This document shows positions 1 through 64,000 of a DNA stretch of 64,000 nt, one piece after another; the first letter of the stretch is position 1; each line of letters starts with the position of its first letter. The stretch is from Solirubrobacter phytolaccae. Lineage in GTDB: Bacteria; Actinomycetota; Thermoleophilia; Solirubrobacterales; Solirubrobacteraceae. The stretch lies in assembly GCF_027587195.1 (NCBI RefSeq), contig NZ_JAPDDP010000019.1:1-64000 (forward strand). Reading direction: 5' to 3'. Below the pieces are notes generated by a model, which was given only the letters and a program-made list of their open reading frames with translations, had not been told where the DNA came from and did no database searches. The translations under genes and the position numbers were made by a program.

Positions 1-390
1 AAGGAGCACTTCAACGCGGCGTACCTCGAGCCCACGAGCCACGCGCCGGACGACGTCCTCGCCACGCTCACCGAGCTGACCGCGCGCACGGTCACCGGCG
101 CCGCGCACGCCCACGGCGTCACCGAGCTGATCGTCTCCGGCGGCGGCGTAAGCAACCCGACGCTGATGGCCGCGATCGAGCGCGAGCTGCCGACGCTCGT
201 CAGCGACGAGCTCGGCCTCCCCGCGCAGGACAAGGAGGCGTACGCGTTCGCGCTGCTCGGCTTCCTGACGATCCACGGCCTCCCGGGCACGATCGCGCGC
301 TGCACCGGCGCGACGCGCGCCGCGATCCTCGGCTCGATCACGCCCGGCCTCGAGACCGGCCCGGCACCGACGCGGCTCACGCTCGGGTGA
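1..390 (+). CDS. anmK: Anhydro-N-acetylmuramic acid kinase, C-terminal fragment
   Basis: The last 129 codons of a gene whose start lies left of the window. The glycine-rich stretch SGGGVSNPTLM (fragment residues 46-56), the KEAYAFALLG segment near residue 78 and the CTGA motif near residue 101 are hallmarks of AnmK, a sugar kinase of the ASKHA fold. The family phosphorylates and opens anhydro-MurNAc during recycling of cell-wall fragments in the cytoplasm. A TSUP transporter follows after 52 bp on the same strand. Confidence 0.85.
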   Translation, partial: KEHFNAAYLEPTSHAPDDVLATLTELTARTVTGAAHAHGVTELIVSGGGVSNPTLMAAIERELPTLVSDELGLPAQDKEAYAFALLGFLTIHGLPGTIARCTGATRAAILGSITPGLETGPAPTRLTLG

Positions 391-442
391 CCGCGCTCGC
401 GATCAGCCCGGGCCACGCGACCACCCCACGCGGCGCCGCGCC

Positions 443-1213
443 GTGACCGCGCTCGCCATCGTCCTCGGGCTCGCGATCGGGATGATCGTGGGCGCCGTCG
501 GCGGCGGAGGCGCGATCCTCGCGCTGCCCGTGCTCGTCTACGTGCTCGGCGAGCCGGTCGGCCCGGCCTCCACCGCGAGCCTCGTGGTGGTGAGCCTGGC
601 CGCGGCGATCGGCGCCGGCGCGCTCGCCCGCCACGGCCGCGTGTGCTGGCGGATCGGGTTCACGTTCGCCGTGCCGGCCGCGCTGGGCTCGCTCGCGGGC
701 ACGGTCGCCAGCCACGAGATCGAGGGCAGCGCGCTGATCCTCGCGTTCGTGCCGGTGATGCTGCTCGCCGCGGTGCTGACCTGGAAACGCGCGGGGGAGA
801 CCGGCGGCGACGGCGCCTGCCCCGAACCGGCGCTCGACCGGACCGTGCTCGCGGGCCTGCTCGTCGGCCTGCTCACGGGCTTCTTCGGCGTCGGCGGCGG
901 GTTCGTGATCGTGCCGGTGCTGTCGGTCTGGCTCGGCGTGCCGTTCCGGCGCGCGGTTGCGACGTCGCTGGTGATCATCGCGCTCACGGGTGTCGCCGCG
1001 CTCGCCAGCCACCTGCTCGCGGGCTCACGCCCCGACCTCACGATCACGCTCACCCTCGCGCTCGCGACCGGGGCCGGCGCGCTGCTCGGCACGCAGTTCG
1101 CCGAGCGTGTCCCGCAGTCACTGCTGCGTCGCGGGTTCGCGGTGCTGGTGGGAGCGGTGGCCCTGGCGCTGCTGGTCGACGTGCTCGCGCTCGGCGGGCC
1201 GCCCGGTCGCTGA
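443..1213 (+). CDS. TSUP (TauE/SafE) family membrane transporter
   Basis: A 256-aa polytopic membrane protein with two similar halves, each carrying a glycine-rich loop: GAVGGGGAILALPVL near residue 15 and GFFGVGGGFVIVPVL near residue 147. This repeat is the signature of the TSUP/TauE-SafE family, whose members export sulfite, sulfoacetate or other small organic anions. The GTG at 443 lies just before the first membrane helix. The last 96 bp overlap, tail to tail, the end of the gene on the other strand. The substrate cannot be told from sequence. Confidence 0.85.
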   Translation: MTALAIVLGLAIGMIVGAVGGGGAILALPVLVYVLGEPVGPASTASLVVVSLAAAIGAGALARHGRVCWRIGFTFAVPAALGSLAGTVASHEIEGSALILAFVPVMLLAAVLTWKRAGETGGDGACPEPALDRTVLAGLLVGLLTGFFGVGGGFVIVPVLSVWLGVPFRRAVATSLVIIALTGVAALASHLLAGSRPDLTITLTLALATGAGALLGTQFAERVPQSLLRRGFAVLVGAVALALLVDVLALGGPPGR

Positions 1214-2902
1214 CACGCGGTGCACACCCCAGGCCAGCGCGGCCAGGAACGCGAGCGCGATCGCCAGCACAACCCCGTACGCCACCGCCCACAGCCAGCC
1301 CGCGACGTCGGTCTTGCGCTCGCGCTGGAGGAGCTGCTGCTCGGGCCCGAAGTCGCGCGTCGTCTCCGCCCGCGCGGGGATGCCCTCGACGGGGATCGCC
1401 GGATCGGCCGGCAGGTAGATCGGCAGCGCGCTGAGCGTACGGCCGTAGTGCAGGCGGATCATCGTCTTCCACTCGCCGTCCATCGGGATCGGCTCGGTCG
1501 TGCGGTACTCGTCCGGGCCGACGCGCTCGAGCCGGTCGACGACCAGCCCGCCGCCCTGCCACGAGGTCGAGGTCAGCCAGATCGGGTCCTGCGGGAGGTC
1601 GGTGCGCACGGTGAACCCGTCGCCCGCGACCGTCACGGTCCCGCGCGCGCCGCTCTCGCCGTTCGACCACAGCCCGTAGGCGGTGAGCGCGAAGATCAGC
1701 GCGGCGCCGCCGACGGCCGCGCTGCGCAGCGACGGCGTGCGGTCGGTCGCCAGCCGCGCGCCGAGCCATCCGCCCACGCACGACGCCGCGAGCGCCATCA
1801 CGAACCCGGCCACGGCCCCCTCGGGCAGCAGCGCAGCCGGCCACGGGAGCGGCATGAACACGTGCGTCCACGCCCACTCGGACGCGAGCCCGACCGTACC
1901 CAGCAACCCGCCGCTCACCACCGCCAGGCGCAGCGGCTCCTTCACCCGCAGCGCGGCCAGCTCGACCAGCACCGCGGACACCAGGAACAGCGGGAAGTAC
2001 GGCGTCGGCTCGCCCAGCACCGGCCCGACGAGCACGGCCATGAGGCCCCGCATGGCGAGGAAGAACACCGCCGCGCCGAGCGCCGCGCCGCGGCCGAGCC
2101 AGATCCGCGCGGCTACGAGCGACACGCCCGCGGCGAGCATGATCAGCAGCGGTTGGAAGACCATCCGGAACTGCGGCACGCCGAAGTCGAACTCGGCCTG
2201 GAAGGTCGAGAGCCCGAGCAGGAACGCGCCCGGGAGCGAGACGCGCTGCACGAAGGCGACCCACGAGCGGGCCCGGCGAGCGCTCGAGAGCCCCGCCTCG
2301 GTCATCAGCACGGCCAGGCCGATCAGGGCCATCGCCGCGCCGCCGATCAGCATCAGGTGCGTCGGGCCCCACAGCGTCACGTCCTGGCCGAACAGCCGGT
2401 GCCAGACGTCGTCCAGCGGGAAGCCGATCAGCGCGAACGTCCCCGCGGCGGCGATCAGCACGCCGCCGAGCGGCGCGTACCAGCCCGGCGCGACCTTCAC
2501 CGCCACGCGCGAGGGCTTCTCCAGCGGCAGGCACATCGACAGGAAGCCGGACGCGAACACGCCGAACAGCCCGGCGAGGATGAAGTAGTGCGCGACGTTC
2601 GCCAGCGGGCCCTCGTCGCGGCCCTCCGCGATGTGCAGCGAGATGTCCCACAGCATCCCGAACAGCGCCGTGATCAGCGAGACGACGATCATCCCGGACG
2701 GGATCGCCGCCCACGCGGGCAGGCCGGACACGCGCTCGGAGTACGCGCCGATCCGGCCGAGCAGCGCGACCTTCCCGCTCCGGTGGCCCAATCCGAGCCA
2801 CATGAGGACGGCGGTGACGACGATCGCGGCGCCCGAGGCGATCGCGACCTGGTCCAGCGCCGCGCCGCCCGCAGGCTTGGCCTGGGCGATGAGCTCGAAC
2901 AT
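1118..2902 (-). CDS. Polytopic membrane protein of unknown function
   Basis: A 594-aa protein with about ten predicted membrane helices over residues 1-390, then a region of about 130 residues rich in beta-prone sequence (VTVAGDGFTVRTDLPQDP), then a last helix and a hydrophilic tail. The layout suggests a membrane channel or enzyme with one extracytoplasmic beta domain. I do not recognise the family. The start is the ATG at 2902, just before a hydrophobic segment; the frame is open a little further up, but only into the divergent promoter. The tail is antisense to the end of the TSUP gene, so its last 30 residues are low-complexity. It is divergent from a MerR regulator, which may control it. 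Confidence 0.7.
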   Translation of the reverse strand: MFELIAQAKPAGGAALDQVAIASGAAIVVTAVLMWLGLGHRSGKVALLGRIGAYSERVSGLPAWAAIPSGMIVVSLITALFGMLWDISLHIAEGRDEGPLANVAHYFILAGLFGVFASGFLSMCLPLEKPSRVAVKVAPGWYAPLGGVLIAAAGTFALIGFPLDDVWHRLFGQDVTLWGPTHLMLIGGAAMALIGLAVLMTEAGLSSARRARSWVAFVQRVSLPGAFLLGLSTFQAEFDFGVPQFRMVFQPLLIMLAAGVSLVAARIWLGRGAALGAAVFFLAMRGLMAVLVGPVLGEPTPYFPLFLVSAVLVELAALRVKEPLRLAVVSGGLLGTVGLASEWAWTHVFMPLPWPAALLPEGAVAGFVMALAASCVGGWLGARLATDRTPSLRSAAVGGAALIFALTAYGLWSNGESGARGTVTVAGDGFTVRTDLPQDPIWLTSTSWQGGGLVVDRLERVGPDEYRTTEPIPMDGEWKTMIRLHYGRTLSALPIYLPADPAIPVEGIPARAETTRDFGPEQQLLQRERKTDVAGWLWAVAYGVVLAIALAFLAALAWGVHRVSATGRPAEREHVDQQRQGHRSHQHREPATQQ

Positions 2903-2922
2903 GGAGGCGAATGTATCGTCGT

Positions 2923-2951
2923 TTGACGTCACGTTCTGTGACGTCGGATAC
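2923..2951 (+). promoter_or_regulatory. Promoter with MerR-type dyad in the spacer
   Basis: A TTGACG -35 box (2923-2928) and a GGATAC -10 box (2946-2951) are separated by 17 bp. A perfect inverted repeat GACGTCAC-N5-GTGACGTC (2925-2945) fills the spacer. The GTG of the MerR gene at 2962 lies about where transcription should begin, so the mRNA is probably leaderless. A dyad placed between -35 and -10 is the usual MerR operator geometry; the 17-bp spacer is shorter than the 19-20 bp of classical activated MerR promoters, which suits autorepression. Confidence 0.65.
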
Positions 2952-2961
2952 CCTGAACGCC

Positions 2962-3666
2962 GTGCTCACGATCGACGAGCTCGCGCGGGAGACAGGGCTG
3001 ACGGTCCGCAACGTGCGCTCGCACCACGCCCGCGGGCTGCTCCCACCGCCGCAGGTCCGCGGCCGCACCGGCTACTACGGGCCTGAGCACGTCGAGCGGC
3101 TGCGGCTCATCCAGGAGCTGCAGTCCGAGGGGCTGAAGCTGAGCGGGATCAAGCGGCTGCTGGGGGACCCGAGCGAGCGGCTGATCGCGCTGCGCAACGC
3201 GACCCGCGAGGCGCCGGAGACGTCCGAGGTCGTCACGGCGGCGCAACTGGCGGAGCGGCTGCAACTGGGGCCGGACGACGATCCCCGCAAGCTGATCGGC
3301 AAGGCCACGAAGCTCGGGCTCCTGCACCCGCTGGGGGAGGGCACGTACGAGGTCCCGAGCCCGGCGTTGTTGGCCGCGGCCGAGGAGGTCGTCGCGCGTG
3401 GGGTGGGGTTGGGCCACGCGCTGGACATGCTCGAGAGCGTCCAGCGGCACTCGCGCGCGGTCTCCAAGGAGTTCGTGAAGCTGTTCGTCGACGATGTGCT
3501 CAAGCCGTACGCGGACGCCGAGCGCTGGGACGAGCTGGAGGAGTCGATCCAGGCGACGCGGCCGCTCGCCGCGCAGGCGCTGCTCGCGGTCTTCCGGCAG
3601 ACCATGGACGACGAGGTCGAGGCCACCTTCACCGCGCTCGCGCGCTCGCTGACGCGACGTAAGTAA
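2962..3666 (+). CDS. MerR family transcriptional regulator
   Basis: A 234-aa regulator. Residues 2-70 form a MerR winged helix: TIDELARETGLTVRNVRSHH for the helix-turn-helix, then GRTGYYGPEHVERLRLI for the wing. The remaining 160 residues are helical and carry no cysteine cluster, so a metal-sensing role is unlikely. The GTG at 2962 is chosen over upstream codons because the conserved domain begins there and the -10 box is 10 bp away. It is divergent from the unknown membrane protein and is followed after 1 bp by an MFS exporter, a likely target. Confidence 0.88.
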   Translation: MLTIDELARETGLTVRNVRSHHARGLLPPPQVRGRTGYYGPEHVERLRLIQELQSEGLKLSGIKRLLGDPSERLIALRNATREAPETSEVVTAAQLAERLQLGPDDDPRKLIGKATKLGLLHPLGEGTYEVPSPALLAAAEEVVARGVGLGHALDMLESVQRHSRAVSKEFVKLFVDDVLKPYADAERWDELEESIQATRPLAAQALLAVFRQTMDDEVEATFTALARSLTRRK

Positions 3667-3667
3667 T

Positions 3668-5071
3668 GTGCAGGAGGTGAACGCCGCACCGTCGCAGCGG
3701 CCGACCCCGGTCCTTCTCACGCTCACCGGCGCCGGTATCGCCTTCGCCCTTTCCCAGACGCTCGTCGTGCCCGCGCTGCCCGCGCTGGCGCAGGAGTTCG
3801 ACGCGTCCCCGTCGGCCGTCAGCTGGGTGCTGACCGGCTTCCTCGTCAGCGCCTCCATCGCCACGCCGATCGCCGGCAAGCTCGGCGACCTGTACGGCAA
3901 GGGCCGCGTGCTCACGTGGATCATGGCCCTGTTCGCACTCGGCGCGGTGGTCAACGCGTTCGCGCCGTCGATCGAGGTGCTGATCGCGGGCCGCGTCCTG
4001 CAGGGCGTCGCCGGGGGCGTGTTCCCGCTCGCCTTCGGCATCGTGCGCGACACGTTCCCGCGCGAGCAGGTGCCGAGCGGGATCGCGATCATCAGCGCCG
4101 TGTTCGGGATCGGCGGCGGCATCGGGCTGCCGCTCTCGGGTCTTATCGTCGACCACCTGAACCTGGACTGGCTGTTCTGGATCTCGCTGATCGCGCTGCC
4201 CGTGGGGTGGGCGGTCTGGCGGTTCGTGCCGCCTTCCCCGCCGGTCGAGAACGCGAAGGTGGACTGGCTGGGCGCGGCGATCCTGAGCGCCGGCCTGGCT
4301 GCGATCCTGCTCGGCGTCTCCCAGGCGGGCGAGTGGGGCTGGGGCTCGCCGGCGAACCTCGGCTCGGTCCTCGGCGGCCTCGCGCTGATCGGCCTGTTCG
4401 TGTGGGTCGAGACCCGTGTGCATCAGCCGCTGATCGACATGGCCGTGCTGCGCAAGCCGGCCGTGGCCTTCACGAACCTGACCGGGTTCCTGGTCGGCAT
4501 CGCGATGTTCTCGAGCTTCCTCGTGTTCCCGCAGTTCGCGCAGGCGCCGGAGTCGACGGGGTACGGGTTCGGCTTCTCTGTGACCGCCGCGGGCTTCCTG
4601 ATGCTGCCGACGGCGCTGGCGCAGCTCGCCGCCGGGGCGCCGGCGGCGAAGCTCGGTGAGCGGATCGGCTTCCGCGCCGTGCTCACCCTGGGCGCGATCC
4701 TGATCACGCTCTCGTTCCTGATCAACACCTTCGCCCACCAGCACCCGTGGGAGCTCGTGATCGGCGGCATGCTGATGGGCGTCGGGATCACGTTCGGCTT
4801 CGCGGCGATGGCGAACCTGATCGTCGACGCGGTGCCGCAGGGCGAGGTCGGCATCGCGACCGGCATCAACACGGTCATGCGGACGGTCGGCGGGTCGTTC
4901 GGCGCCGCAATCGTGACGGCGATCCTGACGAGCGGCTCCACGCCCGTGCCGAGCGAGGACCTCTACACGACGGCGTTCGCGTTCTCGGCGGCGGCGGGCG
5001 CGATCGCCGTGGCCGCTTCGCTGCTGGTCCCGCGCGGGCCGCGCCTGAAGCCCGCGCTGGCGACCGACTGA
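3668..5071 (+). CDS. MFS drug/multidrug exporter, DHA2 (14-helix) type
   Basis: A 467-aa transporter with about 14 membrane helices. Motif A is visible as [13 protein letters not shown] near residue 74, and the motif C-like stretch [15 protein letters not shown] near residue 150. Both are typical of the EmrB/QacA drug:proton antiporters. The gene starts at GTG 3668 or, in the same frame, GTG 3677; an AGGAGG at 3672-3677 lies too close to serve the second. It begins 1 bp after the MerR gene and overlaps the next gene by ATGA-like coupling, so the three form one operon. Confidence 0.85.
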
Positions 5072-6081
5072 TGGAGCTCGGCATCTACACGTTCGGTGAG
5101 CGCACGGACCCGGCGCTCACCGTCCAGCAGCGCATGGCGGATCTGGTCGAGGAGATCGTCCTGGCCGACGCGGTCGGGCTCGACGTGTTCGGCGTGGGGG
5201 AGCATCACCGGCCGGACTTCACGGTCTCCTCGCCGGCGGTCGTCCTGGCGGCGGCCGCGTCCCGGACCTCGCGCATCCGGCTGACGTCGGCCGTGTCGGT
5301 CTTGTCGAGCGACGATCCCGTGCGCGTGTTCCAGGACTTCGCGACGCTGGACCTGCTGTCGGGTGGGCGCGCCGAGATCATGGCCGGGCGCGGCTCCTTC
5401 ATCGAGTCGTTCCCGCTGTTCGGGTTCTCGCTCGACGACTACGACGCGCTGTTCGCCGAGCACCTCGACCTGCTGCTCGCGGTGCGCGACAACGAGGTCG
5501 TGACGTGGTCCGGGAAGCACCGGGCGTCGATCGAGGGCCGGGGCGTCTACCCGCGGCCGGTTCAAGATCCCTTGCCGGTCTGGGTCGCGGTCGGCGGGAC
5601 CCCGCAGTCGGTGGCGCGGGCCGGCGCGCTCGGCCTGCCGATGGCGCTGGCGATCATCGGTGGCCAGCCCGCCCGGTTCGCCCCGTTCGCCGAGCTGCAC
5701 CGGCGCGTGGCGTCCGAGTACGGGCACGCGCGGCCGCTGCTGTCGATCAACTCCCACGGCTTCATCGCGGACTCCGAGCAGGAGGCGCTGGACATTGCCT
5801 TCCCCGCGCACAAGACCGTGATGGACCAGCTCGGCCGCGAGCGCGGCTGGCCGCCTCTGACCCGCGCCGCCTTCGAGGCCTCCGCGACGCTGGAGGGCGC
5901 GAACCTGATCGGCTCACCCGAGCAGGTGATCGAGAAGATCCTCCACCAGCACTCGCTCTTCCAGCACGACCGCTTCCTGCTCCAGCTGAGCGTCGGCACG
6001 CTCCCGCACGACGCGATGATGCACGCGATCGAGCTCTACGGCCGCGTGGTCGCGCCGGCCGTGCGTGAACGCCTCGGCTAG
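5071..6081 (+). CDS. LLM-class flavin-dependent oxidoreductase
   Basis: A 336-aa bacterial-luciferase-like monooxygenase. It shows the usual opening of the family ([13 protein letters not shown]), the [10 protein letters not shown] segment near residue 48, [16 protein letters not shown] near residue 95 for flavin contact, and [16 protein letters not shown] near residue 170. Such enzymes use FMNH2 supplied by a partner reductase. The ATG at 5071 overlaps the TGA of the MFS gene by one base, so the pair is translationally coupled. The frame is open upstream inside the MFS gene, but the conserved N-terminus fixes the start. Confidence 0.88.
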
Positions 6082-6098
6082 CGGGAACCAATGCGGCC

Positions 6099-6389
6099 AT
6101 GCCCGTCATGGCCAAGCTCGGAGGGACGCTGGCCGCGCTGCTGGCCGGCGTGTGGCTGTGGTTCACGATCGAGGTGCTCGCCTACGATGACTGGGTCAAC
6201 CCGGCGGCCGTCCTGTACGTCGCGGTCGTGGTCGGCGCGCTCCTGGGCCTCGCGGCACTGACCCGCCTTGCCTTGGCTGGCTTCGGCGTGCGCCCCCTCC
6301 GGCCCGGTGTAGTGGCCGTGCTCGTCCTGACGGTGATCGTCGGAGCGATGATCTGGGCGTTCTTCGGGCTCGCGCTGGGCGCGAGCTGA
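6099..6389 (+). CDS. Small membrane protein, unknown
   Basis: A 96-aa protein with three hydrophobic segments (about residues 5-25, 36-58 and 68-92) and few charged residues. There is no recognisable domain. It starts 17 bp after the flavin oxidoreductase and may be the last gene of that operon; its stop is 3 bp from the convergent yaaA stop. Confidence 0.6.
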   Translation: MPVMAKLGGTLAALLAGVWLWFTIEVLAYDDWVNPAAVLYVAVVVGALLGLAALTRLALAGFGVRPLRPGVVAVLVLTVIVGAMIWAFFGLALGAS

Positions 6390-6392
6390 GGC

Positions 6393-7100
6393 TCAGGTGA
6401 TCACGTCGACGGTCCAGCTCCGGCCTGAGCCGTTGAGCTCGACCTGATGGCCGGCCTGGCGGACCGCGCTCGCCACGTCCTCCGGCGTCTCGACCGGCTC
6501 GCCCGACAGCAGGATGCGCGCGACGTCACCGCGCGTCGCCTTGACCATGTGGCTGATCGTCTTGCCGTTCTCGAACGCGCGCACGCCGACGAGCGTCGCG
6601 GTCTTCGGCTTCCAGGCGGCGGTGTAGGCGCCGCTGCGCATGTCGACGATGAGGCCCTCGTCCGGGACGGCCTTGCGGAGCGGGTCACGCCACAGCGCCG
6701 GGAGCGAGTTGATGCGCGGGAGCGTTGCGCCCATGCTCAGGCGGTACGCGGGGATCCGGTCGCTCGGCCGGACGAAGCCCCAGAGCGCGCTCGCGATCAG
6801 CACGCGGTCGGTGTCGGCGAACGTGCCGAGACCGAGGTGCTCGTAGAGGACGCCGGTGTAGACCTCGTGCGCGGGTGCGGCGGGCGCCTCCCGCAGCGTG
6901 AGGTTGCGGCGCGCTTCCGGCTCGAGGCCGGGACCGACGTCGAGGTACTTCAGCGCGCGCGGGAACGTCAGCCGCGACAGCACGTCCAGCAGGCGTTCCC
7001 GCGTCTTGCTCAGACCCGGGAGTGCCAGCGACGTGATGTCCACCGGCTCCCCGTCGGAGGGCGCGGTCTTGCCCTCCGACGGTGGAAGCAGGATCAGCAC
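6393..7100 (-). CDS. yaaA: YaaA (DUF328) family peroxide-stress protein
   Basis: A 235-aa protein beginning VLILLPPSEGKTAP, the diagnostic N-terminus of the YaaA/UPF0246 family. Further family marks are ALWGFVRPSDRIPAYRLSMG near residue 120 and DMRSGAYTAAWKP near residue 165. In Escherichia coli YaaA limits intracellular iron during peroxide stress and binds unusual DNA structures. The GTG start at 7100 shares one base with the gnd stop (TAGTG), so translation is coupled to gnd. The frame is open further up inside gnd but there encodes no family sequence. Confidence 0.88.
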   Translation of the reverse strand: MLILLPPSEGKTAPSDGEPVDITSLALPGLSKTRERLLDVLSRLTFPRALKYLDVGPGLEPEARRNLTLREAPAAPAHEVYTGVLYEHLGLGTFADTDRVLIASALWGFVRPSDRIPAYRLSMGATLPRINSLPALWRDPLRKAVPDEGLIVDMRSGAYTAAWKPKTATLVGVRAFENGKTISHMVKATRGDVARILLSGEPVETPEDVASAVRQAGHQVELNGSGRSWTVDVIT

Positions 7101-8521
7101 TAGTCGGTCTTGACCTCGGTGCCGTCCTGCGACCAGCGCGTGTGGAAGGAGCCTTCCTTGTCCACGCGACGGTAGGTGTGGGCGCCGAAGAAGTCGCGCT
7201 GGCCCTGGATGAGGTTCGCGGGCCCGCGCTCGCGGCGGTAGCCGTCGTAGTACGCGAGCGAGGAGCTGAACGCCGGGACGGCGATGCCCTGCTCGACCGC
7301 GGACACGATCACCTTGCGCCAGGCGTTCTGGGCGTCGGCGACGGCGTCGCGGAAGTACGGCGCCATCAGCAGGTTCACGAGGTCCGGCGTCTCGGCGTAG
7401 GAGTCCGTGATGCGGTTCAGGAAGCGGGCGCGGATGATGCAGCCGCCGCGCCAGATCTTCGCGAGCTCGCCCATCTGGAGGTCCCAGTCGTACGTCTTCG
7501 CGGCCGCGGCCATCTGCTCGAAGCCCTGCGCGTAGGCGACCACCTTCGACGCGTAGAGCGCCGAGCGGATGTCGTCGACGAGGGACTCGCTCAGGCCACC
7601 CGGCTGCGGGCCGGCGAGGAAGCCGGACGCGGCCTTGCGCTGGTCGCGCAGGTTCGAGAGCGAGCGGGCGAAGACGGCCTCGGTGATGCCGGTGAGCGGG
7701 ACGCCCAGCTCGAGCGCGTCCTGCGCGGTCCAGCGGCCGGTGCCCTTCTGCTCGGCCTGGTCGACGATCACGTCGACGAGCGGCTGGCCGGTCGCCTCGT
7801 CGGTCTTGCCCAGCACCGTGGCCGTGATCTCGATCAGGAAGGACTCGAGGTCGCCCGCGTTCCAGTCGTCGAAGATGCCCTTGATCGTCGGCACGTCGAG
7901 CCCGATGCCGAAGCGCAGGAGGTCGTAGGCCTCCGCGATCAGCTGCATGTCGGCGTACTCGATGCCGTTGTGGACCATCTTCACGTAGTGGCCGGCACCG
8001 TCGGCGCCGATGTACGCGCAGCACGGCTCGCCGTCGACCTGCGCGGCGATCGTGGTGAAGATCTCCTCGACCTCGGCGTACGCCTCACGTGGGCCGCCCG
8101 GCATGATCGACGGGCCCTTCAGCGCGCCCTCCTCGCCACCGGACACGCCGGTGCCGATGAAGCGCAGGCCCTTCTCGGTCAGGTACTGCTCGCGCCGGCG
8201 CGTGTCGACGTAGTGCGAGTTGCCCGCGTCGATGACGATGTCGTCCTTGTCGAGCAGCGGGATGAGGTCCTCGATCACGCCGTCGACGGGCGCGCCCGCC
8301 TTGACCATGACGATGATCCGGCGCGGCCGCTCGAGCGACTGCACGAACTCCTCCAGCGAGTCCGACCCGGTGTAGTCGCCCTCGGAACCGAACTCGGACA
8401 CGAAGTCACGCGTCTTCGCGGAGGTGCGGTTGTGTACAGAGATGGGCACACCGCGACTGGCGATGTTGCGCGCGAGGTTCGCCCCCATGACGGCGAGCCC
8501 TGTGACTCCGATCTGGCTCAT
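7100..8521 (-). CDS. gnd: 6-phosphogluconate dehydrogenase, decarboxylating
   Basis: A 473-aa enzyme of the long form (about 470 aa), which converts 6-phosphogluconate to ribulose 5-phosphate with NADP+ in the oxidative pentose phosphate pathway. The cofactor loop GVTGLAVMGANLARN is at residues 5-19. The catalytic region VSGGEEGALKGPSIMPGG is near residue 128, and the substrate-binding HNGIEYADMQLIAEAYDLL is near residue 186. GTGRWTAQDALELGVP sits near residue 260. ATG 8521 is chosen because the Rossmann fold begins directly after it. Confidence 0.95.
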   Translation of the reverse strand: MSQIGVTGLAVMGANLARNIASRGVPISVHNRTSAKTRDFVSEFGSEGDYTGSDSLEEFVQSLERPRRIIVMVKAGAPVDGVIEDLIPLLDKDDIVIDAGNSHYVDTRRREQYLTEKGLRFIGTGVSGGEEGALKGPSIMPGGPREAYAEVEEIFTTIAAQVDGEPCCAYIGADGAGHYVKMVHNGIEYADMQLIAEAYDLLRFGIGLDVPTIKGIFDDWNAGDLESFLIEITATVLGKTDEATGQPLVDVIVDQAEQKGTGRWTAQDALELGVPLTGITEAVFARSLSNLRDQRKAASGFLAGPQPGGLSESLVDDIRSALYASKVVAYAQGFEQMAAAAKTYDWDLQMGELAKIWRGGCIIRARFLNRITDSYAETPDLVNLLMAPYFRDAVADAQNAWRKVIVSAVEQGIAVPAFSSSLAYYDGYRRERGPANLIQGQRDFFGAHTYRRVDKEGSFHTRWSQDGTEVKTD

Positions 8522-8604
8522 TGTTCGCCACCCTAGTGCAACGCAGCTGACGTTCGGGTGCTGACCGAACACTCTCGGCGCTTCCACTGCCTAAGCTCTA
8601 GGCG

Positions 8605-9015
8605 GTGGCGCGCCCCGACTACTACGGCAACCCGGCCGGCATCACGGAGGAGATCGAGATCGTCCGTGGGCTCTACGACGCCTTCGAGCGCCGCGATCTC
8701 GACGCCATGCTGGCCGCGATCTCCGAGGACTGCGTGCTGCATTTCGAGGGCACGGCGCGGCTCGCGGGGCGGTCGACGCCCTACGTCGGGCACGCCGGGC
8801 TGCGCGAGTACTTCGCCGACGTCCAGCGCCTGTGGGAGGAGCTCGTCCTCCACGCCACGGACTACCGCGCCGTTCCCGGCTCGGTGATCGTGATGGGCCA
8901 CATCACCGGTCGCCGCCAGGGCCTGGACGTCCGCCGCTCCTCCGTCTGGACGTGGAAGGTCACCGGCGGCCGCGCCACGTCGGTCAAGGCCGCCGACCTC
9001 GGCGACATGGCCTGA
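8605..9015 (+). CDS. SnoaL-like / NTF2-fold protein
   Basis: A 136-aa single-domain protein of the cystatin-like NTF2 fold: a helical start (EEIEIVRGLYDAFERRDLDA), then CVLHFEGTARLAGRSTPYVGHAGLREYFAD, then beta strands ending in VWTWKVTGGRATSVKA. Members serve as small-molecule-binding proteins, isomerases or cyclases, so no reaction can be named. A TAAGCT -10-like box at 8592-8597 lies 8 bp before the GTG start, which suggests a leaderless message. It is divergent from gnd. Confidence 0.75.
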   Translation: MARPDYYGNPAGITEEIEIVRGLYDAFERRDLDAMLAAISEDCVLHFEGTARLAGRSTPYVGHAGLREYFADVQRLWEELVLHATDYRAVPGSVIVMGHITGRRQGLDVRRSSVWTWKVTGGRATSVKAADLGDMA

Positions 9016-9017
9016 TA

Positions 9018-9029
9018 TCCCATACGGGA
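9018..9029. repeat. Short dyad TCCC-ATAC-GGGA before the globin gene
   Basis: The 14 bases between the SnoaL-like stop and the globin GTG hold a perfect 4-bp inverted repeat around ATAC. The same core, with longer arms, recurs at 34361-34374. It could be a small operator or an RNA hairpin on the globin start. Confidence 0.35.
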
Positions 9030-9461
9030 GTGCCGCAGGACATCGAGACCCGTGACGACGTGGAGCGCCTCGTCCGCGCCTTCTACGGCCACGCGATGTC
9101 CGACGCGATGATCGGCTACCTCTTCACCGACGTCGCCAAGCTCGACCTCGAGGCCCACGTGCCCGAGATCACCTCCTTCTGGGCGACGATCCTGCTCGGC
9201 GAGCAGAGCTACCGCGGCGGCGCGTTCCGCCCGCACGCCGAGCTGAACCGGCAGACGCCGCTGCGCGCCGGCCACTTCGAGCGCTGGCTCGTGCTCTGGA
9301 CGTCGACGATCGACGAGCTGTTCTCCGGCCCGCGCGCCGACCAGGCCAAGCATCACGCCACCCGCGTCGCCCGCGCGTTCTACGGCCGGATCGAGGCGCT
9401 GAACGCGCCGCTGTCCTCGCTCGGCGGCGGGTTCGCCGTCACGCAGCACGGACCCGGCTGA
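9030..9461 (+). CDS. Truncated hemoglobin, group III type
   Basis: A 143-aa protein. FWATILLGEQSYRGG near residue 45, RPHAELN near residue 65 (with the proximal-helix His) and HFERWLVLWTSTIDELFSG near residue 78 match group III truncated globins, which bind heme and act in oxygen, nitric oxide or electron chemistry. The chosen start is the GTG at 9030. No separate Shine-Dalgarno sequence is visible, and a downstream in-frame GTG near 9060 would remove the first helix. The last 23 bp overlap the convergent AbiEi/DUF559 gene. Confidence 0.82.
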   Translation: MPQDIETRDDVERLVRAFYGHAMSDAMIGYLFTDVAKLDLEAHVPEITSFWATILLGEQSYRGGAFRPHAELNRQTPLRAGHFERWLVLWTSTIDELFSGPRADQAKHHATRVARAFYGRIEALNAPLSSLGGGFAVTQHGPG

Positions 9462-10320
9462 GCATCCGGTCGGGCCGGCTCGTCATCTCGGCCCACGACG
9501 TGCGGATGACGGTGTAGCCGAGGCCTTCGAGAACGGCCTGCTTGGCGCGGTCGTCGGCGCGGGCGAGCATCCCACCGTGGTGGCGCTCGGAGTCGGCCTC
9601 GAGGATCAGTTGCTTCTCTGGCCAGAGGAAGTCGGGGATGAGGTTGGTGCCTTCGATGGCGGGGTTGACGAGCGGCTTGGCGATCTCCGCGTCGTGGAGC
9701 AGCTGGAGGGCGAGGTTCTCGTTCTCGCTGCGCGTGGGCGCGGCCGTGGCGAGGACGGCGCGGAGCGTTTTCGCGCCGCGATGGCTCTGGGTGACGAGGT
9801 CGCCGAGCGTGACGAGCTTGAGGTTGAGCCCCTCGTTGACCGCGCGGCGCAGCGTGGCGAACGGCGCCACCGAGGAGAGGTGGATCACCGTCTGCGCCGG
9901 GGTCGTGACGGGGATGCCCTTGTGGACCGTGCGCTCGAAGGAAGCGGCGCGGAAGGTGTTGATGCCGTCGTGGCGTTTGACCGTTGGCGCAACCACGTCG
10001 GGGTAGCGGCCTTTGGGTTCGAGCAGCCCCCACAGAACCGCGGCCGCGTAGTGCGACAGCGCTGCGCTCGCGCTACACGCCTTAACCGCCGCGAGACACC
10101 ACGCGGTGAACGGAACGTTCGCGTGGCCCGTGGCGTAAACACCCCGATAAAGGGGGAACAGCACGCGGCTCCGAACGCGACCCGCGATTGCGTCGTCCGA
10201 CAGCCCGCAATCGTGCAGCTCGGCCGTGCTGATCACGCCGTACTGCCTCGCCGCGCGTTCTGCCACGCGAGCGTTCACGAACTCGGCTGAGGGACGAGTT
10301 CGTGAACGCTCGCGTGGCAT
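9439..10320 (-). CDS. AbiEi-like winged-helix plus DUF559 (VSR-like nuclease) protein
   Basis: A 293-aa protein if the ATG at 10320 is used. Residues 18-70 (RQYGVISTAELHDCGLSDDA and VLFPLYRGVYATGH) form the AbiEi-type antitoxin N-terminal winged helix. Residues 200-290 (IPDFLWPEKQLILEADSERHH, then VIRTSWAEM) match DUF559, related to the very-short-patch-repair nuclease fold. The architecture is common in actinobacteria; its role is unproven and may be defence or autoregulation. The first 20 codons lie inside a perfect 25-bp inverted repeat, and a GTG at 10278 is an alternative start. GC content drops here, which suggests transfer. There is no toxin partner next to it. Confidence 0.75.
   Translation of the reverse strand: MPRERSRTRPSAEFVNARVAERAARQYGVISTAELHDCGLSDDAIAGRVRSRVLFPLYRGVYATGHANVPFTAWCLAAVKACSASAALSHYAAAVLWGLLEPKGRYPDVVAPTVKRHDGINTFRAASFERTVHKGIPVTTPAQTVIHLSSVAPFATLRRAVNEGLNLKLVTLGDLVTQSHRGAKTLRAVLATAAPTRSENENLALQLLHDAEIAKPLVNPAIEGTNLIPDFLWPEKQLILEADSERHHGGMLARADDRAKQAVLEGLGYTVIRTSWAEMTSRPDRMLSRVRAA
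10261..10319. repeat. Perfect 25-bp inverted repeat over the 5' end of the AbiEi/DUF559 gene
   Basis: The left arm at 10261-10285 and the right arm at 10295-10319 are exact reverse complements, separated by a 9-nt loop (10286-10294). In RNA from the minus strand this would form a 25-bp hairpin holding the first ATG (10320) at its base and the alternative GTG (10278) inside an arm. It could block translation, act as an operator, or mark a recent inverted duplication. Confidence 0.85.
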
Positions 10321-10526
10321 GGGGCGGATCGTCGCCCAGGAGCGTGTTGCGGATCTACACGTGAATGTGCCGAAAGTGTGCCAATCGCCGGCTCGTCACC
10401 CAGCTGACTCAAGTGGTCGGGGCGGTCCGCCGATACAGGGGGTGTCAGACAGCGACGGCAACCAGAGGGCTGAGACCTCGTAACACGACGTCCCCCGACC
10501 ATTATTCGCCTGAACTTCTGATGGCC
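10321..10526. other. Intergenic stretch without a recognised gene
   Basis: About 200 bp of somewhat lower GC content between the AbiEi/DUF559 gene and the ligase terminator. No open frame with family signal, tRNA or convincing riboswitch is seen. It should carry the promoter of the AbiEi/DUF559 gene, reading leftward. Confidence 0.5.
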
Positions 10527-10552
10527 GAAACCCGCCTCCCGAGGCGGGTTTC
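10527..10552. terminator. Intrinsic terminator-like hairpin
   Basis: An 11-bp perfect stem (GAAACCCGCCT / AGGCGGGTTTC) with a 4-nt loop lies 6 bp beyond the ligase stop. The stem ends in three T residues on either strand, so it can work in both directions, though no long T-run follows. Confidence 0.7.
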
Positions 10553-10557
10553 CGCGT

Positions 10558-11481
10558 TTAAGGGGCGTCCTCGCGGATGACCTTGCGCGGGTCCTTGTCG
10601 ATGCGCTGGCCGAGGTAGCGGGGATGGCGGAGCCGGCCGTCGTTCGTCCACTCGGCGAAGCCGACCTGGGCGACCAACTCGGGCGAGACCCAGGTGACGT
10701 CGCGGAAGCGCGGTGCGTCGTAGAACGGGGCGTCGTCGCACGCCAGGGGACGCAGCAGCGCCGCCAGGCGGGACAGTTCCGCGCGGTCGAAGCCCGTGCC
10801 GACCTTGCCCGCGTAGTGCAGGCGGCCGTCGGGTTCGTAGACGCCGACGAGCAGCGCGCCGAACTCCGTCCGTGAGCCCTTGGGCGGCGTGAAGCCGCCG
10901 ACGACGAGCTCCTGGCCGTGCTCGCACTTGAACTTGAGCCAGTCCTTGGAGCGCTTGTCGGTGTAGAGGGAGTTCGCGCGCTTGGCGATCACGCCCTCCC
11001 AGCCGCTCGAGCACGCCTCGGCGAACATGGCCTCGCCCGCCTCGTTGCGGTACTCGGTCAGCCGCAGCGGGTCGTCCCAGCTCAAGGCCTCCCGGAGCAC
11101 GCCCTTGCGCTCGCGCAGCGGCACCGACCGCACGTCGTGCCCGTCCAGCCAGAGCACGTCGAACACGTAGTAGAAGAACGGCCCCGCCCGGTCCTGGAAC
11201 TTGCCGGAGGCGGACACGATCTCGCCGTCCACGGCGAACCGCGCCCGCGACTGCCCGTCGAGCGCGTCGGCGATCAACGGGTAGCGATCCCGAAGCGACA
11301 GATCGTTGCGCGAGAGCATCCGGACGGCACCGCCGTCACGGATCGCCACGCAGCGGATGCCGTCCAGCTTGCGCTCGAAGATCCAGTCGGGGTCGGAGAA
11401 GCGCGCATCCGTCAACACGGCCTTCATCGCCGCCGCGCGCACAGGTGCGGGCGTCAGGCGCGCTTCTTGATCAGCAGCCAC
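10558..11481 (-). CDS. ligD: ATP-dependent DNA ligase, LigD ligase-domain type
   Basis: A 307-aa ligase. Motif I is FERKLDGIR with the adenylated lysine at residue 38. Motif III is YYVFDVLWLDG near residue 108, motif IV is WEGVIAKR near residue 160, and motif V is KDWLKFKC near residue 180. A C-terminal OB fold follows (VVGGFTPPKG). It matches the LIG domain of LigD, which seals ends in non-homologous end joining with Ku. It overlaps the end of the phosphoesterase gene by 28 bp; an internal ATG at 11427 would avoid the overlap but trims the conserved N-terminus. No Ku or polymerase domain is present in the window. Confidence 0.88.
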   Translation of the reverse strand: MAADQEARLTPAPVRAAAMKAVLTDARFSDPDWIFERKLDGIRCVAIRDGGAVRMLSRNDLSLRDRYPLIADALDGQSRARFAVDGEIVSASGKFQDRAGPFFYYVFDVLWLDGHDVRSVPLRERKGVLREALSWDDPLRLTEYRNEAGEAMFAEACSSGWEGVIAKRANSLYTDKRSKDWLKFKCEHGQELVVGGFTPPKGSRTEFGALLVGVYEPDGRLHYAGKVGTGFDRAELSRLAALLRPLACDDAPFYDAPRFRDVTWVSPELVAQVGFAEWTNDGRLRHPRYLGQRIDKDPRKVIREDAP

Positions 11482-11819
11482 TGCGGCTTCTCCCCATCGG
11501 AAGTCCGATGCAACGTCCAGTCGCCCTGCAGGCGCTCACCGTCCAGGGTGAACGAGGCGTGCCCGTTGTCCAACGCCGCCGCGAACGAGCCGTCCGTCAG
11601 CGACGCGTACGTCCCGCGATCCCAGATCTCGACGTTCGGCCCCTCGTAGTCGCCGTGCGCCAGCGAGTGGTCGGGAACCTGCACGGCGAGCCGTTTCTCG
11701 GCCGGGTCCTCCGAGGGACCTTTGGGTACCGCCCAGGACCGCAGCACGCCGTCGACCTCCAGCCGGAAGTCGTAGTGCAGCGACCGCGCTTGGTGAAGCT
11801 GGATGACGTACCGAGGCAC
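11454..11819 (-). CDS. LigD 3'-phosphoesterase domain protein
   Basis: A 121-aa stand-alone phosphoesterase. HYDFRLEVDGVLRSWAVPKG near residue 15 and the HSLAHGDYEG segment near residue 51 carry the His/Asp residues of the LigD PE domain, which trims 3'-phosphate or ribonucleotide ends before sealing. The GTG at 11819 directly precedes the conserved start (PRYVIQLHQARS). It lies upstream of and overlaps the ligase gene, so the two domains of a normally fused LigD are made as coupled separate proteins. Confidence 0.85.
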   Translation of the reverse strand: MPRYVIQLHQARSLHYDFRLEVDGVLRSWAVPKGPSEDPAEKRLAVQVPDHSLAHGDYEGPNVEIWDRGTYASLTDGSFAAALDNGHASFTLDGERLQGDWTLHRTSDGEKPQWLLIKKRA

Positions 11820-11829
11820 GCCCTCCGTT

Positions 11830-13884
11830 CTACACCACGGTGAAGCGGCCCACGAGCGCGTCGAGGTCGGCCGCCGTGCGCGAGAGCCCCGCGGCGGACG
11901 CCGCGATCTCCTGCGCGGAGGCGCCGGTCTCGTGCGTGGACGCGCTGACCTGCTCGGCCGAAGCCGAAGACGACTCGGCCACCGAGGCGACATCGTCGAC
12001 CTCGCGCTCGGCCCTCGCCGCCTCGGCCGCGATCTGCTCGACGGCCACGGTGATCTCGGCCACGCGCGCGGTCATCTCCTCGACCGTCACGCCGATCGCC
12101 TCGAACGCCGACCGCGTGGTCGCGACCGTCGCCACGCCCGCCTCGGTCTCACGCCGGCTCTCGGCGACGACCTCGACGACGTGCACGGTCTCGGTCTGGA
12201 TCTCGCCCACCAGGACGGAGATCTGGCGCGCCGCGCCCTGCGACTCCTCGGCGAGCTTGCGCACCTCCTCGGCCACGACCGCGAACCCCCGCCCGGCCTC
12301 GCCGGCCCGCGCCGCCTCGATCGCCGCGTTCAGCGCCAGCAGGTTGGTCTGCTCGGCGATCGCGGTGATCGTGTCGACGATGCCGCCGATCCGCGTCGAG
12401 CGCTCCGACAGCTCCTCGATCGCCTCGCCCACCGCGCTGGAAGAGGCGGCGATGCGGGTGATCGAGTCGCTCGCGTGCTCGGCGGTCGCGGCGCCGTCGC
12501 CGGCCGCCACGCGCACGCTCTCCGCGGCCTCGGAAGTCGCCCGCGCCGTCAGAGCGGAAGCCTCGGCCGCGCGGGCCGCTTCCTGCACCGCGGAGCGGGT
12601 GGACTCGACGAGCCGCACCTGGCGCTCGGCGCCCTGGGCCACGTCGTTGACGGCCGCCGCGATGTCGCCGACCGCGCGGCCGGTCTCCTGCGAGGACGCT
12701 GCCATCTGCTGCGACGCGGCGGAGACGGAGCCCGCGTTGGAGGACACCGTCCCGATCAGCTCGGCCAGCGAGGCGCGCATCGCGTTGTAGGCGTCGATCG
12801 AGCCGACCGTGCGCTCGCGGATCGTGTTGACGGCCACGGCGACCTGGCCGAGCTCGTCGCGCGAGATGTCGGTGATCGGCTGCGTCACCGGCGTGACCTC
12901 GACCGTGAGATCCCCCTCGGACATGCGCCGCAGCGCCGCGCCGAGGTCGGTCACGCAGTTGTCGCGCAGCGAGCTCAGGCGCTCGGAGATCTCGCGCACG
13001 CCACGCCGCGTGGAGAGGAAGAACCCGACGAACAGGAACACCGCCACCAACGCGCCGATGACGACCAGCAGCGCGATCTTCAGCCGCGCCGCCGAGAACT
13101 TCTCGGCGCGGGTGACGAGCAGCGCGTCCAGCGCGGGCGCGGCGGCCTGCTCGAGCGCACGCACGTCGCGCCCGGCGGCGAGCTTGCCGAGCGCCGGCTC
13201 GAGGTTCGCGTCGGCGGTCTCCTCGAACGAGGTCTTGAGCCCGGCGCGCATCGCCGCGATCGTCCCCGCGAGCGAGCTCTCGGCGGCCGCGAGCGCGATC
13301 CGGTCGTCCATCGTCTCCGCGACGACCTGCAGGTCGTTCACGCGCCCCGTGCCGTCGGCGATCGCCGGCAGCTTCGTGATCAGCGCGTCCATCACGTAGT
13401 AGGAGTCCAGGTCGGGATCGAGGATGAGCTTTGAGCCGTCGCCGGTCTTGATGACGAGGCCGAGCGTCGCCGACACCGCGTCCTCGTAGGCCGCGTAGGC
13501 CTCTTTGCCCGGCTTGGGCTTGGACCCGATCGCCGCGAGCACGGCCGTGCGGGTCTCTTGCCAGGTCCCGTCGACGCCGATCACGGCGCCGTCCGCGCGG
13601 TCCACCGCGGCGATCGCGGCCTCGACCGCCTTCGTGTCGACCGCGTCACCGCGGACGGCGGCCGAGCGCGCCGCGACGACGTCCAGCACGAGCTGGTTCG
13701 CGGGGATCACGAACGCCACGCCCGCCCGTTCGCTCTCGGCGAACGCGATCGTCTCGCCCTGCACGTTCCAGTACGCGTGAAGCGCGAACGCCGCGGGTGC
13801 CAGCAGCACCAACCCGACGAGGAGGAACTTGCGGGCATACGTCAGACGCGCCATGAGGGCGGCCACGGCGTTGAACGGGTTCAT
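11830..13884 (-). CDS. Methyl-accepting chemotaxis protein
   Basis: A 684-aa transducer with membrane helices at about residues 19-38 and 272-292 flanking a periplasmic-side helical sensor of about 230 residues. A HAMP region follows, then a cytoplasmic signalling domain. The kinase-contact hairpin tip [20 protein letters not shown] near residue 530 is nearly invariant in the family. The ligand is unknown. No che genes are present in the window, so it must signal to a distant array. ATG 13884 gives a short basic start before the first helix. Confidence 0.92.
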
Positions 13885-13913
13885 GGTGCCCCCGGTAGTC
13901 GACCGGAGAAGAC

Positions 13914-14453
13914 CTACTCAGTAGAAGGACTGGACGAAGGTATGACCTTCAGCCCGTCGATTAACACCCGCAGCATCCGTCGCGCGCGCTCGCCGTCGGT
14001 GACCTTCCACACCGCCCCGATCATGCCCCGGACATCGTCGGCGTCCACATCGGCGCGGATCGTCCCGGCCTTTACGCCTGCACCGACGAGCAGCTCGATC
14101 GCGCCCGGGATCTTGCCGACCGTGGCCTCGCGCATGTCGGCGGTGAGCACGTCGGCCATCCCGCGCTTGGTCGCCGTGTAGTCGACGAAGCGGTCCATCC
14201 AGCGGGCGAGCGCCTCGTCGGGCGGGAAGGACGCGAGCAGCTCGTCCGCGGCGGCGCGCAGGTCGTCGACCTCGGCGGCGTAGGCGGCGGCCACGAGATC
14301 CTCGCGCGTGGGAAAGTGGCGATAGAGCGTGCCGATCCCGACGCCCGCCCGCTTGGCCACGGCCTCGAGCGAGGCGCCGGACCCGCGCAGGGCGAACTCC
14401 TCCGCGGCGGCGGAGAGCAACTTCTCGCGATTTCGGGCGGCGTCGGCGCGCAT
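13914..14453 (-). CDS. TetR family repressor
   Basis: A 179-aa regulator. The N-terminal helix-turn-helix spans residues 8-55 ([20 protein letters not shown], then [11 protein letters not shown]). The C-terminal part is a helical ligand-binding domain. The start at ATG 14453 places the conserved [14 protein letters not shown] at residue 8, as usual; the frame is open for 16 more codons into the operator region. It is divergent from the SDR gene, with two matching operators between them, so it most likely represses both. Confidence 0.88.
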
Positions 14454-14460
14454 GATGGGG

Positions 14461-14520
14461 TTGGAAGCGGAGGCAGCCTCCGCTAAGCTGCAGGCATGCA
14501 ACCGGAGGTGTCCTCCGGTT
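14461..14520 (+). promoter_or_regulatory. SDR promoter with two TetR operators
   Basis: A TTGGAA -35 box (14461-14466) and TAAGCT -10 box (14484-14489) are 17 bp apart. Operator 1 (arms 14466-14474 and 14476-14484) sits in the spacer. Operator 2 (arms 14500-14508 and 14512-14520) lies just past the expected start point. Both are perfect 9-bp-arm dyads sharing the core CGGAGG-N3-CCTCCG, with centres 35 bp apart. An AGGAGG Shine-Dalgarno sequence at 14529-14534 precedes the ATG at 14544. Confidence 0.75.
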
Positions 14521-14543
14521 CACAGTTTAGGAGGCACACGCAC

Positions 14544-15383
14544 ATGTCGAAGGTCTGGTTCATCACCGGCACGTCGAAGGGCTTCGGCCGCATCTGGGCC
14601 GAGGCCGCCCTCGAGCGCGGCGACCGCGTGGTCGCCACCGCGCGCAACGCGGCCACGCTCGCCGACCTCGTCGAGCGCTACGGCGACAACGCCCTCGCGC
14701 TGCAGCTCGACGTCACCGACAAGCCCGCCGTCGAAGCGGCGGTCGCCAAGGCGCACGAGCACTTCGGGCGGCTCGACGTCGTCGTCAACAACGCGGGCTA
14801 CGGCCTGTTCGGGATGGTCGAGGAGGTCTCCGAGGAGCAGGCCCGCGCGCAGCTGGAGACCAACCTGTTCGGCGCCCTCTGGGTGACGCAGGCGGCGCTC
14901 CCGTTCCTGCGCGCGCAGGGCTCCGGCCACATCCTCCAGGTGTCCTCGATCGGCGGCGTGAACGCGTTCCCGATCGTCGGCCTCTACCACGCGTCCAAGT
15001 GGGGGCTCGAAGGCTTCAGCCAGTCGCTCGCGCAGGAGGTCGCGGCGTTCGGGATCAAGGTCACGCTCGTCGAGCCGACCGGCTTCTCGACCGACTGGAA
15101 CGGCCCGTCGGCCGTCACCGCCGAGCCGCTGGAGGCCTACGCGGAGCTGCGCGAGCAGTTCGCCGCGGCACGCGCCGCTCGGCTCGGCGTTCGCGGCAAC
15201 CCGGAGGCGACCGGCCCCGCGATCCTCAAGCTCGTCGACGCCGATGAGCCGCCGCTGCGCCTGTTCCTGGGCGCCGGCACGCTGGACATGATCAAGGCCG
15301 AGTACGCGAAGCGGATCGCCGAGTGGGAGCAGTGGGACGACGTCGCAGTCGCCGCGCACGGCATCGTGGAGGAGGTGGCGTAG
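14544..15383 (+). CDS. Short-chain dehydrogenase/reductase
   Basis: A 279-aa classical SDR: cofactor loop TGTSKGFGR at residues 8-16, NNAGYG near residue 81, catalytic Ser in QVSSIGG near residue 135, and YHASK near residue 150. The first glycine loop plus VVATARN fits NADP(H). The ATG at 14544 follows a strong AGGAGG. The substrate is unknown. It is repressed in all likelihood by the divergent TetR and is followed directly by a second SDR. It closely resembles the SDR at 30164-30982, also paired with a TetR gene. Confidence 0.9.
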   Translation: MSKVWFITGTSKGFGRIWAEAALERGDRVVATARNAATLADLVERYGDNALALQLDVTDKPAVEAAVAKAHEHFGRLDVVVNNAGYGLFGMVEEVSEEQARAQLETNLFGALWVTQAALPFLRAQGSGHILQVSSIGGVNAFPIVGLYHASKWGLEGFSQSLAQEVAAFGIKVTLVEPTGFSTDWNGPSAVTAEPLEAYAELREQFAAARAARLGVRGNPEATGPAILKLVDADEPPLRLFLGAGTLDMIKAEYAKRIAEWEQWDDVAVAAHGIVEEVA

Positions 15384-16283
15384 GTGGGGTTCAACTTCCA
15401 CTCCACGGCGCAGGACGTCGTCGCCGGCCTCGACCTGACCGGCCAGCGCGTGATCGTCACCGGCGGCGCGTCGGGGATCGGCATCCCGACCTCCCGCGCG
15501 CTCGCGGGTGCGGGCGCGCAGGTCACGCTGGCGGTGCGCAACCCGGCCGCGGCGCAGGCGCTCGCCGCGGAGATCGGCGCGGACGTGCGGCAGCTCGACC
15601 TCGCGGACCTCACCTCCGTGGACGCGTTCACGCGTGCCTGGGACGGCCCGCTGCACATCCTCGTCAACAACGCGGGGATCATGGCCACGCCGGAGCTCGA
15701 GCTGAGCCCCGAGGGCTTCGAGCTGCAGTTCGCGACCAACCACCTCGGCCACTTCGCGCTCACGGTCGGCCTGCACGGTGCGCTCGCGGCCGAGGGCGCC
15801 CGCGTGGTCAGCGTCTCCTCGCGCGCGCACCTGCGCTCGCCCGTGGTCTTCGACGACGTCAACTTCGCCTTCCGCGACTACGACCCGTTCGCGGCCTACG
15901 GGCAGTCCAAGACAGCGAACGTGCTGTTCGCGGTCGGCGCGACCGAGCGCTGGGCGCGCGACGGCATCTACGCCAACGCGTTGATGCCGGGCGGGATCGC
16001 CACCAACCTGCAGCGCCACATGCCGCCGGGCTACCTGGACCGCGTGCGGGACACCGGCTTCGCGCTCAAGTCGCCGGAGCAGGGCGCGGCGACGTCGGTC
16101 TACGTCGCCACCTCACCCGACCTGGAGGGCATTGGCGGCCGCTACTACGAGGACGTCGCCGAGGCCTACGTGGTCGACCGGCGCGAAGAGCTGGGCGTCG
16201 CCCGCTACGCGCTGGACCCCGACAACGCCGACCGCCTGTGGGCGCTCTCGGAGGCAGCGGTCAAGCGCCAGGTCGAGGTGTGA
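15384..16283 (+). CDS. Short-chain dehydrogenase, retinol-dehydrogenase-like
   Basis: A 299-aa SDR of the extended-substrate type: VIVTGGASGIG near residue 24, VNNAGIM near residue 95, SVSSRAH near residue 142, and YGQSK with catalytic Tyr/Lys near residue 172. The long C-terminus (GGRYYEDVAEAYVVDRRE) is shared with retinol-dehydrogenase-like actinobacterial SDRs. The GTG at 15384 abuts the previous stop codon, so it is in the same TetR-controlled operon. The substrate is unknown. Confidence 0.88.
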   Translation: MGFNFHSTAQDVVAGLDLTGQRVIVTGGASGIGIPTSRALAGAGAQVTLAVRNPAAAQALAAEIGADVRQLDLADLTSVDAFTRAWDGPLHILVNNAGIMATPELELSPEGFELQFATNHLGHFALTVGLHGALAAEGARVVSVSSRAHLRSPVVFDDVNFAFRDYDPFAAYGQSKTANVLFAVGATERWARDGIYANALMPGGIATNLQRHMPPGYLDRVRDTGFALKSPEQGAATSVYVATSPDLEGIGGRYYEDVAEAYVVDRREELGVARYALDPDNADRLWALSEAAVKRQVEV

Positions 16284-16293
16284 ACCACCTCAC

Positions 16294-16329
16294 CCCGCCG
16301 AGCGATGGTCGAATTCCACGCTCGGCGGG
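16294..16329 (+). terminator. Hairpin after the SDR operon
   Basis: An 11-bp perfect stem (CCCGCCGAGCG at 16294-16304, CGCTCGGCGGG at 16319-16329) with a 14-nt loop lies 10 bp after the SDR stop and faces the convergent end of the next gene. No T-run follows, so it is terminator-like rather than proven. Confidence 0.55.
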
Positions 16330-16363
16330 CACACTTGACGTATGACCTGCATCGTGAAGCTGA

Positions 16364-18055
16364 TCATGGACGCGCTTTTCGGGCGCGAAGAGCAGATCGC
16401 CTACGTGACCGTGACGACGCGCTGAGCGCCTCGTCCTGCGTCCGTAGCCGCTCCTCCATCGCGCGCTCCAGCGCGACGCGGAGCTCCGGGCGCGCGGCCA
16501 GCACCGGCTCGTACTGCTGCCGGCCGACCTCGTAGACGAGCGCACCGTCCAGCGCCCGCACGGTCGCGGATCGGGGTGCGCCCGTGAGCAGTGACATCTC
16601 GCCGAGCACGCTGCCCTGAGGGCGGGTGCCGAGGGCGACCTCCGTGCCGTCGTCGCGGCGCAAGAACACCTCGACGGTGCCCTCGACGACCACGAACAGC
16701 GAGTCGCCCTCCTGGCCCTGGACGATGATCCGCTCGGCCGGACCGATCGTGAGCGGCCGGGCGGTGCGCGCGAGCGCGTCCAGCTCCTCGGGCTTCAGCA
16801 GCGAGAACACCGGCGTGCCGGCCAGCGCGGCCGCGACGTCGCCGAGCGGCGGCGTGTAGTCGGGCGGCAGGTCCTCGCCGACTTCCAGCGGCCGCGCCGG
16901 GTCGTAGCCGTCGCGCGCCTGCAGGAGCGCGACCCGCGTCGGCTGGTTCATGTGCGCTTCGAGCAGGCTCACCTGGCGCGGCACGGACTCGTCGCCCGCG
17001 TGGTCCATCAGCCCCTGCTCGCGCGCCCAGTCGGCGACGTGGTTCATCGACGCCCGGTACTGGTTGCAGGCGGAGGCGAACAGCCCGTCCTGGTCGCCGA
17101 GCAGGCGCGGGAGCGGCCCGGGGACGCGCAGCGCCCGTTTGAGCCCGAGGTGCCCGCGGCGGTGCCAGAGCACGACGCGGCGCAGCTCCGCGGGCAGCGA
17201 CTTGAGCTCGGGGAACGCGTCCGGCGTCTTGCACAGCACCGCCCGCTCGGCGTCGCGGAAGACGCGGTGCCAGGTCTCCTGCGCGTTGGTGGAGTTCGGG
17301 CCGGCGAGCGCGATCGCGTGCTTGAGGTCCTCGTGGTGGACGTGCAGGAACTCGAGCGTCGCCTTGCGCTTGGCGAGCAGGTTGCGGGAGCTGAGCGGCT
17401 GCGCGATCTTGCGCAGCGCCCACACGTCCTTCCAGCCGTCGACGTTGATCGTCAGGTCGTCCCAGGACTCGTAGGCGGCGCGCTCCTCGGGCGTCAGCAG
17501 GTCACCCAGATCGTCCTTGACCGCCTCGACGATCCCGAGCGCGGTCATCAGCTCCAGGTACAGCCCGACGCGCGTCAGCCACCCCGGGTCGGCGAGGTTC
17601 TGGCGCTTGTGCACGACGTCGCCGACCAGCGCCCGTGTGTACAGCTCGGCCTTGTGCGCGCCGATCAGCAGCACCGGGAACCACGGGTGCAGCGTGTGCG
17701 AGTGGCCGGGGGCCTGCCGCTGCGTGTCGGGCTTGACGACCCGCTCGACGATCCGCTCGTACAGCGACCCCATCTGCGCGAGGTCGAACACGTCGAGCCG
17801 CGTCTCGTCGACCGCCTCGCCGTTGCGGACCTGCACGAGCACCGTCTGCGAGAAGCGCTGCGCGAACCCGTAGTCGCCGGCGAAGTCCACGTCGGGGTCC
17901 AGCGCGAGCCCGAATGCGGCGCCGATCGGCTCGGGCGTGAACGACCGGCGCCGGATCGAGTGGCCGATCACGGTCGTGACCTCGAACGGCCCGTCGCCCT
18001 CGAGCTGCATCAGCAGCAGGCAGCGGTTGCCGGGCCCGGCGTTGACGAACGCCAT
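16364..18055 (-). CDS. Large protein with C-terminal cyclic-nucleotide-binding domain
   Basis: A 563-aa protein. Residues about 415-535 form a Crp-type cNMP-binding domain (PLTIGPAERIIVQGQEGDSL, then GSVLGEMSLLTGAPRSATVR). There is no DNA-binding helix-turn-helix. The first 400 residues match no family I know; they include WHRRGHLGLKRALRV near residue 295. Thirty-three further codons upstream are open, in frame with the ackA stop, and read like protein, but hold no ATG, GTG, TTG or CTG, so ATG 18055 is the first normal start. It lies last in the S4-pta-ackA operon and may link nucleotide signalling to acetate metabolism (inference). Confidence 0.75.
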   Translation of the reverse strand: MAFVNAGPGNRCLLLMQLEGDGPFEVTTVIGHSIRRRSFTPEPIGAAFGLALDPDVDFAGDYGFAQRFSQTVLVQVRNGEAVDETRLDVFDLAQMGSLYERIVERVVKPDTQRQAPGHSHTLHPWFPVLLIGAHKAELYTRALVGDVVHKRQNLADPGWLTRVGLYLELMTALGIVEAVKDDLGDLLTPEERAAYESWDDLTINVDGWKDVWALRKIAQPLSSRNLLAKRKATLEFLHVHHEDLKHAIALAGPNSTNAQETWHRVFRDAERAVLCKTPDAFPELKSLPAELRRVVLWHRRGHLGLKRALRVPGPLPRLLGDQDGLFASACNQYRASMNHVADWAREQGLMDHAGDESVPRQVSLLEAHMNQPTRVALLQARDGYDPARPLEVGEDLPPDYTPPLGDVAAALAGTPVFSLLKPEELDALARTARPLTIGPAERIIVQGQEGDSLFVVVEGTVEVFLRRDDGTEVALGTRPQGSVLGEMSLLTGAPRSATVRALDGALVYEVGRQQYEPVLAARPELRVALERAMEERLRTQDEALSASSRSRRRSALRARKARP

Positions 18056-18151
18056 CGGCTCGCTGGAGCCGAGGCCGGCGCTGCGCGCCTCGTCGGTCGG
18101 GCGCCGGCCGGGGACGAAGGGGATGATGCGAACGGAGGCGATGCTCCGAAG

Positions 18152-19222
18152 CTACCGGACCAGGTCGGCCGCTTGCACGGCCATCTCGAGTTCTTCGTCC
18201 GTCGGGATCACCAGCACGCGCACCGTGGAGTCGTCGGCGCTGATCACCGGACCGCCCGCGCGGTTGCGCTCGGGGTCGAGGATGATGCCCAGGCGCTCGA
18301 GCCCGGCCAGGGAACGCTCGCGCACGACGGCGTCGTTCTCCCCGACGCCCGCCGTGAACACGATCGCGTCCGCGCCGCCGAGTGCGGCCAGGTAGGCGCC
18401 GACGTACTTCTTGATCCGGTAGCAGTAGACGTCGAGCGCGAGCTGCGCGGCGGCGTCGCCGGCCTCGATCCGGCGGTGCACCTCGCGCATGTCGTTGTCG
18501 CCGGCGAGCGCGAGCAGGCCCGAGCGCGAGTTCAGGACCGTGTCGATCTCGTCCGTGGAGAGGTTGAGCGTGCGGCGCAGGTGCAGGATCAGCGCCGGGT
18601 CCACGTCGCCCGAGCGTGTACCCATCACGAGGCCCTCGAGCGGCGTGAGGCCCATCGAGGTGTCGATCGAGCGGCCCTTGGCGACCGCGCTCGCCGACGC
18701 GCCGTTGCCCAGGTGCAGGACGATCACGTCGACGTCCTCGGGCGCGCGCTCGAGCAGTCGTGCCGCCTCGCGGGAGACGTACGCGTGCGAGGTCCCGTGG
18801 AAGCCGTAACGGCGCACGTTCCACGCGCGCGGGACCGCGTACGTGTAGGCCTGCGGCGGGAGCGTGGCGTGGAACGCGGTGTCGAAGACGGCGACGTGCG
18901 GGACGTCCGGCAGCGCCTGCATCGCCACCTCGATCCCGTCCGCGTTGACCGGGTTGTGCAGCGGCGCGAGCACGCTGAGGTCGCGGATCGAGTCCAGCAC
19001 CGCTGCGTTGATGCGCACGGGCGCCGAGTAGCGCTCGCCGCCGTGGACGACGCGGTGGGCGACGACCTCCAGCCCTTCCAGCGGCGCCTCGTCCAGGACC
19101 GCGCGCAACGCCTCCGCGTGGTCCTTGACCTGCTGCACGGTGCCACTCGCCACCGTCTCCGGTGGGTCGACCACCGACCACTTCAGCGACGAGGAGCCCG
19201 CGTTGACGGTGAGGACGCTCAC
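18152..19222 (-). CDS. ackA: Acetate kinase
   Basis: A 356-aa enzyme, somewhat shorter than the usual 400 aa. It converts acetyl phosphate and ADP to acetate and ATP, or the reverse. The N-terminal NAGSSSLKWSVV at residues 7-18, YGFHGTSHAYVSREAA near residue 140, HLGNGASASAVAKG near residue 170 and DTSMGLTPLEG near residue 186 are the family signatures. It follows pta by 79 bp on the same strand, the classical Pta-AckA pathway order. Confidence 0.94.
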   Translation of the reverse strand: MSVLTVNAGSSSLKWSVVDPPETVASGTVQQVKDHAEALRAVLDEAPLEGLEVVAHRVVHGGERYSAPVRINAAVLDSIRDLSVLAPLHNPVNADGIEVAMQALPDVPHVAVFDTAFHATLPPQAYTYAVPRAWNVRRYGFHGTSHAYVSREAARLLERAPEDVDVIVLHLGNGASASAVAKGRSIDTSMGLTPLEGLVMGTRSGDVDPALILHLRRTLNLSTDEIDTVLNSRSGLLALAGDNDMREVHRRIEAGDAAAQLALDVYCYRIKKYVGAYLAALGGADAIVFTAGVGENDAVVRERSLAGLERLGIILDPERNRAGGPVISADDSTVRVLVIPTDEELEMAVQAADLVR

Positions 19223-19301
19223 GCGGCATCGCCCCCAAGTGCGGCGCGAGAACGAGCCGCCAGGCGAGTTCTCGCCGAAGCATGCGAGCGCGCAGCGCGA
19301 G

Positions 19302-21341
19302 TCATGCGGCTGCCTGGATCGCGGTGATGGCGACGGTGTTGACGATGTCGTGCACGGTGGCGCCTCGCGAGAGGTCGTTGACAGGCTTGTTCAGGCCCTG
19401 CAGCACCGGGCCAACGGCGACCGCGTTGGCGGAGCGCTGGACGGCCTTGTAGGTGTTGTTGCCCGTGTTCAGGTCCGGGAAGATGAACACGGTCGCGCGG
19501 CCGGCGACCTCGGACCCGGGCAGCTTCGTGCGCGCCACGCCCGCGTCCACGGCCGCGTCGTACTGGATCGGGCCCTCGACGGACAGCTCCGGCGCGCGCT
19601 CGCGCACCAGCTCGGTCGCCTGGCGCACACGCTCGACCTCCGCGCCCGAGCCGCTCTTGCCGGTCGAGTAGGAGAGCATCGCGATCCGCGGCTCGATCCC
19701 GAACTGCGCGGCGGTCGCGGCGGACGAGATCGCGATGTCCGCGAGCTGCTCGGCGGTCGGGTTCGGGTTCACGGCGCAGTCGCCGTAGACGAGCACCTGG
19801 TCGGCCAGGCACATGAAGAACACGCTGGACACGAGCCCCGCGCCCGGCGCCGTCTTGACCGTCTCGAACGCCGGCCGGATCGTCTCCGCGGTGGTGTGCG
19901 TGGCGCCCGACACCATGCCGTCGGCCATGCCCAGCGCGACCATCAGCGTGCCGAAGTAGGAGACGTCGGTGACGATGTCGCGCGCCGCGTCGAGCACCAT
20001 CCCGCGGTGCTTGCGGCGCTCGGTGTACTCGAGCGCGAACCGCTCGCGCAGCGCCTCGTCGCGCGGGTCGATGATGTGCGCGCCCCACAGGTCCACGCCG
20101 AGGCGCGAGGCCGCGCCGCGCACCTCGTCCTCCGGGCCGAGCAGCGTGAGCTCGACGACGCGGCGGCGCAGCAGGATCTCGGCCGCGCGCAGGATCCGCT
20201 CGTCGTTGCCCTCGGGCAGCACGATGTGCTTGCGCGAGGCCCGCGCCCGGTCGAGCAGCTCGTACTCGAACATCAGCGGCGTGACCGCGTCCGAGCGCGC
20301 GACGTCCACGCGCGAGAGCAGGTCCTCGCCGTCCACGTACTCCTCGAAGACCGCGAGCGCCTTGGTGATCTTGCGCGGCGTGTCGCGGGCGATGACGCCC
20401 TCGCGCGCGCCGGCCAGCGTCGCCGCCTCGTAGGTCCCGTGCTCGGTCAGCACGACCGGCAGCATCGTCGGGAAGCCTTCGAGCGGGCGCAGGAACGCGT
20501 CGGGCGGCTTGAGCCCGCCGGTGAGCACCACGCCGGCGGGGGAGGGGAGCTCCTTGGAGGCGTGCGCGAACAGCGCCGCGAGCAGCACGTCCGCGCGGTC
20601 GCCGGGCGTGATCAGCACCGCGCCGTCCTCGACCCGCTCCATCAGGTTGGGGAGCGTCATCGCCGCGACGATGATGTGCAGCGCCTCGCGGCCGAGAAGG
20701 TCGGCGTCGCCGGCGATGATCTCGCCGTCGCAGGCCGCGGCCACCTGGCCGACGGTGGGCGCCATCAGTAGGTCGATCTCCGGCAGCGCGTACACCGGGA
20801 CGCCGTCGTCCGTCGTGATCTGGTCGAGCTGGTCGGCGTGGACGCGGTTGGCGATCACGCCCACGACCTCGCAGCCGGAGCCGCGCACGGCCGTGAGCGC
20901 GACCCCGACGGCGTCGCACACCTCTTCCGCGGTGCGGTCGTGCCCGGAGACGACGATCAGCGCCGGGAGCCCCAGGTTGAGCGCGATCCGGCCGTTGAAC
21001 TCCAGCTCGCCCGCCGTGCCCACGCCCACGTAGTCCGTACCGACGACGAGCACGCCGTCGCACTGCGCGGCGAGCGCCCGGTAGCGCGCGACGATCTCTT
21101 CCAACGCTCGTTCGGGGTCCGCGCGGACCTCGTCGTAGGTGACGCCGATCGACGCCTCGTACGGGAACGCCTCGTCCGCGCGCAGCAGGTCCACGAGCGG
21201 GTCATGCTCGGGGTCGGCGACCACCGGCCGGAACACGCCGAGCCGCGCGGTGCGGCGCGCGAGCAGCTGGCGGACGCCGAGCGCGACCGCCGACTTGCCG
21301 GTCGCGGGCTCGTTGCCCATCACGTACACGCCCGGCGTCAT
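19302..21341 (-). CDS. pta: Phosphate acetyltransferase, three-domain form
   Basis: A 679-aa enzyme that makes acetyl phosphate from acetyl-CoA and phosphate. It has an N-terminal BioD-like domain with a P-loop-like GNEPATGKSAVALG at residues 9-22, a central DRTGG-type domain near residues 200-320, and a C-terminal catalytic PTA domain (ASRKHIVLPEGNDERILRAAE, residues 369 onward, and GMADGMVSGATHTT near 470). The ATG at 21341 overlaps the stop of the S4 gene (ATGA), so it is coupled to that gene. Confidence 0.94.
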   Translation of the reverse strand: MTPGVYVMGNEPATGKSAVALGVRQLLARRTARLGVFRPVVADPEHDPLVDLLRADEAFPYEASIGVTYDEVRADPERALEEIVARYRALAAQCDGVLVVGTDYVGVGTAGELEFNGRIALNLGLPALIVVSGHDRTAEEVCDAVGVALTAVRGSGCEVVGVIANRVHADQLDQITTDDGVPVYALPEIDLLMAPTVGQVAAACDGEIIAGDADLLGREALHIIVAAMTLPNLMERVEDGAVLITPGDRADVLLAALFAHASKELPSPAGVVLTGGLKPPDAFLRPLEGFPTMLPVVLTEHGTYEAATLAGAREGVIARDTPRKITKALAVFEEYVDGEDLLSRVDVARSDAVTPLMFEYELLDRARASRKHIVLPEGNDERILRAAEILLRRRVVELTLLGPEDEVRGAASRLGVDLWGAHIIDPRDEALRERFALEYTERRKHRGMVLDAARDIVTDVSYFGTLMVALGMADGMVSGATHTTAETIRPAFETVKTAPGAGLVSSVFFMCLADQVLVYGDCAVNPNPTAEQLADIAISSAATAAQFGIEPRIAMLSYSTGKSGSGAEVERVRQATELVRERAPELSVEGPIQYDAAVDAGVARTKLPGSEVAGRATVFIFPDLNTGNNTYKAVQRSANAVAVGPVLQGLNKPVNDLSRGATVHDIVNTVAITAIQAAA

Positions 21342-21559
21342 GTGAGGCGGACAGCCTCGTCGCCGAGCGTCACCACGTCACCGGGATGCAGCTGTCGGCC
21401 ACGGCGGGTCTCGACCTCGCCGTTCACGCTCACCTGCTCGTCGGCGAGGAGCAGCTTCGCTTCCCCGCCGGTGCTCACGAGCCCGGACGCCTTCAAAAGC
21501 TGCCCGAGCCGGATCATGCCGTCCTTCGCCTGGAACTCGTCCATCTCGCCCACCATCAT
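21338..21559 (-). CDS. S4-domain RNA-binding protein
   Basis: A 73-aa protein made almost wholly of one S4 domain: IRLGQLLKASGLVSTGGEAK, then VSVNGEVETRRGRQL and GDVVTLG. It resembles YbcJ/RqcP-like small RNA-binding proteins that act on ribosomes or structured RNA. Starts are possible at 21559, 21556 or 21544, all ATG; 21544 gives the conserved MDEF opening. Its start is only 9 bp from that of the divergent LysR gene, so its promoter must lie inside that gene. It is the first gene of the S4-pta-ackA operon. Confidence 0.8.
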   Translation of the reverse strand: MMVGEMDEFQAKDGMIRLGQLLKASGLVSTGGEAKLLLADEQVSVNGEVETRRGRQLHPGDVVTLGDEAVRLT

Positions 21560-21568
21560 GCCCAACCG

Positions 21569-22489
21569 ATGGAACTCCGCCACCTGCGCTACTTCGTGGT
21601 CGTCGCCGAGGAGCTGCACTTCCGCCGGGCGGCGGAGCGCCTGCACATGTCCCAGCCACCGCTGAGCCAGCAGATCCGCGCACTCGAGGAAGAGGTGGGG
21701 GCGACGCTGCTGCTGCGCAACCAGCGGCGCGTGGAGCTGACCGCGGCGGGCGCCGTGTTCCTGGAGCGGGCGCGGGAGATCCTCGCGGCCACCGAGGACG
21801 CGGCGCGCCAGGCCCGGCGGGTGCAGCGCGGCGAGGTCGGGCGGCTTGCGGTCGGCTTCGTCGGCAGCGCGATGTACTCGTTCGTGCCCGACCTGCTGCG
21901 GCGGTTCGGCGACCATGCGCCCGACGTGACCCTGCGCCTGCACGAGCTGGGGACGACCGAGCAGCTGCGCCAGCTCGAGGACGGCCGGCTGGACGTCGGC
22001 TTCCTGCGCGCGGGCCGCGCCCGCCCTGAGCTGCGGATCGAGAACGTCGCCGAGGAGCCGGTGATCGCCGCGCTGCCGGACCTGCACCCGCTGGCGGCCA
22101 AGCCGCAGCTGACGCTCGAGGACCTGGAGGGCCAGCCGCTGATCCTGCTCACGAACGGCGTCGCGCCCGGGCTGCGCACCGCGCTCCAGCCGACGATCGA
22201 TCGCCTCGGCGGCGACGACACGATCGTGCAGGAGGTCCAGGAGATGCAGACCGTGATCGGGCTCGTGGCGGCCGGTGTGGGGATCTCGCTCGTCGCGGAG
22301 TCGGTGCGCGAGCTCGTCCGCGTGGGCGTGACCTACCGGGCCTTCACGGGTGAGGTGCCGAGCCTGCGCCTGGACATGGCCTGGCGGGCGGCGGACGAAT
22401 CGCCGCTGCTCGCGACGTTCGTGGACATGGCGCGCGCGGCGGCCCCCGCCGAAGGAGAGAGAGGTCGACGGGGGCCGGCGCCACGTTGA
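21569..22489 (+). CDS. LysR family transcriptional regulator
   Basis: A 306-aa LysR regulator. The helix-turn-helix is at residues 1-60 (MELRHLRYFVVVAEELHFRR, then LHMSQPPLSQQI), followed by a periplasmic-binding-protein-like effector domain (GRLAVGFVGSAMYSF near residue 92). ATG 21569 is fixed by the canonical MELRHLRYF opening. It sits between the acetate operon (divergent) and a MetE-like gene (same direction, 162 bp on), either of which may be its target. Confidence 0.9.
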   Translation: MELRHLRYFVVVAEELHFRRAAERLHMSQPPLSQQIRALEEEVGATLLLRNQRRVELTAAGAVFLERAREILAATEDAARQARRVQRGEVGRLAVGFVGSAMYSFVPDLLRRFGDHAPDVTLRLHELGTTEQLRQLEDGRLDVGFLRAGRARPELRIENVAEEPVIAALPDLHPLAAKPQLTLEDLEGQPLILLTNGVAPGLRTALQPTIDRLGGDDTIVQEVQEMQTVIGLVAAGVGISLVAESVRELVRVGVTYRAFTGEVPSLRLDMAWRAADESPLLATFVDMARAAAPAEGERGRRGPAPR

Positions 22490-22651
22490 CGTCGCCTCAG
22501 CCCCGGGGAGGAGAGATATGTATCCGGGACCGCTGCGAGGTGGGGAGCCACCAAGTCGTCGAGAGGGATAGTACGAATCTCGGCCGAAGTGGTCCAATAT
22601 CGAAACCAACCATCATTGATAGCTTCAACGTCTCACGGAAGGTCCGCTGAT
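22490..22651 (+). promoter_or_regulatory. Upstream region of the first MetE-like gene
   Basis: A 162-bp gap with a marked AT-rich patch (about 22593-22630), unlike its surroundings. It contains TATC (22598-22601) and GATA (22618-22621) as an inverted half-site pair with 16 bp between. This suits a regulator site, perhaps for the adjacent LysR protein, but no clear -35/-10 pair is seen. Confidence 0.35.
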
Positions 22652-23653
22652 ATGGAAACGAGCCTCGTTGGGTCTTACCCGCAGCCGGAATGGCTGGTGG
22701 ACCGCGAAAAACTGCGTACCCGGCTCCCGCCGCGCGTGCGGGCGAGCGACCTCTGGAAGATCGATCCCGAGCAGCTGCGCGACGCCCAGGACGCGGCGAC
22801 GCTCGCCGCGATCCGTGACCAGGAGCTCGCCGGGCTGGACATCATCACCGACGGCGAGATACGCCGCGAGAGCTACTCGAACTACTTCGTGCTCGCGCTG
22901 GACGGCATCGACGTCGACAACCCGGGCGAGGCGCTGGACCGCAACGGCAACCCGATGCCCGTGCCGCGCGTCGCTGGTCCGATCTCCCGCCGCGAGAGCA
23001 TCCTGCGCGCCGACGCCGAGTTCCTGCGCGGCGCCAGCGACCGCAAGATCAAGGTCACGGTGCCCGGCCCGTTCACGATGGCCCAGCAGGCCCAGAACGA
23101 CCACTACGGGAGCGAGGAGGAGGTCGCGTTCGCGTTCGCGGACGTCGTGCGCGAGGAGGTGACCGAGCTGTTCGCGGCCGGTGTGGACATCGTGCAGCTG
23201 GACGAGCCGTGGATGGAGTCGCGCTCCGAGCAGGCGCGCGCGTACGGGATCGAGACGCTGCGCCGGGCGCTCGACGGCGTCGACGGCACCACCGTCCTGC
23301 ACATCTGCTTCGGCTACCCGCTGTTCGTGCCCGGCCACAAGCGCACGTACCGCTTCCTGCCCGAGTTGGCGGAGGCGCCCGTGGACCAGATCTCGATCGA
23401 GACCGCGCAGGCCGAGCTGGACCTCGAGGTGCTCGAGCAGCTGGGCGACAAGACGATCGTGCTCGGCGTGATCGCGCTGGACTCCAACGAGGTCGAGAGC
23501 GCGGAGACGGTCGCGAAGCGGATCGAGCGCGCGCTGCCGTACACGAAGAACCTCGTCGCGGCGCCCGACTGCGGCATGAAGTACCTCACGCGTGAAGCCG
23601 CGCTCGGGAAGCTGCAGTCGCTCGTGGCGGGCGCGCGGCAGGTGGCCGCATGA
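22652..23653 (+). CDS. MetE C-terminal-like (cobalamin-independent methyltransferase family) protein
   Basis: A 333-aa single-domain protein of the UROD/MetE barrel family. The zinc ligands of MetE can be seen: HIC with His217 and Cys219, and Cys307 in APDCGMKY. QLDEPWM near residue 182 is the substrate-side motif. The N-terminal half of true MetE (about 750 aa) is absent, so it may be a core methionine synthase or a methyltransferase for another thiol and methyl donor. ATG 22652 opens with METSLVGSYP, as in relatives. The next gene overlaps by ATGA. Confidence 0.82.
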   Translation: METSLVGSYPQPEWLVDREKLRTRLPPRVRASDLWKIDPEQLRDAQDAATLAAIRDQELAGLDIITDGEIRRESYSNYFVLALDGIDVDNPGEALDRNGNPMPVPRVAGPISRRESILRADAEFLRGASDRKIKVTVPGPFTMAQQAQNDHYGSEEEVAFAFADVVREEVTELFAAGVDIVQLDEPWMESRSEQARAYGIETLRRALDGVDGTTVLHICFGYPLFVPGHKRTYRFLPELAEAPVDQISIETAQAELDLEVLEQLGDKTIVLGVIALDSNEVESAETVAKRIERALPYTKNLVAAPDCGMKYLTREAALGKLQSLVAGARQVAA

Positions 23654-24474
23654 GCCGGACCTGCGCGACGATGGTCGTCCACGAGCTGCTGGCCGAGACC
23701 GTGCCGGGCTACCGCGAGGCGCGGCTGGAGGCGGAGGCGCTCACGCAGCGGTTCGTCCTGGAGGCGGTGGCGCGGACGGAGCCGGTGACGCTCCAGACGG
23801 TCGTCCACGTCGTGTACCGCACGGACGAGGAGAACCTCTCGGACGCGCAGATCGCGAGCCAGATCGACGTCCTCAACCGCGACTTCCGGGCGCGCAACGA
23901 GGACCGCGCGCAGGTGCCCGAGCCGTGGGCGCCGCTCGTGGCGGACGCGCTCGTCGAGTTCGAGCTGGTCGAGGTGACGCGCACGAAGACGGACGAGACG
24001 TCGTTCGGCGCCGACGACAGCGTCAAGGCGCTCGTCCCGGCCCAGCCCGACCGGCTGAACGTGTGGGTGTGCACGCTCGGCGGCGGGCTGCTCGGCTACG
24101 CGCAGTTCCCCGGCGGGCCGGCCGAGACCGACGGCGTCGTCGTCCTCAACCGCGCCTTCGGCACCGTCGGCACGGCGGAGGCGCCGTTCGACGGCGGGCG
24201 CACGGCGGTGCACGAGGTCGGCCACTGGCTCGGCCTGCGCCACATCTGGGGCGACATCAACGACTGCACGGGCGACGACTTCGTGGCCGACACGCCGCCC
24301 GCCCAGCAGGCCAACACCGGCACGCCGGAGTGGCCGCACATCACGTGCGACAACGGGCCCAACGGCGACATGTTCATGAACTACATGGACTACGTCGACG
24401 ACGTGGCGATGTTCATGTTCACCGCCGGGCAGGCCGCGCGGATGAGCGCGACGTTGAGCGGGCCGCGGGCGTGA
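23650..24474 (+). CDS. Pappalysin-type (M43) zinc metalloprotease
   Basis: A 274-aa metzincin. The zinc site HEVGHWLGLRH is at residues 188-198 with the catalytic Glu189, and the Met-turn segment MFMNYMDYVDD is near residue 240. M43 proteases are usually secreted, but no signal peptide is visible here: the N-terminus (MSRTCATMVVHELLAE) is short and not hydrophobic enough. It may stay in the cell or leave by another route. It is translationally coupled to the MetE-like gene before it and to the small protein after it. Confidence 0.87.
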   Translation: MSRTCATMVVHELLAETVPGYREARLEAEALTQRFVLEAVARTEPVTLQTVVHVVYRTDEENLSDAQIASQIDVLNRDFRARNEDRAQVPEPWAPLVADALVEFELVEVTRTKTDETSFGADDSVKALVPAQPDRLNVWVCTLGGGLLGYAQFPGGPAETDGVVVLNRAFGTVGTAEAPFDGGRTAVHEVGHWLGLRHIWGDINDCTGDDFVADTPPAQQANTGTPEWPHITCDNGPNGDMFMNYMDYVDDVAMFMFTAGQAARMSATLSGPRA

Positions 24475-24710
24475 GTCGCTGGCTCCTCGAAGACGCCGGC
24501 GACGAGGAGCTGGTGTTCCGGCCGGACGGCTACCCGCTGCCGCTCGCGCGTGGACGGCGCGCGCTCGAGCTGCACGCGGACGGCTCGTTCACCGCGCTCG
24601 CGCCGGGCGCCGACGACCGGCCCGTCGAGTCCTCGGAGCTCGACGGGTGGGTCGTGGAGGCGGTCACCGAGGACCGCCTCACTTTGAAGCGAGGTCCGCG
24701 CCTTCCCTGA
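24471..24710 (+). CDS. Small protein following the metalloprotease, unknown
   Basis: A 79-aa protein without signal peptide or membrane segment, rich in beta-prone pairs (ELVFRPDGYPLPLARGRRAL, then ESSELDGWVVEAVTEDRL). The GTG at 24471 overlaps the protease stop (GTGA). Its position suggests it works with the protease, perhaps as an inhibitor or substrate-binding partner, but that is inference. The last 32 bp overlap the convergent MetE-like gene. Confidence 0.65.
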   Translation: MSRWLLEDAGDEELVFRPDGYPLPLARGRRALELHADGSFTALAPGADDRPVESSELDGWVVEAVTEDRLTLKRGPRLP

Positions 24711-25794
24711 GGGCGCGGAGCTTGGCCCAGACGACGTCGGGGTCGACGGCGGCCTGGCCGACCCAGGTGCCGTAGCCGCAGTCGCTGCCGGCCATCACGG
24801 ACTCGTCGCCGACGAGGTCGGCGTACCGGCGGATGCGCTGGGCGATCAGCTCGGGGTGCTCGATGAAGTTCGCCTTGGACTCGAGCACGCCCGGGATGAG
24901 GATCTTGCCGTCGGGCAGCTTGACGTCCTCGAAGATCGCCCACTCGTGCGCGTGGCGCGGGTTGGCGGCCTCGAACGCGATGCTGGCCGGCCGCGCCTCG
25001 AACACCAGGTCGATGATGTCCTTGAAGGGCACGTCGCAGTGGTGCGGGCCCTCGTAGTTGCCCCAGCAGACGTGCAGGCGCATCGCTTCCGGCGCGATGT
25101 TCCGCGTCGCGTGGTTGAGCGCCTCGATGTTGAGGCGCGCCTCGTCCCGGAAGGCGTCGAGGGACTTGTCCGCGAACTGGATGTGGCGGCCCATCGCGAG
25201 GTCGGGCGCGTCGATCTGCACCTGCAGGCCCGCGTTCGTGATCGCCTCGTACTCGACGCGCATGGCGTCGGCGATCGCGTACACGTACTCCTCGCGCGTG
25301 GCGTAGTAGTCGTTGCGGAAGAAGAGCGCGATCACGCCGGGGGAGGCGGCGTTCATGAAGCCGCGCTGGCCGTCCGGGAGGGCTTTGAGCATGTGCTCGA
25401 TGTCGGCGTTCGCGGCTTCGGGGTCGCGGACCGTGATGGGCGCGTCGCAGGCGGGGGTCTTGCGCCGGGAACGTCCCGGGTCGCCGAAGACCTTCTTCTG
25501 CAGCGTCGGGAACTCGACGAGGTCCGCGTAGGTGAGCGGCTGGCTCGTGCCGCCGAAGCCGTCGAGGCGGTCGGCGATGTAGGTGACGTAGCTCGGCTTG
25601 CCCATCTCGCCGTCGCTGGGGACGTCGACCCCGCACTCGACCTGCTTGGCGACCACTTCCGCGACCGCCTCGCGGGTGCGCTGCTCGAGCGCGACGGGGT
25701 CCACGGGGACACCCTCCTGCTTGGCGAACATCGTGCGGATCAGGTCTTCTGGACGGGGAAGGCTGCCGACGTGGGTGGTGAGGATCTGGCTCAT
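24679..25794 (-). CDS. MetE C-terminal-like protein, second copy
   Basis: A 371-aa barrel protein of the MetE C-terminal family. It opens with MSQILTTHVGSLPRPEDLI, keeps the zinc ligands His241, Cys243 (HVCWGNYEG) and Cys339 (GSDCGYGTW), and carries DGEMGKPSYVTY near residue 61. It differs strongly from the copy at 22652. The HVGSLPRP opening is typical of MetE-like proteins in catabolic loci. Its ATG overlaps the stop of the GntR gene, so it is probably co-transcribed with that regulator. Confidence 0.82.
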   Translation of the reverse strand: MSQILTTHVGSLPRPEDLIRTMFAKQEGVPVDPVALEQRTREAVAEVVAKQVECGVDVPSDGEMGKPSYVTYIADRLDGFGGTSQPLTYADLVEFPTLQKKVFGDPGRSRRKTPACDAPITVRDPEAANADIEHMLKALPDGQRGFMNAASPGVIALFFRNDYYATREEYVYAIADAMRVEYEAITNAGLQVQIDAPDLAMGRHIQFADKSLDAFRDEARLNIEALNHATRNIAPEAMRLHVCWGNYEGPHHCDVPFKDIIDLVFEARPASIAFEAANPRHAHEWAIFEDVKLPDGKILIPGVLESKANFIEHPELIAQRIRRYADLVGDESVMAGSDCGYGTWVGQAAVDPDVVWAKLRALREGADLASK

Positions 25795-26429
25795 AGGCGT
25801 GCGGCGACGTGCTCCACGGTGTTCTCGAGATGGACGCGGGTGGCGGTGGCGGCGCGGTCGGGGTCGCGCGCCAGGCAGGCGGCGAGGATCGCGCGGTGCT
25901 CGGTGTCGAGGCGGGTCGTCGGGAAGTCGTCCTGCGCGCGGTAGATGTGCAGGTAGGCGCTCGAGGCGTCCCGCAGCGCGGCGATCATCGTGACCAGCTG
26001 CGGGCGGTTCGCGTGCTCGTACAGGCGCGTGTGGAAGCGCTGGTTGAGGGCGATGTAGCGGGGCGCGGGCGGTGCGTCGCGCATCTCGTCCAGGAGGGTG
26101 GTCAGCGGCGGCGCCCAGTCGGGCTCGAAGCGCTCTGCGGCCTTGGCCGCGGCCAGCGACTCGAGCGCGGCGCGGATCTCGTAGTGCTCGCGGAGGTCGT
26201 CGACGCTCGGGAGGAAGACGACGGCACCGCGTTGCGGGTGCGCGCGGACGAGGCCTTCGCGCTGCAGCGTGGCCAGCGCTTCCCGCACGGGTGTGGTGCT
26301 CACGCCTAGGGCACGGGCGATCTCGACCTGCCGCAGCTTCTCACCGGGGGCGCGCTCACCCGCGAGAATCTGGGCCTTCAGCTGCGCGGCGACGTGGCCG
26401 GCGACGGTGCGGGGTGCGGTCAACGCCAC
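25791..26429 (-). CDS. GntR family (FadR/FCD type) regulator
   Basis: A 212-aa regulator: a winged helix at residues 1-75 (AAQLKAQILAGERAPGEKLR, VSTTPVREALATLQREGLV), then a helical FCD domain with the metal-ligand-like HYEIRAALE and NQRFHTRLYEHANRP. The start at GTG 26429 puts the family N-terminus at the expected place; the frame is open upstream into the divergent gene but without family signal. A CGTTAACG palindrome at 26439-26446, just upstream, may be its operator. It is divergent from the VOC dioxygenase. Confidence 0.85.
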   Translation of the reverse strand: MALTAPRTVAGHVAAQLKAQILAGERAPGEKLRQVEIARALGVSTTPVREALATLQREGLVRAHPQRGAVVFLPSVDDLREHYEIRAALESLAAAKAAERFEPDWAPPLTTLLDEMRDAPPAPRYIALNQRFHTRLYEHANRPQLVTMIAALRDASSAYLHIYRAQDDFPTTRLDTEHRAILAACLARDPDRAATATRVHLENTVEHVAARL

Positions 26430-26484
26430 ACAGCGGTACGTTAACGAATGTGCAAATTCTTGCGCCAGCGTGAGGAGACTAGGT

Positions 26485-27510
26485 ATGAAGCAGCCGCTCA
26501 AGGGACCGCACCACTTCACCGGCATCACCCGCGACGTCACCGCGAACGTCGACTTCTGGTGTCGCGTGATCGGCCTGCGGTTCGTCAAGAACACGCTCAA
26601 CTTCGAGACGACGTTCCGGTACCACACCTACTTCGGCGACGAGGAAGGCAACCCGGGGTCCGTGGTCACGTTCCTGGAGTTCAAGGAGGCGCCGGTCGGC
26701 GTTCCGGGTGACGGGGACATCCAGCGGCTCATCCTGCGCGTCGGCTCCTACGCCTCGCTCGAGTACTGGATGGATCGCCTGATCGCCAACCAGCACCACA
26801 GCGAGCTGATCCGGCTCGATCCGACGCAGCCGCAGTCGCTCGTGTTCTGGGACCCGGAGGGCCACGAGGTCGAGCTGATGGTGTCGGACACGACGGACGC
26901 GCCGCTGGTCGCCGACGCCGACGACATCCCCGCCGAGCACCGCATCCTGGGCATCGAGGGCGCACGCTCCTTCACCACCAAGGAGGAGCAGCTCCCGTTC
27001 GCCGAGCACCTCGGCTTCCGCGACGACGGCTACCGCCTCGTGCTCGACGCCGAGCGCAGCGGCCGCTGGTACTTCTCCGCGCCGCCCGGTCGCCCCTCGG
27101 GTGACGGCAAGGTCGGCGTCTGGCACCACATCGCCTACGACGCCGGCGACGGCGCCGAGACCGAGCGCACCCGCGACGAGGCCAACGAGGGCCCGCGCCC
27201 GTGGACGAAGATCTTCGACCACTACTTCTTCGACAGCTGCTACTCGATGTCTCCCGGAGGGCGGATGGAGATCTGCACGTCGGGGCCTGGATTTCAACTC
27301 GACGAGAAGCTCGAAGACCTCGGCGACCGACTCTGCCTCTCACCGCGAGTGGAGCCACTTCGCGCCAAGCTCGAATCCGAGCTCACCCTGATCACCAACC
27401 CGCGTCCGCGCAACAAGGCCAAGCAGGCCGCGTCGACCGCCCCACCCGCCGCGGACCCCGCCACCAACGGCCTCCCCGCAGCGACCGAGCCAGCCACGTC
27501 CGCCAACTAG
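26485..27510 (+). CDS. VOC-family ring-cleaving dioxygenase (MhqO/LinE-like)
   Basis: A 341-aa double-VOC protein: GPHHFTGITRDVTANVDFWC at residues 7-26, FVKNTLNFETTFRYHTYFGD near residue 33, GHEVELMV near residue 128 and GVWHHIAYDAG near residue 211. This pattern matches extradiol-type dioxygenases such as hydroquinone ring-cleaving enzymes, with a His/His/Glu iron site. The last 45 residues are an Ala/Pro/Thr-rich tail. A GAGGAG precedes the ATG at 26485. Control by the divergent GntR gene is likely. Confidence 0.82.
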   Translation: MKQPLKGPHHFTGITRDVTANVDFWCRVIGLRFVKNTLNFETTFRYHTYFGDEEGNPGSVVTFLEFKEAPVGVPGDGDIQRLILRVGSYASLEYWMDRLIANQHHSELIRLDPTQPQSLVFWDPEGHEVELMVSDTTDAPLVADADDIPAEHRILGIEGARSFTTKEEQLPFAEHLGFRDDGYRLVLDAERSGRWYFSAPPGRPSGDGKVGVWHHIAYDAGDGAETERTRDEANEGPRPWTKIFDHYFFDSCYSMSPGGRMEICTSGPGFQLDEKLEDLGDRLCLSPRVEPLRAKLESELTLITNPRPRNKAKQAASTAPPAADPATNGLPAATEPATSAN

Positions 27511-27657
27511 GAGCCCGTTGGCCAATAACGACACGCCCGCTGCGGCACATCCCCGGCGCCTCGCGCCACCCACGACGCTCACGTGCCAGAGGCACGCCAC
27601 GCTTGTCGCGGGCGGCCCGACGCACTGGGGGCTGCACCACATCAGGCGCATCGCCCA

Positions 27658-28278
27658 TTGTCCAACGCACTCCTAACGCTCACCTTCGACAACGGTCCGG
27701 ACCCGGCGGCCACGCCCCGGGTCCTGGACGTGCTGGCCGCGCGCGGTGTGCTTTCGACCTTCTTCGTGGTCGGCTCGGCGCTGCGCGAGCACCGCGCGCT
27801 CGCCGAACGCGCCCACGCCGAAGGCCACTGGATCGGCAACCACACGCTCACGCACCCGCGCCCGCTCGGCGAGAGCGGCGCCGAGGTGCGCGAGATCGAA
27901 GCGGCCCAGGCGGAGCTGGGCGCCTTGGCCCACCCCGATCGCCTGTTCCGGCCGTCCGGCGCGGGCGGCGACCTGTCGCCGGGGCTGCTGTCGACCGCGG
28001 CCGTCGAGTCCCTGATCGCCGGCCGCTTCACCTGCGTGCTCTGGAACGCGGTCCCGGGCGACTGGCGCGACCCCTCAGGCTGGGTCGACACCGCGCTCGC
28101 TCAGATCGCCTCACAGGACTGGACGCTGCTCGTCCTCCACGACGTCGCCGACGCCTGCGCGGACCGCCTCGACGAGTTCCTCTCGCGCGTGGACGCCGAG
28201 ATCGTCCAGGCCTTCCCGCCGGCCTGCGTCCCGATCAAGCGCGGCGCGGTCCGCCGCTCGCTGGACGGGTTGCTCTGA
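27658..28278 (+). CDS. NodB-fold polysaccharide deacetylase-like protein with TFDNGP motif
   Basis: About 206 residues of NodB homology. Motif 1 reads TFDNGPDP (residues 9-16) in place of TFDDGP: the catalytic Asp11 is kept, but the usual metal-binding Asp is Asn12. Motif 2, NHTLTH with His62 and His66, is intact, and FRPSG is near residue 98. There is no signal peptide. The TTG at 27658 is preferred; an ATG at 27583 adds 25 residues without family signal. Metal binding, and so activity on N-acetyl sugars, is uncertain. Confidence 0.72.
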   Translation: MSNALLTLTFDNGPDPAATPRVLDVLAARGVLSTFFVVGSALREHRALAERAHAEGHWIGNHTLTHPRPLGESGAEVREIEAAQAELGALAHPDRLFRPSGAGGDLSPGLLSTAAVESLIAGRFTCVLWNAVPGDWRDPSGWVDTALAQIASQDWTLLVLHDVADACADRLDEFLSRVDAEIVQAFPPACVPIKRGAVRRSLDGLL

Positions 28279-28319
28279 ATCCGCGTCGCCATCGTCGGTG
28301 CAATTGCTACAAATGACAC

Positions 28320-29531
28320 ATGGGTTCCCTCGGCCTAGAAGCTCGGCCGACCCAGCACCGCCGAGCGCTTGAACTGTCCGCGATCGCGCTCACTCCGCTG
28401 GTCGGGTTTGCGTTGCTCTTCGCCGGTGGACGTGCCACCACCGCGCTCGTCACGGATTTCGAGCGTGCGCCGCTGCTCTGGCTCACGATCGCGTCGCTGG
28501 CGTTCTCTGTCGCCCATGTGCTGACGGGAAACATCGGGCGGTGGGCCAGTGTCGCGCTCGAGGGCCGCATCGTCGAGTTCCTCCTCGCGCGGGAGCAGTT
28601 CCAGGCGGTGTACCCGGTTCGGGAGCGGACGGCGTCCGAGCTGATCGAGGAGCGCCTTCCCCTCAAGGTCCGCTGGGCGCGCGACACGCTTGAGGACCTC
28701 CGGCCGGCACGTTGGACGCGGTGGACGGCCTGCACGGTGTCGGCGCTGGTCGAGGCGTCCACGGTGGCGGTCGTGGTGCGCGACGTCATCGCTGGCGGGC
28801 GTCCATCGCTGTGGCTCGTGATCTCCGGTGCGCTGGCGCTCGGCGTGTTCTCGATCACGTGGTTCGACTTGGCCCGCGGGCAGTCGAGGAAGTGGCGGCA
28901 GCCACGGACGGTGGTTCGGTGGGGTGCGCGGTACGCCCCGGAGCGCCTCGACACGATCATCCCGTCCGCGTCGGTGCTGGCGATCGTCGCGGGTCCGCTG
29001 CTGCTGGCGTACCTGATCGCCACGGCACCGGGTCTGTCCGCCTCGCAGCGTGTGGTGGCCGCGGGTGGTGGCCTGTTGGCCACCGATCTGGTGTGGGACA
29101 AGCGCACGTTGCTGCGCGCCGGCGCATGGTGCGCTCTGGAGCGCCGCACGGTCTGGATCTCCACGGTCGTGGCCGGAGTCGTGGCGCGAAGCTGGACGTT
29201 CCTCCGCGGCCTCGCGTTTGCGGGCGGTGCCGCCTCGCTGGCGACGTGGGCCATCTTCCTGACCGCTTCGCCCGCGGAGCTCGCAGCGAGTCCGTGGTTG
29301 GACGAGCTCGCCACGCTCTTCGTGATGCTGGCCCTGGGACCGGTGATCATCCTGATGGGGTGGCGCCGGCCGCGAGCCGTTCACACGGTCAACGGCGCCG
29401 AGCTGATGGATCGATACGAGGATTCGGCCCTGGAGCGGCGCCTTGGCGCGATGATCCACTGGGCTCGCTGGCTGGCCATCGTCAGCCTGCTTGCGGCCCT
29501 GTTCGTGGAAACTGGCGCCTACCTGCGGTAG
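28320..29531 (+). CDS. Polytopic membrane protein, unknown
   Basis: A 403-aa protein with about eight membrane segments (near residues 18-36, 54-74, 138-158, 160-180, 220-240, 278-300, 305-330 and 375-395) and basic cytoplasmic loops (WDKRTLLRAGAWCALERRT). No known family or catalytic motif is recognised. Its last 13 bp overlap the convergent TetR gene. Codon use is slightly less GC-biased than that of its neighbours. Confidence 0.6.
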   Translation: MGSLGLEARPTQHRRALELSAIALTPLVGFALLFAGGRATTALVTDFERAPLLWLTIASLAFSVAHVLTGNIGRWASVALEGRIVEFLLAREQFQAVYPVRERTASELIEERLPLKVRWARDTLEDLRPARWTRWTACTVSALVEASTVAVVVRDVIAGGRPSLWLVISGALALGVFSITWFDLARGQSRKWRQPRTVVRWGARYAPERLDTIIPSASVLAIVAGPLLLAYLIATAPGLSASQRVVAAGGGLLATDLVWDKRTLLRAGAWCALERRTVWISTVVAGVVARSWTFLRGLAFAGGAASLATWAIFLTASPAELAASPWLDELATLFVMLALGPVIILMGWRRPRAVHTVNGAELMDRYEDSALERRLGAMIHWARWLAIVSLLAALFVETGAYLR

Positions 29532-30094
29532 CCGGCGCGCAGCGCCGTGAGAAAGCCCCGCAGACGGCCTTCGAAGTCCGGCTGCAGTAGGTCCGTGCCC
29601 GCGTAGGCCTCGCGCACGGCCGGCGACGGGTTCGCGAGCGGATAGAGGGACGCCGCGAGCAGGAGTGCGGCGGCGACGACCTCGAAGGGCTCCGGGACCT
29701 CGAGGCGCGCGGCGACGTCCTCGACCAGCGCTATTGACGCGGCGCGGAACGCGCGGACGGCGTCGGCGGAGACGTTGTGCTCGAGCACGGCCGCCTGCTC
29801 GCCGAGCAGGTCGCAGAAGAACGGGCGCGCGGCCAGGGTGGGGGCGAGGTCGTCGGGACCCGTCACCGCGGCCGCCCACGACTCCCACTCGCGGAGCAGG
29901 AGCGTGAGGAAGATCTCCTCGCGCGACTCGAAGTAGCGCAGCAGGTTGGACTTCGCGAGGCCGACTTCACGGGCGACGTCACCGAGGGAGACGTCGCGCA
30001 CGCGACGTTCCTCGGCCAGGGCACGGGCCGCGGCGAGGATCGCCTCGCGGCGCTCCTCCTTCTGCTCCGGCCGTCTCGCTCGCTGATAGCTCAT
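29519..30094 (-). CDS. TetR family repressor
   Basis: A 191-aa regulator: helix-turn-helix at residues 14-60 (AILAAARALAEERRVRDVSL, REVGLAKSNLLRYFESREE), then a helical effector domain. ATG 30094 opens MSYQRARRPEQKEERREAIL, the normal length before the domain. It is divergent from an SDR with twin operators in between, the same layout as the 14-kb module. Confidence 0.88.
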   Translation of the reverse strand: MSYQRARRPEQKEERREAILAAARALAEERRVRDVSLGDVAREVGLAKSNLLRYFESREEIFLTLLLREWESWAAAVTGPDDLAPTLAARPFFCDLLGEQAAVLEHNVSADAVRAFRAASIALVEDVAARLEVPEPFEVVAAALLLAASLYPLANPSPAVREAYAGTDLLQPDFEGRLRGFLTALRAGYRR

Positions 30095-30101
30095 TCACGC
30101 G

Positions 30102-30146
30102 ATGACAATAGGGGAACGGCGTTCTATAGTTAGGAGAACACTGTTC
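30102..30146 (+). promoter_or_regulatory. SDR promoter with two TetR operators
   Basis: An ATGACA -35 box (30102-30107) and TATAGT -10 box (30125-30130) are 17 bp apart. Dyad 1, GAAC-GGC-GTTC (30114-30124), sits in the spacer. Dyad 2, GAAC-ACT-GTTC (30136-30146), covers the expected start point. The centres are 22 bp apart, two helical turns, so two dimers would bind the same face. A GGAGG at 30154-30158 precedes the ATG at 30164. Confidence 0.75.
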
Positions 30147-30163
30147 TTGTATTGGAGGCATTC

Positions 30164-30982
30164 ATGCCGCAGACCTGGCTCATCACCGGCTCTTCCCGCG
30201 GACTCGGCCGCGCGCTCGCCGAAGCGGCGCTCGCCGCCGGGCACAACGTCGTCGCCACCGCGCGCAACCCAGAGCAGCTCAAGGACCTGGAAGGCGCGTA
30301 CGCCGTCGCGCTCGACGTCACCGACCGCGCGCAGGCCGACAAGGCCGTCGCCGCCGCGGTCGAGCGCTTCGGGCGGCTCGACGTCGTCGTCAACAACGCG
30401 GGCTACGCGAACGTGAACTCGCTCGAGGACTTCGCCGAGGAGGACTTCCGCGCGCAGGTCGAGACGAACCTGTGGGGCGTCATCAACGTCACGCGCGCGG
30501 CGCTGCCGGTGCTGCGCGAGCAGGGCGCGGGCCACATCATCCAGGTCTCGTCCGTCGGCGGCCGGGTCACGTCGCCGGGGATTGGCCCGTACCAGACCGC
30601 GAAGTGGGCGGTGGAGGGCTTCTCCGGCGTGCTGGCCAAGGAGGTCGCCCCGCTCGGCATCAAGGTCACGGTGATCGAGCCGGGCGGGTTCCGCACGGAC
30701 TGGGCGGGCGCGTCGATGACCGTCCACGGCGTGCGCGAGGCGTACGAGCCGAGCGTCGGCGGGTTCATGCGCTACCGCGAGACCGCCGTCGCGCTCGGGG
30801 ATCCCGCGAAGGCCGCCCAGGCGATCCTGCAGGTGGCCCAGCTCGACGAGCCGCCGCTCCAGCTGCTGCTCGGCAGCGACGCCTACAAGATCGCGCGCGC
30901 CACCGACGAGGCGCGGATCGCGTCGGACGAGACGTGGAAGGACCTCACGTTCTCGACCGACTACGAGGACGCGCTGACCTAG
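30164..30982 (+). CDS. Short-chain dehydrogenase/reductase
   Basis: A 272-aa classical SDR: TGSSRGLGR at residues 8-16, VVATARN near 32, NNAGYANV near 77, QVSSVGG near 131 and YQTAK with catalytic Tyr/Lys near 147. It is clearly related to the SDR at 14544-15383, sharing the long C-terminal DEPPLQLLLGSDAY segment. ATG 30164 is chosen because GGAGG is 5 nt upstream; a TTG at 30152 would overlap it. The substrate is unknown. The divergent TetR protein is the likely repressor. Confidence 0.9.
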   Translation: MPQTWLITGSSRGLGRALAEAALAAGHNVVATARNPEQLKDLEGAYAVALDVTDRAQADKAVAAAVERFGRLDVVVNNAGYANVNSLEDFAEEDFRAQVETNLWGVINVTRAALPVLREQGAGHIIQVSSVGGRVTSPGIGPYQTAKWAVEGFSGVLAKEVAPLGIKVTVIEPGGFRTDWAGASMTVHGVREAYEPSVGGFMRYRETAVALGDPAKAAQAILQVAQLDEPPLQLLLGSDAYKIARATDEARIASDETWKDLTFSTDYEDALT

Positions 30983-31170
30983 TCCTTCGGGACGACCGGC
31001 GCGGCGTCCTCGTCGCCGGCCTCGACCTGCTCGAGCCGCGAGCGCAGCCGCTCGCGCAGCTCCTCGGGCGCGAGGTCGGACTGCGGGCGACGGTTGCGCG
31101 CGACGACCGCGCCGGTCGCGGCGACACCGGCCGCGCCGGCTAGGCCCAGGAGCTTCCAACGCGCCTTCAT
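30979..31170 (-). CDS. Small single-span membrane protein
   Basis: A 63-aa protein: a basic start, one hydrophobic helix (LLGLAGAAGVAATGAVVA, residues 7-24), then an acidic helical tail (PEELRERLRSRLEQVEAGDE). It is probably an inner-membrane protein with the tail in the cytoplasm. Its role is unknown. The stop overlaps the end of the convergent SDR gene by 4 bp. Confidence 0.6.
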   Translation of the reverse strand: MKARWKLLGLAGAAGVAATGAVVARNRRPQSDLAPEELRERLRSRLEQVEAGDEDAAPVVPKD

Positions 31171-31194
31171 GCCGCGAACCCTACTCTCTGGCCC

Positions 31195-31809
31195 TTGTCC
31201 GAGCTTGCATTCGACGAGGCCGTCGCAACCACGCGCACGGGTGACATCTGGCTGTTCCGCGGCCGGTCGCTGGCCGACCGCGCGATTCAGACGCTGACCA
31301 ACTCGCCCGTCAACCACGTCGGCATGGCCGTCGCGCTCGAGGACATGCCGCCGCTGCTGTGGCACGCCGAGCTCGGCAAGTCGCTGCCGGACGCGTGGAC
31401 GGGCGAGCGCCACCGCGGCGTCCAGCTGCACAAGCTGGAGGACGCGGTGCGCACGTGGGACACCAAGTACGGCCAGCGCGCGTGGCTGCGCCCGCTCGAG
31501 GGCGGCGAGGTCACGCGCGAGCAGGAAGACCGCCTGATCCAGACGATCGACAAGTACAGCGGCAAGCCGTTCCCGACGACGCCGGGCCTGGCCCGCTCGT
31601 GGGTGACCGGGCGTGTGCGCCGGAGCGAGGCGTCGCGCGAGACGATCTACTGCGCCGAGCTCGTCGCCGTGACGATGCAGCAGATGGGCCTGCTGCCGGA
31701 CAAGCGGCCGATGAGCTGGTACGACCCCGGCAAGTTCTGGAGCGGGGACGCGATCGTCCTCGTGGAGCCGTTCTCGCTCGGCGAGGAGATCGCGGTCCGG
31801 CCCGGGTGA
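31195..31809 (+). CDS. Permuted NlpC/P60-like (YiiX/YebB type) cysteine hydrolase
   Basis: A 204-aa protein with the order of a circularly permuted papain-like fold: GDIWLFRGRSLADRAIQ then NHVGMAV with His41, and later TIYCAELVAVTMQQMG with Cys153. Such proteins cleave amide or thioester bonds, some in peptidoglycan or lipids. There is no signal peptide, so a cytoplasmic or membrane-side role is likely. The start at TTG 31195 is not certain. It overlaps the next gene by GTGA. Confidence 0.72.
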   Translation: MSELAFDEAVATTRTGDIWLFRGRSLADRAIQTLTNSPVNHVGMAVALEDMPPLLWHAELGKSLPDAWTGERHRGVQLHKLEDAVRTWDTKYGQRAWLRPLEGGEVTREQEDRLIQTIDKYSGKPFPTTPGLARSWVTGRVRRSEASRETIYCAELVAVTMQQMGLLPDKRPMSWYDPGKFWSGDAIVLVEPFSLGEEIAVRPG

Positions 31810-32720
31810 TCGGGGTCGGCGTCATCGGCGCGGGCCTGATGGGGTCGATCCACGCGCGCCTGCTCGCGCACGACGTCCCGGGCGCGCGGCTCACCGCGGT
31901 CTGCGATCCCGACCGGGCCGCGGCGGAGCGGCTGGACGCGCCCACGCTCCACGCCGACGGCTTCGCCCTGATCGCCGACCCGGCCGTGGACGCGGTCGTG
32001 ATCGCTAGCCCGGTCCCGACGCACGAGCCGTTCACGCTCGCCTGCGTCGCCGCGGGCAAGCCGGTGCTGTGCGAGAAGCCGCTGACTGCGACCTCGGAGG
32101 CCGCGCGCCGGATCGTCGAGGCCGAACGCGCGAGCGGCCGCCGGCTCGTCACCGTCGGCTTCATGCGCCGCCACGACCCCGCGTACGTGGAGCTCAAGGC
32201 GCAGCTGGACGCGGGCACGATCGGCCGGCCGCTGCTCGTGCACTGCGCGCACCGCAACCCGTCCGTGCACGCGTTCTTCGACAGCGCGATGATCATCACC
32301 GACAGCGCCGTCCACGAGGCCGACATCGTCCGCTGGCTGCTCGGCGAGGAGATCGTGAGCGTGGACGTGCGGACGCCGCGCTCAACGTCCCGCGCGCGCG
32401 AGGGCCTGCGCGACCCGCAGCTCATCCTGCTCACGACCGCGTCGGACGTGCTCGTCGACGTGGAGGCGTTCGTCACCGCGGGCTACGGCTACGACATCCG
32501 CTGCGAGGTCGTGGGGGAGGACGGGACGCTCGCGCTCCCGCTGGCCGTCGCGACCGGGTTCGAGGAGCGCTTCGCCGACGCCTACCGCAACGAGCTGATC
32601 GCGTGGCTGTCCGGCGAGCCGGTGGGCGCGACCGCGGCCGACGGCCTCGCCGCGGCTGCCGTGTGCGAAGCCGGCGTGCGCTCCCTCGCGGAAGGCCGCG
32701 CCACGCCGGTTGCGTGCTGA
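31806..32720 (+). CDS. Gfo/Idh/MocA family oxidoreductase
   Basis: A 304-aa NAD(P)-dependent dehydrogenase. The Rossmann motif GVIGAGLMGSIHARLL is at residues 5-20, the family CEKPL with the conserved lysine is near residue 92, and DSAVHEADIVRWLL with catalytic Asp/His is near residue 167. It resembles myo-inositol 2-dehydrogenase, but the sugar substrate cannot be set. The GTG at 31806 overlaps the preceding TGA. Confidence 0.86.
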   Translation: MIGVGVIGAGLMGSIHARLLAHDVPGARLTAVCDPDRAAAERLDAPTLHADGFALIADPAVDAVVIASPVPTHEPFTLACVAAGKPVLCEKPLTATSEAARRIVEAERASGRRLVTVGFMRRHDPAYVELKAQLDAGTIGRPLLVHCAHRNPSVHAFFDSAMIITDSAVHEADIVRWLLGEEIVSVDVRTPRSTSRAREGLRDPQLILLTTASDVLVDVEAFVTAGYGYDIRCEVVGEDGTLALPLAVATGFEERFADAYRNELIAWLSGEPVGATAADGLAAAAVCEAGVRSLAEGRATPVAC

Positions 32721-32739
32721 TCCCCATGGGGAACAGCAC
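32714..32739. promoter_or_regulatory. 26-bp imperfect palindrome before the sensor kinase
   Basis: The sequence GTGCTG-A-TCCCCATGGGGA-A-CAGCAC has one mismatch at each inner junction (A opposite A). It overlaps the stop of the oxidoreductase gene and ends 21 bp before the kinase GTG. It could be an operator for the response regulator next door or a weak terminator. Confidence 0.5.
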
Positions 32740-32760
32740 GCGACGTGCGACCCTGAACGG

Positions 32761-33711
32761 GTGACTTTGCTGTGGCGTGTCGCCCTGATCAACGCAGCGG
32801 TGCTGGGGGCGGCGTTCGCCGCGCTCGTGCTCCTGCCCGTGAAGGTCAGCACGCACGCGACGCTCACGGAGATCGCCGTCCTGGCCGCGGGCGCGCTCAC
32901 GCTGCTGGCGGTGAACCTCGTCGCGCTGCGGCTGGTGTTCGCGCCGCTGAACGAGCTGACCGCGCTGATGCGGCGCGTGGACCCGCTGCGCCCCGGGCGC
33001 CGGATCGACGTCCAGCGCTCGGTCGCCGAGGTGACCGAGCTGCAGGACGCGTTCAACGACATGCTGGACCGCGTCGAGCAGGAGCGTCGCACGAGCGGGC
33101 GCCGGGCGCTCGACGCGCAGGAGCGGGAGCGGCGCCGCCTCGCGCGTGAGCTGCACGACGAGCTCGGGCAGACGCTGACCGGGATCGTCCTGCTGCTGGA
33201 CGGGCTGGTGCGCGAGGCGCCGGCGCCGCTGCAGCCGTCGGTCACCCAGGTGCAGGAGGCCTCGCGCGACGCGGTCGAGAAGACGCGCGACATCGCGCGC
33301 GGGCTGCGACCGGCGGCGCTGGACGAGTTCGGGCTGCGCAGCGCGCTGACGACGCTCGCCGCCGGGTTCGCGGAGCGCAGCGGGCTGCGGGTGCGGCACG
33401 AGCTCGCCGACGACATCCCCGCGCTCGCGCCGGAGCACGACCTCGCGATCTACCGCACGGCACAGGAGTCCTTGACGAACGTGGTCCGCCACGCGGAGGC
33501 GAGCGGCGTCTCGATGTCGCTCGCGGCGGTCAACGGGCACGTGGTGCTGAGCGTGGTCGACGACGGGCGCGGAGTCGCCCAGGAGGCGCTGCACGATTTC
33601 GGTGGCGTCGGCGGGATGCGCGAGCGCGCGATGCTCGTCGGCGGGCGGCTGGAGATCGGGCGTGGGCCGACCGGTGGCACGCAGGTACGGCTGGAGGTGC
33701 CGACGACATGA
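32761..33711 (+). CDS. NarL-type sensor histidine kinase
   Basis: A 316-aa kinase with two membrane helices (about residues 7-25 and 36-58) around a very short outer loop, a HAMP domain (60-110), a HisKA_3 dimerisation domain with phospho-accepting His132 in ARELHDELGQT, and a HATPase_c domain (AQESLTNVVRHAEASG near 240, VVDDGRGV near 263). The tiny outer loop means it probably senses within the membrane or cytoplasm. GTG 32761 lies just before helix 1. It is coupled to its response regulator by ATGA. Confidence 0.9.
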   Translation: MTLLWRVALINAAVLGAAFAALVLLPVKVSTHATLTEIAVLAAGALTLLAVNLVALRLVFAPLNELTALMRRVDPLRPGRRIDVQRSVAEVTELQDAFNDMLDRVEQERRTSGRRALDAQERERRRLARELHDELGQTLTGIVLLLDGLVREAPAPLQPSVTQVQEASRDAVEKTRDIARGLRPAALDEFGLRSALTTLAAGFAERSGLRVRHELADDIPALAPEHDLAIYRTAQESLTNVVRHAEASGVSMSLAAVNGHVVLSVVDDGRGVAQEALHDFGGVGGMRERAMLVGGRLEIGRGPTGGTQVRLEVPTT

Positions 33712-34358
33712 GCACGCCGTTGACGACGAACGTGATGATCGCCGACGACCACCCGCTGATCCGCACCGGCATCCGCAAGGTGCTCGACGCGGCGCCGGAC
33801 CTGCGGGTCGTGGCGGAGGCGAGCGACGGGATCGAGGCGACCGAGCTGGCGCTGCGGGAGGACGTCGACCTCGCGATCCTCGACGTCGCGATGCCGCTGC
33901 GCACCGGGCTGCAGGCCGCGCGAGAGCTGGCCAAGCGCCGCCCCGAGCTGCGGATCCTGATGCTCTCGATGCACGACACCGAGGACTACTGCTTCCAGGC
34001 GCTGAAGGCCGGCGCGTCCGGCTACGTCCTGAAGACCGTGGCGGATCGTGAGCTCGTGGACGCGTGCCGGGCCGCGATGCGCGGCGAGCCGTTCCTCTCC
34101 CCGCCCGCAGTGCGCTCGATCATGCGCGCGTACCTGGAGAGCCCGGGGGAGGCGGTCGAGCATCCGCTGACCGACCGTGAGCTGCAGGTGGTCAAGCTCG
34201 TCGCCGAGGCGCACACCAACGAGCAGATCGCGCGGCTGCTGGTGATCAGCCCGCGTACGGTCGAGCGCCACCGCGAGAACATCCTCGCCAAGCTGGGCAT
34301 GCGGGACCGCGTCGAGCTCACGCGCTGGGCCATCCGCCACGGGCTCGTGGAGCCTTAA
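33708..34358 (+). CDS. NarL/FixJ family response regulator
   Basis: A 216-aa regulator: a receiver domain with the acidic pair in IADDHP (residues 11-16), phospho-acceptor Asp59 in LAILDVAMPLR and Lys near 108 in GYVLKTVADREL; then a LuxR-type helix-turn-helix (LTDRELQVVKLVAEAHTNEQ, then ISPRTVERHRENILAKLGM). It is the cognate partner of the kinase just upstream. Targets are unknown; palindromes at 32714-32739 and 34361-34374 are candidates. Confidence 0.92.
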   Translation: MSTPLTTNVMIADDHPLIRTGIRKVLDAAPDLRVVAEASDGIEATELALREDVDLAILDVAMPLRTGLQAARELAKRRPELRILMLSMHDTEDYCFQALKAGASGYVLKTVADRELVDACRAAMRGEPFLSPPAVRSIMRAYLESPGEAVEHPLTDRELQVVKLVAEAHTNEQIARLLVISPRTVERHRENILAKLGMRDRVELTRWAIRHGLVEP

Positions 34359-34360
34359 AA

Positions 34361-34388
34361 CCCCCATACGGGGGACCGCAAAGCGGTC
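34361..34388 (+). terminator. Two tandem hairpins after the response regulator
   Basis: CCCCC-ATAC-GGGGG (34361-34374) runs straight into GACCGC-AAA-GCGGTC (34374-34388), starting 2 bp after the TAA. They probably stop or stabilise the kinase-regulator message ahead of the riboswitch. The first resembles the TCCC-ATAC-GGGA dyad at 9018-9029. No T-run follows. Confidence 0.5.
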
Positions 34389-34476
34389 TGTCGGTGCGCA
34401 GACCTAAAGCGATGCAGCACTGCAGCCGAGACTTCTTCTAGGTCGCAGTACGAAGTCCTTCTTCACGCAAGGCACT

Positions 34477-34575
34477 TCCCCACGACAAAGGCACACCCGC
34501 TGTGAAGCGGCGTCGCAAAGCTACGGGGCTCCTGCCTCCACAGGAGCGCGCCGGGCTGCCGAACGGGTCTGGGGA
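34477..34575 (+). promoter_or_regulatory. Cyclic-di-GMP-I (GEMM-I) riboswitch
   Basis: The aptamer reads ACAAAGGCACACC (34485-34497), a stem CCGCT/AGCGG capped by the GNRA loop GTGA (34497-34510), the conserved GCAAAGCTACGGG (34515-34527), a second stem GCTCCTG/CAGGAGC (34528-34547), and GCCGGGCTGCCGA near 34550-34561. An outer helix TCCCCA (34477-34482) with TGGGGA (34570-34575) closes it. These are the marks of class I c-di-GMP riboswitches. Downstream, CTGGG (34569-34573) can pair instead with CCCAG (34596-34600), which abuts the AGGGGG Shine-Dalgarno sequence (34599-34604), so ligand binding probably frees translation of the CAP gene (inference). Confidence 0.85.
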
Positions 34576-34611
34576 GCTGCATTTTCCATGCCCGTCCCAG
34601 GGGGTTCAGTC

Positions 34612-35142
34612 ATGCGCAGCATCCGTCAGCTCGTCGCCACGTCAGTCGTCGCCGTCTCCGCCTTCGCCGCCGCTCCGACGGTCGCCGAGGCCGCCGCGTG
34701 CAAGGGCGCCGACACCGTCCCGTCGGCCACGTCGCACGAGACCCACGCGACGCTCTGCCTGCTCAACGAGCAACGCCGCGCTCACGGCCTGCGCCCGCTG
34801 CGCCTCGACGGCAAGCTCAACCGCGCCGCCCGCGGCCACGCGCAGGACATGGTCGCCAAGCGCTACTTCGCGCACGAGTCCCGCAACGGCGCGACGTTCG
34901 CGACCCGCATCAAGCGCACGGGCTGGACCAAGGCCCGCCGCTCGTACTCGATGGGCGAGAACATCGCCTGGGGCGGCGGCTCGCTCGCCACGCCGCGCGA
35001 GATCGTCAAGAGCTGGATGAACAGCGCCGGCCACCGCGCGAACATCCTCGACCGCGGCTTCCGCTACATCGGCATCGGCATCGCCGCCGCCACGCCCGAG
35101 GGCGGCGCCGGGGCCACCTACGCCACCGACTTCGGCGGCTGA
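34612..35142 (+). CDS. Secreted CAP (SCP/PR1-like) domain protein
   Basis: A 176-aa exported protein. The signal peptide is residues 1-29 (MRSIRQLVATSVVAVSAFAA, cleavage after AEAAA). The CAP domain follows: LCLLNEQRRAHGLRPL near residue 49, HAQDMVAKRYFAHES near 81, MGENIAWGGG near 114 and WMNSAGHRANIL near 134. Bacterial CAP proteins are extracellular and act in cell-wall or surface roles that are poorly known. ATG 34612 follows an AGGGGG. Control by the upstream c-di-GMP riboswitch is very likely. Confidence 0.92.
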   Translation: MRSIRQLVATSVVAVSAFAAAPTVAEAAACKGADTVPSATSHETHATLCLLNEQRRAHGLRPLRLDGKLNRAARGHAQDMVAKRYFAHESRNGATFATRIKRTGWTKARRSYSMGENIAWGGGSLATPREIVKSWMNSAGHRANILDRGFRYIGIGIAAATPEGGAGATYATDFGG

Positions 35143-35169
35143 GTTCGCGCCCCCTTTAGGATTGGGGGC

Positions 35170-36609
35170 GTGGCGCGTGGTGAACCTGTCCGTCGGCGCC
35201 AGGCCGGGGTGCTCGTCGTAGGTGCGGCGGAACCCGAGATCCAGTCCTGGCTGAGAGCCGCGGGGCATCTCCCGCGGGCGGTTCGGCGTGTCTCGGCGGC
35301 CGGTGCGGCGCTGGAGGCCGAGCCGGTGGATCTCGTGATCGTGGACCGGGACTCGTCCGGCAAGGACGCGCCCGAGGTGTGCAGCGCGCTGCGCGAGGAC
35401 CCGCGGCTGGGTGACGCCTGGATGCTCGCGATCACGGTCGCCGCGAAGGGGCGGATGGCCGACTCGGTGCTCAACGCCGGCGCCGACGACTACCTGCACC
35501 GCCCGTTCACGCGCGCGGAGCTGATCGCGCGCACCCGGGCCGGGCTGCGCGCCGCGCAGGAGCGCTCGAACGACCGCATGCTGCGGACGCTGATGGAGAA
35601 CGTGCCGGGCGCGATCTACCGCTCCGCCTGGCACGCCGACCACCAGCTGGAGATGATCACCGACGAGATCGAGCGGATCTCCGGCTACCCGCCGCACAAC
35701 TTCCTCGCTTCGACGAAGCGGACGATCCTCACGCTGATCCACCCCGAGGACCTGACCGCCGTCATCGACGCGATCTCGCACTCCACCCCCGAGGAGCCGT
35801 TCGAGCTCGAGTACCGGATCGTCCGCGCCGACGGCGAGGTGCGCTGGGTGCTGGACCGCGGCCAGCTCGTCGCCGGCCCCGGCAACCGGCTGTGGCTGGA
35901 TGGCGCGATGTTCGACATCACCGAGCGCAAGGGGGCCGAGGAGGCCGCGCTGCGGCACGAGGTCGAAGCGGCAAGAACCGCGGAGCTGCGCGCCTCGCGC
36001 GCCCGCATCATCGACGCCGCCGACAAGGCGCGGCGCAAGATCGAGCGCGACCTCCACGACGGCGCCCAGCAGCGCATGGTGAGCCTCGTGCTCGACGTCC
36101 AGGTCGCCAAGCGGCGCTTCGCGAAGGACCCCACGGACATCGTCCCGTTCTTCGAGAAGCTCGGCAAGGACCTGCAGGAGGCGTCCGCGGAGCTGCGCGA
36201 GCTCGCGCGCGGGATCCATCCCGCCGTGCTCACCGAGCGTGGGCTCACCGCCGCGGTCGGCGCGGTCGCGGCGCGCTGCGTCGTGCCGGTCGAGGTGGTG
36301 GACGAGCTCGAGGCGCGGGTCCCGCCCGCCGTGGAGGCGACCGCCTACTTCACCGTCGCCGAGGCCCTGACGAACGTGGCCAAGTACGCGGAAGCGACCC
36401 ACGCGGTCGTCACTTTGACGCACACCGCCGAAGGGCTCGTGGTGGAAGTGCGCGACGACGGCATCGGTGGCGCGTCCACCGGCGGTGGCTCCGGGCTCAG
36501 TGGCCTCGCCGATCGGGTGGGTGCGCTCGACGGGACTTTGAGTGTGGATTCACCTGTGGGAGTTGGAACGTTGGTCCGCGCGGTGTTACCGGTGAACGGG
36601 GTAGGTTGA
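35170..36609 (+). CDS. REC-PAS-histidine kinase hybrid
   Basis: A 479-aa soluble kinase: a receiver domain at 12-125 (Asp59 in DLVIVDRDSSG, Lys-loop replaced by DYLHRPFT), a PAS domain at 140-255 (ENVPGAIYR to MFDITERKG), a HisKA_3 domain with His296 in IERDLHDGAQQRM, and a C-terminal HATPase (TVAEALTNVAKYAEATH, GIGGASTGGGSGLSGLADRV). There is no membrane segment. The receiver at the N-terminus suggests it is itself controlled by another kinase. It has no adjacent response regulator. The GTG at 35170 is 8 bp past a TAGGAT -10-like box (35157-35162). Confidence 0.88.
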   Translation: MARGEPVRRRQAGVLVVGAAEPEIQSWLRAAGHLPRAVRRVSAAGAALEAEPVDLVIVDRDSSGKDAPEVCSALREDPRLGDAWMLAITVAAKGRMADSVLNAGADDYLHRPFTRAELIARTRAGLRAAQERSNDRMLRTLMENVPGAIYRSAWHADHQLEMITDEIERISGYPPHNFLASTKRTILTLIHPEDLTAVIDAISHSTPEEPFELEYRIVRADGEVRWVLDRGQLVAGPGNRLWLDGAMFDITERKGAEEAALRHEVEAARTAELRASRARIIDAADKARRKIERDLHDGAQQRMVSLVLDVQVAKRRFAKDPTDIVPFFEKLGKDLQEASAELRELARGIHPAVLTERGLTAAVGAVAARCVVPVEVVDELEARVPPAVEATAYFTVAEALTNVAKYAEATHAVVTLTHTAEGLVVEVRDDGIGGASTGGGSGLSGLADRVGALDGTLSVDSPVGVGTLVRAVLPVNGVG

Positions 36610-36614
36610 GTGTG

Positions 36615-36944
36615 ATGGCCGATCGGCGAGTGGTGTATTCGAGCTCCGGTGGTGACCAGCGCAAGGCGCCGCCGGCGGACGCGGTCCGGGCGCGCGCGAA
36701 CGCGGGCGGCCGGGTGAAGGTCAAGCGCGAGGTCGCGGGCCGCCGCGGCAAGGGTGTGACGACCGTGTACGACCTGCCGCTGCGCGACCCGGAGCTCAAG
36801 GCGCTGGCCGGCAAGCTCAAGAAGCGCTGCGGCGTCGGCGGGTCCGTCAAGGACGGCGTGATCGAGCTGCAGGGTGACCACCGCGACGTGGTCATGGAAG
36901 TCCTGAAGGCCGAGGGCTACGACGTCGTGGCCGCCGGCGGCTGA
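36615..36944 (+). CDS. SUI1/eIF1-like translation factor (YciH family)
   Basis: A 109-aa protein. The SUI1 domain covers residues 35-105 (VKVKREVAGRRGKGVTTVYD, LKKRCGVGGSVKDGVIELQG, DHRDVVMEVLKAEGYDVV). The E. coli homologue YciH influences start-codon selection and is linked to stress translation. ATG 36615 sits 5 bp after the kinase stop, so the genes may be co-transcribed. Confidence 0.9.
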   Translation: MADRRVVYSSSGGDQRKAPPADAVRARANAGGRVKVKREVAGRRGKGVTTVYDLPLRDPELKALAGKLKKRCGVGGSVKDGVIELQGDHRDVVMEVLKAEGYDVVAAGG

Positions 36945-36981
36945 CACGGCTCGACGCGAGCGCGCCAACATTTGCCCACGG

Positions 36982-37010
36982 CGTGTTCACATGTTGACAT
37001 GATGAACACG
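36982..37010. terminator. Stem-loop between convergent genes
   Basis: CGTGTTCA (36982-36989) pairs with TGAACACG (37003-37010), and the inner CATG copies extend the stem with one bulged A around a TTGA loop. It lies in the 148-bp gap between the SUI1 gene and the convergent quinone-reductase gene, where a bidirectional terminator is expected. No T-run is seen; a protein-binding dyad is the alternative. Confidence 0.5.
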
Positions 37011-37092
37011 GCGCGGCACTGACCAGTTGCGCCTTCCGTCGGTCCGGCGGCGTGGACAACCTGGGAATAGGTCGCGCCGCCGGCCCGCGCCC

Positions 37093-38061
37093 TCAGCGGG
37101 TGAGGACCAGCTTGCCGAAGACGTCGCCGGCGGCGAGCGCCGCGAACGCGTCGCGGGCCTGCTCGAGCGGCAGCTCGGACTCGATCACCGGGCGCACGTC
37201 GCGCTCCACGCACAGGCGCACGAGCCGCTCGAGCTCGTCGCGCGTGCCCATGGTCGAGCCGACCACCGACAGCTGCAGGAAGAAGATCCGGTTCAGGCTC
37301 GCTTCCGGGTTCTGCCCGCTCGTCGCGCCGGAGATCACGAGCGTCCCGCCCGGCTTGAGCGACTTGAGCGAGTGGTCCCAGGTCGCGGCGCCGACGGTCT
37401 CGGCGACGACGTCGACGCGCTCGGGTAGGCGCGCGCCCGGCTCGAAGACGGCGTCGGCGCCCAGCGCGCGAGCACGTTCCCGCTTCTCCTCGGACCGTGA
37501 AGTCGCCCACACGCGCGCGCCCGCAGCCTGCGCGAGCACGATCAGCGCCGTCGCCACGCCGCCGCCCGCGCCCTGCACCAGCACCGTCGCGCCCGGCTGC
37601 AGCCCCGCCCGCGTGAACAGCATCCGGTAGGCGGTGAGCCACGCGGTCGGCAGGCAGGCGGCCTCCGCGAAGGACAGCTCCGGCGGCTTCGGCACGAGGT
37701 TGCGGCGCGGCACCCACACCGACTCGGCGAACGTGCCCGCGTGCACCTCGGAGAGGATCGAGCGGCGCGGGTCGAGCGTCTCGTCGCCGCGCCACTCGGG
37801 GTCCGAGACGACCGCGTGGACGACCACCTCGTTGCCGTCCTCGTCCACACCCGCGGCGTCGCAGCCGAGGATCATCGGCAGCGCGTCCGCCCGCAGGCCG
37901 ACGCCCCTCAGCGACCACAGGTCGTGGTGGTTGAGCGAGGCCGCGCGCACCTGCACGCGCGCCCACCCGTCGGGCACGCGGGACGGCTCGTCGACCTCGC
38001 CCACGATCAGCCCGGAGAGCGGATCGTCGGCGCTTAAAGACTTCGCGAAGACGGCGAGCAC
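37093..38061 (-). CDS. Zinc-less medium-chain dehydrogenase/quinone-reductase-like protein
   Basis: A 322-aa MDR-superfamily enzyme. SLNHHDLWSLRGVG near residue 38, ILGCDAAGVDEDGNEVV near residue 57, and the NADPH-binding QGAGGGVATALIVLA near residue 146 are characteristic. It is likely a quinone reductase or enoyl reductase that uses NADPH. The full set of structural zinc cysteines is absent. GTG 38061 is the start that fits the family N-terminus. It is divergent from the secreted glycosidase. Confidence 0.85.
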   Translation of the reverse strand: MLAVFAKSLSADDPLSGLIVGEVDEPSRVPDGWARVQVRAASLNHHDLWSLRGVGLRADALPMILGCDAAGVDEDGNEVVVHAVVSDPEWRGDETLDPRRSILSEVHAGTFAESVWVPRRNLVPKPPELSFAEAACLPTAWLTAYRMLFTRAGLQPGATVLVQGAGGGVATALIVLAQAAGARVWATSRSEEKRERARALGADAVFEPGARLPERVDVVAETVGAATWDHSLKSLKPGGTLVISGATSGQNPEASLNRIFFLQLSVVGSTMGTRDELERLVRLCVERDVRPVIESELPLEQARDAFAALAAGDVFGKLVLTR

Positions 38062-38101
38062 GCCTTGAGCGTACGCGCCGAAATGCCGACAAGCGTTGGA
38101 G

Positions 38102-39184
38102 ATGATCCGGAAGTTCGCCCTCCCCATTTCCCTCCTGACCCTTGTGCTCCCCGCGACCGCGCAGGCCGCTCCCCGGATGGAGTTCGCCCTCCAGGACGAC
38201 GCCGTCTTCGTCGAGCAGGCGTACATGCCGCGCGAGAAGGCGCTCGACCACGCCGCGGCGCTGGGCACGAAGCGCATCCGCGTGAACATCCTCTGGGCGC
38301 GTGCGCTCGTCAGCGGCGCCGACCACCGCACCCCGCCGGCGCAGGGCGCGCAGTACGACTTCTCCAAGATCGACGCGCTCCAGGCGGCCGCGGCCGCCAA
38401 GGGCATCAAGCTCCAGTTGACCCTTACAGGCCCGGCGCCGGCGTGGGCGACGAAGGACGGCAAGGTCGGCGCCAACCAGCCCGACCCGGTCAAGTTCGCC
38501 GCGTTCGTGCGCACCGCCGCCGCGCACTTCAAGGGCCGCGTCGACCGCTACTCCGTCTGGAACGAGCCGAACCTGAGCGCCTGGCTCGCGCCGAGCAGGA
38601 CCGCGCCGAAGCAGTACCGCGCCCTCTACAAGGCCGCCTACACGGCGATCAAGACCGTCGACCCGAACTCGAAGGTGCTGTTCGGCGAGCTCGCCCCGAA
38701 CCGCGACGGCCGCACGATCGCCCCGCTGAAGTTCATCCGCGAGGCCGCCCCGAAGAACGCGAGGCTCAAGGCCGACGGCCTCGCCCACCACCCGTACCAG
38801 TTCACGGTCGCCCCGAACAAGCCGACGGGCGGTCCGGAGGACGCGCCGATCAGCCAGCTGGCGCGCCTGACGAAGACGCTCGACCAGGTCGCGAAGCACA
38901 AGGGCCTGAGCACGCCCAAGGGCAAGGGCCTGGACCTCTACCTGACCGAGTTCGGCTACCTCAGCGCCGGCAACCGCGCCATCTCCCAGAGCGCCCGCGC
39001 CGCCTGGCTGCGCAAGTCCTACGCGATGCTGCGCGCAAACAAGCGCGTCAAGCAGGTCCTCCAGTTCCAGCTCGTCGACGGCCCCGCCGAGCAGCTCTGG
39101 CACACGGCGATCATCGACCACCACGGCCGCCCGATGGGCGCGTACGCGGGCCTGGTGAGCGCCGCAGCATCCATTGCGCGCTAG
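38102..39184 (+). CDS. Secreted clan-A glycoside hydrolase (GH39/GH5-like)
   Basis: A 360-aa exported protein. The signal peptide is MIRKFALPISLLTLVLPATA, with cleavage near residue 23 (AQA). The rest is a TIM barrel with KRIRVNILWARAL near residue 58, the acid/base glutamate in YSVWNEPNLSAWL near residue 155, and the nucleophile glutamate in YLTEFGYLS near residue 282. This two-glutamate pattern fits retaining clan-A glycosidases; the sugar substrate is unknown. ATG 38102 is preceded by TTGGAG. Confidence 0.85.
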   Translation: MIRKFALPISLLTLVLPATAQAAPRMEFALQDDAVFVEQAYMPREKALDHAAALGTKRIRVNILWARALVSGADHRTPPAQGAQYDFSKIDALQAAAAAKGIKLQLTLTGPAPAWATKDGKVGANQPDPVKFAAFVRTAAAHFKGRVDRYSVWNEPNLSAWLAPSRTAPKQYRALYKAAYTAIKTVDPNSKVLFGELAPNRDGRTIAPLKFIREAAPKNARLKADGLAHHPYQFTVAPNKPTGGPEDAPISQLARLTKTLDQVAKHKGLSTPKGKGLDLYLTEFGYLSAGNRAISQSARAAWLRKSYAMLRANKRVKQVLQFQLVDGPAEQLWHTAIIDHHGRPMGAYAGLVSAAASIAR

Positions 39185-39389
39185 GACCGGTACGCGTGAC
39201 CACACGCGATCGCTGGTGGTCGCCGGCGCCGGCTGGGGGCGCACGGTGACTGGAAGTGGGCTGGTGGCCCATGACCGGTCGCCGGGGGCCGCCAGGCGGT
39301 GATCGGCGGACGCCAGAATCGTGTGTGGGCGCGCGTGCCGGTCCAGGAGTAGCATCGCGAGCCCAGCGTCGACGGGGGAGGAGAGCCTC
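39185..39389 (+). promoter_or_regulatory. Upstream region of the alcohol dehydrogenase gene
   Basis: A 205-bp gap. A TAGCAT -10-like box at 39350-39355 is the best promoter sign, with no good -35 box. GGGGGAGGAGAG at 39375-39386 is the Shine-Dalgarno region for the GTG at 39390. Nothing else is recognised. Confidence 0.4.
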
Positions 39390-40502
39390 GTGAAGACCAA
39401 GGCAGCGATGTTGCGCGACACCGGCTTGGACTGGGAGATCGCCGAGCTCGAGCTCGACGAGCCTAAGGCCAACGAGGTGTTGATCCGGTGGGTGGCCGCG
39501 GGTCTGTGCCACTCGGACGAGCACCTGCGCCACGGCGACATCGTCCCGCGCTTCCCGATCGTCGGCGGTCACGAAGGGGCGGGGGTGATCGAGAAGTGCG
39601 GCCCGGGCGTGAGCCGGGTCAAGGAGGGCGACCACGTCGTCACCTCGTTCCTGCCGGTCTGCGGGCACTGCCGCTGGTGCGCGACGGGCCACTCGAACAT
39701 CTGCGACTACGGCGCGACGATCCTCGACGGCTGCCTGCCCGACGGCACGTTCCGCTTCCACAGCAACGGCTCCGACGTGGGCGCGATGTGCATGCTCGGC
39801 TCCTTCAGCCAGTACTCGGTGATCTCCGAGACGAGCTGCGTGTCCGTGGACAAGGACCTGCCGCTCGACGTCGTCGTGCTCGTCGGCTGCGGCGTGCCGA
39901 CGGGCTGGTGCTCCTCGGTCTACGCGGCCGACGTCACGCCCGGCGAGACGGTCGTCATCTACGGGATCGGCGGGATCGGCGCCAACGCCGTCCAGGGCGC
40001 CGCCCACGCCGGCGCGGCGAACGTGATCGCGGTGGACCCGCTCGCCAACAAGCGCGAGGCCGCCGAGGACCTGGGCGCCACGCACACCGCGGCCAGCGCC
40101 GAGGAGGCGCACGAGATCGCGCAGGAGCTGACCCGCGGGGTCGGCGCCGACAAGGCGATCATCACCGTCGACATCGTCAACGAGGAGGTCGTCGGCAACG
40201 CCGTCAACGCCATCCGCAAGGGCGGGACGGCCGTGATCACCGGCCTGGCGGACCCGAACAAGGTCACGGTCCAGCTCTCGGGCGCCGTGATGACGCTCTA
40301 CGAGAAGACGGTCAAGGGCACGCTGTTCGGCTCGGGCAACCCGATGTACGACATCCGCAACCTGATCGGCCTCTACCAGGCGGGCAAGCTCAAGCTCGAC
40401 GAGCTGATCACGAACCGCTACGCCCTCGAGGACATCGGCCAGGGCTTCCAGGACATGCTCGACGGCAAGAACATCCGAGGCGTGGTCGTCCACGAGCACT
40501 GA
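39390..40502 (+). CDS. NDMA-dependent (mycofactocin-type) alcohol dehydrogenase
   Basis: A 370-aa zinc alcohol dehydrogenase. The catalytic zinc site is GLCHSDEHL near residue 39 with GGHEGAGVIE near residue 61. The structural zinc cysteines are CGHCRWCATGHSNIC near residue 90. The cofactor fold is IYGIGGIGANAVQGAAHAGA near residue 190. The long insert and sequence match the nicotinoprotein-like family that holds NADH tightly and passes electrons to mycofactocin or to N,N-dimethyl-4-nitrosoaniline in assays. No mycofactocin genes are in the window. Confidence 0.9.
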   Translation: MKTKAAMLRDTGLDWEIAELELDEPKANEVLIRWVAAGLCHSDEHLRHGDIVPRFPIVGGHEGAGVIEKCGPGVSRVKEGDHVVTSFLPVCGHCRWCATGHSNICDYGATILDGCLPDGTFRFHSNGSDVGAMCMLGSFSQYSVISETSCVSVDKDLPLDVVVLVGCGVPTGWCSSVYAADVTPGETVVIYGIGGIGANAVQGAAHAGAANVIAVDPLANKREAAEDLGATHTAASAEEAHEIAQELTRGVGADKAIITVDIVNEEVVGNAVNAIRKGGTAVITGLADPNKVTVQLSGAVMTLYEKTVKGTLFGSGNPMYDIRNLIGLYQAGKLKLDELITNRYALEDIGQGFQDMLDGKNIRGVVVHEH

Positions 40503-40563
40503 CGCCTCAACGCTGCTGGCGCGGGTCGACGAGCAGATCGTCGGCCTGCGCCGTGAGGCCGAG

Positions 40564-41409
40564 GTGCTGACGGCGAGCCTCACCGCGGGTCTGCACGTCG
40601 TGCTGGAGGGCCCGCCCGGGACGGGGAAGTCGACGCTGCTGCGTGCCGTCGCGCAGGCGGCGGGGCTCGGCATGGAGTTCGTGGAGGGCAACGCGGAGCT
40701 GACGCCCGCGCGGCTGGTCGGCCACCACGACCCGGCGCTCGTGCTCGAGACGGGCTACACGCCGGACATCTTCGTCGACGGCCCGCTGGCGACCGCGCTG
40801 CGCGAGGGGCATCTGCTCTACATCGAGGAGCTCAACCGGGTCCCGGAGGAGACGCTCAACGTGCTCGTCGGCGCGCTCGCGGAGGGCGAGATCCATGTGC
40901 CGCGGCTCGGCCGCATCGTCGCCGGCCCGGGCTTCCGGCTGATCGCCGCGATGAACCCGTTCGACGCCGTCGGGACCGCGCGCGTGTCGCAGGCCATCGC
41001 CGACCGCATGTGCCGGATCGCGATCGGCTACCAGGACGCGGTGGGGGAGCGGCGGATCGTGAAGGCCGTGGCCGGCGTGGACGGCGCGCTGCCCGCCGCC
41101 GCCGTGGAGCTCACCCGGCTCACGCGCGAGCACGCCCAGGTCCGCATGGGCGCTTCGGTGCGTGGCGCGATCGATCTCGTCCGCCTCGCCACGGGGCTGG
41201 CCGCGCTGCGCGGGGAGGGGGAGGCCGCGCCGGGCGACGCGACGTTCGCCGACGCCGCCGTCGCCGCGCTCTCCGGCCGCCTGCGGCTCGACGAGGGCTG
41301 TGAGCGCACTCCGGAGGACATCGTGCTCGAGCTCCTCGAGCGCCTGAAGCCTCGACCCAAGGATCAGCCGCCGGGAAAAGCGACGGCGCCGGAGCGGCGC
41401 CCGACCTGA
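40564..41409 (+). CDS. MoxR-type AAA+ ATPase
   Basis: A 281-aa ATPase as counted from GTG 40564: Walker A EGPPGTGKSTLLRAV (residues 15-29), Walker B LLYIEELNRVPEE (near 81), sensor IAAMNPFDAVG (near 129). MoxR proteins act as chaperones together with VWA proteins to load cofactors or assemble complexes. A GAGG lies 7 nt before this GTG. However, the 17 codons before it (LLARVDEQIVGLRREAE) look like the conserved MoxR N-terminus, so the true start may be a CTG at 40513 or 40516; no ATG, GTG or TTG is in frame there. It is coupled to the VWA gene. Confidence 0.85.
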   Translation: MLTASLTAGLHVVLEGPPGTGKSTLLRAVAQAAGLGMEFVEGNAELTPARLVGHHDPALVLETGYTPDIFVDGPLATALREGHLLYIEELNRVPEETLNVLVGALAEGEIHVPRLGRIVAGPGFRLIAAMNPFDAVGTARVSQAIADRMCRIAIGYQDAVGERRIVKAVAGVDGALPAAAVELTRLTREHAQVRMGASVRGAIDLVRLATGLAALRGEGEAAPGDATFADAAVAALSGRLRLDEGCERTPEDIVLELLERLKPRPKDQPPGKATAPERRPT

Positions 41410-42437
41410 GCGAGGACGCCGCCGGCGAAGAGAACGGGGACGGCGCCCGGCGGCGTCGTCAAGCCCGTGCGACGGGCCGCGTCGGCGCCGGACCGCCACC
41501 CGGCGCGGCCGGGCGGGCCGTCGGTGGCGCCGAGGCCCGCGCCGTCGTCCGGGATCGCGGCCGCCGGACGCTCGCCCGCCCGCAGCTCGAACGCCGCCAC
41601 GCGCAGCTCGCTCGGGTCTCGCCCCAGGTCGGAACGCTCGACGAGGACGCGCTCGGGACGCTCCTGCGCGAGGACGCCGACGCCGCGCTCGCGCTGCTCG
41701 CGGACCTCGCCGCCGCGACCGACCCGCAGCTCCGTGCGCAGGCTCGACGGCTCGCGGCTCGGGTCTTCGTCCGGGCGGGACGGCTCGGCGCGGCGAACAC
41801 GCGGGGCTATCGGCGGCTGACGCCGCACCGGGGCGCGGGGGAGGGCGACCTCGACCTCGACCTGACCCTTGAGGTTGCGGGCGGAAGGCCGCGCCACGCC
41901 GACGATCTCGTTGTTCGTCGCTGGGCGGCGCCGAAGCGCGCGCTGTGCCTGGTCGTCGACCACAGCGGCTCGATGGAGGGCCACGCGGTCGGGCTCGCGG
42001 CGATGGCCGCCGCCGCTGTGGTTCTCGCGCGCGCGGAACGTGCGTCCACGAGCGTGATCGCCTTCGCCAAGGACGCGCTCGTGCTCCAGGCGCAGGGCGA
42101 GACGCGCCCGCCCGCGGCCCTCGTGGACGACCTGCTGTCGCTGCGGGGCAAGGGCCGCACCGACCTGGCCCTGGCCCTCCGCACAGCCTCGACCCAGCTG
42201 AACCGCCAGTCAGGTGCCGAACGCGTGGTCATCGTGCTGTCCGACTGCCGCCCGACGGCCGGATCGGACCCGCTCACGGCGCTGTCGGGCCTGGACCGGG
42301 TCGACGTGCTCGGCAGCAGCGACGACCCGGAATCCGTGCGCTGCGGCCAACTGCTGGCTTCACGCGCGCGAGGTTGTTACCGGTCTGCGACGACCTACGT
42401 CCGATTGCAGTCCGGGCTGATTACGCTGCTCTCCTGA
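41406..42437 (+). CDS. VWA-domain partner of the MoxR ATPase, CTG start
   Basis: A 343-aa protein if begun at the CTG of a CTGA overlap with the moxR stop. The frame is open and protein-like throughout, while the first ATG, GTG or TTG (41973) falls inside the metal-binding site, so a normal start would break the domain. The MIDAS motif DHSGS begins at Asp185 (VVDHSGSMEG), with the later Thr loop GKGRTDLALAL and the VIVLSDCRPT segment. The N-terminal 180 residues are Arg-rich and helical, as in CoxE/ChlD-like proteins. It likely works with the MoxR ATPase in assembly of a cofactor or complex. Confidence 0.78.
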   Translation: MSEDAAGEENGDGARRRRQARATGRVGAGPPPGAAGRAVGGAEARAVVRDRGRRTLARPQLERRHAQLARVSPQVGTLDEDALGTLLREDADAALALLADLAAATDPQLRAQARRLAARVFVRAGRLGAANTRGYRRLTPHRGAGEGDLDLDLTLEVAGGRPRHADDLVVRRWAAPKRALCLVVDHSGSMEGHAVGLAAMAAAAVVLARAERASTSVIAFAKDALVLQAQGETRPPAALVDDLLSLRGKGRTDLALALRTASTQLNRQSGAERVVIVLSDCRPTAGSDPLTALSGLDRVDVLGSSDDPESVRCGQLLASRARGCYRSATTYVRLQSGLITLLS

Positions 42438-42470
42438 AGAAAGCGTGGAGGGATCTGGACGAATGGTGGC

Positions 42471-42500
42471 TTGACGTCACCGTCGCAGCCGGGTTACCTT
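42471..42500 (+). promoter_or_regulatory. Promoter of the secreted-protein cassette
   Basis: TTGACG (42471-42476) and TTACCT (42494-42499) are 17 bp apart; an 18-bp reading gives TACCTT. This leaves a leader of about 95 nt before the GTG at 42601, where GCAGGAGGGAGA provides a Shine-Dalgarno sequence. Confidence 0.55.
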
Positions 42501-42600
42501 CGCCGCACTCGGGGTGTGACGCGCCTCAACGGGGAGATGCGCGTCCTACGATGCTCCGCTCGGTCAACTACGGGTCCATGCAGTTCTTGCAGGAGGGAGA

Positions 42601-44112
42601 GTGGCAGAGATGCCCTCAGCAGGTCGGATAATGCGAGTTTCGATAGCGGGAGTCGTCGCAACCGCGATCCTGGGCATCTCAGCCGCCAGCGCTTCTGCGA
42701 GCGACGTGTGGATGTGGGCGTGCCATGGCCCCAACGGCCAGGCGCTCACCAACATCGCTGTGTCGCCCTACACCAGCAACGGTGGCGTGATCACGGACGG
42801 CGGCTGCAACACCGCCGGCACCGACCAGGCGCGGACGCTCACCGCGGCCGCGACGGGCAGTGTCGCCACGCTCACCGTCACGGTTCCGGACGGCCTGAAC
42901 GTCAAGCGCGTGCGCCTCGTCCGCACCGCCAACGGCCTCGGCGGCGCCGGCGCGGCGAGCTACGCCGCCACGTACGGCCCGAAGCCCAACGGCGACACGA
43001 CCTTCCCGGCCACCCCGCTCCCCGACACCGACTTCTCCGTGGCCAACCCGGAGTTCGCCGTCAGCGGCGCCGGCGAGCTCAAGCTCAGCTTGAGCTGCAG
43101 CGCGACCTGCACCGGCTCGCTCGGCGTGCAGGGCGTCGCGTTCCTCGTCGAGGACAACGACGCGCCGTTCGCGCTCGGCGTCAACCGCAACAACCCGGTC
43201 GTCACGACGCGCGACAGGGAGCTCGACAAGGACGGCAACCCGATCGTCGACGCCAAGGGCAACGCCGTCTACTACGTCAAGGAAGTCCCGATGGTCATGT
43301 CGGGCAAGGACTCGGGCGTCGGCCTCGACCGTGCCGTCGTCACGATCAACGGCGCCGGCCTCGCTTTGCCGGCCGTCGCCACGGTCTCGTTCTTCTGCGA
43401 GGACCTCTCGCCGACCGACGCGGCCTCCAACGACCGCCCGCTGGACCGCGCGAAGTGCGGCGACGTCGCCGGCAATGACGGCGACGAGACCCGGGGCTAC
43501 GACCCGCGCTTCGCCACCACCGTCAAGACGGCGTGGCGTGACCTCATCCCGGGGGCCGGTGGCAACTACACCCGCACCGTCGTCTTCTACGACGCGGCCG
43601 GCAACGCGACGACCGCGCTCGAGAACGAGCCGTTCGAGGCCGCCGTCATCTCCAAGCCGATCAGCACGCGCACGCTGAGCATCGGCACCGACCCGCTCTC
43701 GCTCAACGAGAACCCGAACGGCCCCAAGCCGCCGGGCGGTGGCGTCCAGGGCGCGCAGCGCAACCAGTGCCGCACCCCGCGCCTGTCGGTCGTGCTGAAC
43801 ACCAAGCCGGTGCGCGTCACGAAGGGCACGCCGGTCCTGAAGTACAAGAAGGCCTACAAGTTCACGGGCCGCCTGACCTGCGTGATCGACGGCAAGCGCC
43901 GCTCGGCTCCCAAGCGCACGAAGGTGTCGATCCTGAACAAGGTCGGCAAGAAGACGGTCCGCAAGCCCAACACGGCCATCCGTGACAAGGGCGCCGTCAA
44001 CCTCAAGCTCGCCTTCGTCAGCGACCGCACGGTGATCTTCCGCTACACCAACGCGGACGGTCAGAAGTCCGAGGTCAAGATCAAGGTCCGCGTCACCAAG
44101 AAGAAGAAGTAG
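42601..44112 (+). CDS. Large secreted protein with lysine-rich C-terminus
   Basis: A 503-aa exported protein. From the inner ATG (residue 11) the signal peptide runs MRVSIAGVVATAILGISAAS with cleavage after SASA. The mature part is beta-rich: a first half near residues 35-180 with Cys pairs (LSLSCSATCTGS), a middle region (DRAVVTINGAGLALPAV, FFCEDLSPTD), a Pro/Gly linker near 385 (NGPKPPGGG) and a strongly basic C-terminal domain ending in VRVTKKKK. I do not recognise the family. GTG 42601 has the better ribosome site; ATG 42610 and 42631 are alternatives. It is the first gene of a four-gene secreted cassette. Confidence 0.7.
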   Translation: MAEMPSAGRIMRVSIAGVVATAILGISAASASASDVWMWACHGPNGQALTNIAVSPYTSNGGVITDGGCNTAGTDQARTLTAAATGSVATLTVTVPDGLNVKRVRLVRTANGLGGAGAASYAATYGPKPNGDTTFPATPLPDTDFSVANPEFAVSGAGELKLSLSCSATCTGSLGVQGVAFLVEDNDAPFALGVNRNNPVVTTRDRELDKDGNPIVDAKGNAVYYVKEVPMVMSGKDSGVGLDRAVVTINGAGLALPAVATVSFFCEDLSPTDAASNDRPLDRAKCGDVAGNDGDETRGYDPRFATTVKTAWRDLIPGAGGNYTRTVVFYDAAGNATTALENEPFEAAVISKPISTRTLSIGTDPLSLNENPNGPKPPGGGVQGAQRNQCRTPRLSVVLNTKPVRVTKGTPVLKYKKAYKFTGRLTCVIDGKRRSAPKRTKVSILNKVGKKTVRKPNTAIRDKGAVNLKLAFVSDRTVIFRYTNADGQKSEVKIKVRVTKKKK

Positions 44113-44153
44113 AGGCGCCTGAGCATCGTCTCAGCGCGCGGGAGGAAGTGGGA

Positions 44154-44924
44154 ATGAAGCGAGTTACGGCGCTGGGCGCCACGGTTCTGGTGCTTGGCGC
44201 CGGCGCCGCGGCGTACGGCAACAAGGCGGCGGCCGGCGGGGCCGCCGCCGCCCAGGCGGACGGCGGCCTCTCGGTCGCGCCCGCCACGTTCGAGTCACCG
44301 GCGCGCACCGGCGCGCTGGGCACGATGAAGGTGGCCAACCGCTCCGCGGCGCCGCTCACCGTCACCGTCACGCCGCGGCAGTGGACCCAGGCCGCGACGG
44401 GCAAGGTGTCCCCGAACCGTCGCTCGACGCTCGCGGGCGTCAGCGTGAGCGAGGCGAGCTTCACGCTCGCCCCGGGCGCCGAGAAGGACGTGGCGGTCAA
44501 CCTGAACTCGGTGCCGAGCGCCGGCGCGCTCTACGGCGCGATGGAGGTCGTGGGCCTTCCGGCCGACGTCGCCACCCGCAAGGGCCTCGTGCTGGGTTAC
44601 CGCGTGGTGGGTGCCATCCGCATCCTGCCGACCGCGCCCAAGCTGGGCGTCAGCGCCGGGGCGATCAAGCCAGGCAAGGGCACCGCGCTGCTCCCGATCA
44701 AGAACACCGGCAACACGCTGGACGCCGTCAGCGGCACCGTCGCGGTGAAGGACTCGCGCGGCACCCGCAACCTGACCGTCTCGGCCGTGAAGATCCTGCC
44801 GGGCAAGACGATCAACGTCCCGCTCGGGACCAAGCTGCAGAAGGGCACCGCCACCGCCAAGGTGACGCTCAAGCAGAAGGGCAAGACCGCGCTCACCCTC
44901 ACGAAGAAGTTCACGGTCAAGTGA
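44154..44924 (+). CDS. DUF916-like secreted beta-sandwich protein
   Basis: A 256-aa exported protein: signal peptide MKRVTALGATVLVLGAGAAA, then a first beta-sandwich (LSVAPATFESPARTGALGTM; SEASFTLAPGAEKDVAVNLN; GALYGAMEVVG) and a second one (LGVSAGAIKPGKGTALLPIK; NTGNTLDAVSGTVAV). The order resembles DUF916/COG1470 proteins that partner WxL surface proteins. It is related to the protein at 45588. ATG 44154 follows GGAGG. The C-terminus is basic (LTKKFTVK). Confidence 0.68.
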   Translation: MKRVTALGATVLVLGAGAAAYGNKAAAGGAAAAQADGGLSVAPATFESPARTGALGTMKVANRSAAPLTVTVTPRQWTQAATGKVSPNRRSTLAGVSVSEASFTLAPGAEKDVAVNLNSVPSAGALYGAMEVVGLPADVATRKGLVLGYRVVGAIRILPTAPKLGVSAGAIKPGKGTALLPIKNTGNTLDAVSGTVAVKDSRGTRNLTVSAVKILPGKTINVPLGTKLQKGTATAKVTLKQKGKTALTLTKKFTVK

Positions 44925-45034
44925 TGGGCGAGTCACGTCCGATTGACGCGTCCGGCAGCTACCTTCGCTCCGAATCGCGTTCCCGCGTGTTGGGTCTGCA
45001 GGTGGTCATGAAGCGAGTTCTCAGAGGGCACGAA

Positions 45035-45541
45035 ATGAAGCTGCGTACGTTCATCGCCGCATCCGCGGTCGGAGCGATGGCGATCGCCGCGCCGATGGCC
45101 TCGGCGCAGACGGCGCCGGTCGACGGCGGCACGACGATCGGCGGAAGCGTTCCGAGCTTCCTCGAGCTGATCATCAACCAGCCCAAGGCGAACTTCGCGT
45201 CCTTCTCGTCGGCCAAGACGTACTCGACGTCCTTCGACGTGGCCGTCACGACCACCGACGGGGCGTCGCAGCTCTCGGTCGCGGACGGCGAGGTCGCGAC
45301 GGGCTCGAAGATGGGTCGGCTCGCGGCGGGCTCCAAGCTGCTCCCGCTGCCGCTCGAGGCGCGTGTCGGCAAGTCGGCCTTCGCGCCGCTGAACACGTCC
45401 GTCGAACCGCAGTTGACGAAGTGGTCGGACGCTCAGGCCCGCGGCAAGGCGACGGTCAACCTCCGCCAGCAGGTCAAGTCCAAGGTCAAGGGCAGCTACC
45501 GCAAGGTCCTGCTCGTCACGCTTTCCACGGATACGCCCTAG
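45035..45541 (+). CDS. Secreted WxL-like beta-sandwich protein
   Basis: A 168-aa exported protein. The signal peptide is MKLRTFIAASAVGAMAIAAP with cleavage after ASA. The mature part has the scheme GGSVPSFLELIINQPKANFA, then DVAVTTTDGASQLSVADGEV, ending VLLVTLSTDTP, as seen in actinobacterial proteins that resemble WxL or SipW-linked surface beta domains. The two genes either side encode DUF916-like partners, the same pairing as in WxL loci of Firmicutes. No sortase motif or membrane anchor is visible. ATG 45008 is an alternative start. Confidence 0.65.
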   Translation: MKLRTFIAASAVGAMAIAAPMASAQTAPVDGGTTIGGSVPSFLELIINQPKANFASFSSAKTYSTSFDVAVTTTDGASQLSVADGEVATGSKMGRLAAGSKLLPLPLEARVGKSAFAPLNTSVEPQLTKWSDAQARGKATVNLRQQVKSKVKGSYRKVLLVTLSTDTP

Positions 45542-45587
45542 CGCGCACTCCGGGCACGAATTCAGAGAGAACCAAGGAGATACCGAA

Positions 45588-46385
45588 GTGAAGCTCGTTA
45601 GGAGTCGGCTGGTCGCCGGCGCCCTCGGCCTGGCCGTCGCGGGAACCGCGACCGGCAGCGTCATCGCTCGTGCGGACGAGTCCGCGCCGGTGGCGAAGGC
45701 CTCGCAGCAGGGCGGCGTGTCGATCACGCCCGCTCTCGTCGAGAAGACCGCGAAGCGCGGAAACATCGGCACCATCACGATCAAGAACACCACCAAGGAC
45801 ACGATGCGGGTCACGGTCAACGTGCGCCCGTGGATCCAGAACCGCAACACGGGTTCGGTCGTCCTGAACACGAAGGCCAGCCTCGCGCCGTACGTGCGGG
45901 CGTCGCCGCAGACGTTCGACCTGGCGCCGGGTGAGCGTCGCGTGTCCTTCAACATGCGCCGCATGACCGCGTCCGGCTCGCTCTACGCCGGCTTCCAGGT
46001 CTTCGCCAAGCAGAAGAAGGCCAAGGCGCGCAACGGCATCGTCCCGCAGTGGGATCTGCGCGGGAAGATGCGCCTGAACCCGACGCGCAAGAACCCGAAC
46101 CTGCGCATCGGTGCCAGCGACGTGGCCGGGCGTGGCAACAACCGCTCGCTCATCCTCGCGGTCCGCAACACGGGCAACACGCTCGATCCGGTCGGCGGCA
46201 CCGTCTCGATCACCGGGCCGACGGCCCGCAACGCGACGATCCCGCAGGTCGGCATCGTCCCGGGCCAGGTCGTCTACCTCAAGGGCGGCGCGCTGCGCGG
46301 CATGAAGGCCGGCAACTACACCGCCACGTGGGCCGTCACCATCGGTGGCAAGCGCTTCAACGTCAAGCGCACGTTCAAGCTGTAA
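45588..46385 (+). CDS. DUF916-like secreted beta-sandwich protein, second copy
   Basis: A 265-aa exported protein: signal peptide VKLVRSRLVAGALGLAVAGT, then VSITPALVEKTAKRGNIGTI, PQTFDLAPGERRVSFNMRRM, SGSLYAGFQVFAK and NTGNTLDPVGGTVSI. The order of elements is the same as in the protein at 44154, so they arose by duplication, but the sequences are far apart. The GTG at 45588 follows AAGGAGA. It is followed by BlaI and M56 genes within 15 bp. Confidence 0.68.
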   Translation: MKLVRSRLVAGALGLAVAGTATGSVIARADESAPVAKASQQGGVSITPALVEKTAKRGNIGTITIKNTTKDTMRVTVNVRPWIQNRNTGSVVLNTKASLAPYVRASPQTFDLAPGERRVSFNMRRMTASGSLYAGFQVFAKQKKAKARNGIVPQWDLRGKMRLNPTRKNPNLRIGASDVAGRGNNRSLILAVRNTGNTLDPVGGTVSITGPTARNATIPQVGIVPGQVVYLKGGALRGMKAGNYTATWAVTIGGKRFNVKRTFKL

Positions 46386-46400
46386 GCAGGAGCTGAAGGC

Positions 46401-46778
46401 ATGGCCACGCCCCCACCTCTGCACGAGCTCGAGTCCGAGATCATGGAGGAGATGTGGGGGCGTGCCGAGGCCACCGTCCGCGACGTGCAGTCAGCCCTGA
46501 ACGCGCGCAGCGAGAAGACGCGCGCGTACACGACGCTGCTGACGGTGATGACGCGGCTGGACGGCAAGGGTCTGCTCGTCCGCCGTCGCGAAGGCCGCGT
46601 CGACGTCTATTCGGCGGCGATCCCGCGTGACGAGTACTTCGCGGCCCGCGCGGAAGCGTCGGTCGAGGCGCTCGTCGAGGACTTCGGGGACCTGGCGCTG
46701 GCGCACTTCGCCCGTCACATCCGCGGCCTCGATCCGCAGCGGTTGGAGACGCTGCGCCGCATCGCCGAAAGTGACTGA
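46401..46778 (+). CDS. BlaI/MecI/CopY family repressor
   Basis: A 125-aa winged-helix repressor: LHELESEIMEEMWGRAEATV, then RDVQSALNARSEKTRAYTTL and VMTRLDGKGLLVRRREGRVD. The C-terminal part is a dimerisation helix pair. BlaI proteins are inactivated by proteolysis when a membrane M56 protease senses its signal, and the M56 gene lies 5 bp downstream. The gene before it is 15 bp away, so the repressor may be in the same operon that it controls. Confidence 0.9.
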   Translation: MATPPPLHELESEIMEEMWGRAEATVRDVQSALNARSEKTRAYTTLLTVMTRLDGKGLLVRRREGRVDVYSAAIPRDEYFAARAEASVEALVEDFGDLALAHFARHIRGLDPQRLETLRRIAESD

Positions 46779-46783
46779 GTGAA

Positions 46784-47677
46784 GTGACCGAGTCCCGCGG
46801 GCTGCGGCGGGCCGAGTTCGCGGTTGCCGCGTTCGGGGTCACGGCGTTCCTGCTCGCGCTGCTGTACGTGATCGACGCCGTCCGCTTCCACAGCGGCGCG
46901 GTGCTGCATCCGCTCACCGAGGACATCCCCAACGGTGAGCTGCACATCGGCGAGCTCGTGCTGATGGCGCTGCTGATCTTCGACGGGCTCGCGTTCGGGC
47001 GCGCCGCGCGCTCGCTGCGTCGCGGTGTCGCGGCGCACCGGCGGCTGTCGGCCGAGCTGCCGGTCGTAGGCACGCGGGTGATCGGGGGACGCGAGGTGGC
47101 GGTCGTCCCGGGCTCGGCACCGCGCGCGTTCTGCTCCGGCCTCGCGCGGCCGCGGGTCTACGTCTCCCAAGGCGCGCTGGCGCGGCTGGGGGAGCGCGAG
47201 CTCGCCGCGGTCGTCGCGCATGAGGCGCATCACGCCGACCGTCGCGACCCGCTGCGCCTGCTGGTGGCGCGCGCGATCGGCGACGCCTACTCGCTGCGCA
47301 CGCTCCCGCGGCGCGAGCAGGCCTTGTCAGAGCTGTCGGCCGACGCCGCGGCGGTCCGCCGGAGCGGGGCCGCACCGCTCGCGTCGGCGCTGCTGGCGTT
47401 CCCGGATGACGTCGCGCCGGAGCGCGTGGACCGGCTCGCCGGCGCCAAGCCGGTCGGCCAGGTCTCCAACGCGATGGTGGTCGCCGCCGGGCTCGTGATG
47501 GCGGTGCTCGTCGTGGCGATCGTGGCCGAGCTGTTCGTGCCCGGCCACCCGGCCTTCTGCCTGCCGCTGGCGTCCGCGCCCGGGTGGATCCTGGTCGCGG
47601 TCACCGCGCGCGTCGCGGTGCTGGGGCCCGCGTGGCTCGGCTGGCGCCGAGCCGCCGCGTTCCTCAGACCCGCCTAG
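46784..47677 (+). CDS. M56 (BlaR1-like) membrane metalloprotease without sensor domain
   Basis: A 297-aa integral protein with helices at about residues 12-31, 55-72, 228-250 and 255-280. The zinc site is HEAHH (His146, Glu147, His150), with ELSADAAAVRRSG near residue 184 as the third-ligand region. Unlike BlaR1 it lacks the extracellular penicillin-binding sensor. It most likely cleaves the BlaI-type repressor encoded just upstream when the envelope gives a signal. Confidence 0.87.
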   Translation: MTESRGLRRAEFAVAAFGVTAFLLALLYVIDAVRFHSGAVLHPLTEDIPNGELHIGELVLMALLIFDGLAFGRAARSLRRGVAAHRRLSAELPVVGTRVIGGREVAVVPGSAPRAFCSGLARPRVYVSQGALARLGERELAAVVAHEAHHADRRDPLRLLVARAIGDAYSLRTLPRREQALSELSADAAAVRRSGAAPLASALLAFPDDVAPERVDRLAGAKPVGQVSNAMVVAAGLVMAVLVVAIVAELFVPGHPAFCLPLASAPGWILVAVTARVAVLGPAWLGWRRAAAFLRPA

Positions 47678-47730
47678 GAGATCCGCGAAGCGATCTCCAA
47701 GCGATCGCGCTTGGCGCCGACGAAGTCGGC
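47678..47730. terminator. Three tandem hairpins between convergent genes
   Basis: Right after the M56 stop come an imperfect hairpin GAGATCCGC-GAA-GCGATCTC (47678-47697), a perfect one CCAAGCG-ATCG-CGCTTGG (47697-47714), and a perfect one GCCGAC-GAA-GTCGGC (47716-47730). They fill the gap between two convergent genes and should act as a bidirectional terminator. Confidence 0.6.
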
Positions 47731-47746
47731 TGCCGCGTTCGATCGC

Positions 47747-48916
47747 CTAGCCCTTCTTCTTCTTTTCGCAGTCCTTGGCGACGGTGACGCGCTTGGCGTT
47801 GCCCTTGAAGCGCGAGACGATCACGGTGTCATTGCCGGCGCCGCAGGACACGCGCGCCTTGCCGCTGGCGGTGATCGCGTAGATGGTGTCGTCGTCGGGG
47901 CCGGCGTCGACGATCGTGTTCTTGCCGGCGATCCGGATGTTGTCGGCGCCGTTGCCGCCGAAGATCGTCGAGATCGTGCCGTTGCCCTGCAGGAAGTCGT
48001 TGCCGTCGCCGCCGAGGATGCGGTTCTTGCCGCGACCGCCGTAGACGGTGTCGTCGCCCGAGCCCGCGTCGATCAGGTCGCTCTGCTTGCCGGCCTTGCC
48101 GGTGTGGCGGGCGTCGCCCCACAGGATGTCGTTGCCGGCGTGCCCGTGGAGGGTGTTCGAGCCGCCCTGGCCGTTGAGGCGGTCGTTGCGGTCCGTGCCG
48201 TTCTTGGTGCCGTTGCCGGACCAGGTGATGCCGCGCGTGGGGTCACGCTCGGCGGCCAGGTCGATCACGTTCTCGCAGTTCGGCTGGACGGCGAGCAGCT
48301 TGCGGTTCGTCCGGCCCTTCGGCGCGGGCGTGTTGTAGACGGTGTCGTTGCCGTCGCCGCAGTCGATGCTCTTGACCGCGCTCGGCGGGTCCGAGTTGAG
48401 GTGGATGATGTCGTCGCCGGGGCCGGCGTCGATCCGGTCCGGGCCGGTGTCGGAGAAGATCGTGTCGTTGCCGTTGCCGCCGTTGATGTCGTCGCCGCCG
48501 CTGCCGCCGTCGAGGGTGTCGTTGCCGTCCCCGCCGTTGAGCACGTCGGGCGCCTCGTTGCCTTCGAGGTTGTCGTCGCCGGGGCCGCCGAGCAGCGTGT
48601 CGTGGCCGAAGCCGCCGAGGCCCTGGTCGTTCCCGTCCTCGCCGATCAGGCGGTCGTCGCCCGAGCCACCGTTCATGTTGTCGTTGCCGAAGCCGCCGTA
48701 GACCTCGTCGGGGCCGGTGTCGCCGGTCAAGATGTCGTCGCTTCCGAGGCCACGGATCGTGTCACGACCACCGAGGCCGTTGATCACATCTGGGCCTTCC
48801 GTCCCGGTGAGTCGCTCTGCGGCGCCGGAGCCGACGATGTTCTTTGCGAACGCAGTCGTGGCGAACACGAGCGCTCCAGCGAGTATCAGGGCCATCAAGG
48901 TACGGAATTTGGACAC
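47747..48916 (-). CDS. Secreted RTX (hemolysin-type calcium-binding repeat) protein
   Basis: A 389-aa exported protein: signal peptide MSKFRTLMALILAGALVFAT, then about 25 nonapeptide repeats of the form GGxGxDxLx (GGDGNDTLDGGSGGDDINGG; GGNGNDTIF; GSGDDTVYGGRGKN). These fold into calcium-binding parallel beta-rolls outside the cell. A Cys-containing break (IDCGDGNDTVY; QPNCENVIDL) splits the repeats. The tail CEKKKKG is basic. The export route is probably Sec, since the signal peptide is at the N-terminus, unlike type I RTX toxins. GTG 48916 follows an AAAGGA. Confidence 0.9.
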   Translation of the reverse strand: MSKFRTLMALILAGALVFATTAFAKNIVGSGAAERLTGTEGPDVINGLGGRDTIRGLGSDDILTGDTGPDEVYGGFGNDNMNGGSGDDRLIGEDGNDQGLGGFGHDTLLGGPGDDNLEGNEAPDVLNGGDGNDTLDGGSGGDDINGGNGNDTIFSDTGPDRIDAGPGDDIIHLNSDPPSAVKSIDCGDGNDTVYNTPAPKGRTNRKLLAVQPNCENVIDLAAERDPTRGITWSGNGTKNGTDRNDRLNGQGGSNTLHGHAGNDILWGDARHTGKAGKQSDLIDAGSGDDTVYGGRGKNRILGGDGNDFLQGNGTISTIFGGNGADNIRIAGKNTIVDAGPDDDTIYAITASGKARVSCGAGNDTVIVSRFKGNAKRVTVAKDCEKKKKG

Positions 48917-48947
48917 ACTTATCCTTTTGCCCAGAGCGTCCAGGCGG

Positions 48948-49949
48948 TTAACGGCGCCGGGGCGCCAAGAAATAGTGGCTGACGAGCCAGTCGTCGCCGT
49001 CGTGCCGGCTCCAGATCTCGGCGGCCGAGATCAGGAACAACCGCCAGGCAGCAAGGCGGCGCCGTGCTTCTTTGCGAGTCGTAGCGTGTTCGAGTATGGC
49101 GACCGCGGGCCCTGAGTTGGCGTCCAACCGCTCCAGCCAGGCACGCAAGGTTCTGGCGTAATGGAACCCGGCGACGGCCCACCGATCTTCGACCACCAGA
49201 TCGTCCTGAAAGCGGAGCAACAGGTCGTGGCTGGGCATGGTGGTGCCGGTGAACAGCCGCTCGGACGCCCACGCGCCCTCGAAGCGGTAGGCGAGGCTGC
49301 GGTGGCTGAAGTGCTGGATGAACACGCGGCCGTCCGGCGTGAGCGCCGCGGCGACCCGGTGCAGCAGCTCCTTCCAGTTGCGCATGTGCTCGAGCAGCTC
49401 GACGGCGAGGACCCGGTCGAACGTGCGGCCGGAGCGCAGCGCCTCCTCGGCGGTCAGCACCTCCAGGTTGGCCAGCCCGCGCCGCTCGATGTGCTCGCGC
49501 TGGGCGGCGGAGTTCGTCACGCCCACCACGCGCGCCGCCGGGTAGCGCTCGGCGATCCAGATCGCGAGCGCGCCCCAGCCGCACGCGAGGTCGAGCACGT
49601 CCATCCCGTCCGCGACCTGCGCCCGCTCGCACGTGAGCGCGAGCATCGCCTCCTCGGCGGCCGGCAGGTCCGTCGCGGTCGTCCACAGCGCGCAGCTGTA
49701 CTTCTCACGCGGGCCGAGGAACAGGGCGTAGAACGCGGCCGGGAGGTCGTCGGGCGGCTCGCGTTCGCTGATCGGCCCGTGCGAGAGGTGCCAGACGAGC
49801 GAGCGCAGCCGGTCCTCCTGCGCCTCGACGCCGCCGGCCTGCTCGCTCTTGAGCCGCATCCGGGTGGCGAGCCGGCTCCCGAACCGCAACGCCGGGTCCG
49901 GCAGCCGGGGGTGCGTGAGCGCACGGTCGAGCAGCGCGGAGCGGAGCAT
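48948..49949 (-). CDS. Cyclopropane-synthase-like SAM methyltransferase
   Basis: A 333-aa methyltransferase. EKYSCALWTTATDLPAAEEA near residue 82, the SAM loop DVLDLACGWGALAIWIAERY near residue 116, and GVTNSAAQREHIE near residue 142 match the CFA-synthase/coclaurine N-methyltransferase group. The Glu-Leu-Leu-Glu-His site (VELLEHM near 183) is present. The substrate is unclear: lipid or small amine. It is divergent from the VOC gene, with only a perfect palindrome between the two starts. Confidence 0.83.
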   Translation of the reverse strand: MLRSALLDRALTHPRLPDPALRFGSRLATRMRLKSEQAGGVEAQEDRLRSLVWHLSHGPISEREPPDDLPAAFYALFLGPREKYSCALWTTATDLPAAEEAMLALTCERAQVADGMDVLDLACGWGALAIWIAERYPAARVVGVTNSAAQREHIERRGLANLEVLTAEEALRSGRTFDRVLAVELLEHMRNWKELLHRVAAALTPDGRVFIQHFSHRSLAYRFEGAWASERLFTGTTMPSHDLLLRFQDDLVVEDRWAVAGFHYARTLRAWLERLDANSGPAVAILEHATTRKEARRRLAAWRLFLISAAEIWSRHDGDDWLVSHYFLAPRRR

Positions 49950-49952
49950 CGC

Positions 49953-49973
49953 CCGGAGGATGCCATCCTCCGG
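49953..49973. promoter_or_regulatory. Perfect 21-bp palindrome filling a divergent intergenic gap
   Basis: CCGGAGGATG-C-CATCCTCCGG occupies 21 of the 26 bp between the methyltransferase ATG (49949) and the VOC ATG (49976). Its outer half-sites (CGGAGG...CCTCCG) are the same as those of the TetR operators at 14466-14520 but 7 bp apart rather than 3. It is a probable operator that could control both genes. Confidence 0.7.
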
Positions 49974-49975
49974 AC

Positions 49976-50515
49976 ATGAGCGAGGCTTCAGTCGAGCCGA
50001 TCGCCCGCGCGGAGCACCCGCTTCCCGCCGGGACCCGGATCGGTCACGTCCATCTCCGCACCGCCGACATCGACCGCGTGCGCGCCTTCTACGTCGGCGT
50101 GCTCGGGTTCGACGTCATCACCGAGCTGCGGGACATCCCGGGCTGGGGAACCACCGGTGACGCGCTGTTCCTCAGCGCCGGCGGCTATCACCATCACCTC
50201 GGCTTCAACACCTGGAAGTCGGCCGGCGGCCCGCCGCAGCCCGACGGCGTCTGCGGCCTGCACCACGTCGCGATCCTGTTCCCCACCCGTGCCGACCTTG
50301 CCGCTGTGGTCCGCCGGCTCATCGCTGCCGACTGGCCGCTGCGCCAGCTCGCCGACCATGGCACGCACGAGGCGGTGTACATCTCAGACCCCGACGGCAA
50401 CGACCTCGAGCTCTACTGGGATCGCCCCTTCGAGGAGTGGCCGCGCACCGAGGAAGGTCACCTCGCGTTCGCGGGTGGTGAGTTGGACCTCGACGATCTA
50501 CTCACTACACAGTAA
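49976..50515 (+). CDS. VOC-family (catechol 2,3-dioxygenase CatE-like) protein
   Basis: A 179-aa protein with two betaalphabetabetabeta modules: IGHVHLRTADIDRVRAFYVG near residue 22 and CGLHHVAILFPTRADL near residue 93, with ELYWDRPFEEWPR near residue 143 giving the last metal ligand. The His/His/Glu set suits an iron- or manganese-dependent ring dioxygenase or a glyoxalase-like enzyme. ATG 49976 starts 2 bp after the palindrome. The end overlaps the asparaginase gene by 11 bp, tail to tail. Confidence 0.8.
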   Translation: MSEASVEPIARAEHPLPAGTRIGHVHLRTADIDRVRAFYVGVLGFDVITELRDIPGWGTTGDALFLSAGGYHHHLGFNTWKSAGGPPQPDGVCGLHHVAILFPTRADLAAVVRRLIAADWPLRQLADHGTHEAVYISDPDGNDLELYWDRPFEEWPRTEEGHLAFAGGELDLDDLLTTQ

Positions 50516-51521
50516 GTTCGCCGGCGAGGTCACTGGCAAAGAGTCTCCGCACCTCGTCGGGGTCGTGTCCCTCTGACAGCAACACGACGAGCTTCGCGTA
50601 CGCGGCCTCGGTGGTCATGTCCAGGCCGCCGACCGCACCGGCCTCGATCAGCGGTTGGCTCGTCGCGTAGGCGTTCAGGTCCACGCGGCCGTCGACGCAC
50701 TGGGACACGACGCCCACCACGACCCCGCGCTCTGCTCCCGCGGCCAGCGTGCGCAGCAGCGCCGCGTCGTGCGTCGGCAGCGTGCCGGCGCCGTAGCCCT
50801 CGACGATCAGCCCGCGGGCGGGCGGAGCCATCGCGGCCTCGAGCAGGCCCGCCGGCATCCCGGGGTAGACACGCAGCAGGTTGACCGGCGCGTCGAGGTC
50901 CATCGGGAGCCCGACGGCGCCGGACGCGTGGCCGAGCAGGCGGGACTCGTCGACCTGGATCTGCACACCGGCCATGCCCAGCGGCGGCAGGTTGGGTGAG
51001 GCGAAGGCCTCGAACCCGGACGCGCTGGACTTCACGGTGCGGCAGCCGCGCAGGATGTGCGAGCCGAACACGAGGCAGACCTCGCGCACGTCGTCGCGGG
51101 CGGCGACGAGCACCGCGGTGAGCAGGTTCTGGCGGCCGTCGCTGCGCAGCACGCCGAGTGGGATCTGGCTGCCGGTGACGACGACCGGCTTGTCGAGCCC
51201 GCGCAGCAGGAACGCGAGCGCCGAGGCGGTGTAGGCCATCGTGTCCGTGCCGTGCAGGACGACGAAGCCGTCGTAGTGCTGGCGGCGGGTCGCGATGTCG
51301 CGCGCGATCCGCAGCCAGTCGGCGGGGAGCGCGTTGGCCGAGTCCAGCAGCGGCGCGTACTCGCAGATCGAGAGCTCGGGCACCTCCGCGGTGTGCAGCT
51401 GCGGGTTGTCGCGCACCTGCTCGGTGAGGTGCCCCGGAACGGGCGCGTAGCCGCTCTCGGTCGACTTCATCCCGATCGTCCCGCCCACGTAGGCGACGTA
51501 GATGCGCTTGCGGTCGCTCAT
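50505..51521 (-). CDS. ansA: Asparaginase (type I, cytoplasmic)
   Basis: A 338-aa enzyme without signal peptide. The first catalytic Thr lies in VAYVGGTIGM (residues 8-17). The second triad is VVLHGTDTMAYTASAL near residue 87, and TGSQIPLGVLRSDGRQN follows near residue 116. It hydrolyses L-asparagine to aspartate and ammonia. ATG 51521 overlaps the stop of the paaX-like gene, so the regulator and enzyme are made from one message. Confidence 0.9.
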   Translation of the reverse strand: MSDRKRIYVAYVGGTIGMKSTESGYAPVPGHLTEQVRDNPQLHTAEVPELSICEYAPLLDSANALPADWLRIARDIATRRQHYDGFVVLHGTDTMAYTASALAFLLRGLDKPVVVTGSQIPLGVLRSDGRQNLLTAVLVAARDDVREVCLVFGSHILRGCRTVKSSASGFEAFASPNLPPLGMAGVQIQVDESRLLGHASGAVGLPMDLDAPVNLLRVYPGMPAGLLEAAMAPPARGLIVEGYGAGTLPTHDAALLRTLAAGAERGVVVGVVSQCVDGRVDLNAYATSQPLIEAGAVGGLDMTTEAAYAKLVVLLSEGHDPDEVRRLFASDLAGELTV

Positions 51522-52339
51522 GTCGTCACCAACGCGTCGAAGTGCTGCTGGGCCGCGGGGGCCCACTGCTGGTGGCGGTCGGTGAACAGGTCGTGCGCGC
51601 GCCGGCGGGGCCAATCGGCGGGCAGGAGGTCATCCGGGAGGTCCGGGTCGATGAACGGGAACCGCCGCCAGGCGTGGACGAGCGCGGTCTGCGCGGCGAA
51701 CGTGGCCGCTTCGTCACCCGGGCGCAGGTGGGCGAAGTCCTCGATGAACTGCTCGTAGTGCTCGCGCAGGTCGGGCAGGTCCCACGCCTCACCGATCACC
51801 TTCTCGGTCCCGCCGAGCGCGCCGAGCTCGGCCCGGAACGTCAGCAGCTCCGCGGGCGCTTGGACCCGCACCTGCGCCTCGCGGTCCACGTGCGGGGTGA
51901 TCCACAGCCCACCGCCGAGCGAGCCGAACCCCGCCCACGCGAGCTGGGTCGTGGCCCGGTGGCGCAGCTCACGCCGCTGCTCGGGCACGCGCAGCACGAG
52001 CAGCAGCCAACGCCCGTCCCAGCTCACCGGGCCGCCGAAGCCGTAGATCCGGCGGGCGCCCACGCGCAGCAGCTCGGCGGAGCGGTGCGTGAGCCGCATC
52101 CGCGAACGCCGACCGATCCGCTCGCTCTGCAGCCAGTCCTCGCGCGCGGAACGTACGACCGCCTGCCGGGCCGCGGACGGGCTGAAGCCGAGCAGCTGCA
52201 GCGAGCCGATCAGCGCCTCCTGCCAGGCGCCGTCCGGGCGTGGCAGCAGGAACTCGCCCAGCACCGTCAGCAGGGTCGAGCGGGCGGCGGGAGCGCCGAC
52301 GGAGGCGCGTCGCAGGACGTCGTCCACTCCCGCCAACAT
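51518..52339 (-). CDS. paaX: PaaX family transcriptional regulator
   Basis: A 273-aa regulator: the N-terminal helix-turn-helix (AARSTLLTVLGEFLLPRPDG near residue 17, then SAREDWLQSERIGRRSRM), and a C-terminal domain ending HAWRRFPFIDPDLPDDLLPA, which is the PaaX signature. The E. coli protein represses phenylacetate genes until phenylacetyl-CoA binds. Its ATG is only 8 bp from the start of the divergent deaminase gene, so it probably controls the aromatic-CoA operon on its right (inference). Confidence 0.88.
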   Translation of the reverse strand: MLAGVDDVLRRASVGAPAARSTLLTVLGEFLLPRPDGAWQEALIGSLQLLGFSPSAARQAVVRSAREDWLQSERIGRRSRMRLTHRSAELLRVGARRIYGFGGPVSWDGRWLLLVLRVPEQRRELRHRATTQLAWAGFGSLGGGLWITPHVDREAQVRVQAPAELLTFRAELGALGGTEKVIGEAWDLPDLREHYEQFIEDFAHLRPGDEAATFAAQTALVHAWRRFPFIDPDLPDDLLPADWPRRRAHDLFTDRHQQWAPAAQQHFDALVTT

Positions 52340-52347
52340 ATCGGCGC

Positions 52348-53952
52348 ATGACCCGGGCACTCGTGGGAGGGACGATCGCGGACGTCTACACCGGCACGTG
52401 GACGCGGGCAAACGTCGAGTTCGACGGCGGCGTGATCACGTACGTCGGCCCGCGCGAACCGGCGTGTGAGGCGATCGACATCACCGGCAAGGTGCTCGTG
52501 CCGGGCTACATCGAGCCGCACACGCACCCGTGGTGCCTGTACTCGCCGGCCTCGTTGCTCGAGGTCGCGGTGCCGGACGGGACGACGACGCTGGTCTACG
52601 ACAACCTGTTCTTCTTCCTGTCGCACGGGGTGGACGGGCTGCGGTCGATCGTCGACCAGTGCCGCGCCGCGCCGGCGCACATCCGTTGGGTGGCGCGGAT
52701 CTCCCCGCAGTCCGCGTACCCGGACGAGGCGGAGCGCTTCGCCATCGACACGATCGCGCCGATGCTGTCGTGGCCGGAGGTGGTTGCGAGCGGCGAGATC
52801 ACGAATTGGATGTCGGTCGTGCGCGGTGATCCACGGGTCGCGGCGGGGATCGCCGCGGCCAAGGCGGCGCGGCGGCGTGTGGAGGGCCACAACGCCGGCG
52901 CCTCCTACACCCGGCTGAACGAGCTCTCGCTGGCGGGCATCTCCGCCGATCACGAGGCGATCACCGCTGACGAGGCACGGGATCGGCTGCGGCTGGGCAT
53001 GTGGACGATGCTGCGCCAGTCCTCGCTGCGTCCCGACCTCCCGGCGCTGCTCGACGGCCTGCGCGACGTGCTCCCGAGCGCCCGGCGGCTGATGCTCACG
53101 ACGGACGGCGCGACCCCGTCGTTCTACGCGGAGCACGGCGTGATCGGCGGCGCGCTGCGGATCGCGAGCGAGCAGGGGATCGACCCGATGCGGGCGCTGC
53201 AGATGGCGACGATCGACCCGGCCACGTTCCTTGGGCTGGACGAGCGGCTCGGCGGCATTGCGCCCGGCCGGGCGGCGACGTTCAACGTGCTGCCCGAGAT
53301 CGGCGAGTGGCAGCCGGAGACCGTGTACGTGCGCGGCGAGGTCGTCGCGCGGGAGGGACGGCTGACGGCGGCGCTACCGGAGATCGACTGGCCGGCGGGC
53401 CCGGGGCTGGTGGCGCCCGACGCGTCGCTGTTCGCCCCGTTGAGCGGCGTCGTGCCCGTCGCGCGTTACGAGTCCGCGGTGATCAACCGGCGCGTGGACC
53501 GGGAGGTCGTGCCGGGCGACGTGCACGCGGTGCTTGTCGGTCGCGACGGCTCGTGGGCCGCGAAGGGCGTGGTGGAGCGGTTCCTGGACGTCGACGGCTT
53601 CGCCACCACCGCGACGACGTCGCTCGAGCTGCTCGTGGTGGGGCGCGATCCCGCCGCGATGGCCCGCGCGGCCGCCCGGGTGGCCGAGCTGGGCGGCGGG
53701 TTCGCCTTCGACGGCGGCTGGTCGGCGCCGCTGGAGATCGATGGGCTCATCTCCGCCGGGACGTTCGACACAACGGTTGCGATCGATAGTAGGCTGTCTG
53801 ACGAGATGAGGAGAGCCGGGTATCCGTTCCACGATCCCCTGTACAGCCTGCTGTTCGCGTCCGGCGACTTCCTTCCGGAGTTGCGCGTGACGCCGAGCGG
53901 CCTGCTGGAGGTGAAGTCGCGCACCGTCCTCACTGGTACGGTGCGGCGGTGA
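52348..53952 (+). CDS. Adenine-deaminase-like amidohydrolase
   Basis: A 534-aa amidohydrolase. GKVLVPGYIEPHTHPWCLYS near residue 50 holds the HxH metal site; EGHNAGAS near residue 179, ISADHEAITADEA near residue 197 and LTTDGATPSFY near residue 250 give the further ligands. The C-terminal GGGFAFDGGW and DPLYSLLF segments match adenine deaminase (Ade), which makes hypoxanthine and ammonia. Placed ahead of a benzoate-CoA ligase it may act on another cyclic amine or amide (inference). GTGA couples it to the ligase. Confidence 0.82.
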   Translation: MTRALVGGTIADVYTGTWTRANVEFDGGVITYVGPREPACEAIDITGKVLVPGYIEPHTHPWCLYSPASLLEVAVPDGTTTLVYDNLFFFLSHGVDGLRSIVDQCRAAPAHIRWVARISPQSAYPDEAERFAIDTIAPMLSWPEVVASGEITNWMSVVRGDPRVAAGIAAAKAARRRVEGHNAGASYTRLNELSLAGISADHEAITADEARDRLRLGMWTMLRQSSLRPDLPALLDGLRDVLPSARRLMLTTDGATPSFYAEHGVIGGALRIASEQGIDPMRALQMATIDPATFLGLDERLGGIAPGRAATFNVLPEIGEWQPETVYVRGEVVAREGRLTAALPEIDWPAGPGLVAPDASLFAPLSGVVPVARYESAVINRRVDREVVPGDVHAVLVGRDGSWAAKGVVERFLDVDGFATTATTSLELLVVGRDPAAMARAAARVAELGGGFAFDGGWSAPLEIDGLISAGTFDTTVAIDSRLSDEMRRAGYPFHDPLYSLLFASGDFLPELRVTPSGLLEVKSRTVLTGTVRR

Positions 53953-55412
53953 ACAACTCCGGGACGCTGGTCGACCGGCGGTTGGAGGCCGGTCACGGGG
54001 AGAAGGTCGCGATCCGCTGCGCCGGCGAATCGGTGACCTACGCGCAGCTGCACGACCGCATCTGCCGGGTCGGCAACGTGCTCGAAGGGCTCGGCGTCGG
54101 GCGCGAGGACCGCGTGCTGATGGTGCTCGACGACTCGCCCACGTTCGCGGCGCTGTTCCTCGGTGCGATGCGCGCGGGTGCGGTTCCGGCGCCCGTGTCC
54201 TTTCTTGACACGACCGAGAACTTCGCGCACTACGCACGTGACTCATACGCGAAGTTGATCGTCGCCGAGAACGCGCTGTTGGAACGTCTGCCCGAGGGCA
54301 CGATGGCACGTTCACGGTTCGAGTCGCTGCTGGCGGAGGCGCCCGGTGAGCGCTCGCCGGCGGACACGCACCGCGACGACATGGCGTTCTGGCTGTTCAG
54401 TGGTGGATCCACCGGCTTCCCCAAGGGCGTCGTGCATCTGCATCACGACATCGAGTGCACCTGCGAAACCTACGCGAAGGAAATTCTTCGCATACGGGAA
54501 GACGACGTGACGTTCTCTTCCACCAAGCTCTACCACGCCTACGGGCTGGGGAACAACCTCACGTTCCCGTACTGGGTGGGGGCGACGACCGTGCTCCGTC
54601 CGGGCCGCCCAGACCCGCGGGGGCTGCTCGAGACGGCGGCCGAGCAGCGGCCGACGCTCTTCTTCAGCGTGCCGACGCTGTACGGCGCGATGGTGAACCT
54701 GGAGGATTCGTTCTCCTTTGACTTGAGCTCAGTGCGCATGTGCGTGAGCGCCGCCGAGCCGCTGGCGCCGGAGGTGCTGCGGCGCTGGCAGAACTGCTTC
54801 GGGCTGGACATCGTCGACGGCATCGGCTCGACCGAGCTCCTGCACATTTACTGTTCGAACCGGCAGGGTGACGTGCGGCCGGGGACGAGCGGCAAGCCGG
54901 TACCCGGCTACGAGCTCGTGCTGCGCGACGAGCTCGGCGGCCCGGTCGCCGACGGCGACGTCGGCAACCTGTGGGTGCGCGGCGACTCCGCGCTCGCCTA
55001 CTACTGGCACCAGCACGAGAAGACCAAGGCCGCGATCCACGGCGATCTGTTCTTCACGGGCGATCGGTACCGCGTCAACGAGGACGGCGACTACGTCTAT
55101 GAGGGCCGCGCCGACGACATGATCAAGATCGGCGGTCTCTGGGCCTCCCCGATCGAGATCGAGAACGCGCTCGTCGAGCACCCGCGCGTGCTCGAGGCGG
55201 CCGCGGTGGGCATCGACGCCGACTACACGACGCGCGTGAAGGCGTTTGTGATCGCCCGCGGCGAGCCGGGTGACGACGGCCTCGTGGCCGACCTGCAGGC
55301 GTGGTGCAAGCAGCGCCTGCGCCGCTACGAGTACCCGCACTTCATCGAGTTCGTCGACGATCTGCCCAAGACCCCGACCGGCAAGATCCAGCGCTACAAG
55401 CTCAGAGCATGA
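53949..55412 (+). CDS. Benzoate-CoA ligase family enzyme
   Basis: A 487-aa adenylate-forming enzyme. The P-loop is WLFSGGSTGFPKGVVHLHHD near residue 147, followed by KLYHAYGLGNNLTFPYWVGA near residue 193. GIGSTELLHIYCSN near residue 293, GRADDMIKIGGLWASPIEIE near residue 384 and the final PKTPTGKIQRYKLR, with the catalytic lysine, complete it. The set matches benzoate/aminobenzoate/3-hydroxybenzoate-CoA ligases. It activates an aromatic acid to its CoA thioester at the cost of ATP. It sits in a chain of overlapping genes, 52348 to 56406. Confidence 0.9.
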   Translation: MNNSGTLVDRRLEAGHGEKVAIRCAGESVTYAQLHDRICRVGNVLEGLGVGREDRVLMVLDDSPTFAALFLGAMRAGAVPAPVSFLDTTENFAHYARDSYAKLIVAENALLERLPEGTMARSRFESLLAEAPGERSPADTHRDDMAFWLFSGGSTGFPKGVVHLHHDIECTCETYAKEILRIREDDVTFSSTKLYHAYGLGNNLTFPYWVGATTVLRPGRPDPRGLLETAAEQRPTLFFSVPTLYGAMVNLEDSFSFDLSSVRMCVSAAEPLAPEVLRRWQNCFGLDIVDGIGSTELLHIYCSNRQGDVRPGTSGKPVPGYELVLRDELGGPVADGDVGNLWVRGDSALAYYWHQHEKTKAAIHGDLFFTGDRYRVNEDGDYVYEGRADDMIKIGGLWASPIEIENALVEHPRVLEAAAVGIDADYTTRVKAFVIARGEPGDDGLVADLQAWCKQRLRRYEYPHFIEFVDDLPKTPTGKIQRYKLRA

Positions 55413-55762
55413 TCTTCACCGCCCCCGAAGTGGAGGACTTCGCCGGCGTCGAGTCGGCGCTCACCGACGCGTTCCGGCGCGCGCAGGAGGCCGCGCGCGC
55501 CGAGGAGCCGATCGTGTTCGTCCTGCGCAACGAGCATCTGCTCGGCCAGAGCGGCGTGCCGGGCGCGATGCTCGCCAACGCGCTGCTGGCCGGGATGCGG
55601 ACGCTGGCGGCCGAGAAGTGCGCCGCCAACGCGATCGCGGTCGGTGAGGACCACGCGGCCGAGGACCTCCAGCACTGGATCGCGCTGCTGTCCGAGGGCC
55701 GCGGCGTGGCGGGCGAGCTCGTCCACGTCGGCGCCAAGCACGTCGGGAAGGTGCAGTCATGA
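55409..55762 (+). CDS. Small SDR-derived-looking protein in the aromatic operon
   Basis: A 117-aa protein. Its middle (VPGAMLANALLAGMRTLAAE, then NAIAVGE) resembles the second half of an SDR fold, but the glycine-rich cofactor loop and the Tyr-Lys pair are missing. It may be a structural subunit or heterodimer partner of the SDR encoded next. The frame starts at ATG 55409 inside an ATGA overlap with the ligase and ends in an ATGA overlap with the SDR, which argues for a real gene. Confidence 0.65.
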   Translation: MIFTAPEVEDFAGVESALTDAFRRAQEAARAEEPIVFVLRNEHLLGQSGVPGAMLANALLAGMRTLAAEKCAANAIAVGEDHAAEDLQHWIALLSEGRGVAGELVHVGAKHVGKVQS

Positions 55763-56406
55763 GGGCGATCGTCACCGGCGCCGCGCGCGGGATCGGGCTG
55801 GCGGTGGCCGACCGGCTGGCCGCCGACGGCTTCGACGTCCTGCGCGTGGACCTGGCCGACGGCTTCGTCGCCGACGTCACGTCGCCGGAGGACCGTGCGC
55901 GGATCGTCGCGGAGGCCGGGCCCGTCGACGTGCTCGTCAACAACGCCGGCATCACGCGCGACGCGCGGATCGTGAAGATGACCGAGGAGCAGTTCCTCGC
56001 GGTCATCCGCGTCAACCTCGGCGCCGCCTACGAGCTCACGCGCGCCTGCACGTTCAATGAGGGTGCGAGCGTGGTATCGCTCGCCAGCCGCGCCTACCTC
56101 GGCAACTTCGGCCAGTTCAACTACAGCGCCTCCAAGGGCGGGCTCGTCGGCATGACGCGCGCTTTGGCTCTGGAGCTGGCTCCGCGCGTGCGCGTGAACG
56201 CCATCGCCCCGAGCCTCACCGCGTCGGAGATGACGCGCGCGATGCCCGAGAAGGTGCTGGACAAGATGATCGCGAGCATCCCGCTCGGCCGCCAGGCCGA
56301 GCCTGAGGAGATCGCCGAGACGATCGCCGCGCTGGCCTCACCGGCCACCGCGTACGTGACGGGCCAGGTCCTGGTCGCCTGTGGCGGCCGCAGCCTGGCT
56401 CCTTGA
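55759..56406 (+). CDS. Short-chain dehydrogenase (3-oxoacyl reductase-like)
   Basis: A 215-aa classical SDR: VTGAARGIGLAVADRLAADG at residues 5-24, VNNAGITRDARIVKMT near 59, SLASRAYLG near 108, YSASKGG with Tyr/Lys near 122, and PLGRQAEPEEIAETI near 177. It looks like FabG and probably acts on a hydroxyacyl-CoA of the pathway. The protein is short because the region after the first strand is trimmed. Confidence 0.88.
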   Translation: MRAIVTGAARGIGLAVADRLAADGFDVLRVDLADGFVADVTSPEDRARIVAEAGPVDVLVNNAGITRDARIVKMTEEQFLAVIRVNLGAAYELTRACTFNEGASVVSLASRAYLGNFGQFNYSASKGGLVGMTRALALELAPRVRVNAIAPSLTASEMTRAMPEKVLDKMIASIPLGRQAEPEEIAETIAALASPATAYVTGQVLVACGGRSLAP

Positions 56407-56421
56407 AATGAGGAGAAGCGA

Positions 56422-57867
56422 ATGACCGGAATGCTCATCGCAGGCGAGCGCACCGACGGTGCGGCGGGGGAGGGCATCGACGTCATCGATCCCGCCACCG
56501 AGGAGCGGATCGACTCCGTCCCGCGGGGAACCGCGGCGGACGTCGACGCGGCCGTGGAGGCGGCGGACCGCGCGTTCGTCGACTGGCAGAAGACCGACGC
56601 CGAGGACCGCGCGAACCTGCTGCGCAAGGCGATCGCGCTGATCGAGCGCGATCGCAAGGACCTGACGATGTCATTGGTCCACGAGCAGGGCAAGCCTGTG
56701 ACCGAGGCCGGCGGCGAGATCCACCACCTCATCCACGGCCTGAACTACTACGCGGACCTCGCGACCAAGGTGCGCGGCTCCTACCAGCCGCTGCCGTCCG
56801 CGCTGAGCAAGGCCTACGGCATGGTCATCCGCCGCCCGATGGGCGTCGTGGCGGCGATCGTGCCCAACAACTTCCCGCTCACGCTGCTCGGCACCAAGCT
56901 CGCGCCGGCGCTGATGGCGGGCAACACGATCGTGGTCAAGCCGGCCGCGACGACGCCGCTCACGACGCTCAAGATCGCCGAGCTGCTGCTCGAGGCCGAG
57001 TTCCCGCCCGGCGTGGTCAACGTGATCACGGGCAAGGGCTCCGAGGTCGGCGACGCGCTCGTCACCCACGACAAGGTCCGCCGCGTGGCGTTCACCGGCT
57101 CGACCGCCGTCGGCCGCCACATCATGGGCCTGGCGGCGCCGAAGCTCAAGCGCCTGACGATGGAGCTGGGCGGCAGCGACCCCGTCATCGTCGCCCCGGA
57201 CGCGAACATCAAGGCCGCGGCGCGCGGCATCGCGATCGGCCGGTTCTGGAACTGCGGCCAGATGTGCCTGGGCGGCAAGCGGATCTACGTCTTCGACGAG
57301 GTCTACGACGAGCTGCTGGAGCAGCTGACCCGCACGGTCGGCAAGTACGAGCCCGGGCTCGGGTGGGAGAAGGCCGAGAAGCCGGCGATCCGCGTCGGGC
57401 CGTTGCACACCGCCGACGGCCGCGACGAGATCCACGCGCAGCTGCAGGACGCGCTCGACGGCGGCGGCGAGCTCGTGCTCGGCGGCGACAAGCGCGACGG
57501 CACCGGGTACTTCGTGAACCCCACCATCGTCACCAACCCGGCGCTGGACTCACGGGTCGCGCGGGAGGAGACGTTCGGGCCGGTGCTGCCGATCTGGAAG
57601 GTGAGTGACCTTGACGAGGCGATTCGCCTGTCCAATGACAGTGAATACGGCCTCGGCGCCTCGGTGTGGACGAACGACATTCGCACGATTCACCGTGTCG
57701 CCAACGAGGTGGAGGCCGGCATGAAGTGGGTCAACCAGTTCCACTACGGCTATGACGAGCTGCCGTTCGGTGGCGTCAAGCAGTCCGGGTACGGCAAGGA
57801 GCACGGGCAGGAGGGCCTCGACTATTACCTCGAGGACATCTCCGTCGTGGTGGGAGGGCTCGAGTAG
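56422..57867 (+). CDS. NAD(P)-dependent aldehyde dehydrogenase
   Basis: A 481-aa ALDH. GVVAAIVPNNFPLTLLGTKL near residue 142 and FTGSTAVGRHI near residue 223 form the cofactor site. MELGGSDPVIV with the general-base Glu is near residue 246, and the catalytic Cys is in NCGQMCLGGKR near residue 280. FGPVLPI is near 387. Relatives oxidise succinate semialdehyde, benzaldehyde or semialdehydes of ring-cleavage routes. It begins 15 bp after the SDR, after a GAGGAG. Confidence 0.9.
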   Translation: MTGMLIAGERTDGAAGEGIDVIDPATEERIDSVPRGTAADVDAAVEAADRAFVDWQKTDAEDRANLLRKAIALIERDRKDLTMSLVHEQGKPVTEAGGEIHHLIHGLNYYADLATKVRGSYQPLPSALSKAYGMVIRRPMGVVAAIVPNNFPLTLLGTKLAPALMAGNTIVVKPAATTPLTTLKIAELLLEAEFPPGVVNVITGKGSEVGDALVTHDKVRRVAFTGSTAVGRHIMGLAAPKLKRLTMELGGSDPVIVAPDANIKAAARGIAIGRFWNCGQMCLGGKRIYVFDEVYDELLEQLTRTVGKYEPGLGWEKAEKPAIRVGPLHTADGRDEIHAQLQDALDGGGELVLGGDKRDGTGYFVNPTIVTNPALDSRVAREETFGPVLPIWKVSDLDEAIRLSNDSEYGLGASVWTNDIRTIHRVANEVEAGMKWVNQFHYGYDELPFGGVKQSGYGKEHGQEGLDYYLEDISVVVGGLE

Positions 57868-58641
57868 ATGGCTGTCTCGTACGAAGCCGACGGATACGTC
57901 GGGTACATCATCCTGGACAAGCCGCCGGCGAACTCCTACGACTATGACTTCATGGAGGAGTTCCAGGTCGCCGTCGACGCGGCCGCCGACGACGACGAGA
58001 CCGCGGTCATCATCGTGCGCAGCGCGTCGGACAAGTTCTTCTCCGCCGGCGCCGACATCAAGGCGTTCGCGGCCAACAGCGCCGAGGACAACATGGCGAT
58101 GATCGAGCGGGGGCACGAGGTGCTGGCCTCGATCGCCCGCGTCCCGAAGGTGTTCATCGCTCAGATCGAAGGTCACGCGCTCGGTGGCGGCCTGGAGATC
58201 GCGCTCGCGTGCGACCTGCGCTTCGGCGCGCGGGGAACGTACAAATTGGGCTTGCCAGAGGTGACGCTCGGCCTGCTGCCCGGCAACGGCGGCACGCAGC
58301 GGCTCCCGCGGATCATCGGCGTGCCACAGGCGCTGGACCTGATGATCACCGGACAGCCGCTCTCACCGGAGAAGGCGCACACGCTCGGCATCCTCGACCG
58401 GCTCTTCCCGGTCGACGAGATCGCGGCCTGGACGCGCAACTACGCCTCGTCGCTCGCGCGCGGGGCCACCGTCGCCATCGGCGAGATCAAGCTCACGACC
58501 TACGCGGGCATCGAGAAGCCGATCGCCGACGCGCTGGCCCGCGAGCGCGAAGGCATCCGACGGCTGTTCGACACTCAGGACTCAGCCGAGGGCTTCACGG
58601 CCTTCAAGGAAAAGCGCAAGCCGGAGTTCAAGGGTGCCTGA
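57868..58641 (+). CDS. Enoyl-CoA hydratase (crotonase family)
   Basis: A 257-aa crotonase. The oxyanion-hole region DKFFSAGADIKAFA is near residue 53; the two catalytic glutamates are seen in GHALGGGLEIALACD near residue 99 and LPEVTLGLLPGNGGTQRLPR near residue 128. It hydrates a 2-enoyl-CoA. The ATG follows the ALDH stop with no gap, and its end overlaps the FAD oxidoreductase gene by 8 bp. Confidence 0.9.
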   Translation: MAVSYEADGYVGYIILDKPPANSYDYDFMEEFQVAVDAAADDDETAVIIVRSASDKFFSAGADIKAFAANSAEDNMAMIERGHEVLASIARVPKVFIAQIEGHALGGGLEIALACDLRFGARGTYKLGLPEVTLGLLPGNGGTQRLPRIIGVPQALDLMITGQPLSPEKAHTLGILDRLFPVDEIAAWTRNYASSLARGATVAIGEIKLTTYAGIEKPIADALAREREGIRRLFDTQDSAEGFTAFKEKRKPEFKGA

Positions 58642-59836
58642 AAGAGAAATCGAGTTCCTCATCATCGGCGGCGGTGACGCCGGCTTCTCCGCCGCGCGCA
58701 CCCTCCGCGAGGAGGGGGCGGAGGGATCGGTGCTGGTCGTCTCCCGCGATCCCGACCCGCCCTACGACCGCACCGCCGTCTCAAAGGGTTTCCTTGGCGG
58801 TGAGAAGACGCGCGGTGACGTGCTGCTCGGAGGTGAGAACTGGTTCGCCGAGAACGACGTCGAGCTGCTCACCCGCACCAGCGCGATGAAGCTCGACACC
58901 GAGGCGCACACCGTCACGCTGTCCAACAAGGACGTGATCCGCTACGGCAAGCTGCTGCTCGCCACCGGCGCGAACGTGAAGCGCCTGCGCGTGGACGGGT
59001 CAGACCTCGACGGCATTCACTACCTTCGCGCGCTCGGAAATGCGGACGCCATCCGTGAAGACGCGAAGGACAACATCGTGCTTGTCGGCGGCTCCTACAT
59101 CGCCACCGAGGTCGCCGCGACTTTGACGTCGATGGGCCGCAAGTGCACCCTGGTGATGCAGGAGGGCGTGACCCTGGAGCGCACGTTCGGCAAGACCGCC
59201 GGCGCGTTCTTCCAGAAAGCGCTCACCGACCACGGCGTCGCGGTCTACGGCGGCGAGGAGGTGGAGCGCTTCGAGGGTGAAGGCCGCGTGTCCGCCGTCG
59301 TCACCGCCTCGGGCAAGTCCATTCCCGCCGACGCCGTCGTGGTCGGCGTGGGGGTGACGCCGGACGTGTCACTGGCCAAGAAGGCCGGGCTGGAGCTCGG
59401 CGAACGCGGCGGCGTGCTCACCGACAGCAAGCTCGCCACCTCCGCCGTCGACGTGTTCGCCGCGGGTGACATCGCCGAGTACGACTCGGTCGTGCACCAG
59501 CAGCGCGTGCGCATCGAGCACTGGGACGTCGCCGAGAACCAGGGCAAGACCGCCGCCCGCTCGATGCTCGGCCACGACGATCCCCACGACGTCGTCCCGT
59601 ACTTCTTCTCCGATTTGAGTGACTGGACGTGGTTCGAGTACGTCGGCCCGGCCTACAGCTGGACCGAGGAGATCGTGCGCGGCTCAGTCGACGAGGGCAA
59701 GTTCACCGTCTGGTACCTCGACGGTGACCGCCTCGTCGCCGCGCTCGCCGTGGACCGCAGTGACGACCTCGACCAGGCGCGCGAGCTGATCAAGTCCCGC
59801 GAGCTCGTCGACCGCGCCGCGCTCGCTGCGACCTAA
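58634..59836 (+). CDS. FAD-dependent pyridine nucleotide reductase (BphA4/ferredoxin-reductase-like)
   Basis: A 400-aa flavoprotein: FAD loop LIIGGGDAGFSAARTLREEG at residues 8-27, YDRTAVSKGFL near 45, NAD loop IVLVGGSYIATEVAATL near 150, and VDVFAAGDIAEYD near 277. It resembles the reductases that feed ferredoxin or mono- and dioxygenases. It overlaps the crotonase gene, so it belongs to the aromatic operon and may supply electrons to an oxygenase such as the R2-like protein at 61743 (inference). Confidence 0.85.
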   Translation: MPEREIEFLIIGGGDAGFSAARTLREEGAEGSVLVVSRDPDPPYDRTAVSKGFLGGEKTRGDVLLGGENWFAENDVELLTRTSAMKLDTEAHTVTLSNKDVIRYGKLLLATGANVKRLRVDGSDLDGIHYLRALGNADAIREDAKDNIVLVGGSYIATEVAATLTSMGRKCTLVMQEGVTLERTFGKTAGAFFQKALTDHGVAVYGGEEVERFEGEGRVSAVVTASGKSIPADAVVVGVGVTPDVSLAKKAGLELGERGGVLTDSKLATSAVDVFAAGDIAEYDSVVHQQRVRIEHWDVAENQGKTAARSMLGHDDPHDVVPYFFSDLSDWTWFEYVGPAYSWTEEIVRGSVDEGKFTVWYLDGDRLVAALAVDRSDDLDQARELIKSRELVDRAALAAT

Positions 59837-59855
59837 GTCTGAGTAGCCGTCTCCG

Positions 59856-59879
59856 CTGCGCGGGTAGAAACCCGCGCAG
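59856..59879 (+). terminator. Perfect hairpin ending on the next start codon
   Basis: CTGCGCGGGT-AGAA-ACCCGCGCAG, a 10-bp stem, lies 19 bp after the FAD-reductase stop. Its last base is the first base of the following GTG. It may end the operon while the next gene is made from its own message, or control that gene by hiding its start. Confidence 0.6.
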
Positions 59880-60298
59880 TGGAGGACTTCGTCGTCGACC
59901 TCACCCGCGGCAACCCGAGCTCGGTCAAGACCGTGCTCGCGTCCGTGATCCTGGCGCTGGCCGTCTACCAGCTGCTGCTGGCCGCGATCGGCTACCGCAA
60001 GCTGCCGCTGATCAGCGAGCAGGCGGCGTTCTTCACGCACCGGGCGTCCGGCGACGCGATCGCCGTGCTGATCGTGTTCGTCGCGCTGATGTGCCTCGCC
60101 GTGTTCGGCTTCGAGGGCGACTACGCGCTGCACATCGCCGCCGCGATCGGGGCGCTCGTCGTCCTGGCCATCAAGATCGCCGTCGTGCGCAGCGGCAAGG
60201 GCGGACAGTTCCTGCCTTACCTGGGAACGCTGCTGTTTCTGTTACTCGCGATCACCTGGTTCACCGTGGTCCCGGACTTCCTCGCCGGAGAGGACTGA
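59879..60298 (+). CDS. Four-helix membrane protein, DUF6529-like
   Basis: A 139-aa protein with four hydrophobic segments (about residues 17-38, 58-80, 83-105 and 115-133) and His residues in helices 2-3 (FFTHRASGD, ALHIAAA) that could bind heme as in small cytochrome-b-like proteins. GTG 59879 is at the edge of a hairpin; GTG 59934 is a later alternative but would cut helix 1. Function is unknown; it is followed at once by a 57-aa membrane protein. Confidence 0.65.
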   Translation: MEDFVVDLTRGNPSSVKTVLASVILALAVYQLLLAAIGYRKLPLISEQAAFFTHRASGDAIAVLIVFVALMCLAVFGFEGDYALHIAAAIGALVVLAIKIAVVRSGKGGQFLPYLGTLLFLLLAITWFTVVPDFLAGED

Positions 60299-60299
60299 C

Positions 60300-60473
60300 A
60301 TGCAACTGCTCGGCTCGATCATCACCGCCATCGCGATCATCGCCGTCACCATCGCGGTTGTCACCTCACAGCTTGGCCCGTTCAAGGAGGACACGGAACG
60401 CCAGGAGCAGATTCAGGAACAGCAGGAAGAGCAGCGCGAGGACGCCGAGGACCGGCGCGAGGACGAGCGCTAA
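60300..60473 (+). CDS. Short membrane-anchored coiled-coil protein (57 aa)
   Basis: One membrane helix (LLGSIITAIAIIAVTIAVVT, residues 3-22) is followed by an acidic Gln/Glu/Arg-rich tail (QEQIQEQQEEQREDAEDRRE) likely to form a coiled coil. The ATG at 60300 is 1 bp past the previous stop and the TAA at 60471-60473 abuts the convergent carbonic-anhydrase stop. It is probably a partner of the four-helix protein before it. Role unknown. Confidence 0.65.
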   Translation: MQLLGSIITAIAIIAVTIAVVTSQLGPFKEDTERQEQIQEQQEEQREDAEDRREDER

Positions 60474-60989
60474 CTAGCCGCGACCCATGTAGCGCAGGCG
60501 CTTGGACTGGTACTCGCGGGCAGCGGACTCCACCCAGCGCTGGGACTCGCCGGCGATCTCCTTCTTCACGCGCGCGGGGATGCCGGCGGCGAGCACGCCC
60601 GGCGGGATCTCGACGCCCTCGCCGACCACGGCGCCCGCGGCGATCAGCGAGCCGGAGCCGACCGAGGCGCGCTGCAGGACGATCGCGCCCATCCCGATGA
60701 GGGAGCCGTCGTCGATCGTGCAACCCTCGAGCATCGCCATGTGGCCGACGGTGACGTTGGCGCCGACGATCGTCGGGAGGTCCTTGGCGCAGTGGATGAC
60801 GCAGTTGTCCTGGACGTTGGAGCCCTCGCCGATGCGGATCGCGCTGTTGTCGCCGCGCAGGACGGCGCCGAACCAGATCGAGGCGCCCGCGGCGACCTCG
60901 ACGTCGCCGATCAGGACCGCGGTGGGCGCGACGTACGCGTCCTCGGCGATCCGCGGGCGAACCCCGTCTAACTCGATGATCGTCGCCAT
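60474..60989 (-). CDS. Gamma-carbonic-anhydrase-like (PaaY type) hexapeptide protein
   Basis: A 171-aa left-handed beta-helix protein: AVLRGDNSAIRIGEGSNVQD near residue 42, NCVIHC with His66, and VGHMAMLEGC with His83. The third zinc ligand of the family, usually the second His of GHxxxLHGC, is Glu88 here. PaaY homologues hydrolyse stalled CoA thioesters in phenylacetate breakdown. Its ATG at 60989 follows AGGAGG and lies within the crotonase end, so the two are co-expressed. Confidence 0.85.
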   Translation of the reverse strand: MATIIELDGVRPRIAEDAYVAPTAVLIGDVEVAAGASIWFGAVLRGDNSAIRIGEGSNVQDNCVIHCAKDLPTIVGANVTVGHMAMLEGCTIDDGSLIGMGAIVLQRASVGSGSLIAAGAVVGEGVEIPPGVLAAGIPARVKKEIAGESQRWVESAAREYQSKRLRYMGRG

Positions 60990-61717
60990 ACGGCCTCCTT
61001 GTGCTCGGGCGTGCCGATGAGGGCGCTCTGCGCGAGGCCCTCGGCGACCATGCCGCTCTCCAGATCCACGTTCGCCGCCAGCCAGAGCAGGCGCTTGGCC
61101 GCAGCGTAGGCCTGCGGGGAGCGCTCGAGCATGAGCGCAAGCCGCTCCCGCGCGGCGGCGACCACGTCGTCGGCCACCGCCGTGACCATGCCGAACGCCA
61201 GCGCGTCCGCCGCGCTCACCTCCTCGCCGCCCAGGATCACATCGCGCGCGCGTGCGAGGCCGATCAGCTTCACGAGCCGGGTCACGCCGCCGTGCGAGGG
61301 GATGATCCCGAGCCGGCCCTCGCGGTAGACGAAGCGGGCCGACGGTGCCATCAGCCGCACGTCGCACACCAGCGCGAGCTGCGTGCCCGCGCCCGTGGCC
61401 ACGCCGTTGATCGCGGCCACGGTCGGCTTCTCGAGTCGCTCAACGAGCGAGATGAGCTGCGTCAGCTTGTGCGAGTCGTGGCGGAACTCGCGCGGATCCC
61501 AGTCGCGCTCGAAGCGACTGAGGTCCCCGCCGGCGCTGAAGGCCTTGCCCTCGCCGGTGAGGATCACGCCGCGCACGTCGGCGTCGGTCGTCGCGCGCTC
61601 GAAGGCCTCGCGCAGCGCGGAAGCCATCGCGTCGTCGATCGCATTGCGGCGATCCGGGCGGTTGAGGGCGATCAGCAGCACGCCGTCGGCGCCGAGCGTC
61701 TGGGTCACGAGATCCAC
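60968..61717 (-). CDS. Enoyl-CoA hydratase/isomerase (crotonase) family protein
   Basis: A 249-aa crotonase: GKAFSAGGDLSRFERDW near residue 56, NGVATGAGTQLALVCDVRL near residue 101, FVYREGRLGIIPSHGG near residue 126. The first catalytic glutamate of hydratases is Gln here (GAGTQLAL), the second is kept, so it may be an isomerase or lyase rather than a hydratase. GTG 61717 or GTG 61708 is the start. It is divergent from the R2-like gene with 25 bp between. Confidence 0.83.
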   Translation of the reverse strand: MDLVTQTLGADGVLLIALNRPDRRNAIDDAMASALREAFERATTDADVRGVILTGEGKAFSAGGDLSRFERDWDPREFRHDSHKLTQLISLVERLEKPTVAAINGVATGAGTQLALVCDVRLMAPSARFVYREGRLGIIPSHGGVTRLVKLIGLARARDVILGGEEVSAADALAFGMVTAVADDVVAAARERLALMLERSPQAYAAAKRLLWLAANVDLESGMVAEGLAQSALIGTPEHKEAVWRRSSS

Positions 61718-61742
61718 GAACGCCGATGGTACGGTCAGGTGG

Positions 61743-62405
61743 GTGATCGCGGGGTACCAGCACTTCCTGCGCCTCGCGGACCGCATCCAGTGGGACGACG
61801 AGGCGATCGACCTCAGTACCGACGCCCGGAACTGGCCGGACGTCGCCGACACGCGCATCCAGGAACTCGTCAGCGGCTTCATCGTCGGCGAGGCAGGGGT
61901 CGCGGAGCACCTGCACGCGTTCTTCGACGGCGACGCCGCCGCGACGTTCGAGGCGCAGCGCCGCGACGAGGAGCGCCACGCGCGGTTCTTCGCCCGCTAC
62001 GCCCAGGCAGTCGGCCTGACCGACCCGCGCGCGCACGTCTCCGCCGAGTTCGTCGACATCTTCGAGCGCAGGCTCCCTGAGGCGGCCGCCCAGGCGGGCG
62101 TGGAAGCCGTCGGGCTCTACCACATGGTCCTGGAGGGCGTGGTCTTCACGGCCGGCCAGTACGCGCTGCTCGAGGTCCTCGACAAGGCCACCTTGCCGGG
62201 GCTCTACGAGGGCATGGAGCTCGTGCTGCGCGACGAGAAGTGGCACATCGGCTTCGGCACCCGCTGCCTCAACGACGCGCACCTGGACGAGGACCAGATC
62301 GACGCCATCCTCGCCGAAGGCGCACGCGCCGCGGAGCTGTGGGCGCCCGAGCAGGCCGAGCGGGTCCTGCGGACGCTCCACCGGCGTATGGCCGCAGTGC
62401 GGTGA
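61743..62405 (+). CDS. Ribonucleotide-reductase-R2-like/ferritin-like diiron protein
   Basis: A 220-aa all-helical protein with a complete diiron ligand set: Glu50 (FIVGEAGVAEHL), Glu76 and His79 (DEERH), Glu131 (LEGVVF), and Glu165 with His168 (DEKWH). This is the pattern of R2-like proteins, including ligand-binding oxidases and N-oxygenases. It is shorter than R2 subunits (about 300 aa), and no R1 gene is near. Being in an aromatic-CoA region next to a hydrolase and thioesterase, it may be the oxygenase of the pathway (inference). It starts at GTG 61743; GTGA overlaps the next gene. Confidence 0.8.
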   Translation: MIAGYQHFLRLADRIQWDDEAIDLSTDARNWPDVADTRIQELVSGFIVGEAGVAEHLHAFFDGDAAATFEAQRRDEERHARFFARYAQAVGLTDPRAHVSAEFVDIFERRLPEAAAQAGVEAVGLYHMVLEGVVFTAGQYALLEVLDKATLPGLYEGMELVLRDEKWHIGFGTRCLNDAHLDEDQIDAILAEGARAAELWAPEQAERVLRTLHRRMAAVR

Positions 62406-63094
62406 AACTTGACGTCAAGGAACTGCCGGGAGACGAGCCGGCGCTCGTCTTCCTGCACGAAGGGCTCGGCTCGATCGAGCTCTGGCGCGACTTCCCGGAC
62501 CGCGTGCACGCCGCGACCGGGCGGCGCGTGTTCCTCTACTCGCGCGCGGGCCACGGGCAGTCCGACCTCCCGGACGGGAACCGCACGCCGCGGTTCATGC
62601 ACGAAGAGGCGCTTGACGTGCTGCCGCGGCTCCTGGAAGAGCACGGCATCGAGCGCCCCGTGCTGATCGGGCACAGCGACGGCGCCTCGATCGCGCTCAT
62701 CCACGCGTCGCAGCACCCCGTGGACAGGCTCGTCCTGCTCGCACCGCACGTGTTCGTCGAGGACATCACCGTGGCGAGCATCGAGGCGGCGCGCACCACG
62801 TTCGAGACGACCGACCTCAAAGCGCGCATGGCCCGCTACCACCGCGACCCCGAGCGCACCTTCCGGCTCTGGAACGACATCTGGCTCGCGCCCGAGTTCC
62901 GTGCCTGGAACATCGAGGACGTGCTGCCGCGGATCACGGCGCCGACGCTCGTGATCCAGGGCTCGGGCGACCAGTACGGGACGCTCGCGCAGGTGGAGGC
63001 CATTCCCGGCCGGCACGTCGTCCTGGACGCGCAGCACGCGCCGCATCTCGAAGCGCCCGAGTCGACCCTCGAACACGTCACGGAGTTCCTCTGA
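62402..63094 (+). CDS. Alpha/beta-fold hydrolase
   Basis: A 230-aa hydrolase with nucleophile Ser92 in LIGHSDGASIAL, the acid in VIQGSGDQYG near residue 185 and the His in DAQHAPHLEAPE near residue 207. FLHEGLGSIELWRDFP is the oxyanion loop. It may open a ring-cleavage product or an ester. It is coupled on both sides: GTGA with the R2-like gene and CTGA with the thioesterase gene. Confidence 0.87.
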   Translation: MKLDVKELPGDEPALVFLHEGLGSIELWRDFPDRVHAATGRRVFLYSRAGHGQSDLPDGNRTPRFMHEEALDVLPRLLEEHGIERPVLIGHSDGASIALIHASQHPVDRLVLLAPHVFVEDITVASIEAARTTFETTDLKARMARYHRDPERTFRLWNDIWLAPEFRAWNIEDVLPRITAPTLVIQGSGDQYGTLAQVEAIPGRHVVLDAQHAPHLEAPESTLEHVTEFL

Positions 63095-63489
63095 AGCTCG
63101 AAGACCACATCGTCGTCCCGCTCGACCAGACGTTCGACGCGCGCTACGGGCTGGAGTATCTGGAGCCCACGCGCGCCCGACTCACCGTCACGCCGCGGGT
63201 GCTCGGCGCCGACGGCACCGTCCAGAGCGGCGTCTACGCGGCCATGGCCGAGTCGATCGCCTCGACCGGGACCGCCGTCGAGGTCCTCCCGAAGGGCTTC
63301 ATCGCGTCCGGCCTCAACAACTCCACGCACGTCGTCGGCGCGGTGCGGGAGGGCGAGCTGGAAGCGGTCGCGCGCTGCCGCGCGCGCGGCGAGACCGAGT
63401 GGCTGTGGGACGTGGAGATCGGCCCTTCAGGGGGTCCGGTGAGCGCCATCGCGTCCGTTGCGATCGCCGTTCGCCCGAAACGGGTTTAG
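63091..63489 (+). CDS. Hotdog-fold thioesterase (PaaI-like), CTG start
   Basis: A 132-aa hotdog protein: LDQTFDARYGLEYLEPTRAR, then VLGADGTVQSGVYAAMAESI with the helix that carries the active site, and LNNSTHVVGAVREGELEAVA. The first canonical start (GTG 63199) would cut off the first strand and half the domain. A CTG at 63091, inside a CTGA overlap with the hydrolase stop, restores the full fold. It would release CoA from an aromatic or stalled thioester. Confidence 0.78.
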   Translation: MKLEDHIVVPLDQTFDARYGLEYLEPTRARLTVTPRVLGADGTVQSGVYAAMAESIASTGTAVEVLPKGFIASGLNNSTHVVGAVREGELEAVARCRARGETEWLWDVEIGPSGGPVSAIASVAIAVRPKRV

Positions 63490-63508
63490 AACCCGCCCGA
63501 TGGGGTAG
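63484..63508 (+). promoter_or_regulatory. SigB/SigF-like promoter
   Basis: GTTTAG (63484-63489) and GGGTAG (63503-63508) are 13 bp apart, close to the SigB-type consensus GTTT-N15-GGGTA. The GTG of the RsbW-like gene at 63518 follows by 9 bp. Stress-sigma operons that include their own anti-sigma kinase are commonly autoregulated in this way. Confidence 0.6.
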
Positions 63509-63517
63509 CGGCGAAGG

Positions 63518-63913
63518 GTGCCCCAAGCCGCGTGGTCCTTCGCTGCCGCGCGCGACACCCCTATGCAGGCCCGCCGTGCAGTCACCGACTGGGCGCGGTC
63601 CTACGTGGAGGATCGCGCGGTTCTGAGCGATATCGCGTTGGCGATCACGGAGGCGGCGACCAACGTCGTCCTGCACGCCTATCGCGACCACGACGAGCCG
63701 GGAACGGTCACGATCGAGGCCGAGGAGTACGGCGACCACGTCTGCTTCTACGTGCGCGACGAGGGCAGCGGCCTCAGCCCGCGCGTGGACTCGCCGGGGC
63801 TCGGCCTCGGGCTCGGCCTGATCGCCCAGGTGGCCGACTCCGCGGACGTCCGCGCGCCCGAGGACGGCGGCACCGAGGTCGTCATGCGGTTCAACGTCTC
63901 GCGCGCCGCCTAA
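63518..63913 (+). CDS. RsbW-like anti-sigma serine kinase / ATP-binding protein
   Basis: A 131-aa HATPase_c_2 protein: ALAITEAATNVVLHAYRDHD (residues 41-60) is the N-box, VRDEGSGL near residue 80 is the G1 box, and GLGLGLGLIAQVAD near residue 97 is the G2 region. Such small kinases bind and inhibit SigB-type factors or phosphorylate anti-anti-sigma proteins. The next frame, cut by the window edge, may encode the sigma factor. Confidence 0.87.
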   Translation: MPQAAWSFAAARDTPMQARRAVTDWARSYVEDRAVLSDIALAITEAATNVVLHAYRDHDEPGTVTIEAEEYGDHVCFYVRDEGSGLSPRVDSPGLGLGLGLIAQVADSADVRAPEDGGTEVVMRFNVSRAA

Positions 63914-63924
63914 CCTCATATGAC

Positions 63925-64000
63925 ATGAACTTGCTGCGCTCCGGGGAGGCCGGATCGGCCGCCCTCGAGCTGGCGATCTCCCACGCGCTTCTTACGCGTG
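63925..64000 (+). CDS. Start of a gene cut by the window edge, possibly a sigma factor
   Basis: The ATG at 63925, 11 bp after the RsbW-like stop, opens a frame of 25 codons to the window edge (MNLLRSGEAGSAALELAISH, then ALLTR). The LLTR ending could be the segment before the first conserved helix of region 1.2 in SigB/SigF factors, and the context fits, but the piece is too short to be sure. Confidence 0.4.
   Translation, partial: MNLLRSGEAGSAALELAISHALLTR

What the first reader, a model, noticed from the sequence alone, without database searches (positions are those of the whole stretch)
34477..34612. Class I cyclic-di-GMP riboswitch controlling a secreted CAP-domain protein, with a readable switch
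The conserved cores (GCAAAGCTACGGG and GCCGGGCTGCCGA), a GNRA-capped stem and two further stems are all in the right order upstream of the CAP gene. CTGGG at 34569-34573 belongs both to the closing helix and to an alternative stem with CCCAG at 34596-34600, next to the Shine-Dalgarno sequence. That predicts translation ON when c-di-GMP binds, and links second-messenger level to cell-surface remodelling.
Basis: partly seen in the sequence, partly recalled or inferred. Interest (0 to 1): 0.75.

Follow-up and report, generated by a model that had tools for sequence, protein, structure and literature searches.

The report
c-di-GMP riboswitch before CAP gene
A soil bacterium (Solirubrobacter) has a genuine RNA sensor for the signal molecule c-di-GMP in front of a gene for an exported CAP-domain protein, and the promoter that makes this RNA looks like one that the same signal also controls, so one signal may gate one gene twice.

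Summary
34480-34563 is a c-di-GMP-I aptamer (RF01051, 55.1 bits, cut-off 35), 48 nt before an exported CAP gene (34612-35142; PF00188), in Solirubrobacter. It is one of five copies in the genome, and 6 of 7 genomes of the genus have one before this CAP orthologue. CTGGG does lie in the closing helix P1 (34472-34486/34567-34580). Its alternative partner is not CCCAG (pair probability 0.03) but a 33-nt hairpin, 34563-34595, that swallows the P1 3' strand and recurs in five orthologues. Folding does not fix the sign: ON fits 5/5 orthologues with short 3' context, but longer context is mixed.

Beyond the finding: the leader is preceded by a conserved sigma28/WhiG-type promoter (TAAA-N16-GCCGAGAC, 34405-34432). 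Such promoters precede 40 of 136 related aptamers (shuffles 0.8). The genome also carries WhiG, RsiG (the c-di-GMP-dependent anti-sigma) and 61 GGDEF matches. The testable idea is that c-di-GMP gates this gene at the promoter and again in the mRNA. The aptamer itself is a new member of a known class.

The parts
34405..34408 (+). -35 element TAAA of a sigma28/WhiG ('flagellar')-type promoter, 16-nt spacer
   Evidence: best match (2 mismatches in 12 with the -10); CTAAAG invariant in five orthologous loci including one without aptamer
34425..34432 (+). -10 element GCCGAGAC (consensus GCCGATAA)
   Evidence: GCCGA invariant in five orthologous loci; consensus as quoted in PMC8325347
34472..34486 (+). 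P1, 5' strand (GCA c UUCCCCA c GAC); UCCCC here can alternatively pair with the SD
34480..34563 (+). c-di-GMP-I aptamer (RF01051), positions 1-87; P2 34496-34511 with GTGA loop, P3 34528-34547
   Evidence: 55.1 bits (cut-off 35); same place found
34567..34580 (+).
   Evidence: P1 forms first in stepwise 3' extension (0.89-0.96 at ends 34576-34592)
34563..34595 (+). anti-P1 hairpin (ACGGGU . UGGGGAG loop UUUUCCA . GCCCGU), mutually exclusive with P1
   Evidence: z -2.65; pairs 0.82-0.93 in the full ensemble; the equivalent found in four orthologous leaders
34596..34600 (+).
   Evidence: pair probability about 0.03; 63/120 swaps as good
34599..34604 (+). Shine-Dalgarno AGGGGG, 3-4 nt behind the hairpin
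   Evidence: sequence; similar hairpin-SD spacing in five orthologues (listing)
34612..35142 (+). CAP (SCP/PR1-like) protein, 176 aa, N-terminal signal-peptide-like segment by eye
   Evidence: PF00188 72.4 bits; nearest solved structure 4ifa

Best explanation
The stretch is the 5' leader of a CAP gene: a class I c-di-GMP aptamer plus a two-state expression platform. Shown by sequence and comparison: the aptamer, the P1 helix, and a downstream hairpin that uses the same strand as P1, so only one of the two can form. Inferred: when c-di-GMP binds, P1 is held and the hairpin cannot form; without c-di-GMP the hairpin takes the P1 3' strand and frees the C-rich P1 5' strand, which can pair with the SD. 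That would make it a translational ON switch (about 0.5). The opposite sign (bound P1 frees CCCGU/CCC to pair with the SD: OFF, about 0.4) is nearly as likely. Also inferred: the leader is transcribed from a sigma28/WhiG-type promoter. Because the genome encodes WhiG and the c-di-GMP-dependent anti-sigma RsiG, c-di-GMP would then gate the gene at the promoter as well as in the RNA.
For: Aptamer: (55.1 bits, cut-off 35); five copies in the genome; 61 GGDEF matches in the same genome. CAP link: 13 of the 35 aptamers in the seven genus genomes precede a CAP gene, in two orthologous groups; 2 of the 7 CAP matches of the own genome have one. Platform: P1 of 11-13 bp, -15.6 to -18.8 kcal/mol, in 5/5 orthologous leaders; competing hairpin in 5/5, z -2.65, -4.66, -3.27, -2.34, -1.07; P1 forms first and the hairpin takes over as the chain grows. 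Promoter: CTAAAG, GCCGA and AGGTC are invariant in the orthologous upstream regions, also in S. soli, which lacks the aptamer; 40 of 136 aptamers have such a promoter within 160 nt (shuffle mean 0.8), 0 of 126 control windows inside the genes. WhiG/FliA: two over cut-off. RsiG: PF22802 73.7 bits with an E-x3-S-x2-R-x3-H-x3-D motif.
Against: No binding, probing or expression data. Swap tests on five orthologues are weak (P1 10/120, hairpin 4/120, 5'-strand:SD 14/120). SD accessibility does not give a consistent sign. Full-leader folding is no better than shuffled. The exact pattern TAAA-N15/16-GCCGA occurs 28 times in the genome against 13 for its backward control, so the window site alone is weak without its conservation. 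Two sigma factors of this family exist, one in a flagellar cluster, so the promoter may serve FliA and not WhiG. WhiG held by RsiG at high c-di-GMP fits an ON riboswitch poorly at steady state.
Confidence: 0.6

Rival explanations
1. Same RNA, opposite sign: a 1-2-3-4 switch in which ligand-held P1 (1:2) releases CCCGU/CCC (3), which covers the SD (4), so c-di-GMP turns translation OFF.
For: In P1-forced ensembles the SD pairs with the platform in part in all five orthologues (0.11-0.63, +5 context); with 35 nt of coding context three of five are more closed when P1 forms. Coherent with RsiG holding WhiG at high c-di-GMP (PMC8325347, passages). In the same order 41 of 127 copies have the start codon within 15 nt of the aptamer, where the SD adjoins or lies in P1, which predicts OFF.
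Against: With short context SD opening goes the other way in 5/5. The local CCC:SD hairpin is short.
Confidence: 0.4
2. One reading: CTGGG pairs with CCCAG without ligand and occludes the SD; c-di-GMP gives ON.
For: Both motifs are at the stated coordinates; CTGGG is in P1; the sign may be right (short context).
Against: Pair probability 0.03; 63 of 120 swaps as good and the G004 leader has CTCAG in place of CCCAG; the hairpin over the same strand is far stronger.
Confidence: 0.06
3. Transcriptional control: the 34563-34595 hairpin works as an intrinsic terminator that P1 prevents.
For: The geometry (hairpin overlapping the P1 3' strand) is that of a terminator/antiterminator; hairpin -15 to -25 kcal/mol in four of five leaders.
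Against: No T run follows it; 0 terminator-like sites found in 34300-34640; the SD begins a few nt later.
Confidence: 0.1
4. A relic or decoy aptamer without regulatory effect.
For: One genus member (S. soli, G005) keeps the CAP gene and promoter without any aptamer.
Against: Aptamer core, P1 and hairpin are kept in five diverged leaders.
Confidence: 0.05

Closest known systems
c-di-GMP-I riboswitch (GEMM-I, RF01051)
   Same: Full-length match above gathering score, same core order, GNRA-capped P2
   Different: 11-nt tetraloop receptor deleted; leader fed by a sigma28/WhiG-type promoter
c-di-GMP-I-GGC variant (RF03167)
   Same: Three of the five own-genome copies pass its cut-off; the window copy is a relative in the same clan
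   Different: Window copy 52.1 bits, cut-off 59: not a member by that rule
RsiG-(c-di-GMP)-WhiG sigma/anti-sigma switch of Rubrobacter (PMC8325347; passages read)
   Same: Same promoter consensus; PF22802 RsiG and WhiG family sigma present; type IV pilus genes also have the promoter here
   Different: The paper's main text has no occurrence of 'riboswitch'; here the promoter feeds a c-di-GMP riboswitch; WhiG binding untested in Solirubrobacter
Bc2 riboswitch before 'cap' of Bacillus thuringiensis (PMC4933901; search listing only)
   Same: c-di-GMP riboswitch before a gene called cap
   Different: That Cap is a collagen adhesion protein, not a CAP/SCP-domain protein; the names coincide

Membership tests
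c-di-GMP-I riboswitch RF01051 | Score at or above the gathering threshold, full-length | tested here: met
   55.1 vs 35 bits, positions 1-87 of 87
c-di-GMP-I riboswitch RF01051 | Conserved ligand-site letters; G at the position equivalent to G20 of Vc2 (that this is the first G of GGC is recalled; G20 as selectivity factor: PMC9262584 passage) | tested here: met
   GGC, GCAAAGC and UGCCGAA match consensus in the alignment
c-di-GMP-I riboswitch RF01051 | GNRA tetraloop with 11-nt receptor in P3 (feature of classic members, recalled; not required by the Rfam cut-off) | tested here: not met
   GTGA loop present, CUAA/UAUG receptor positions deleted
c-di-GMP-I riboswitch RF01051 | Binds c-di-GMP and changes expression | not testable with these tools
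   needs probing and reporters
c-di-GMP-I-GGC RF03167 | Score at or above 59 bits | tested here: not met
   52.1 bits
sigma28/WhiG-type promoter | TAAA - GCCGATAA with at most two mismatches (rule used in PMC8325347) | tested here: met
   2 mismatches, 16-nt spacer; elements invariant in orthologues
sigma28/WhiG-type promoter | Transcription start just downstream | not testable with these tools
   no RNA data
RsiG-WhiG c-di-GMP switch | WhiG-family sigma and RsiG with c-di-GMP motif in the genome | tested here: met
   TIGR02479 288.1 and 215.5 bits vs 189.6; PF22802 73.7 vs 27
RsiG-WhiG c-di-GMP switch | RsiG sequesters WhiG with c-di-GMP and this controls the CAP promoter | not testable with these tools
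   inference from Rubrobacter
CAP superfamily (PF00188) | Pfam gathering score | tested here: met
   72.4 vs 21.1 bits

The most novel reading that the evidence does not exclude
In Solirubrobacterales one second messenger gates the same genes twice: c-di-GMP controls the sigma factor through RsiG-WhiG at the promoter, and a c-di-GMP riboswitch in the leader controls the resulting mRNA, for type IV pilins and exported CAP proteins. In one relative (G054) the RsiG-like gene itself sits 32 nt behind a c-di-GMP-I aptamer, which would add a feedback loop. Depending on the sign of the riboswitch the pair is either a double lock at high c-di-GMP, or a filter that stores untranslated mRNA at low c-di-GMP and releases a burst when it rises.
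Probability: 0.45. Interest if true: 0.75.

Novelty: new variant of a known kind. Interest (0 to 1): 0.55.

Why it matters
c-di-GMP regulation is usually studied one receptor at a time. A promoter read by a sigma factor of the RsiG-regulated family that feeds directly into a c-di-GMP riboswitch would be a two-stage circuit with one input, and each stage can be broken separately by small mutations. It also gives a basal, unicellular actinobacterial order a concrete c-di-GMP target list (pilins, CAP proteins, a subtilase, glycoside hydrolases).

Tried and rejected
Terminator reading: no T run. First expression-platform model over all copies used a wrong 3-bp P1 for the CAP group; its CAP rows are superseded. 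In one search the hairpin halves were cut at the midpoint, which damages the own pairing of L044 and L096, so 4/120 is only a rough number. Swap test for the direct class: own pairing not better than swapped (274 of 2000), because all SDs are nearly alike; so SD-in-P1 rests on 22 of 41 best helices and on anti-SD words in 20 of 41 direct against 15 of 81 long leaders. For the long class the same test is clear (0 of 2000). cGAMP reading: G kept, not pursued. A degenerate DNA search for the RsiG motif failed (9 hits, 9 in control); RsiG was then found with the G054 protein.

Copies left out: one search lists 150 matches in 62 of 101 genomes; 136 were analysed. Not fetched: two at contig ends (G032:C355, G034:C2), G082:C40 (overlooked) and the 11 weakest. 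Of the 136, 9 got no target gene by my GC3-based calling. G001 and G006 are near-identical and related genomes repeat one another, so counts are not independent. Paper searches cover open-licence PMC papers only; in these I saw no paper on c-di-GMP riboswitches of Solirubrobacter or on a WhiG promoter feeding one. The paper that I recall as the source of RF03167 is not held.

Full report
What is there. The whole-window Rfam scan returns a single hit at gathering threshold, RF01051 c-di-GMP-I at 34480-34563 (+), 55.1 bits against a cut-off of 35. The next gene, ATG at 34612, encodes a 176-aa CAP protein with a signal-peptide-like N-terminus judged by eye. The upstream in-frame ATG at 34588 lies inside the hairpin described below and is out of frame in G002. 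The organism is a Solirubrobacter: the closest named relatives of the CAP protein are S. taibaiensis, S. deserti and S. soli. The variant Rfam family RF03167 (c-di-GMP-I-GGC) scores 52.1 against a cut-off of 59, so by Rfam's own rule the window copy belongs to RF01051; three of the five own-genome copies do pass RF03167.

Is it part of a regulon? The own genome has five copies; 62 of 101 relatives have at least one and 14 unrelated control genomes none; in the phylum 129 of 296 sampled genomes have one. I fetched and oriented 136 of the 150 copies. 127 received a target gene: 35 type IV pilin-like, 16 in the CAP cluster (15 clear, L068 weak at 48 bits), 21 of one exported family without a Pfam hit, and smaller groups including a subtilase, a cellulase-like and a GHL15-like protein. 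In the seven genus genomes 13 of 35 copies precede CAP genes of two orthologous groups. The window group has an aptamer in 6 of 7 genomes. The seventh, G005, keeps the CAP gene (61% identity) and the downstream kinase (78%) but shows no aptamer up to E 0.1. A further 3 of 20 scanned loci (19 CAP loci plus S. soli L167) carry an RF03167 hit near the CAP gene (L144, L157, L161). The genome has 61 GGDEF matches.

How the leader could switch. P1 in the window is 34472-34486 / 34567-34580: 13 pairs with one bulge and one mismatch. Four orthologous leaders form the same P1 with other letters in its outer part. Directly behind the aptamer lies a hairpin, 34563-34595, whose 5' arm contains the P1 3' strand; the two are mutually exclusive. 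Equivalent hairpins occur in all five leaders (-15.3, -24.7, -17.2, -17.6, -10.8 kcal/mol; z -2.65, -4.66, -3.27, -2.34, -1.07). When the 3' end is extended step by step, P1 forms first (0.89-0.96 at ends 34576-34592) and the hairpin prevails once the leader is complete. The energy cost of keeping P1 is 3.2-4.4 kcal/mol in the window and 6.6-11.4 in the four others, which ligand binding would have to pay.

Sign. With the hairpin formed, the freed 5' strand pairs with the SD (0.36-0.96 in five leaders with 5 nt of coding context), and forcing P1 opens the SD in all five. With 20 nt of context it opens in two, closes in one and is flat in two; with 35 nt it opens in one, closes in three and is flat in one. 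I therefore give ON about 0.5 and OFF about 0.4.

A promoter that may read the same signal. Upstream of the aptamer stands TAAA (34405-34408), 16 nt, GCCGAGAC (34425-34432): two mismatches from the flagellar/WhiG consensus TAAA - GCCGATAA quoted in PMC8325347 (passages). In an alignment of five orthologous upstream regions the invariant letters cluster in CTAAAG, GCCGA and AGGTC (with a few further columns, some at P1), and the promoter elements are also present in S. soli, where the aptamer is missing. The G002 leader, not in that alignment, matches the promoter worse (4 mismatches). Over all copies, 40 of 136 have such a promoter with at most two mismatches within 160 nt, against a shuffle mean of 0.8, and 0 of 126 windows inside the target genes do. 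It is a feature of the long leaders (33 of 81) rather than of leaders with the start codon within 15 nt of the aptamer (3 of 41; Fisher 1e-4). Pilins (21 of 35) and the CAP cluster (10 of 16) account for most. Against this, the bare pattern TAAA-N15/16-GCCGA is only twice as common in the genome as its backward control (28 vs 13), although the fuller pattern ending GCCGATA is 7 vs 0.

The own genome has two FliA/WhiG sigma factors over cut-off. One lies in a flagellar cluster whose genes also carry the promoter; the other stands apart from it. It also has an RsiG of the single-motif kind (PF22802, 73.7 bits), as do all seven genus genomes and 55 of 61 relatives by similarity. In Rubrobacter the RsiG-(c-di-GMP)-WhiG complex controls type IV pili, and RsiG is reported from Conexibacter and Patulibacter (PMC8325347, passages); the word riboswitch does not occur in that paper's main text. 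Whether RsiG acts on this promoter in Solirubrobacter is inference.

Verdict. The aptamer is an ordinary, convincing member of a known class. The new part is the pairing of a sigma28/WhiG-type promoter with a c-di-GMP riboswitch in one leader, which makes a two-stage c-di-GMP gate testable with simple mutants.

Noticed in passing
L082:2155-2484 (-), genome G054: An RsiG-like gene (PF22802, PDB hits 7lq2-7lq4) starts 32 nt behind a c-di-GMP-I aptamer: the anti-sigma factor may itself be riboswitch-controlled.
   Followed up: partly
35 pilin leaders, e.g. L004, L012, L047: GCCAG just upstream of the aptamer and CTGGC between aptamer and start codon: both in 25 of 35 pilin leaders, 0 of 47 other long leaders. 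Some of the rest show matching changes (L053 GTCAG, L107 GCCAAGG with its complement). Looks like an outer helix of pilin-type c-di-GMP riboswitches; I did not search the literature for it.
   Followed up: partly
41 of 127 leaders, e.g. L028, L055, L081, L084: Start codon 15 nt or less behind the aptamer, so the SD adjoins or lies in the P1 3' strand (22 of 41 best helices include it): a compact design that predicts OFF with c-di-GMP.
   Followed up: partly
L140:1395-1500 and L167 (S. soli): CAP orthologue with the promoter and the platform sequence CTGGGGAGC but no aptamer; TTCCCA and TGGGGA stand 7 nt apart, as if the aptamer had been cut out between the P1 strands.
   Followed up: partly
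window 34430-34457: Inverted repeat GACTTC - GAAGTC between the predicted -10 and the aptamer; possible operator or start-site structure.
   Followed up: no
window 14050-14074 (-): Another TAAA-N16-GCCGA match in the window; its gene was not examined.
   Followed up: no
L071 (G024) and L084 (G057): Two consecutive pilin genes, and two consecutive exported-protein genes, each behind its own identical aptamer copy.
   Followed up: no
L002, L009, L010, L018, L024, L040, L041: A second CAP group with its own aptamer in all seven genus genomes, with a different downstream platform (two hairpins by eye).
   Followed up: no

What the first reader, a model, noticed from the sequence alone, without database searches (positions are those of the whole stretch)
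42601..47677. Six-gene locus: four secreted beta-rich proteins followed by a BlaI repressor and an M56 protease
A large secreted protein, a DUF916-like protein, a WxL-like beta protein and a second DUF916-like protein are followed within 15 bp by a BlaI/M56 pair. The DUF916-WxL pairing is known from Firmicute surface complexes; finding a similar order in an actinobacterium under apparent proteolytic repressor control suggests an envelope structure whose production answers a membrane signal. The M56 protein has no sensor domain, so the secreted proteins might act as the sensor.
Basis: partly seen in the sequence, partly recalled or inferred. Interest (0 to 1): 0.75.

Follow-up and report, generated by a model that had tools for sequence, protein, structure and literature searches.

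The report
Surface-docking locus for C-terminally tagged proteins
This six-gene locus of the soil bacterium Solirubrobacter encodes relatives of the WxL/WxLIP surface system of Firmicutes, and its smallest gene is a stand-alone copy of a C-terminal domain that ends about 145 other proteins of the same genome, mostly secreted enzymes, so the locus probably builds the docking platform for a large, undescribed set of surface proteins.

Summary
Observation confirmed. The order A-B-C-D-BlaI-M56 (42601-47677) is kept in all seven Solirubrobacter genomes examined. B and D are paralogous two-domain Ig-fold proteins homologous to DUF916-DUF3324 (WxLIP): profile match 98.3%, E 1.9e-14; best solved structures E. 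faecium WxLIP (Z 15.4), followed by chaperone-usher chaperones. They lack the WxLIP membrane helix. C is a WxL-like domain without the two tryptophans. The unexpected part: C's domain recurs at least about 145 times in this genome. In 51 of 51 sampled cases it ends exactly at the protein's C-terminus (Y-x-K-T-L-T-F-T-L-S-T-T-T-P-COOH), mostly on secreted enzymes, and no Pfam or NCBIfam model covers it. In a search of 349 class genomes, all eight non-Solirubrobacter genomes with the domain also carry a B/D relative, with a copy within about 2 kb of it. BlaI/M56 adjoins the module only in Solirubrobacter, so the proposed sensing role is weak: it looks like a lineage-specific regulator. Most likely B/D receive the C-terminal domains by strand complementation and hold the enzymes at the cell wall; homology, adjacency and C-terminal position are shown, binding is inferred. 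New variant of the WxL/WxLIP kind.

The parts
42471..42500 (+). Predicted promoter of the locus: TTGACG (42471-42476), 18-bp spacer, TACCTT (42495-42500); TTGAC and TAC are kept in all six loci aligned
   Evidence: Cross-species alignment
42445..42606 (+). Upstream and leader region of A, about 85% column identity across five species although protein A itself is only 35-46% identical in three of them (74% in G002); single copy in the genome; no Rfam match; no folding signal (z about 0); candidate regulatory region
42601..44112 (+). Gene A: secreted 503-aa protein with N-terminal W-x-CHGP-x-G motif region and cysteine-containing C-terminal domain; single copy in the genome; a relative accompanies B/D and C relatives in five other genomes
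44154..44924 (+). Gene B: WxLIP (DUF916-DUF3324)-like two-Ig-domain protein without membrane helix, paralogue of D
45035..45541 (+). Gene C: stand-alone WxL-like domain (168 aa), same domain as the C-terminal domain of about 145 other proteins of the genome
45588..46385 (+). Gene D: WxLIP-like two-Ig-domain protein; model pLDDT above 90 over most of residues 42-265; best PDB match WxLIP 9i25_C Z 15.4
46401..46778 (+). Gene E: BlaI/Penicillinase_R family repressor, lineage-specific neighbour
46784..47677 (+). Gene F: sensor-less M56/M48-type membrane zinc protease (HEAHH)

Best explanation
The locus makes the core of a cell-surface docking platform. B and D are secreted WxLIP-type proteins: two Ig domains with the DUF916-DUF3324 layout and a fold close to pilus chaperones. 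C is the stand-alone (small) form of a WxL-like domain. The same domain closes about 145 other proteins of this genome, many of them hydrolases. After secretion, B and D most likely receive these C-terminal domains by beta-strand complementation at their free C-terminal strand, as WxLIP is thought to do with WxL and as pilus chaperones do with pilins, and hold the clients at the peptidoglycan. A is a dedicated accessory surface protein. BlaI/M56 is a Solirubrobacter-specific regulator that probably adjusts expression of the operon to an envelope signal. Shown here: homology of B/D, identity of C with the repeated domain, its strict C-terminal position, adjacency and co-occurrence, and conserved gene order. 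Inferred: binding, strand complementation, wall attachment and BlaI control.
For: B/D against a DUF916-DUF3324 set: hhalign 98.3%, E 1.9e-14 across both domains, unrelated pairs at most 1.2%. Model of D: WxLIP 9i25_C Z 15.4 and 9i1y_A Z 15.1, then FimC, Caf1M and PapD at Z 12-13.5. Model of C: Foldseek list dominated by chaperone-usher pilins. The C-domain profile finds about 145 loci in the own genome. In 51 of 51 distinct sampled copies zero residues follow the domain. Clients include GH10, alkaline phosphatase, ThuA, M6, M14 and nucleoside hydrolase proteins, with no Pfam or NCBIfam model for the domain. 26 of 35 clients have a signal-peptide-like N-terminus against 30 of 106 other proteins. 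A search of 349 class genomes found the domain in 3 Solirubrobacter and 8 other genomes; all 8 others have a B/D relative, and in all 8 a copy lies within about 2 kb of it. Order in G466 and G520: A, small C, WxLIP, with a full-length client gene in the cluster in G466. Five small relatives keep W-T-L at the first motif, and those in G025 and G043 sit beside WxLIP-like genes with a C-terminal membrane helix.
Against: Binding of B/D to the domain was not tested; no complex was modelled. C and its domain lack both WxL tryptophans, and direct profile comparison with Firmicute or actinobacterial WxL sets is not significant (0.6-13%). The fold match of C is modest (Z up to 8.0, which the tool calls common). 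The B/D proteins lack the membrane helix of canonical WxLIP. Most of the clients are known from one genus, so co-occurrence rests on few independent lineages, and three of the eight outside genomes contributed sequences to the search profile. In G012 the B/D-family match is weak (E 4.2e-4 by genome search, 1.6e-8 for the called protein).
Confidence: 0.62

Rival explanations
1. The C-terminal domain is itself a peptidoglycan- or glycan-binding anchor that works without B/D. B/D and C then form a separate local complex that merely shares the domain.
For: The literature says WxL domains bind peptidoglycan on their own (PMC9772566, PMC5817068). Clients outnumber B/D genes by about 35 to 1.
Against: In the class-wide search the domain was found only in genomes with a B/D relative. 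Strict C-terminal placement with a conserved terminal strand fits recognition by a partner better than plain sugar binding.
Confidence: 0.22
2. One reading: an envelope structure under BlaI/M56 control in which the secreted proteins sense a signal and trigger M56 to cleave BlaI.
For: BlaI/M56 is 3' of the four genes in the Solirubrobacter genomes and nearly abuts D in most; M56 here has no sensor domain.
Against: The module stands without BlaI/M56 in G014, G023, G034, G466, G520, G025, G043 and G012. M56 homologues are common without the module. S. soli separates the pair from D by an opposite-strand gene. No conserved palindrome.
Confidence: 0.12
3. The C-terminal domain is an export or folding signal (a temporary tag cut off or needed for secretion, as in type IX secretion) and B/D are export chaperones rather than anchors.
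For: Strictly C-terminal domain with a conserved end; B/D fold resembles export chaperones of pilus systems; B/D lack a membrane helix.
Against: Clients have ordinary signal-peptide-like N-termini, and a stand-alone secreted domain (C) with no cargo is hard to explain as an export tag.
Confidence: 0.12

Closest known systems
WxL Interacting Protein, WxLIP (DUF916 PF06030 + DUF3324 PF11797; PDB 9i1y, 9i25)
   Same: Two tandem Ig-like domains in the same order, secreted, gene beside a small WxL-type protein, best fold match (Z 15.4) and significant profile match over both domains
   Different: No C-terminal membrane helix, below the Pfam cut-off, no clear NQIDKxxxYFDLK segment, two copies in one operon and two more elsewhere in the genome
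WxL domain (PF13731)
   Same: C-terminal beta domain; distal end Y-x3-L-T-(aromatic)-x-L matches the published motif up to W replaced by F; small and large forms in one cluster; first W-x-L kept in basal relatives
   Different: Both tryptophans lost, terminal proline one residue later and at the very C-terminus, no significant profile match, about 145 copies per genome
Chaperone-usher pilus chaperone and pilin (FimC/FimF, Caf1M/Caf1, CsuC/CsuA)
   Same: Fold of D resembles the chaperones and fold of C resembles the pilins, in line with strand complementation
   Different: No sequence match found, presumed monoderm host, no usher in the locus
BlaI/MecI-BlaR1 (M56) regulators
   Same: Repressor of the Penicillinase_R family next to a membrane zinc protease
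   Different: No sensor domain, no beta-lactamase; occurs beside the module only in Solirubrobacter

Membership tests
WxLIP (DUF916-DUF3324) | Two tandem Ig-like domains, PGBD then HBD | tested here: met
   hhalign 98.3%, E 1.9e-14 over 212 columns; 9i25_C Z 15.4, 216 residues, rmsd 4.7
WxLIP (DUF916-DUF3324) | C-terminal transmembrane helix | tested here: not met
   No hydrophobic segment in B or D after the signal peptide; present in relatives L155_8 and L156_14
WxLIP (DUF916-DUF3324) | Pfam PF06030 above its cut-off | tested here: not met
   No match in B, D or in the own genome
WxLIP (DUF916-DUF3324) | Gene neighbour of WxL-type proteins | tested here: met
   WxL-like domain gene beside it in Solirubrobacter genomes and near it in other genera
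WxL domain (PF13731) | Two W-x-L motifs | tested here: not met
   Position of the first W is A, S, T or V in all 51 copies; second W is F, L, V or A
WxL domain (PF13731) | Profile similarity to WxL | tested here: inconclusive
   Below 13% against Firmicute and actinobacterial WxL sets; 98.9% with small W-T-L proteins of Solirubrobacterales that are themselves not significantly linked to Firmicute WxL
WxL domain (PF13731) | C-terminal position with YXXX(L/I/V)TWXLXXXP | tested here: inconclusive
   Y-x3-[LIV]-T-x-x-L in 36 of 51, but W to F and P one residue later
WxL domain (PF13731) | Binds peptidoglycan | not testable with these tools
   Needs protein
Chaperone-usher pathway | Chaperone fold | tested here: inconclusive
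   FimC, Caf1M and PapD rank below WxLIP at Z 12-13.5; shared fold only
Chaperone-usher pathway | Outer-membrane usher | not tested
   None of the six genes is an usher; the genome was not searched for one
BlaI-M56 regulatory pair | Penicillinase_R repressor next to HExxH membrane protease | tested here: met
   PF03965 E 2.4e-20; HEAHH at residue 146
BlaI-M56 regulatory pair | Extracellular sensor domain as in BlaR1 | tested here: not met
   F ends shortly after its last membrane segments

The most novel reading that the evidence does not exclude
Solirubrobacter uses a genome-wide tag-and-dock system. About 145 secreted proteins carry a C-terminal incomplete-Ig domain whose last strand is captured by donor-strand chaperone-like WxLIP proteins encoded by this locus and two solo paralogues. 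It would be a Gram-positive counterpart of chaperone-usher or type IX C-terminal sorting, with the stand-alone domain C as platform or cap.
Probability: 0.35. Interest if true: 0.85.

Novelty: new variant of a known kind. Interest (0 to 1): 0.7.

Why it matters
It extends the WxL/WxLIP idea from gut Firmicutes to a soil actinobacterial lineage, where it has grown into what looks like a main way of placing secreted enzymes on the cell. It gives a name and a testable partner to a domain carried by about 2% of the genes, if the genome has about 7,000 (an estimate from 7.7 Mb), that the Pfam and NCBIfam libraries searched here do not describe. If confirmed, one deletion experiment would change the surface location of more than a hundred proteins, and the domain could serve as an anchoring tag.

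Tried and rejected
Viral-contig scan with D: no relatives. Alignment A1 had no stretch conserved enough to scan genome contigs, so A4 was used. RNA element in the conserved leader: no Rfam match, folding z-scores -0.4 to 0.7, so an RNA switch was dropped. BlaI operator: no inverted repeat of 5 bp arms or more shared by even two species. The leader is not repeated elsewhere in the genome. WxL membership of C by direct profile comparison failed; the solved long WxL chain of entry 9i25 was not among the 50 rows listed for the C model.
Full report
1. What is there. A-D start with signal-peptide-like segments and have no later strong membrane helix; F has the HEAHH site and no sensor domain. Pfam and NCBIfam know E and F but not A-D. 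The genome is a Solirubrobacter: named relatives of the locus are S. taibaiensis, S. deserti, S. soli, Solirubrobacter sp. CPCC 204708 and Ca. S. pratensis.

2. Conservation. moxR-VWA-A-B-C-D-E-F followed by a reversed RTX-repeat gene recurs in the Solirubrobacter genomes. In S. soli an 813-aa GGDEF/EAL gene on the other strand separates D from E; in Ca. S. pratensis a second, shorter A-type gene stands between B and C. B and D are paralogues (34% identity), and two further solo paralogues lie on contigs C119 and C137. A tree puts D with one solo paralogue and B with the other, and most of these splits are older than the genus radiation. The region upstream of A is strikingly conserved (about 85% column identity in five species) while A itself is only 35-46% identical in three of them and 74% in G002. 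It contains TTGAC-N18-TAC, is single copy, has no Rfam match, no folding excess and no shared palindrome.

3. B and D are WxLIP relatives. Against an alignment of DUF916-DUF3324 proteins from Lactiplantibacillus, Paenibacillus and actinobacteria, the B/D profile scores 98.3% probability, E 1.9e-14, over both domains; unrelated pairs score at most 1.2%. The AlphaFold2 model of D is confident from residue 42 on. Its best solved structures are E. faecium WxLIP, 9i25_C (bound to long WxL) Z 15.4 and 9i1y_A Z 15.1, followed by chaperone-usher chaperones FimC, Caf1M and PapD at Z 12-13.5. Two canonical features are missing: the C-terminal membrane helix and a Pfam score above the cut-off. More distant relatives in G025 and G043 do end in a membrane helix.

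4. C is one copy of a genome-wide C-terminal domain. A profile of C and its neighbours' domains finds 150 rows in the own genome, about 145 loci at E below 1e-4 after merging split hits; the search scored only 150 candidates, so this is a lower bound. In 51 distinct sampled copies, including copies from other genomes, the domain ends at the last residue of the protein every time, with Y at -14 in 50, L at -6 in 47 and P at -1 in 51. The proteins in front of it include a GH10 glycosidase, alkaline phosphatase, ThuA-containing protein, M6 and M14 peptidases and a nucleoside hydrolase; neither library has a model for the domain. A crude signal-peptide test is positive for 26 of 35 clients and 30 of 106 other genes of the same stretches.

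5. Co-occurrence and adjacency. Among 61 relatives, the domain is found in the seven Solirubrobacter genomes (at least 65 copies each, a cap of the search), G014, G023 and G034. D relatives are in the same ten plus G009. A class-wide search of 349 genomes with an enlarged profile found eight non-Solirubrobacter genomes: G014, G023, G034 (whose sequences are in the profile) and G466, G520, G012, G025 and G043 (which are not). All eight carry a B/D relative, and in all eight a copy lies within about 2 kb of it. Of the five genomes without the domain that were searched as controls with the B/D profile and gave nothing, G314, G384, G035, G016 and G036, none has a B/D relative; a sixth, G013, gave only a marginal match, E 0.005. 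Clusters in G466 and G520 hold A, small C and WxLIP genes in that order, with a full-length client in G466. In G014 and G023 the client part is an HtaA-like (heme) domain, and the G023 cluster lies next to a FecCD-type ABC importer. In a phylum-wide sample of 396 genomes the domain was seen only in this family, and the class-wide search adds one genome of another family of the order. None of the non-Solirubrobacter clusters has a BlaI or M56 homologue by BLAST, while M56 homologues occur in many genomes without the module.

6. Is it WxL? The published distal motif is YXXX(L/I/V)TWXLXXXP (PMC5817068). The domain ends Y-x-K-T-L-T-F-T-L-S-T-T-T-P: the same up to W replaced by F, but the proline is one residue later. 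At the first motif the tryptophan is A, S, T or V in all 51 copies, yet five small relatives keep W-T-L; these are linked to the domain at 98.9%. Direct comparison with Firmicute and actinobacterial WxL sets is not significant. The model of C resembles chaperone-usher pilins, with Z up to 8.0, which is suggestive only. I therefore call it WxL-like and do not file it as a WxL domain.

7. How it probably works. WxLIP and long WxL form a solved complex (entry 9i25), and a published AlphaFold2 model has a WxLIP strand completing the WxL sandwich (PMC10599100). By analogy, B and D would take up the incomplete domain through its free last strand and hold clients at the wall, with C as the small partner. 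This step is inference. BlaI/M56 next to D in one genus suggests regulation of the operon by an envelope signal, but nothing here tests it.

8. Novelty. WxL clusters are described as almost entirely from Lactobacillales and Bacillales (PMC10599100), although DUF916 proteins also occur in other actinobacteria. No paper found in the searched library describes the C-terminal domain of Solirubrobacter. I rate it a new variant of a known kind, interest 0.7.

Noticed in passing
L037:1342-9480 (G023; also L072): HtaA-domain proteins, one with a C-terminal WxL-like domain, lie between a FecCD-type importer and A, C and D relatives, hinting at a heme-capture version of the surface module.
   Followed up: partly
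window 42445-42606: Upstream region of A is more conserved between species than the protein it precedes in most of them, without RNA structure, Rfam match or shared palindrome.
   Followed up: partly
L005:9369-10121 and L005:4241-6091 (own contig C119): A solo D paralogue lies about 3.3 kb from a 616-aa secreted protein with the C-terminal domain; the pair is kept nearby in S. taibaiensis, S. deserti and CPCC 204708.
   Followed up: partly
L093:3856-4350: A second stand-alone copy of the C domain (164 aa) on own contig C66; single relatives occur in other Solirubrobacter genomes.
   Followed up: no
L066 between D (ends 10801) and E (13304 on): In S. soli an 813-aa PAS-GGDEF-EAL gene (my reading of the sequence, no family search) on the opposite strand separates the module from BlaI/M56.
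   Followed up: no
window 47747-48916: Gene with RTX-like glycine/aspartate-rich repeats, reversed and directly downstream of F in the Solirubrobacter genomes examined.
   Followed up: no
L154:5017-11652, L155:7454-12827, L042:995-6677: Small W-T-L proteins and WxLIP-like genes of basal genomes sit among a conserved set of genes including an SsrA-binding-protein-like gene (about 159 aa) and an FtsX-like permease (names from sequence reading only).
   Followed up: no
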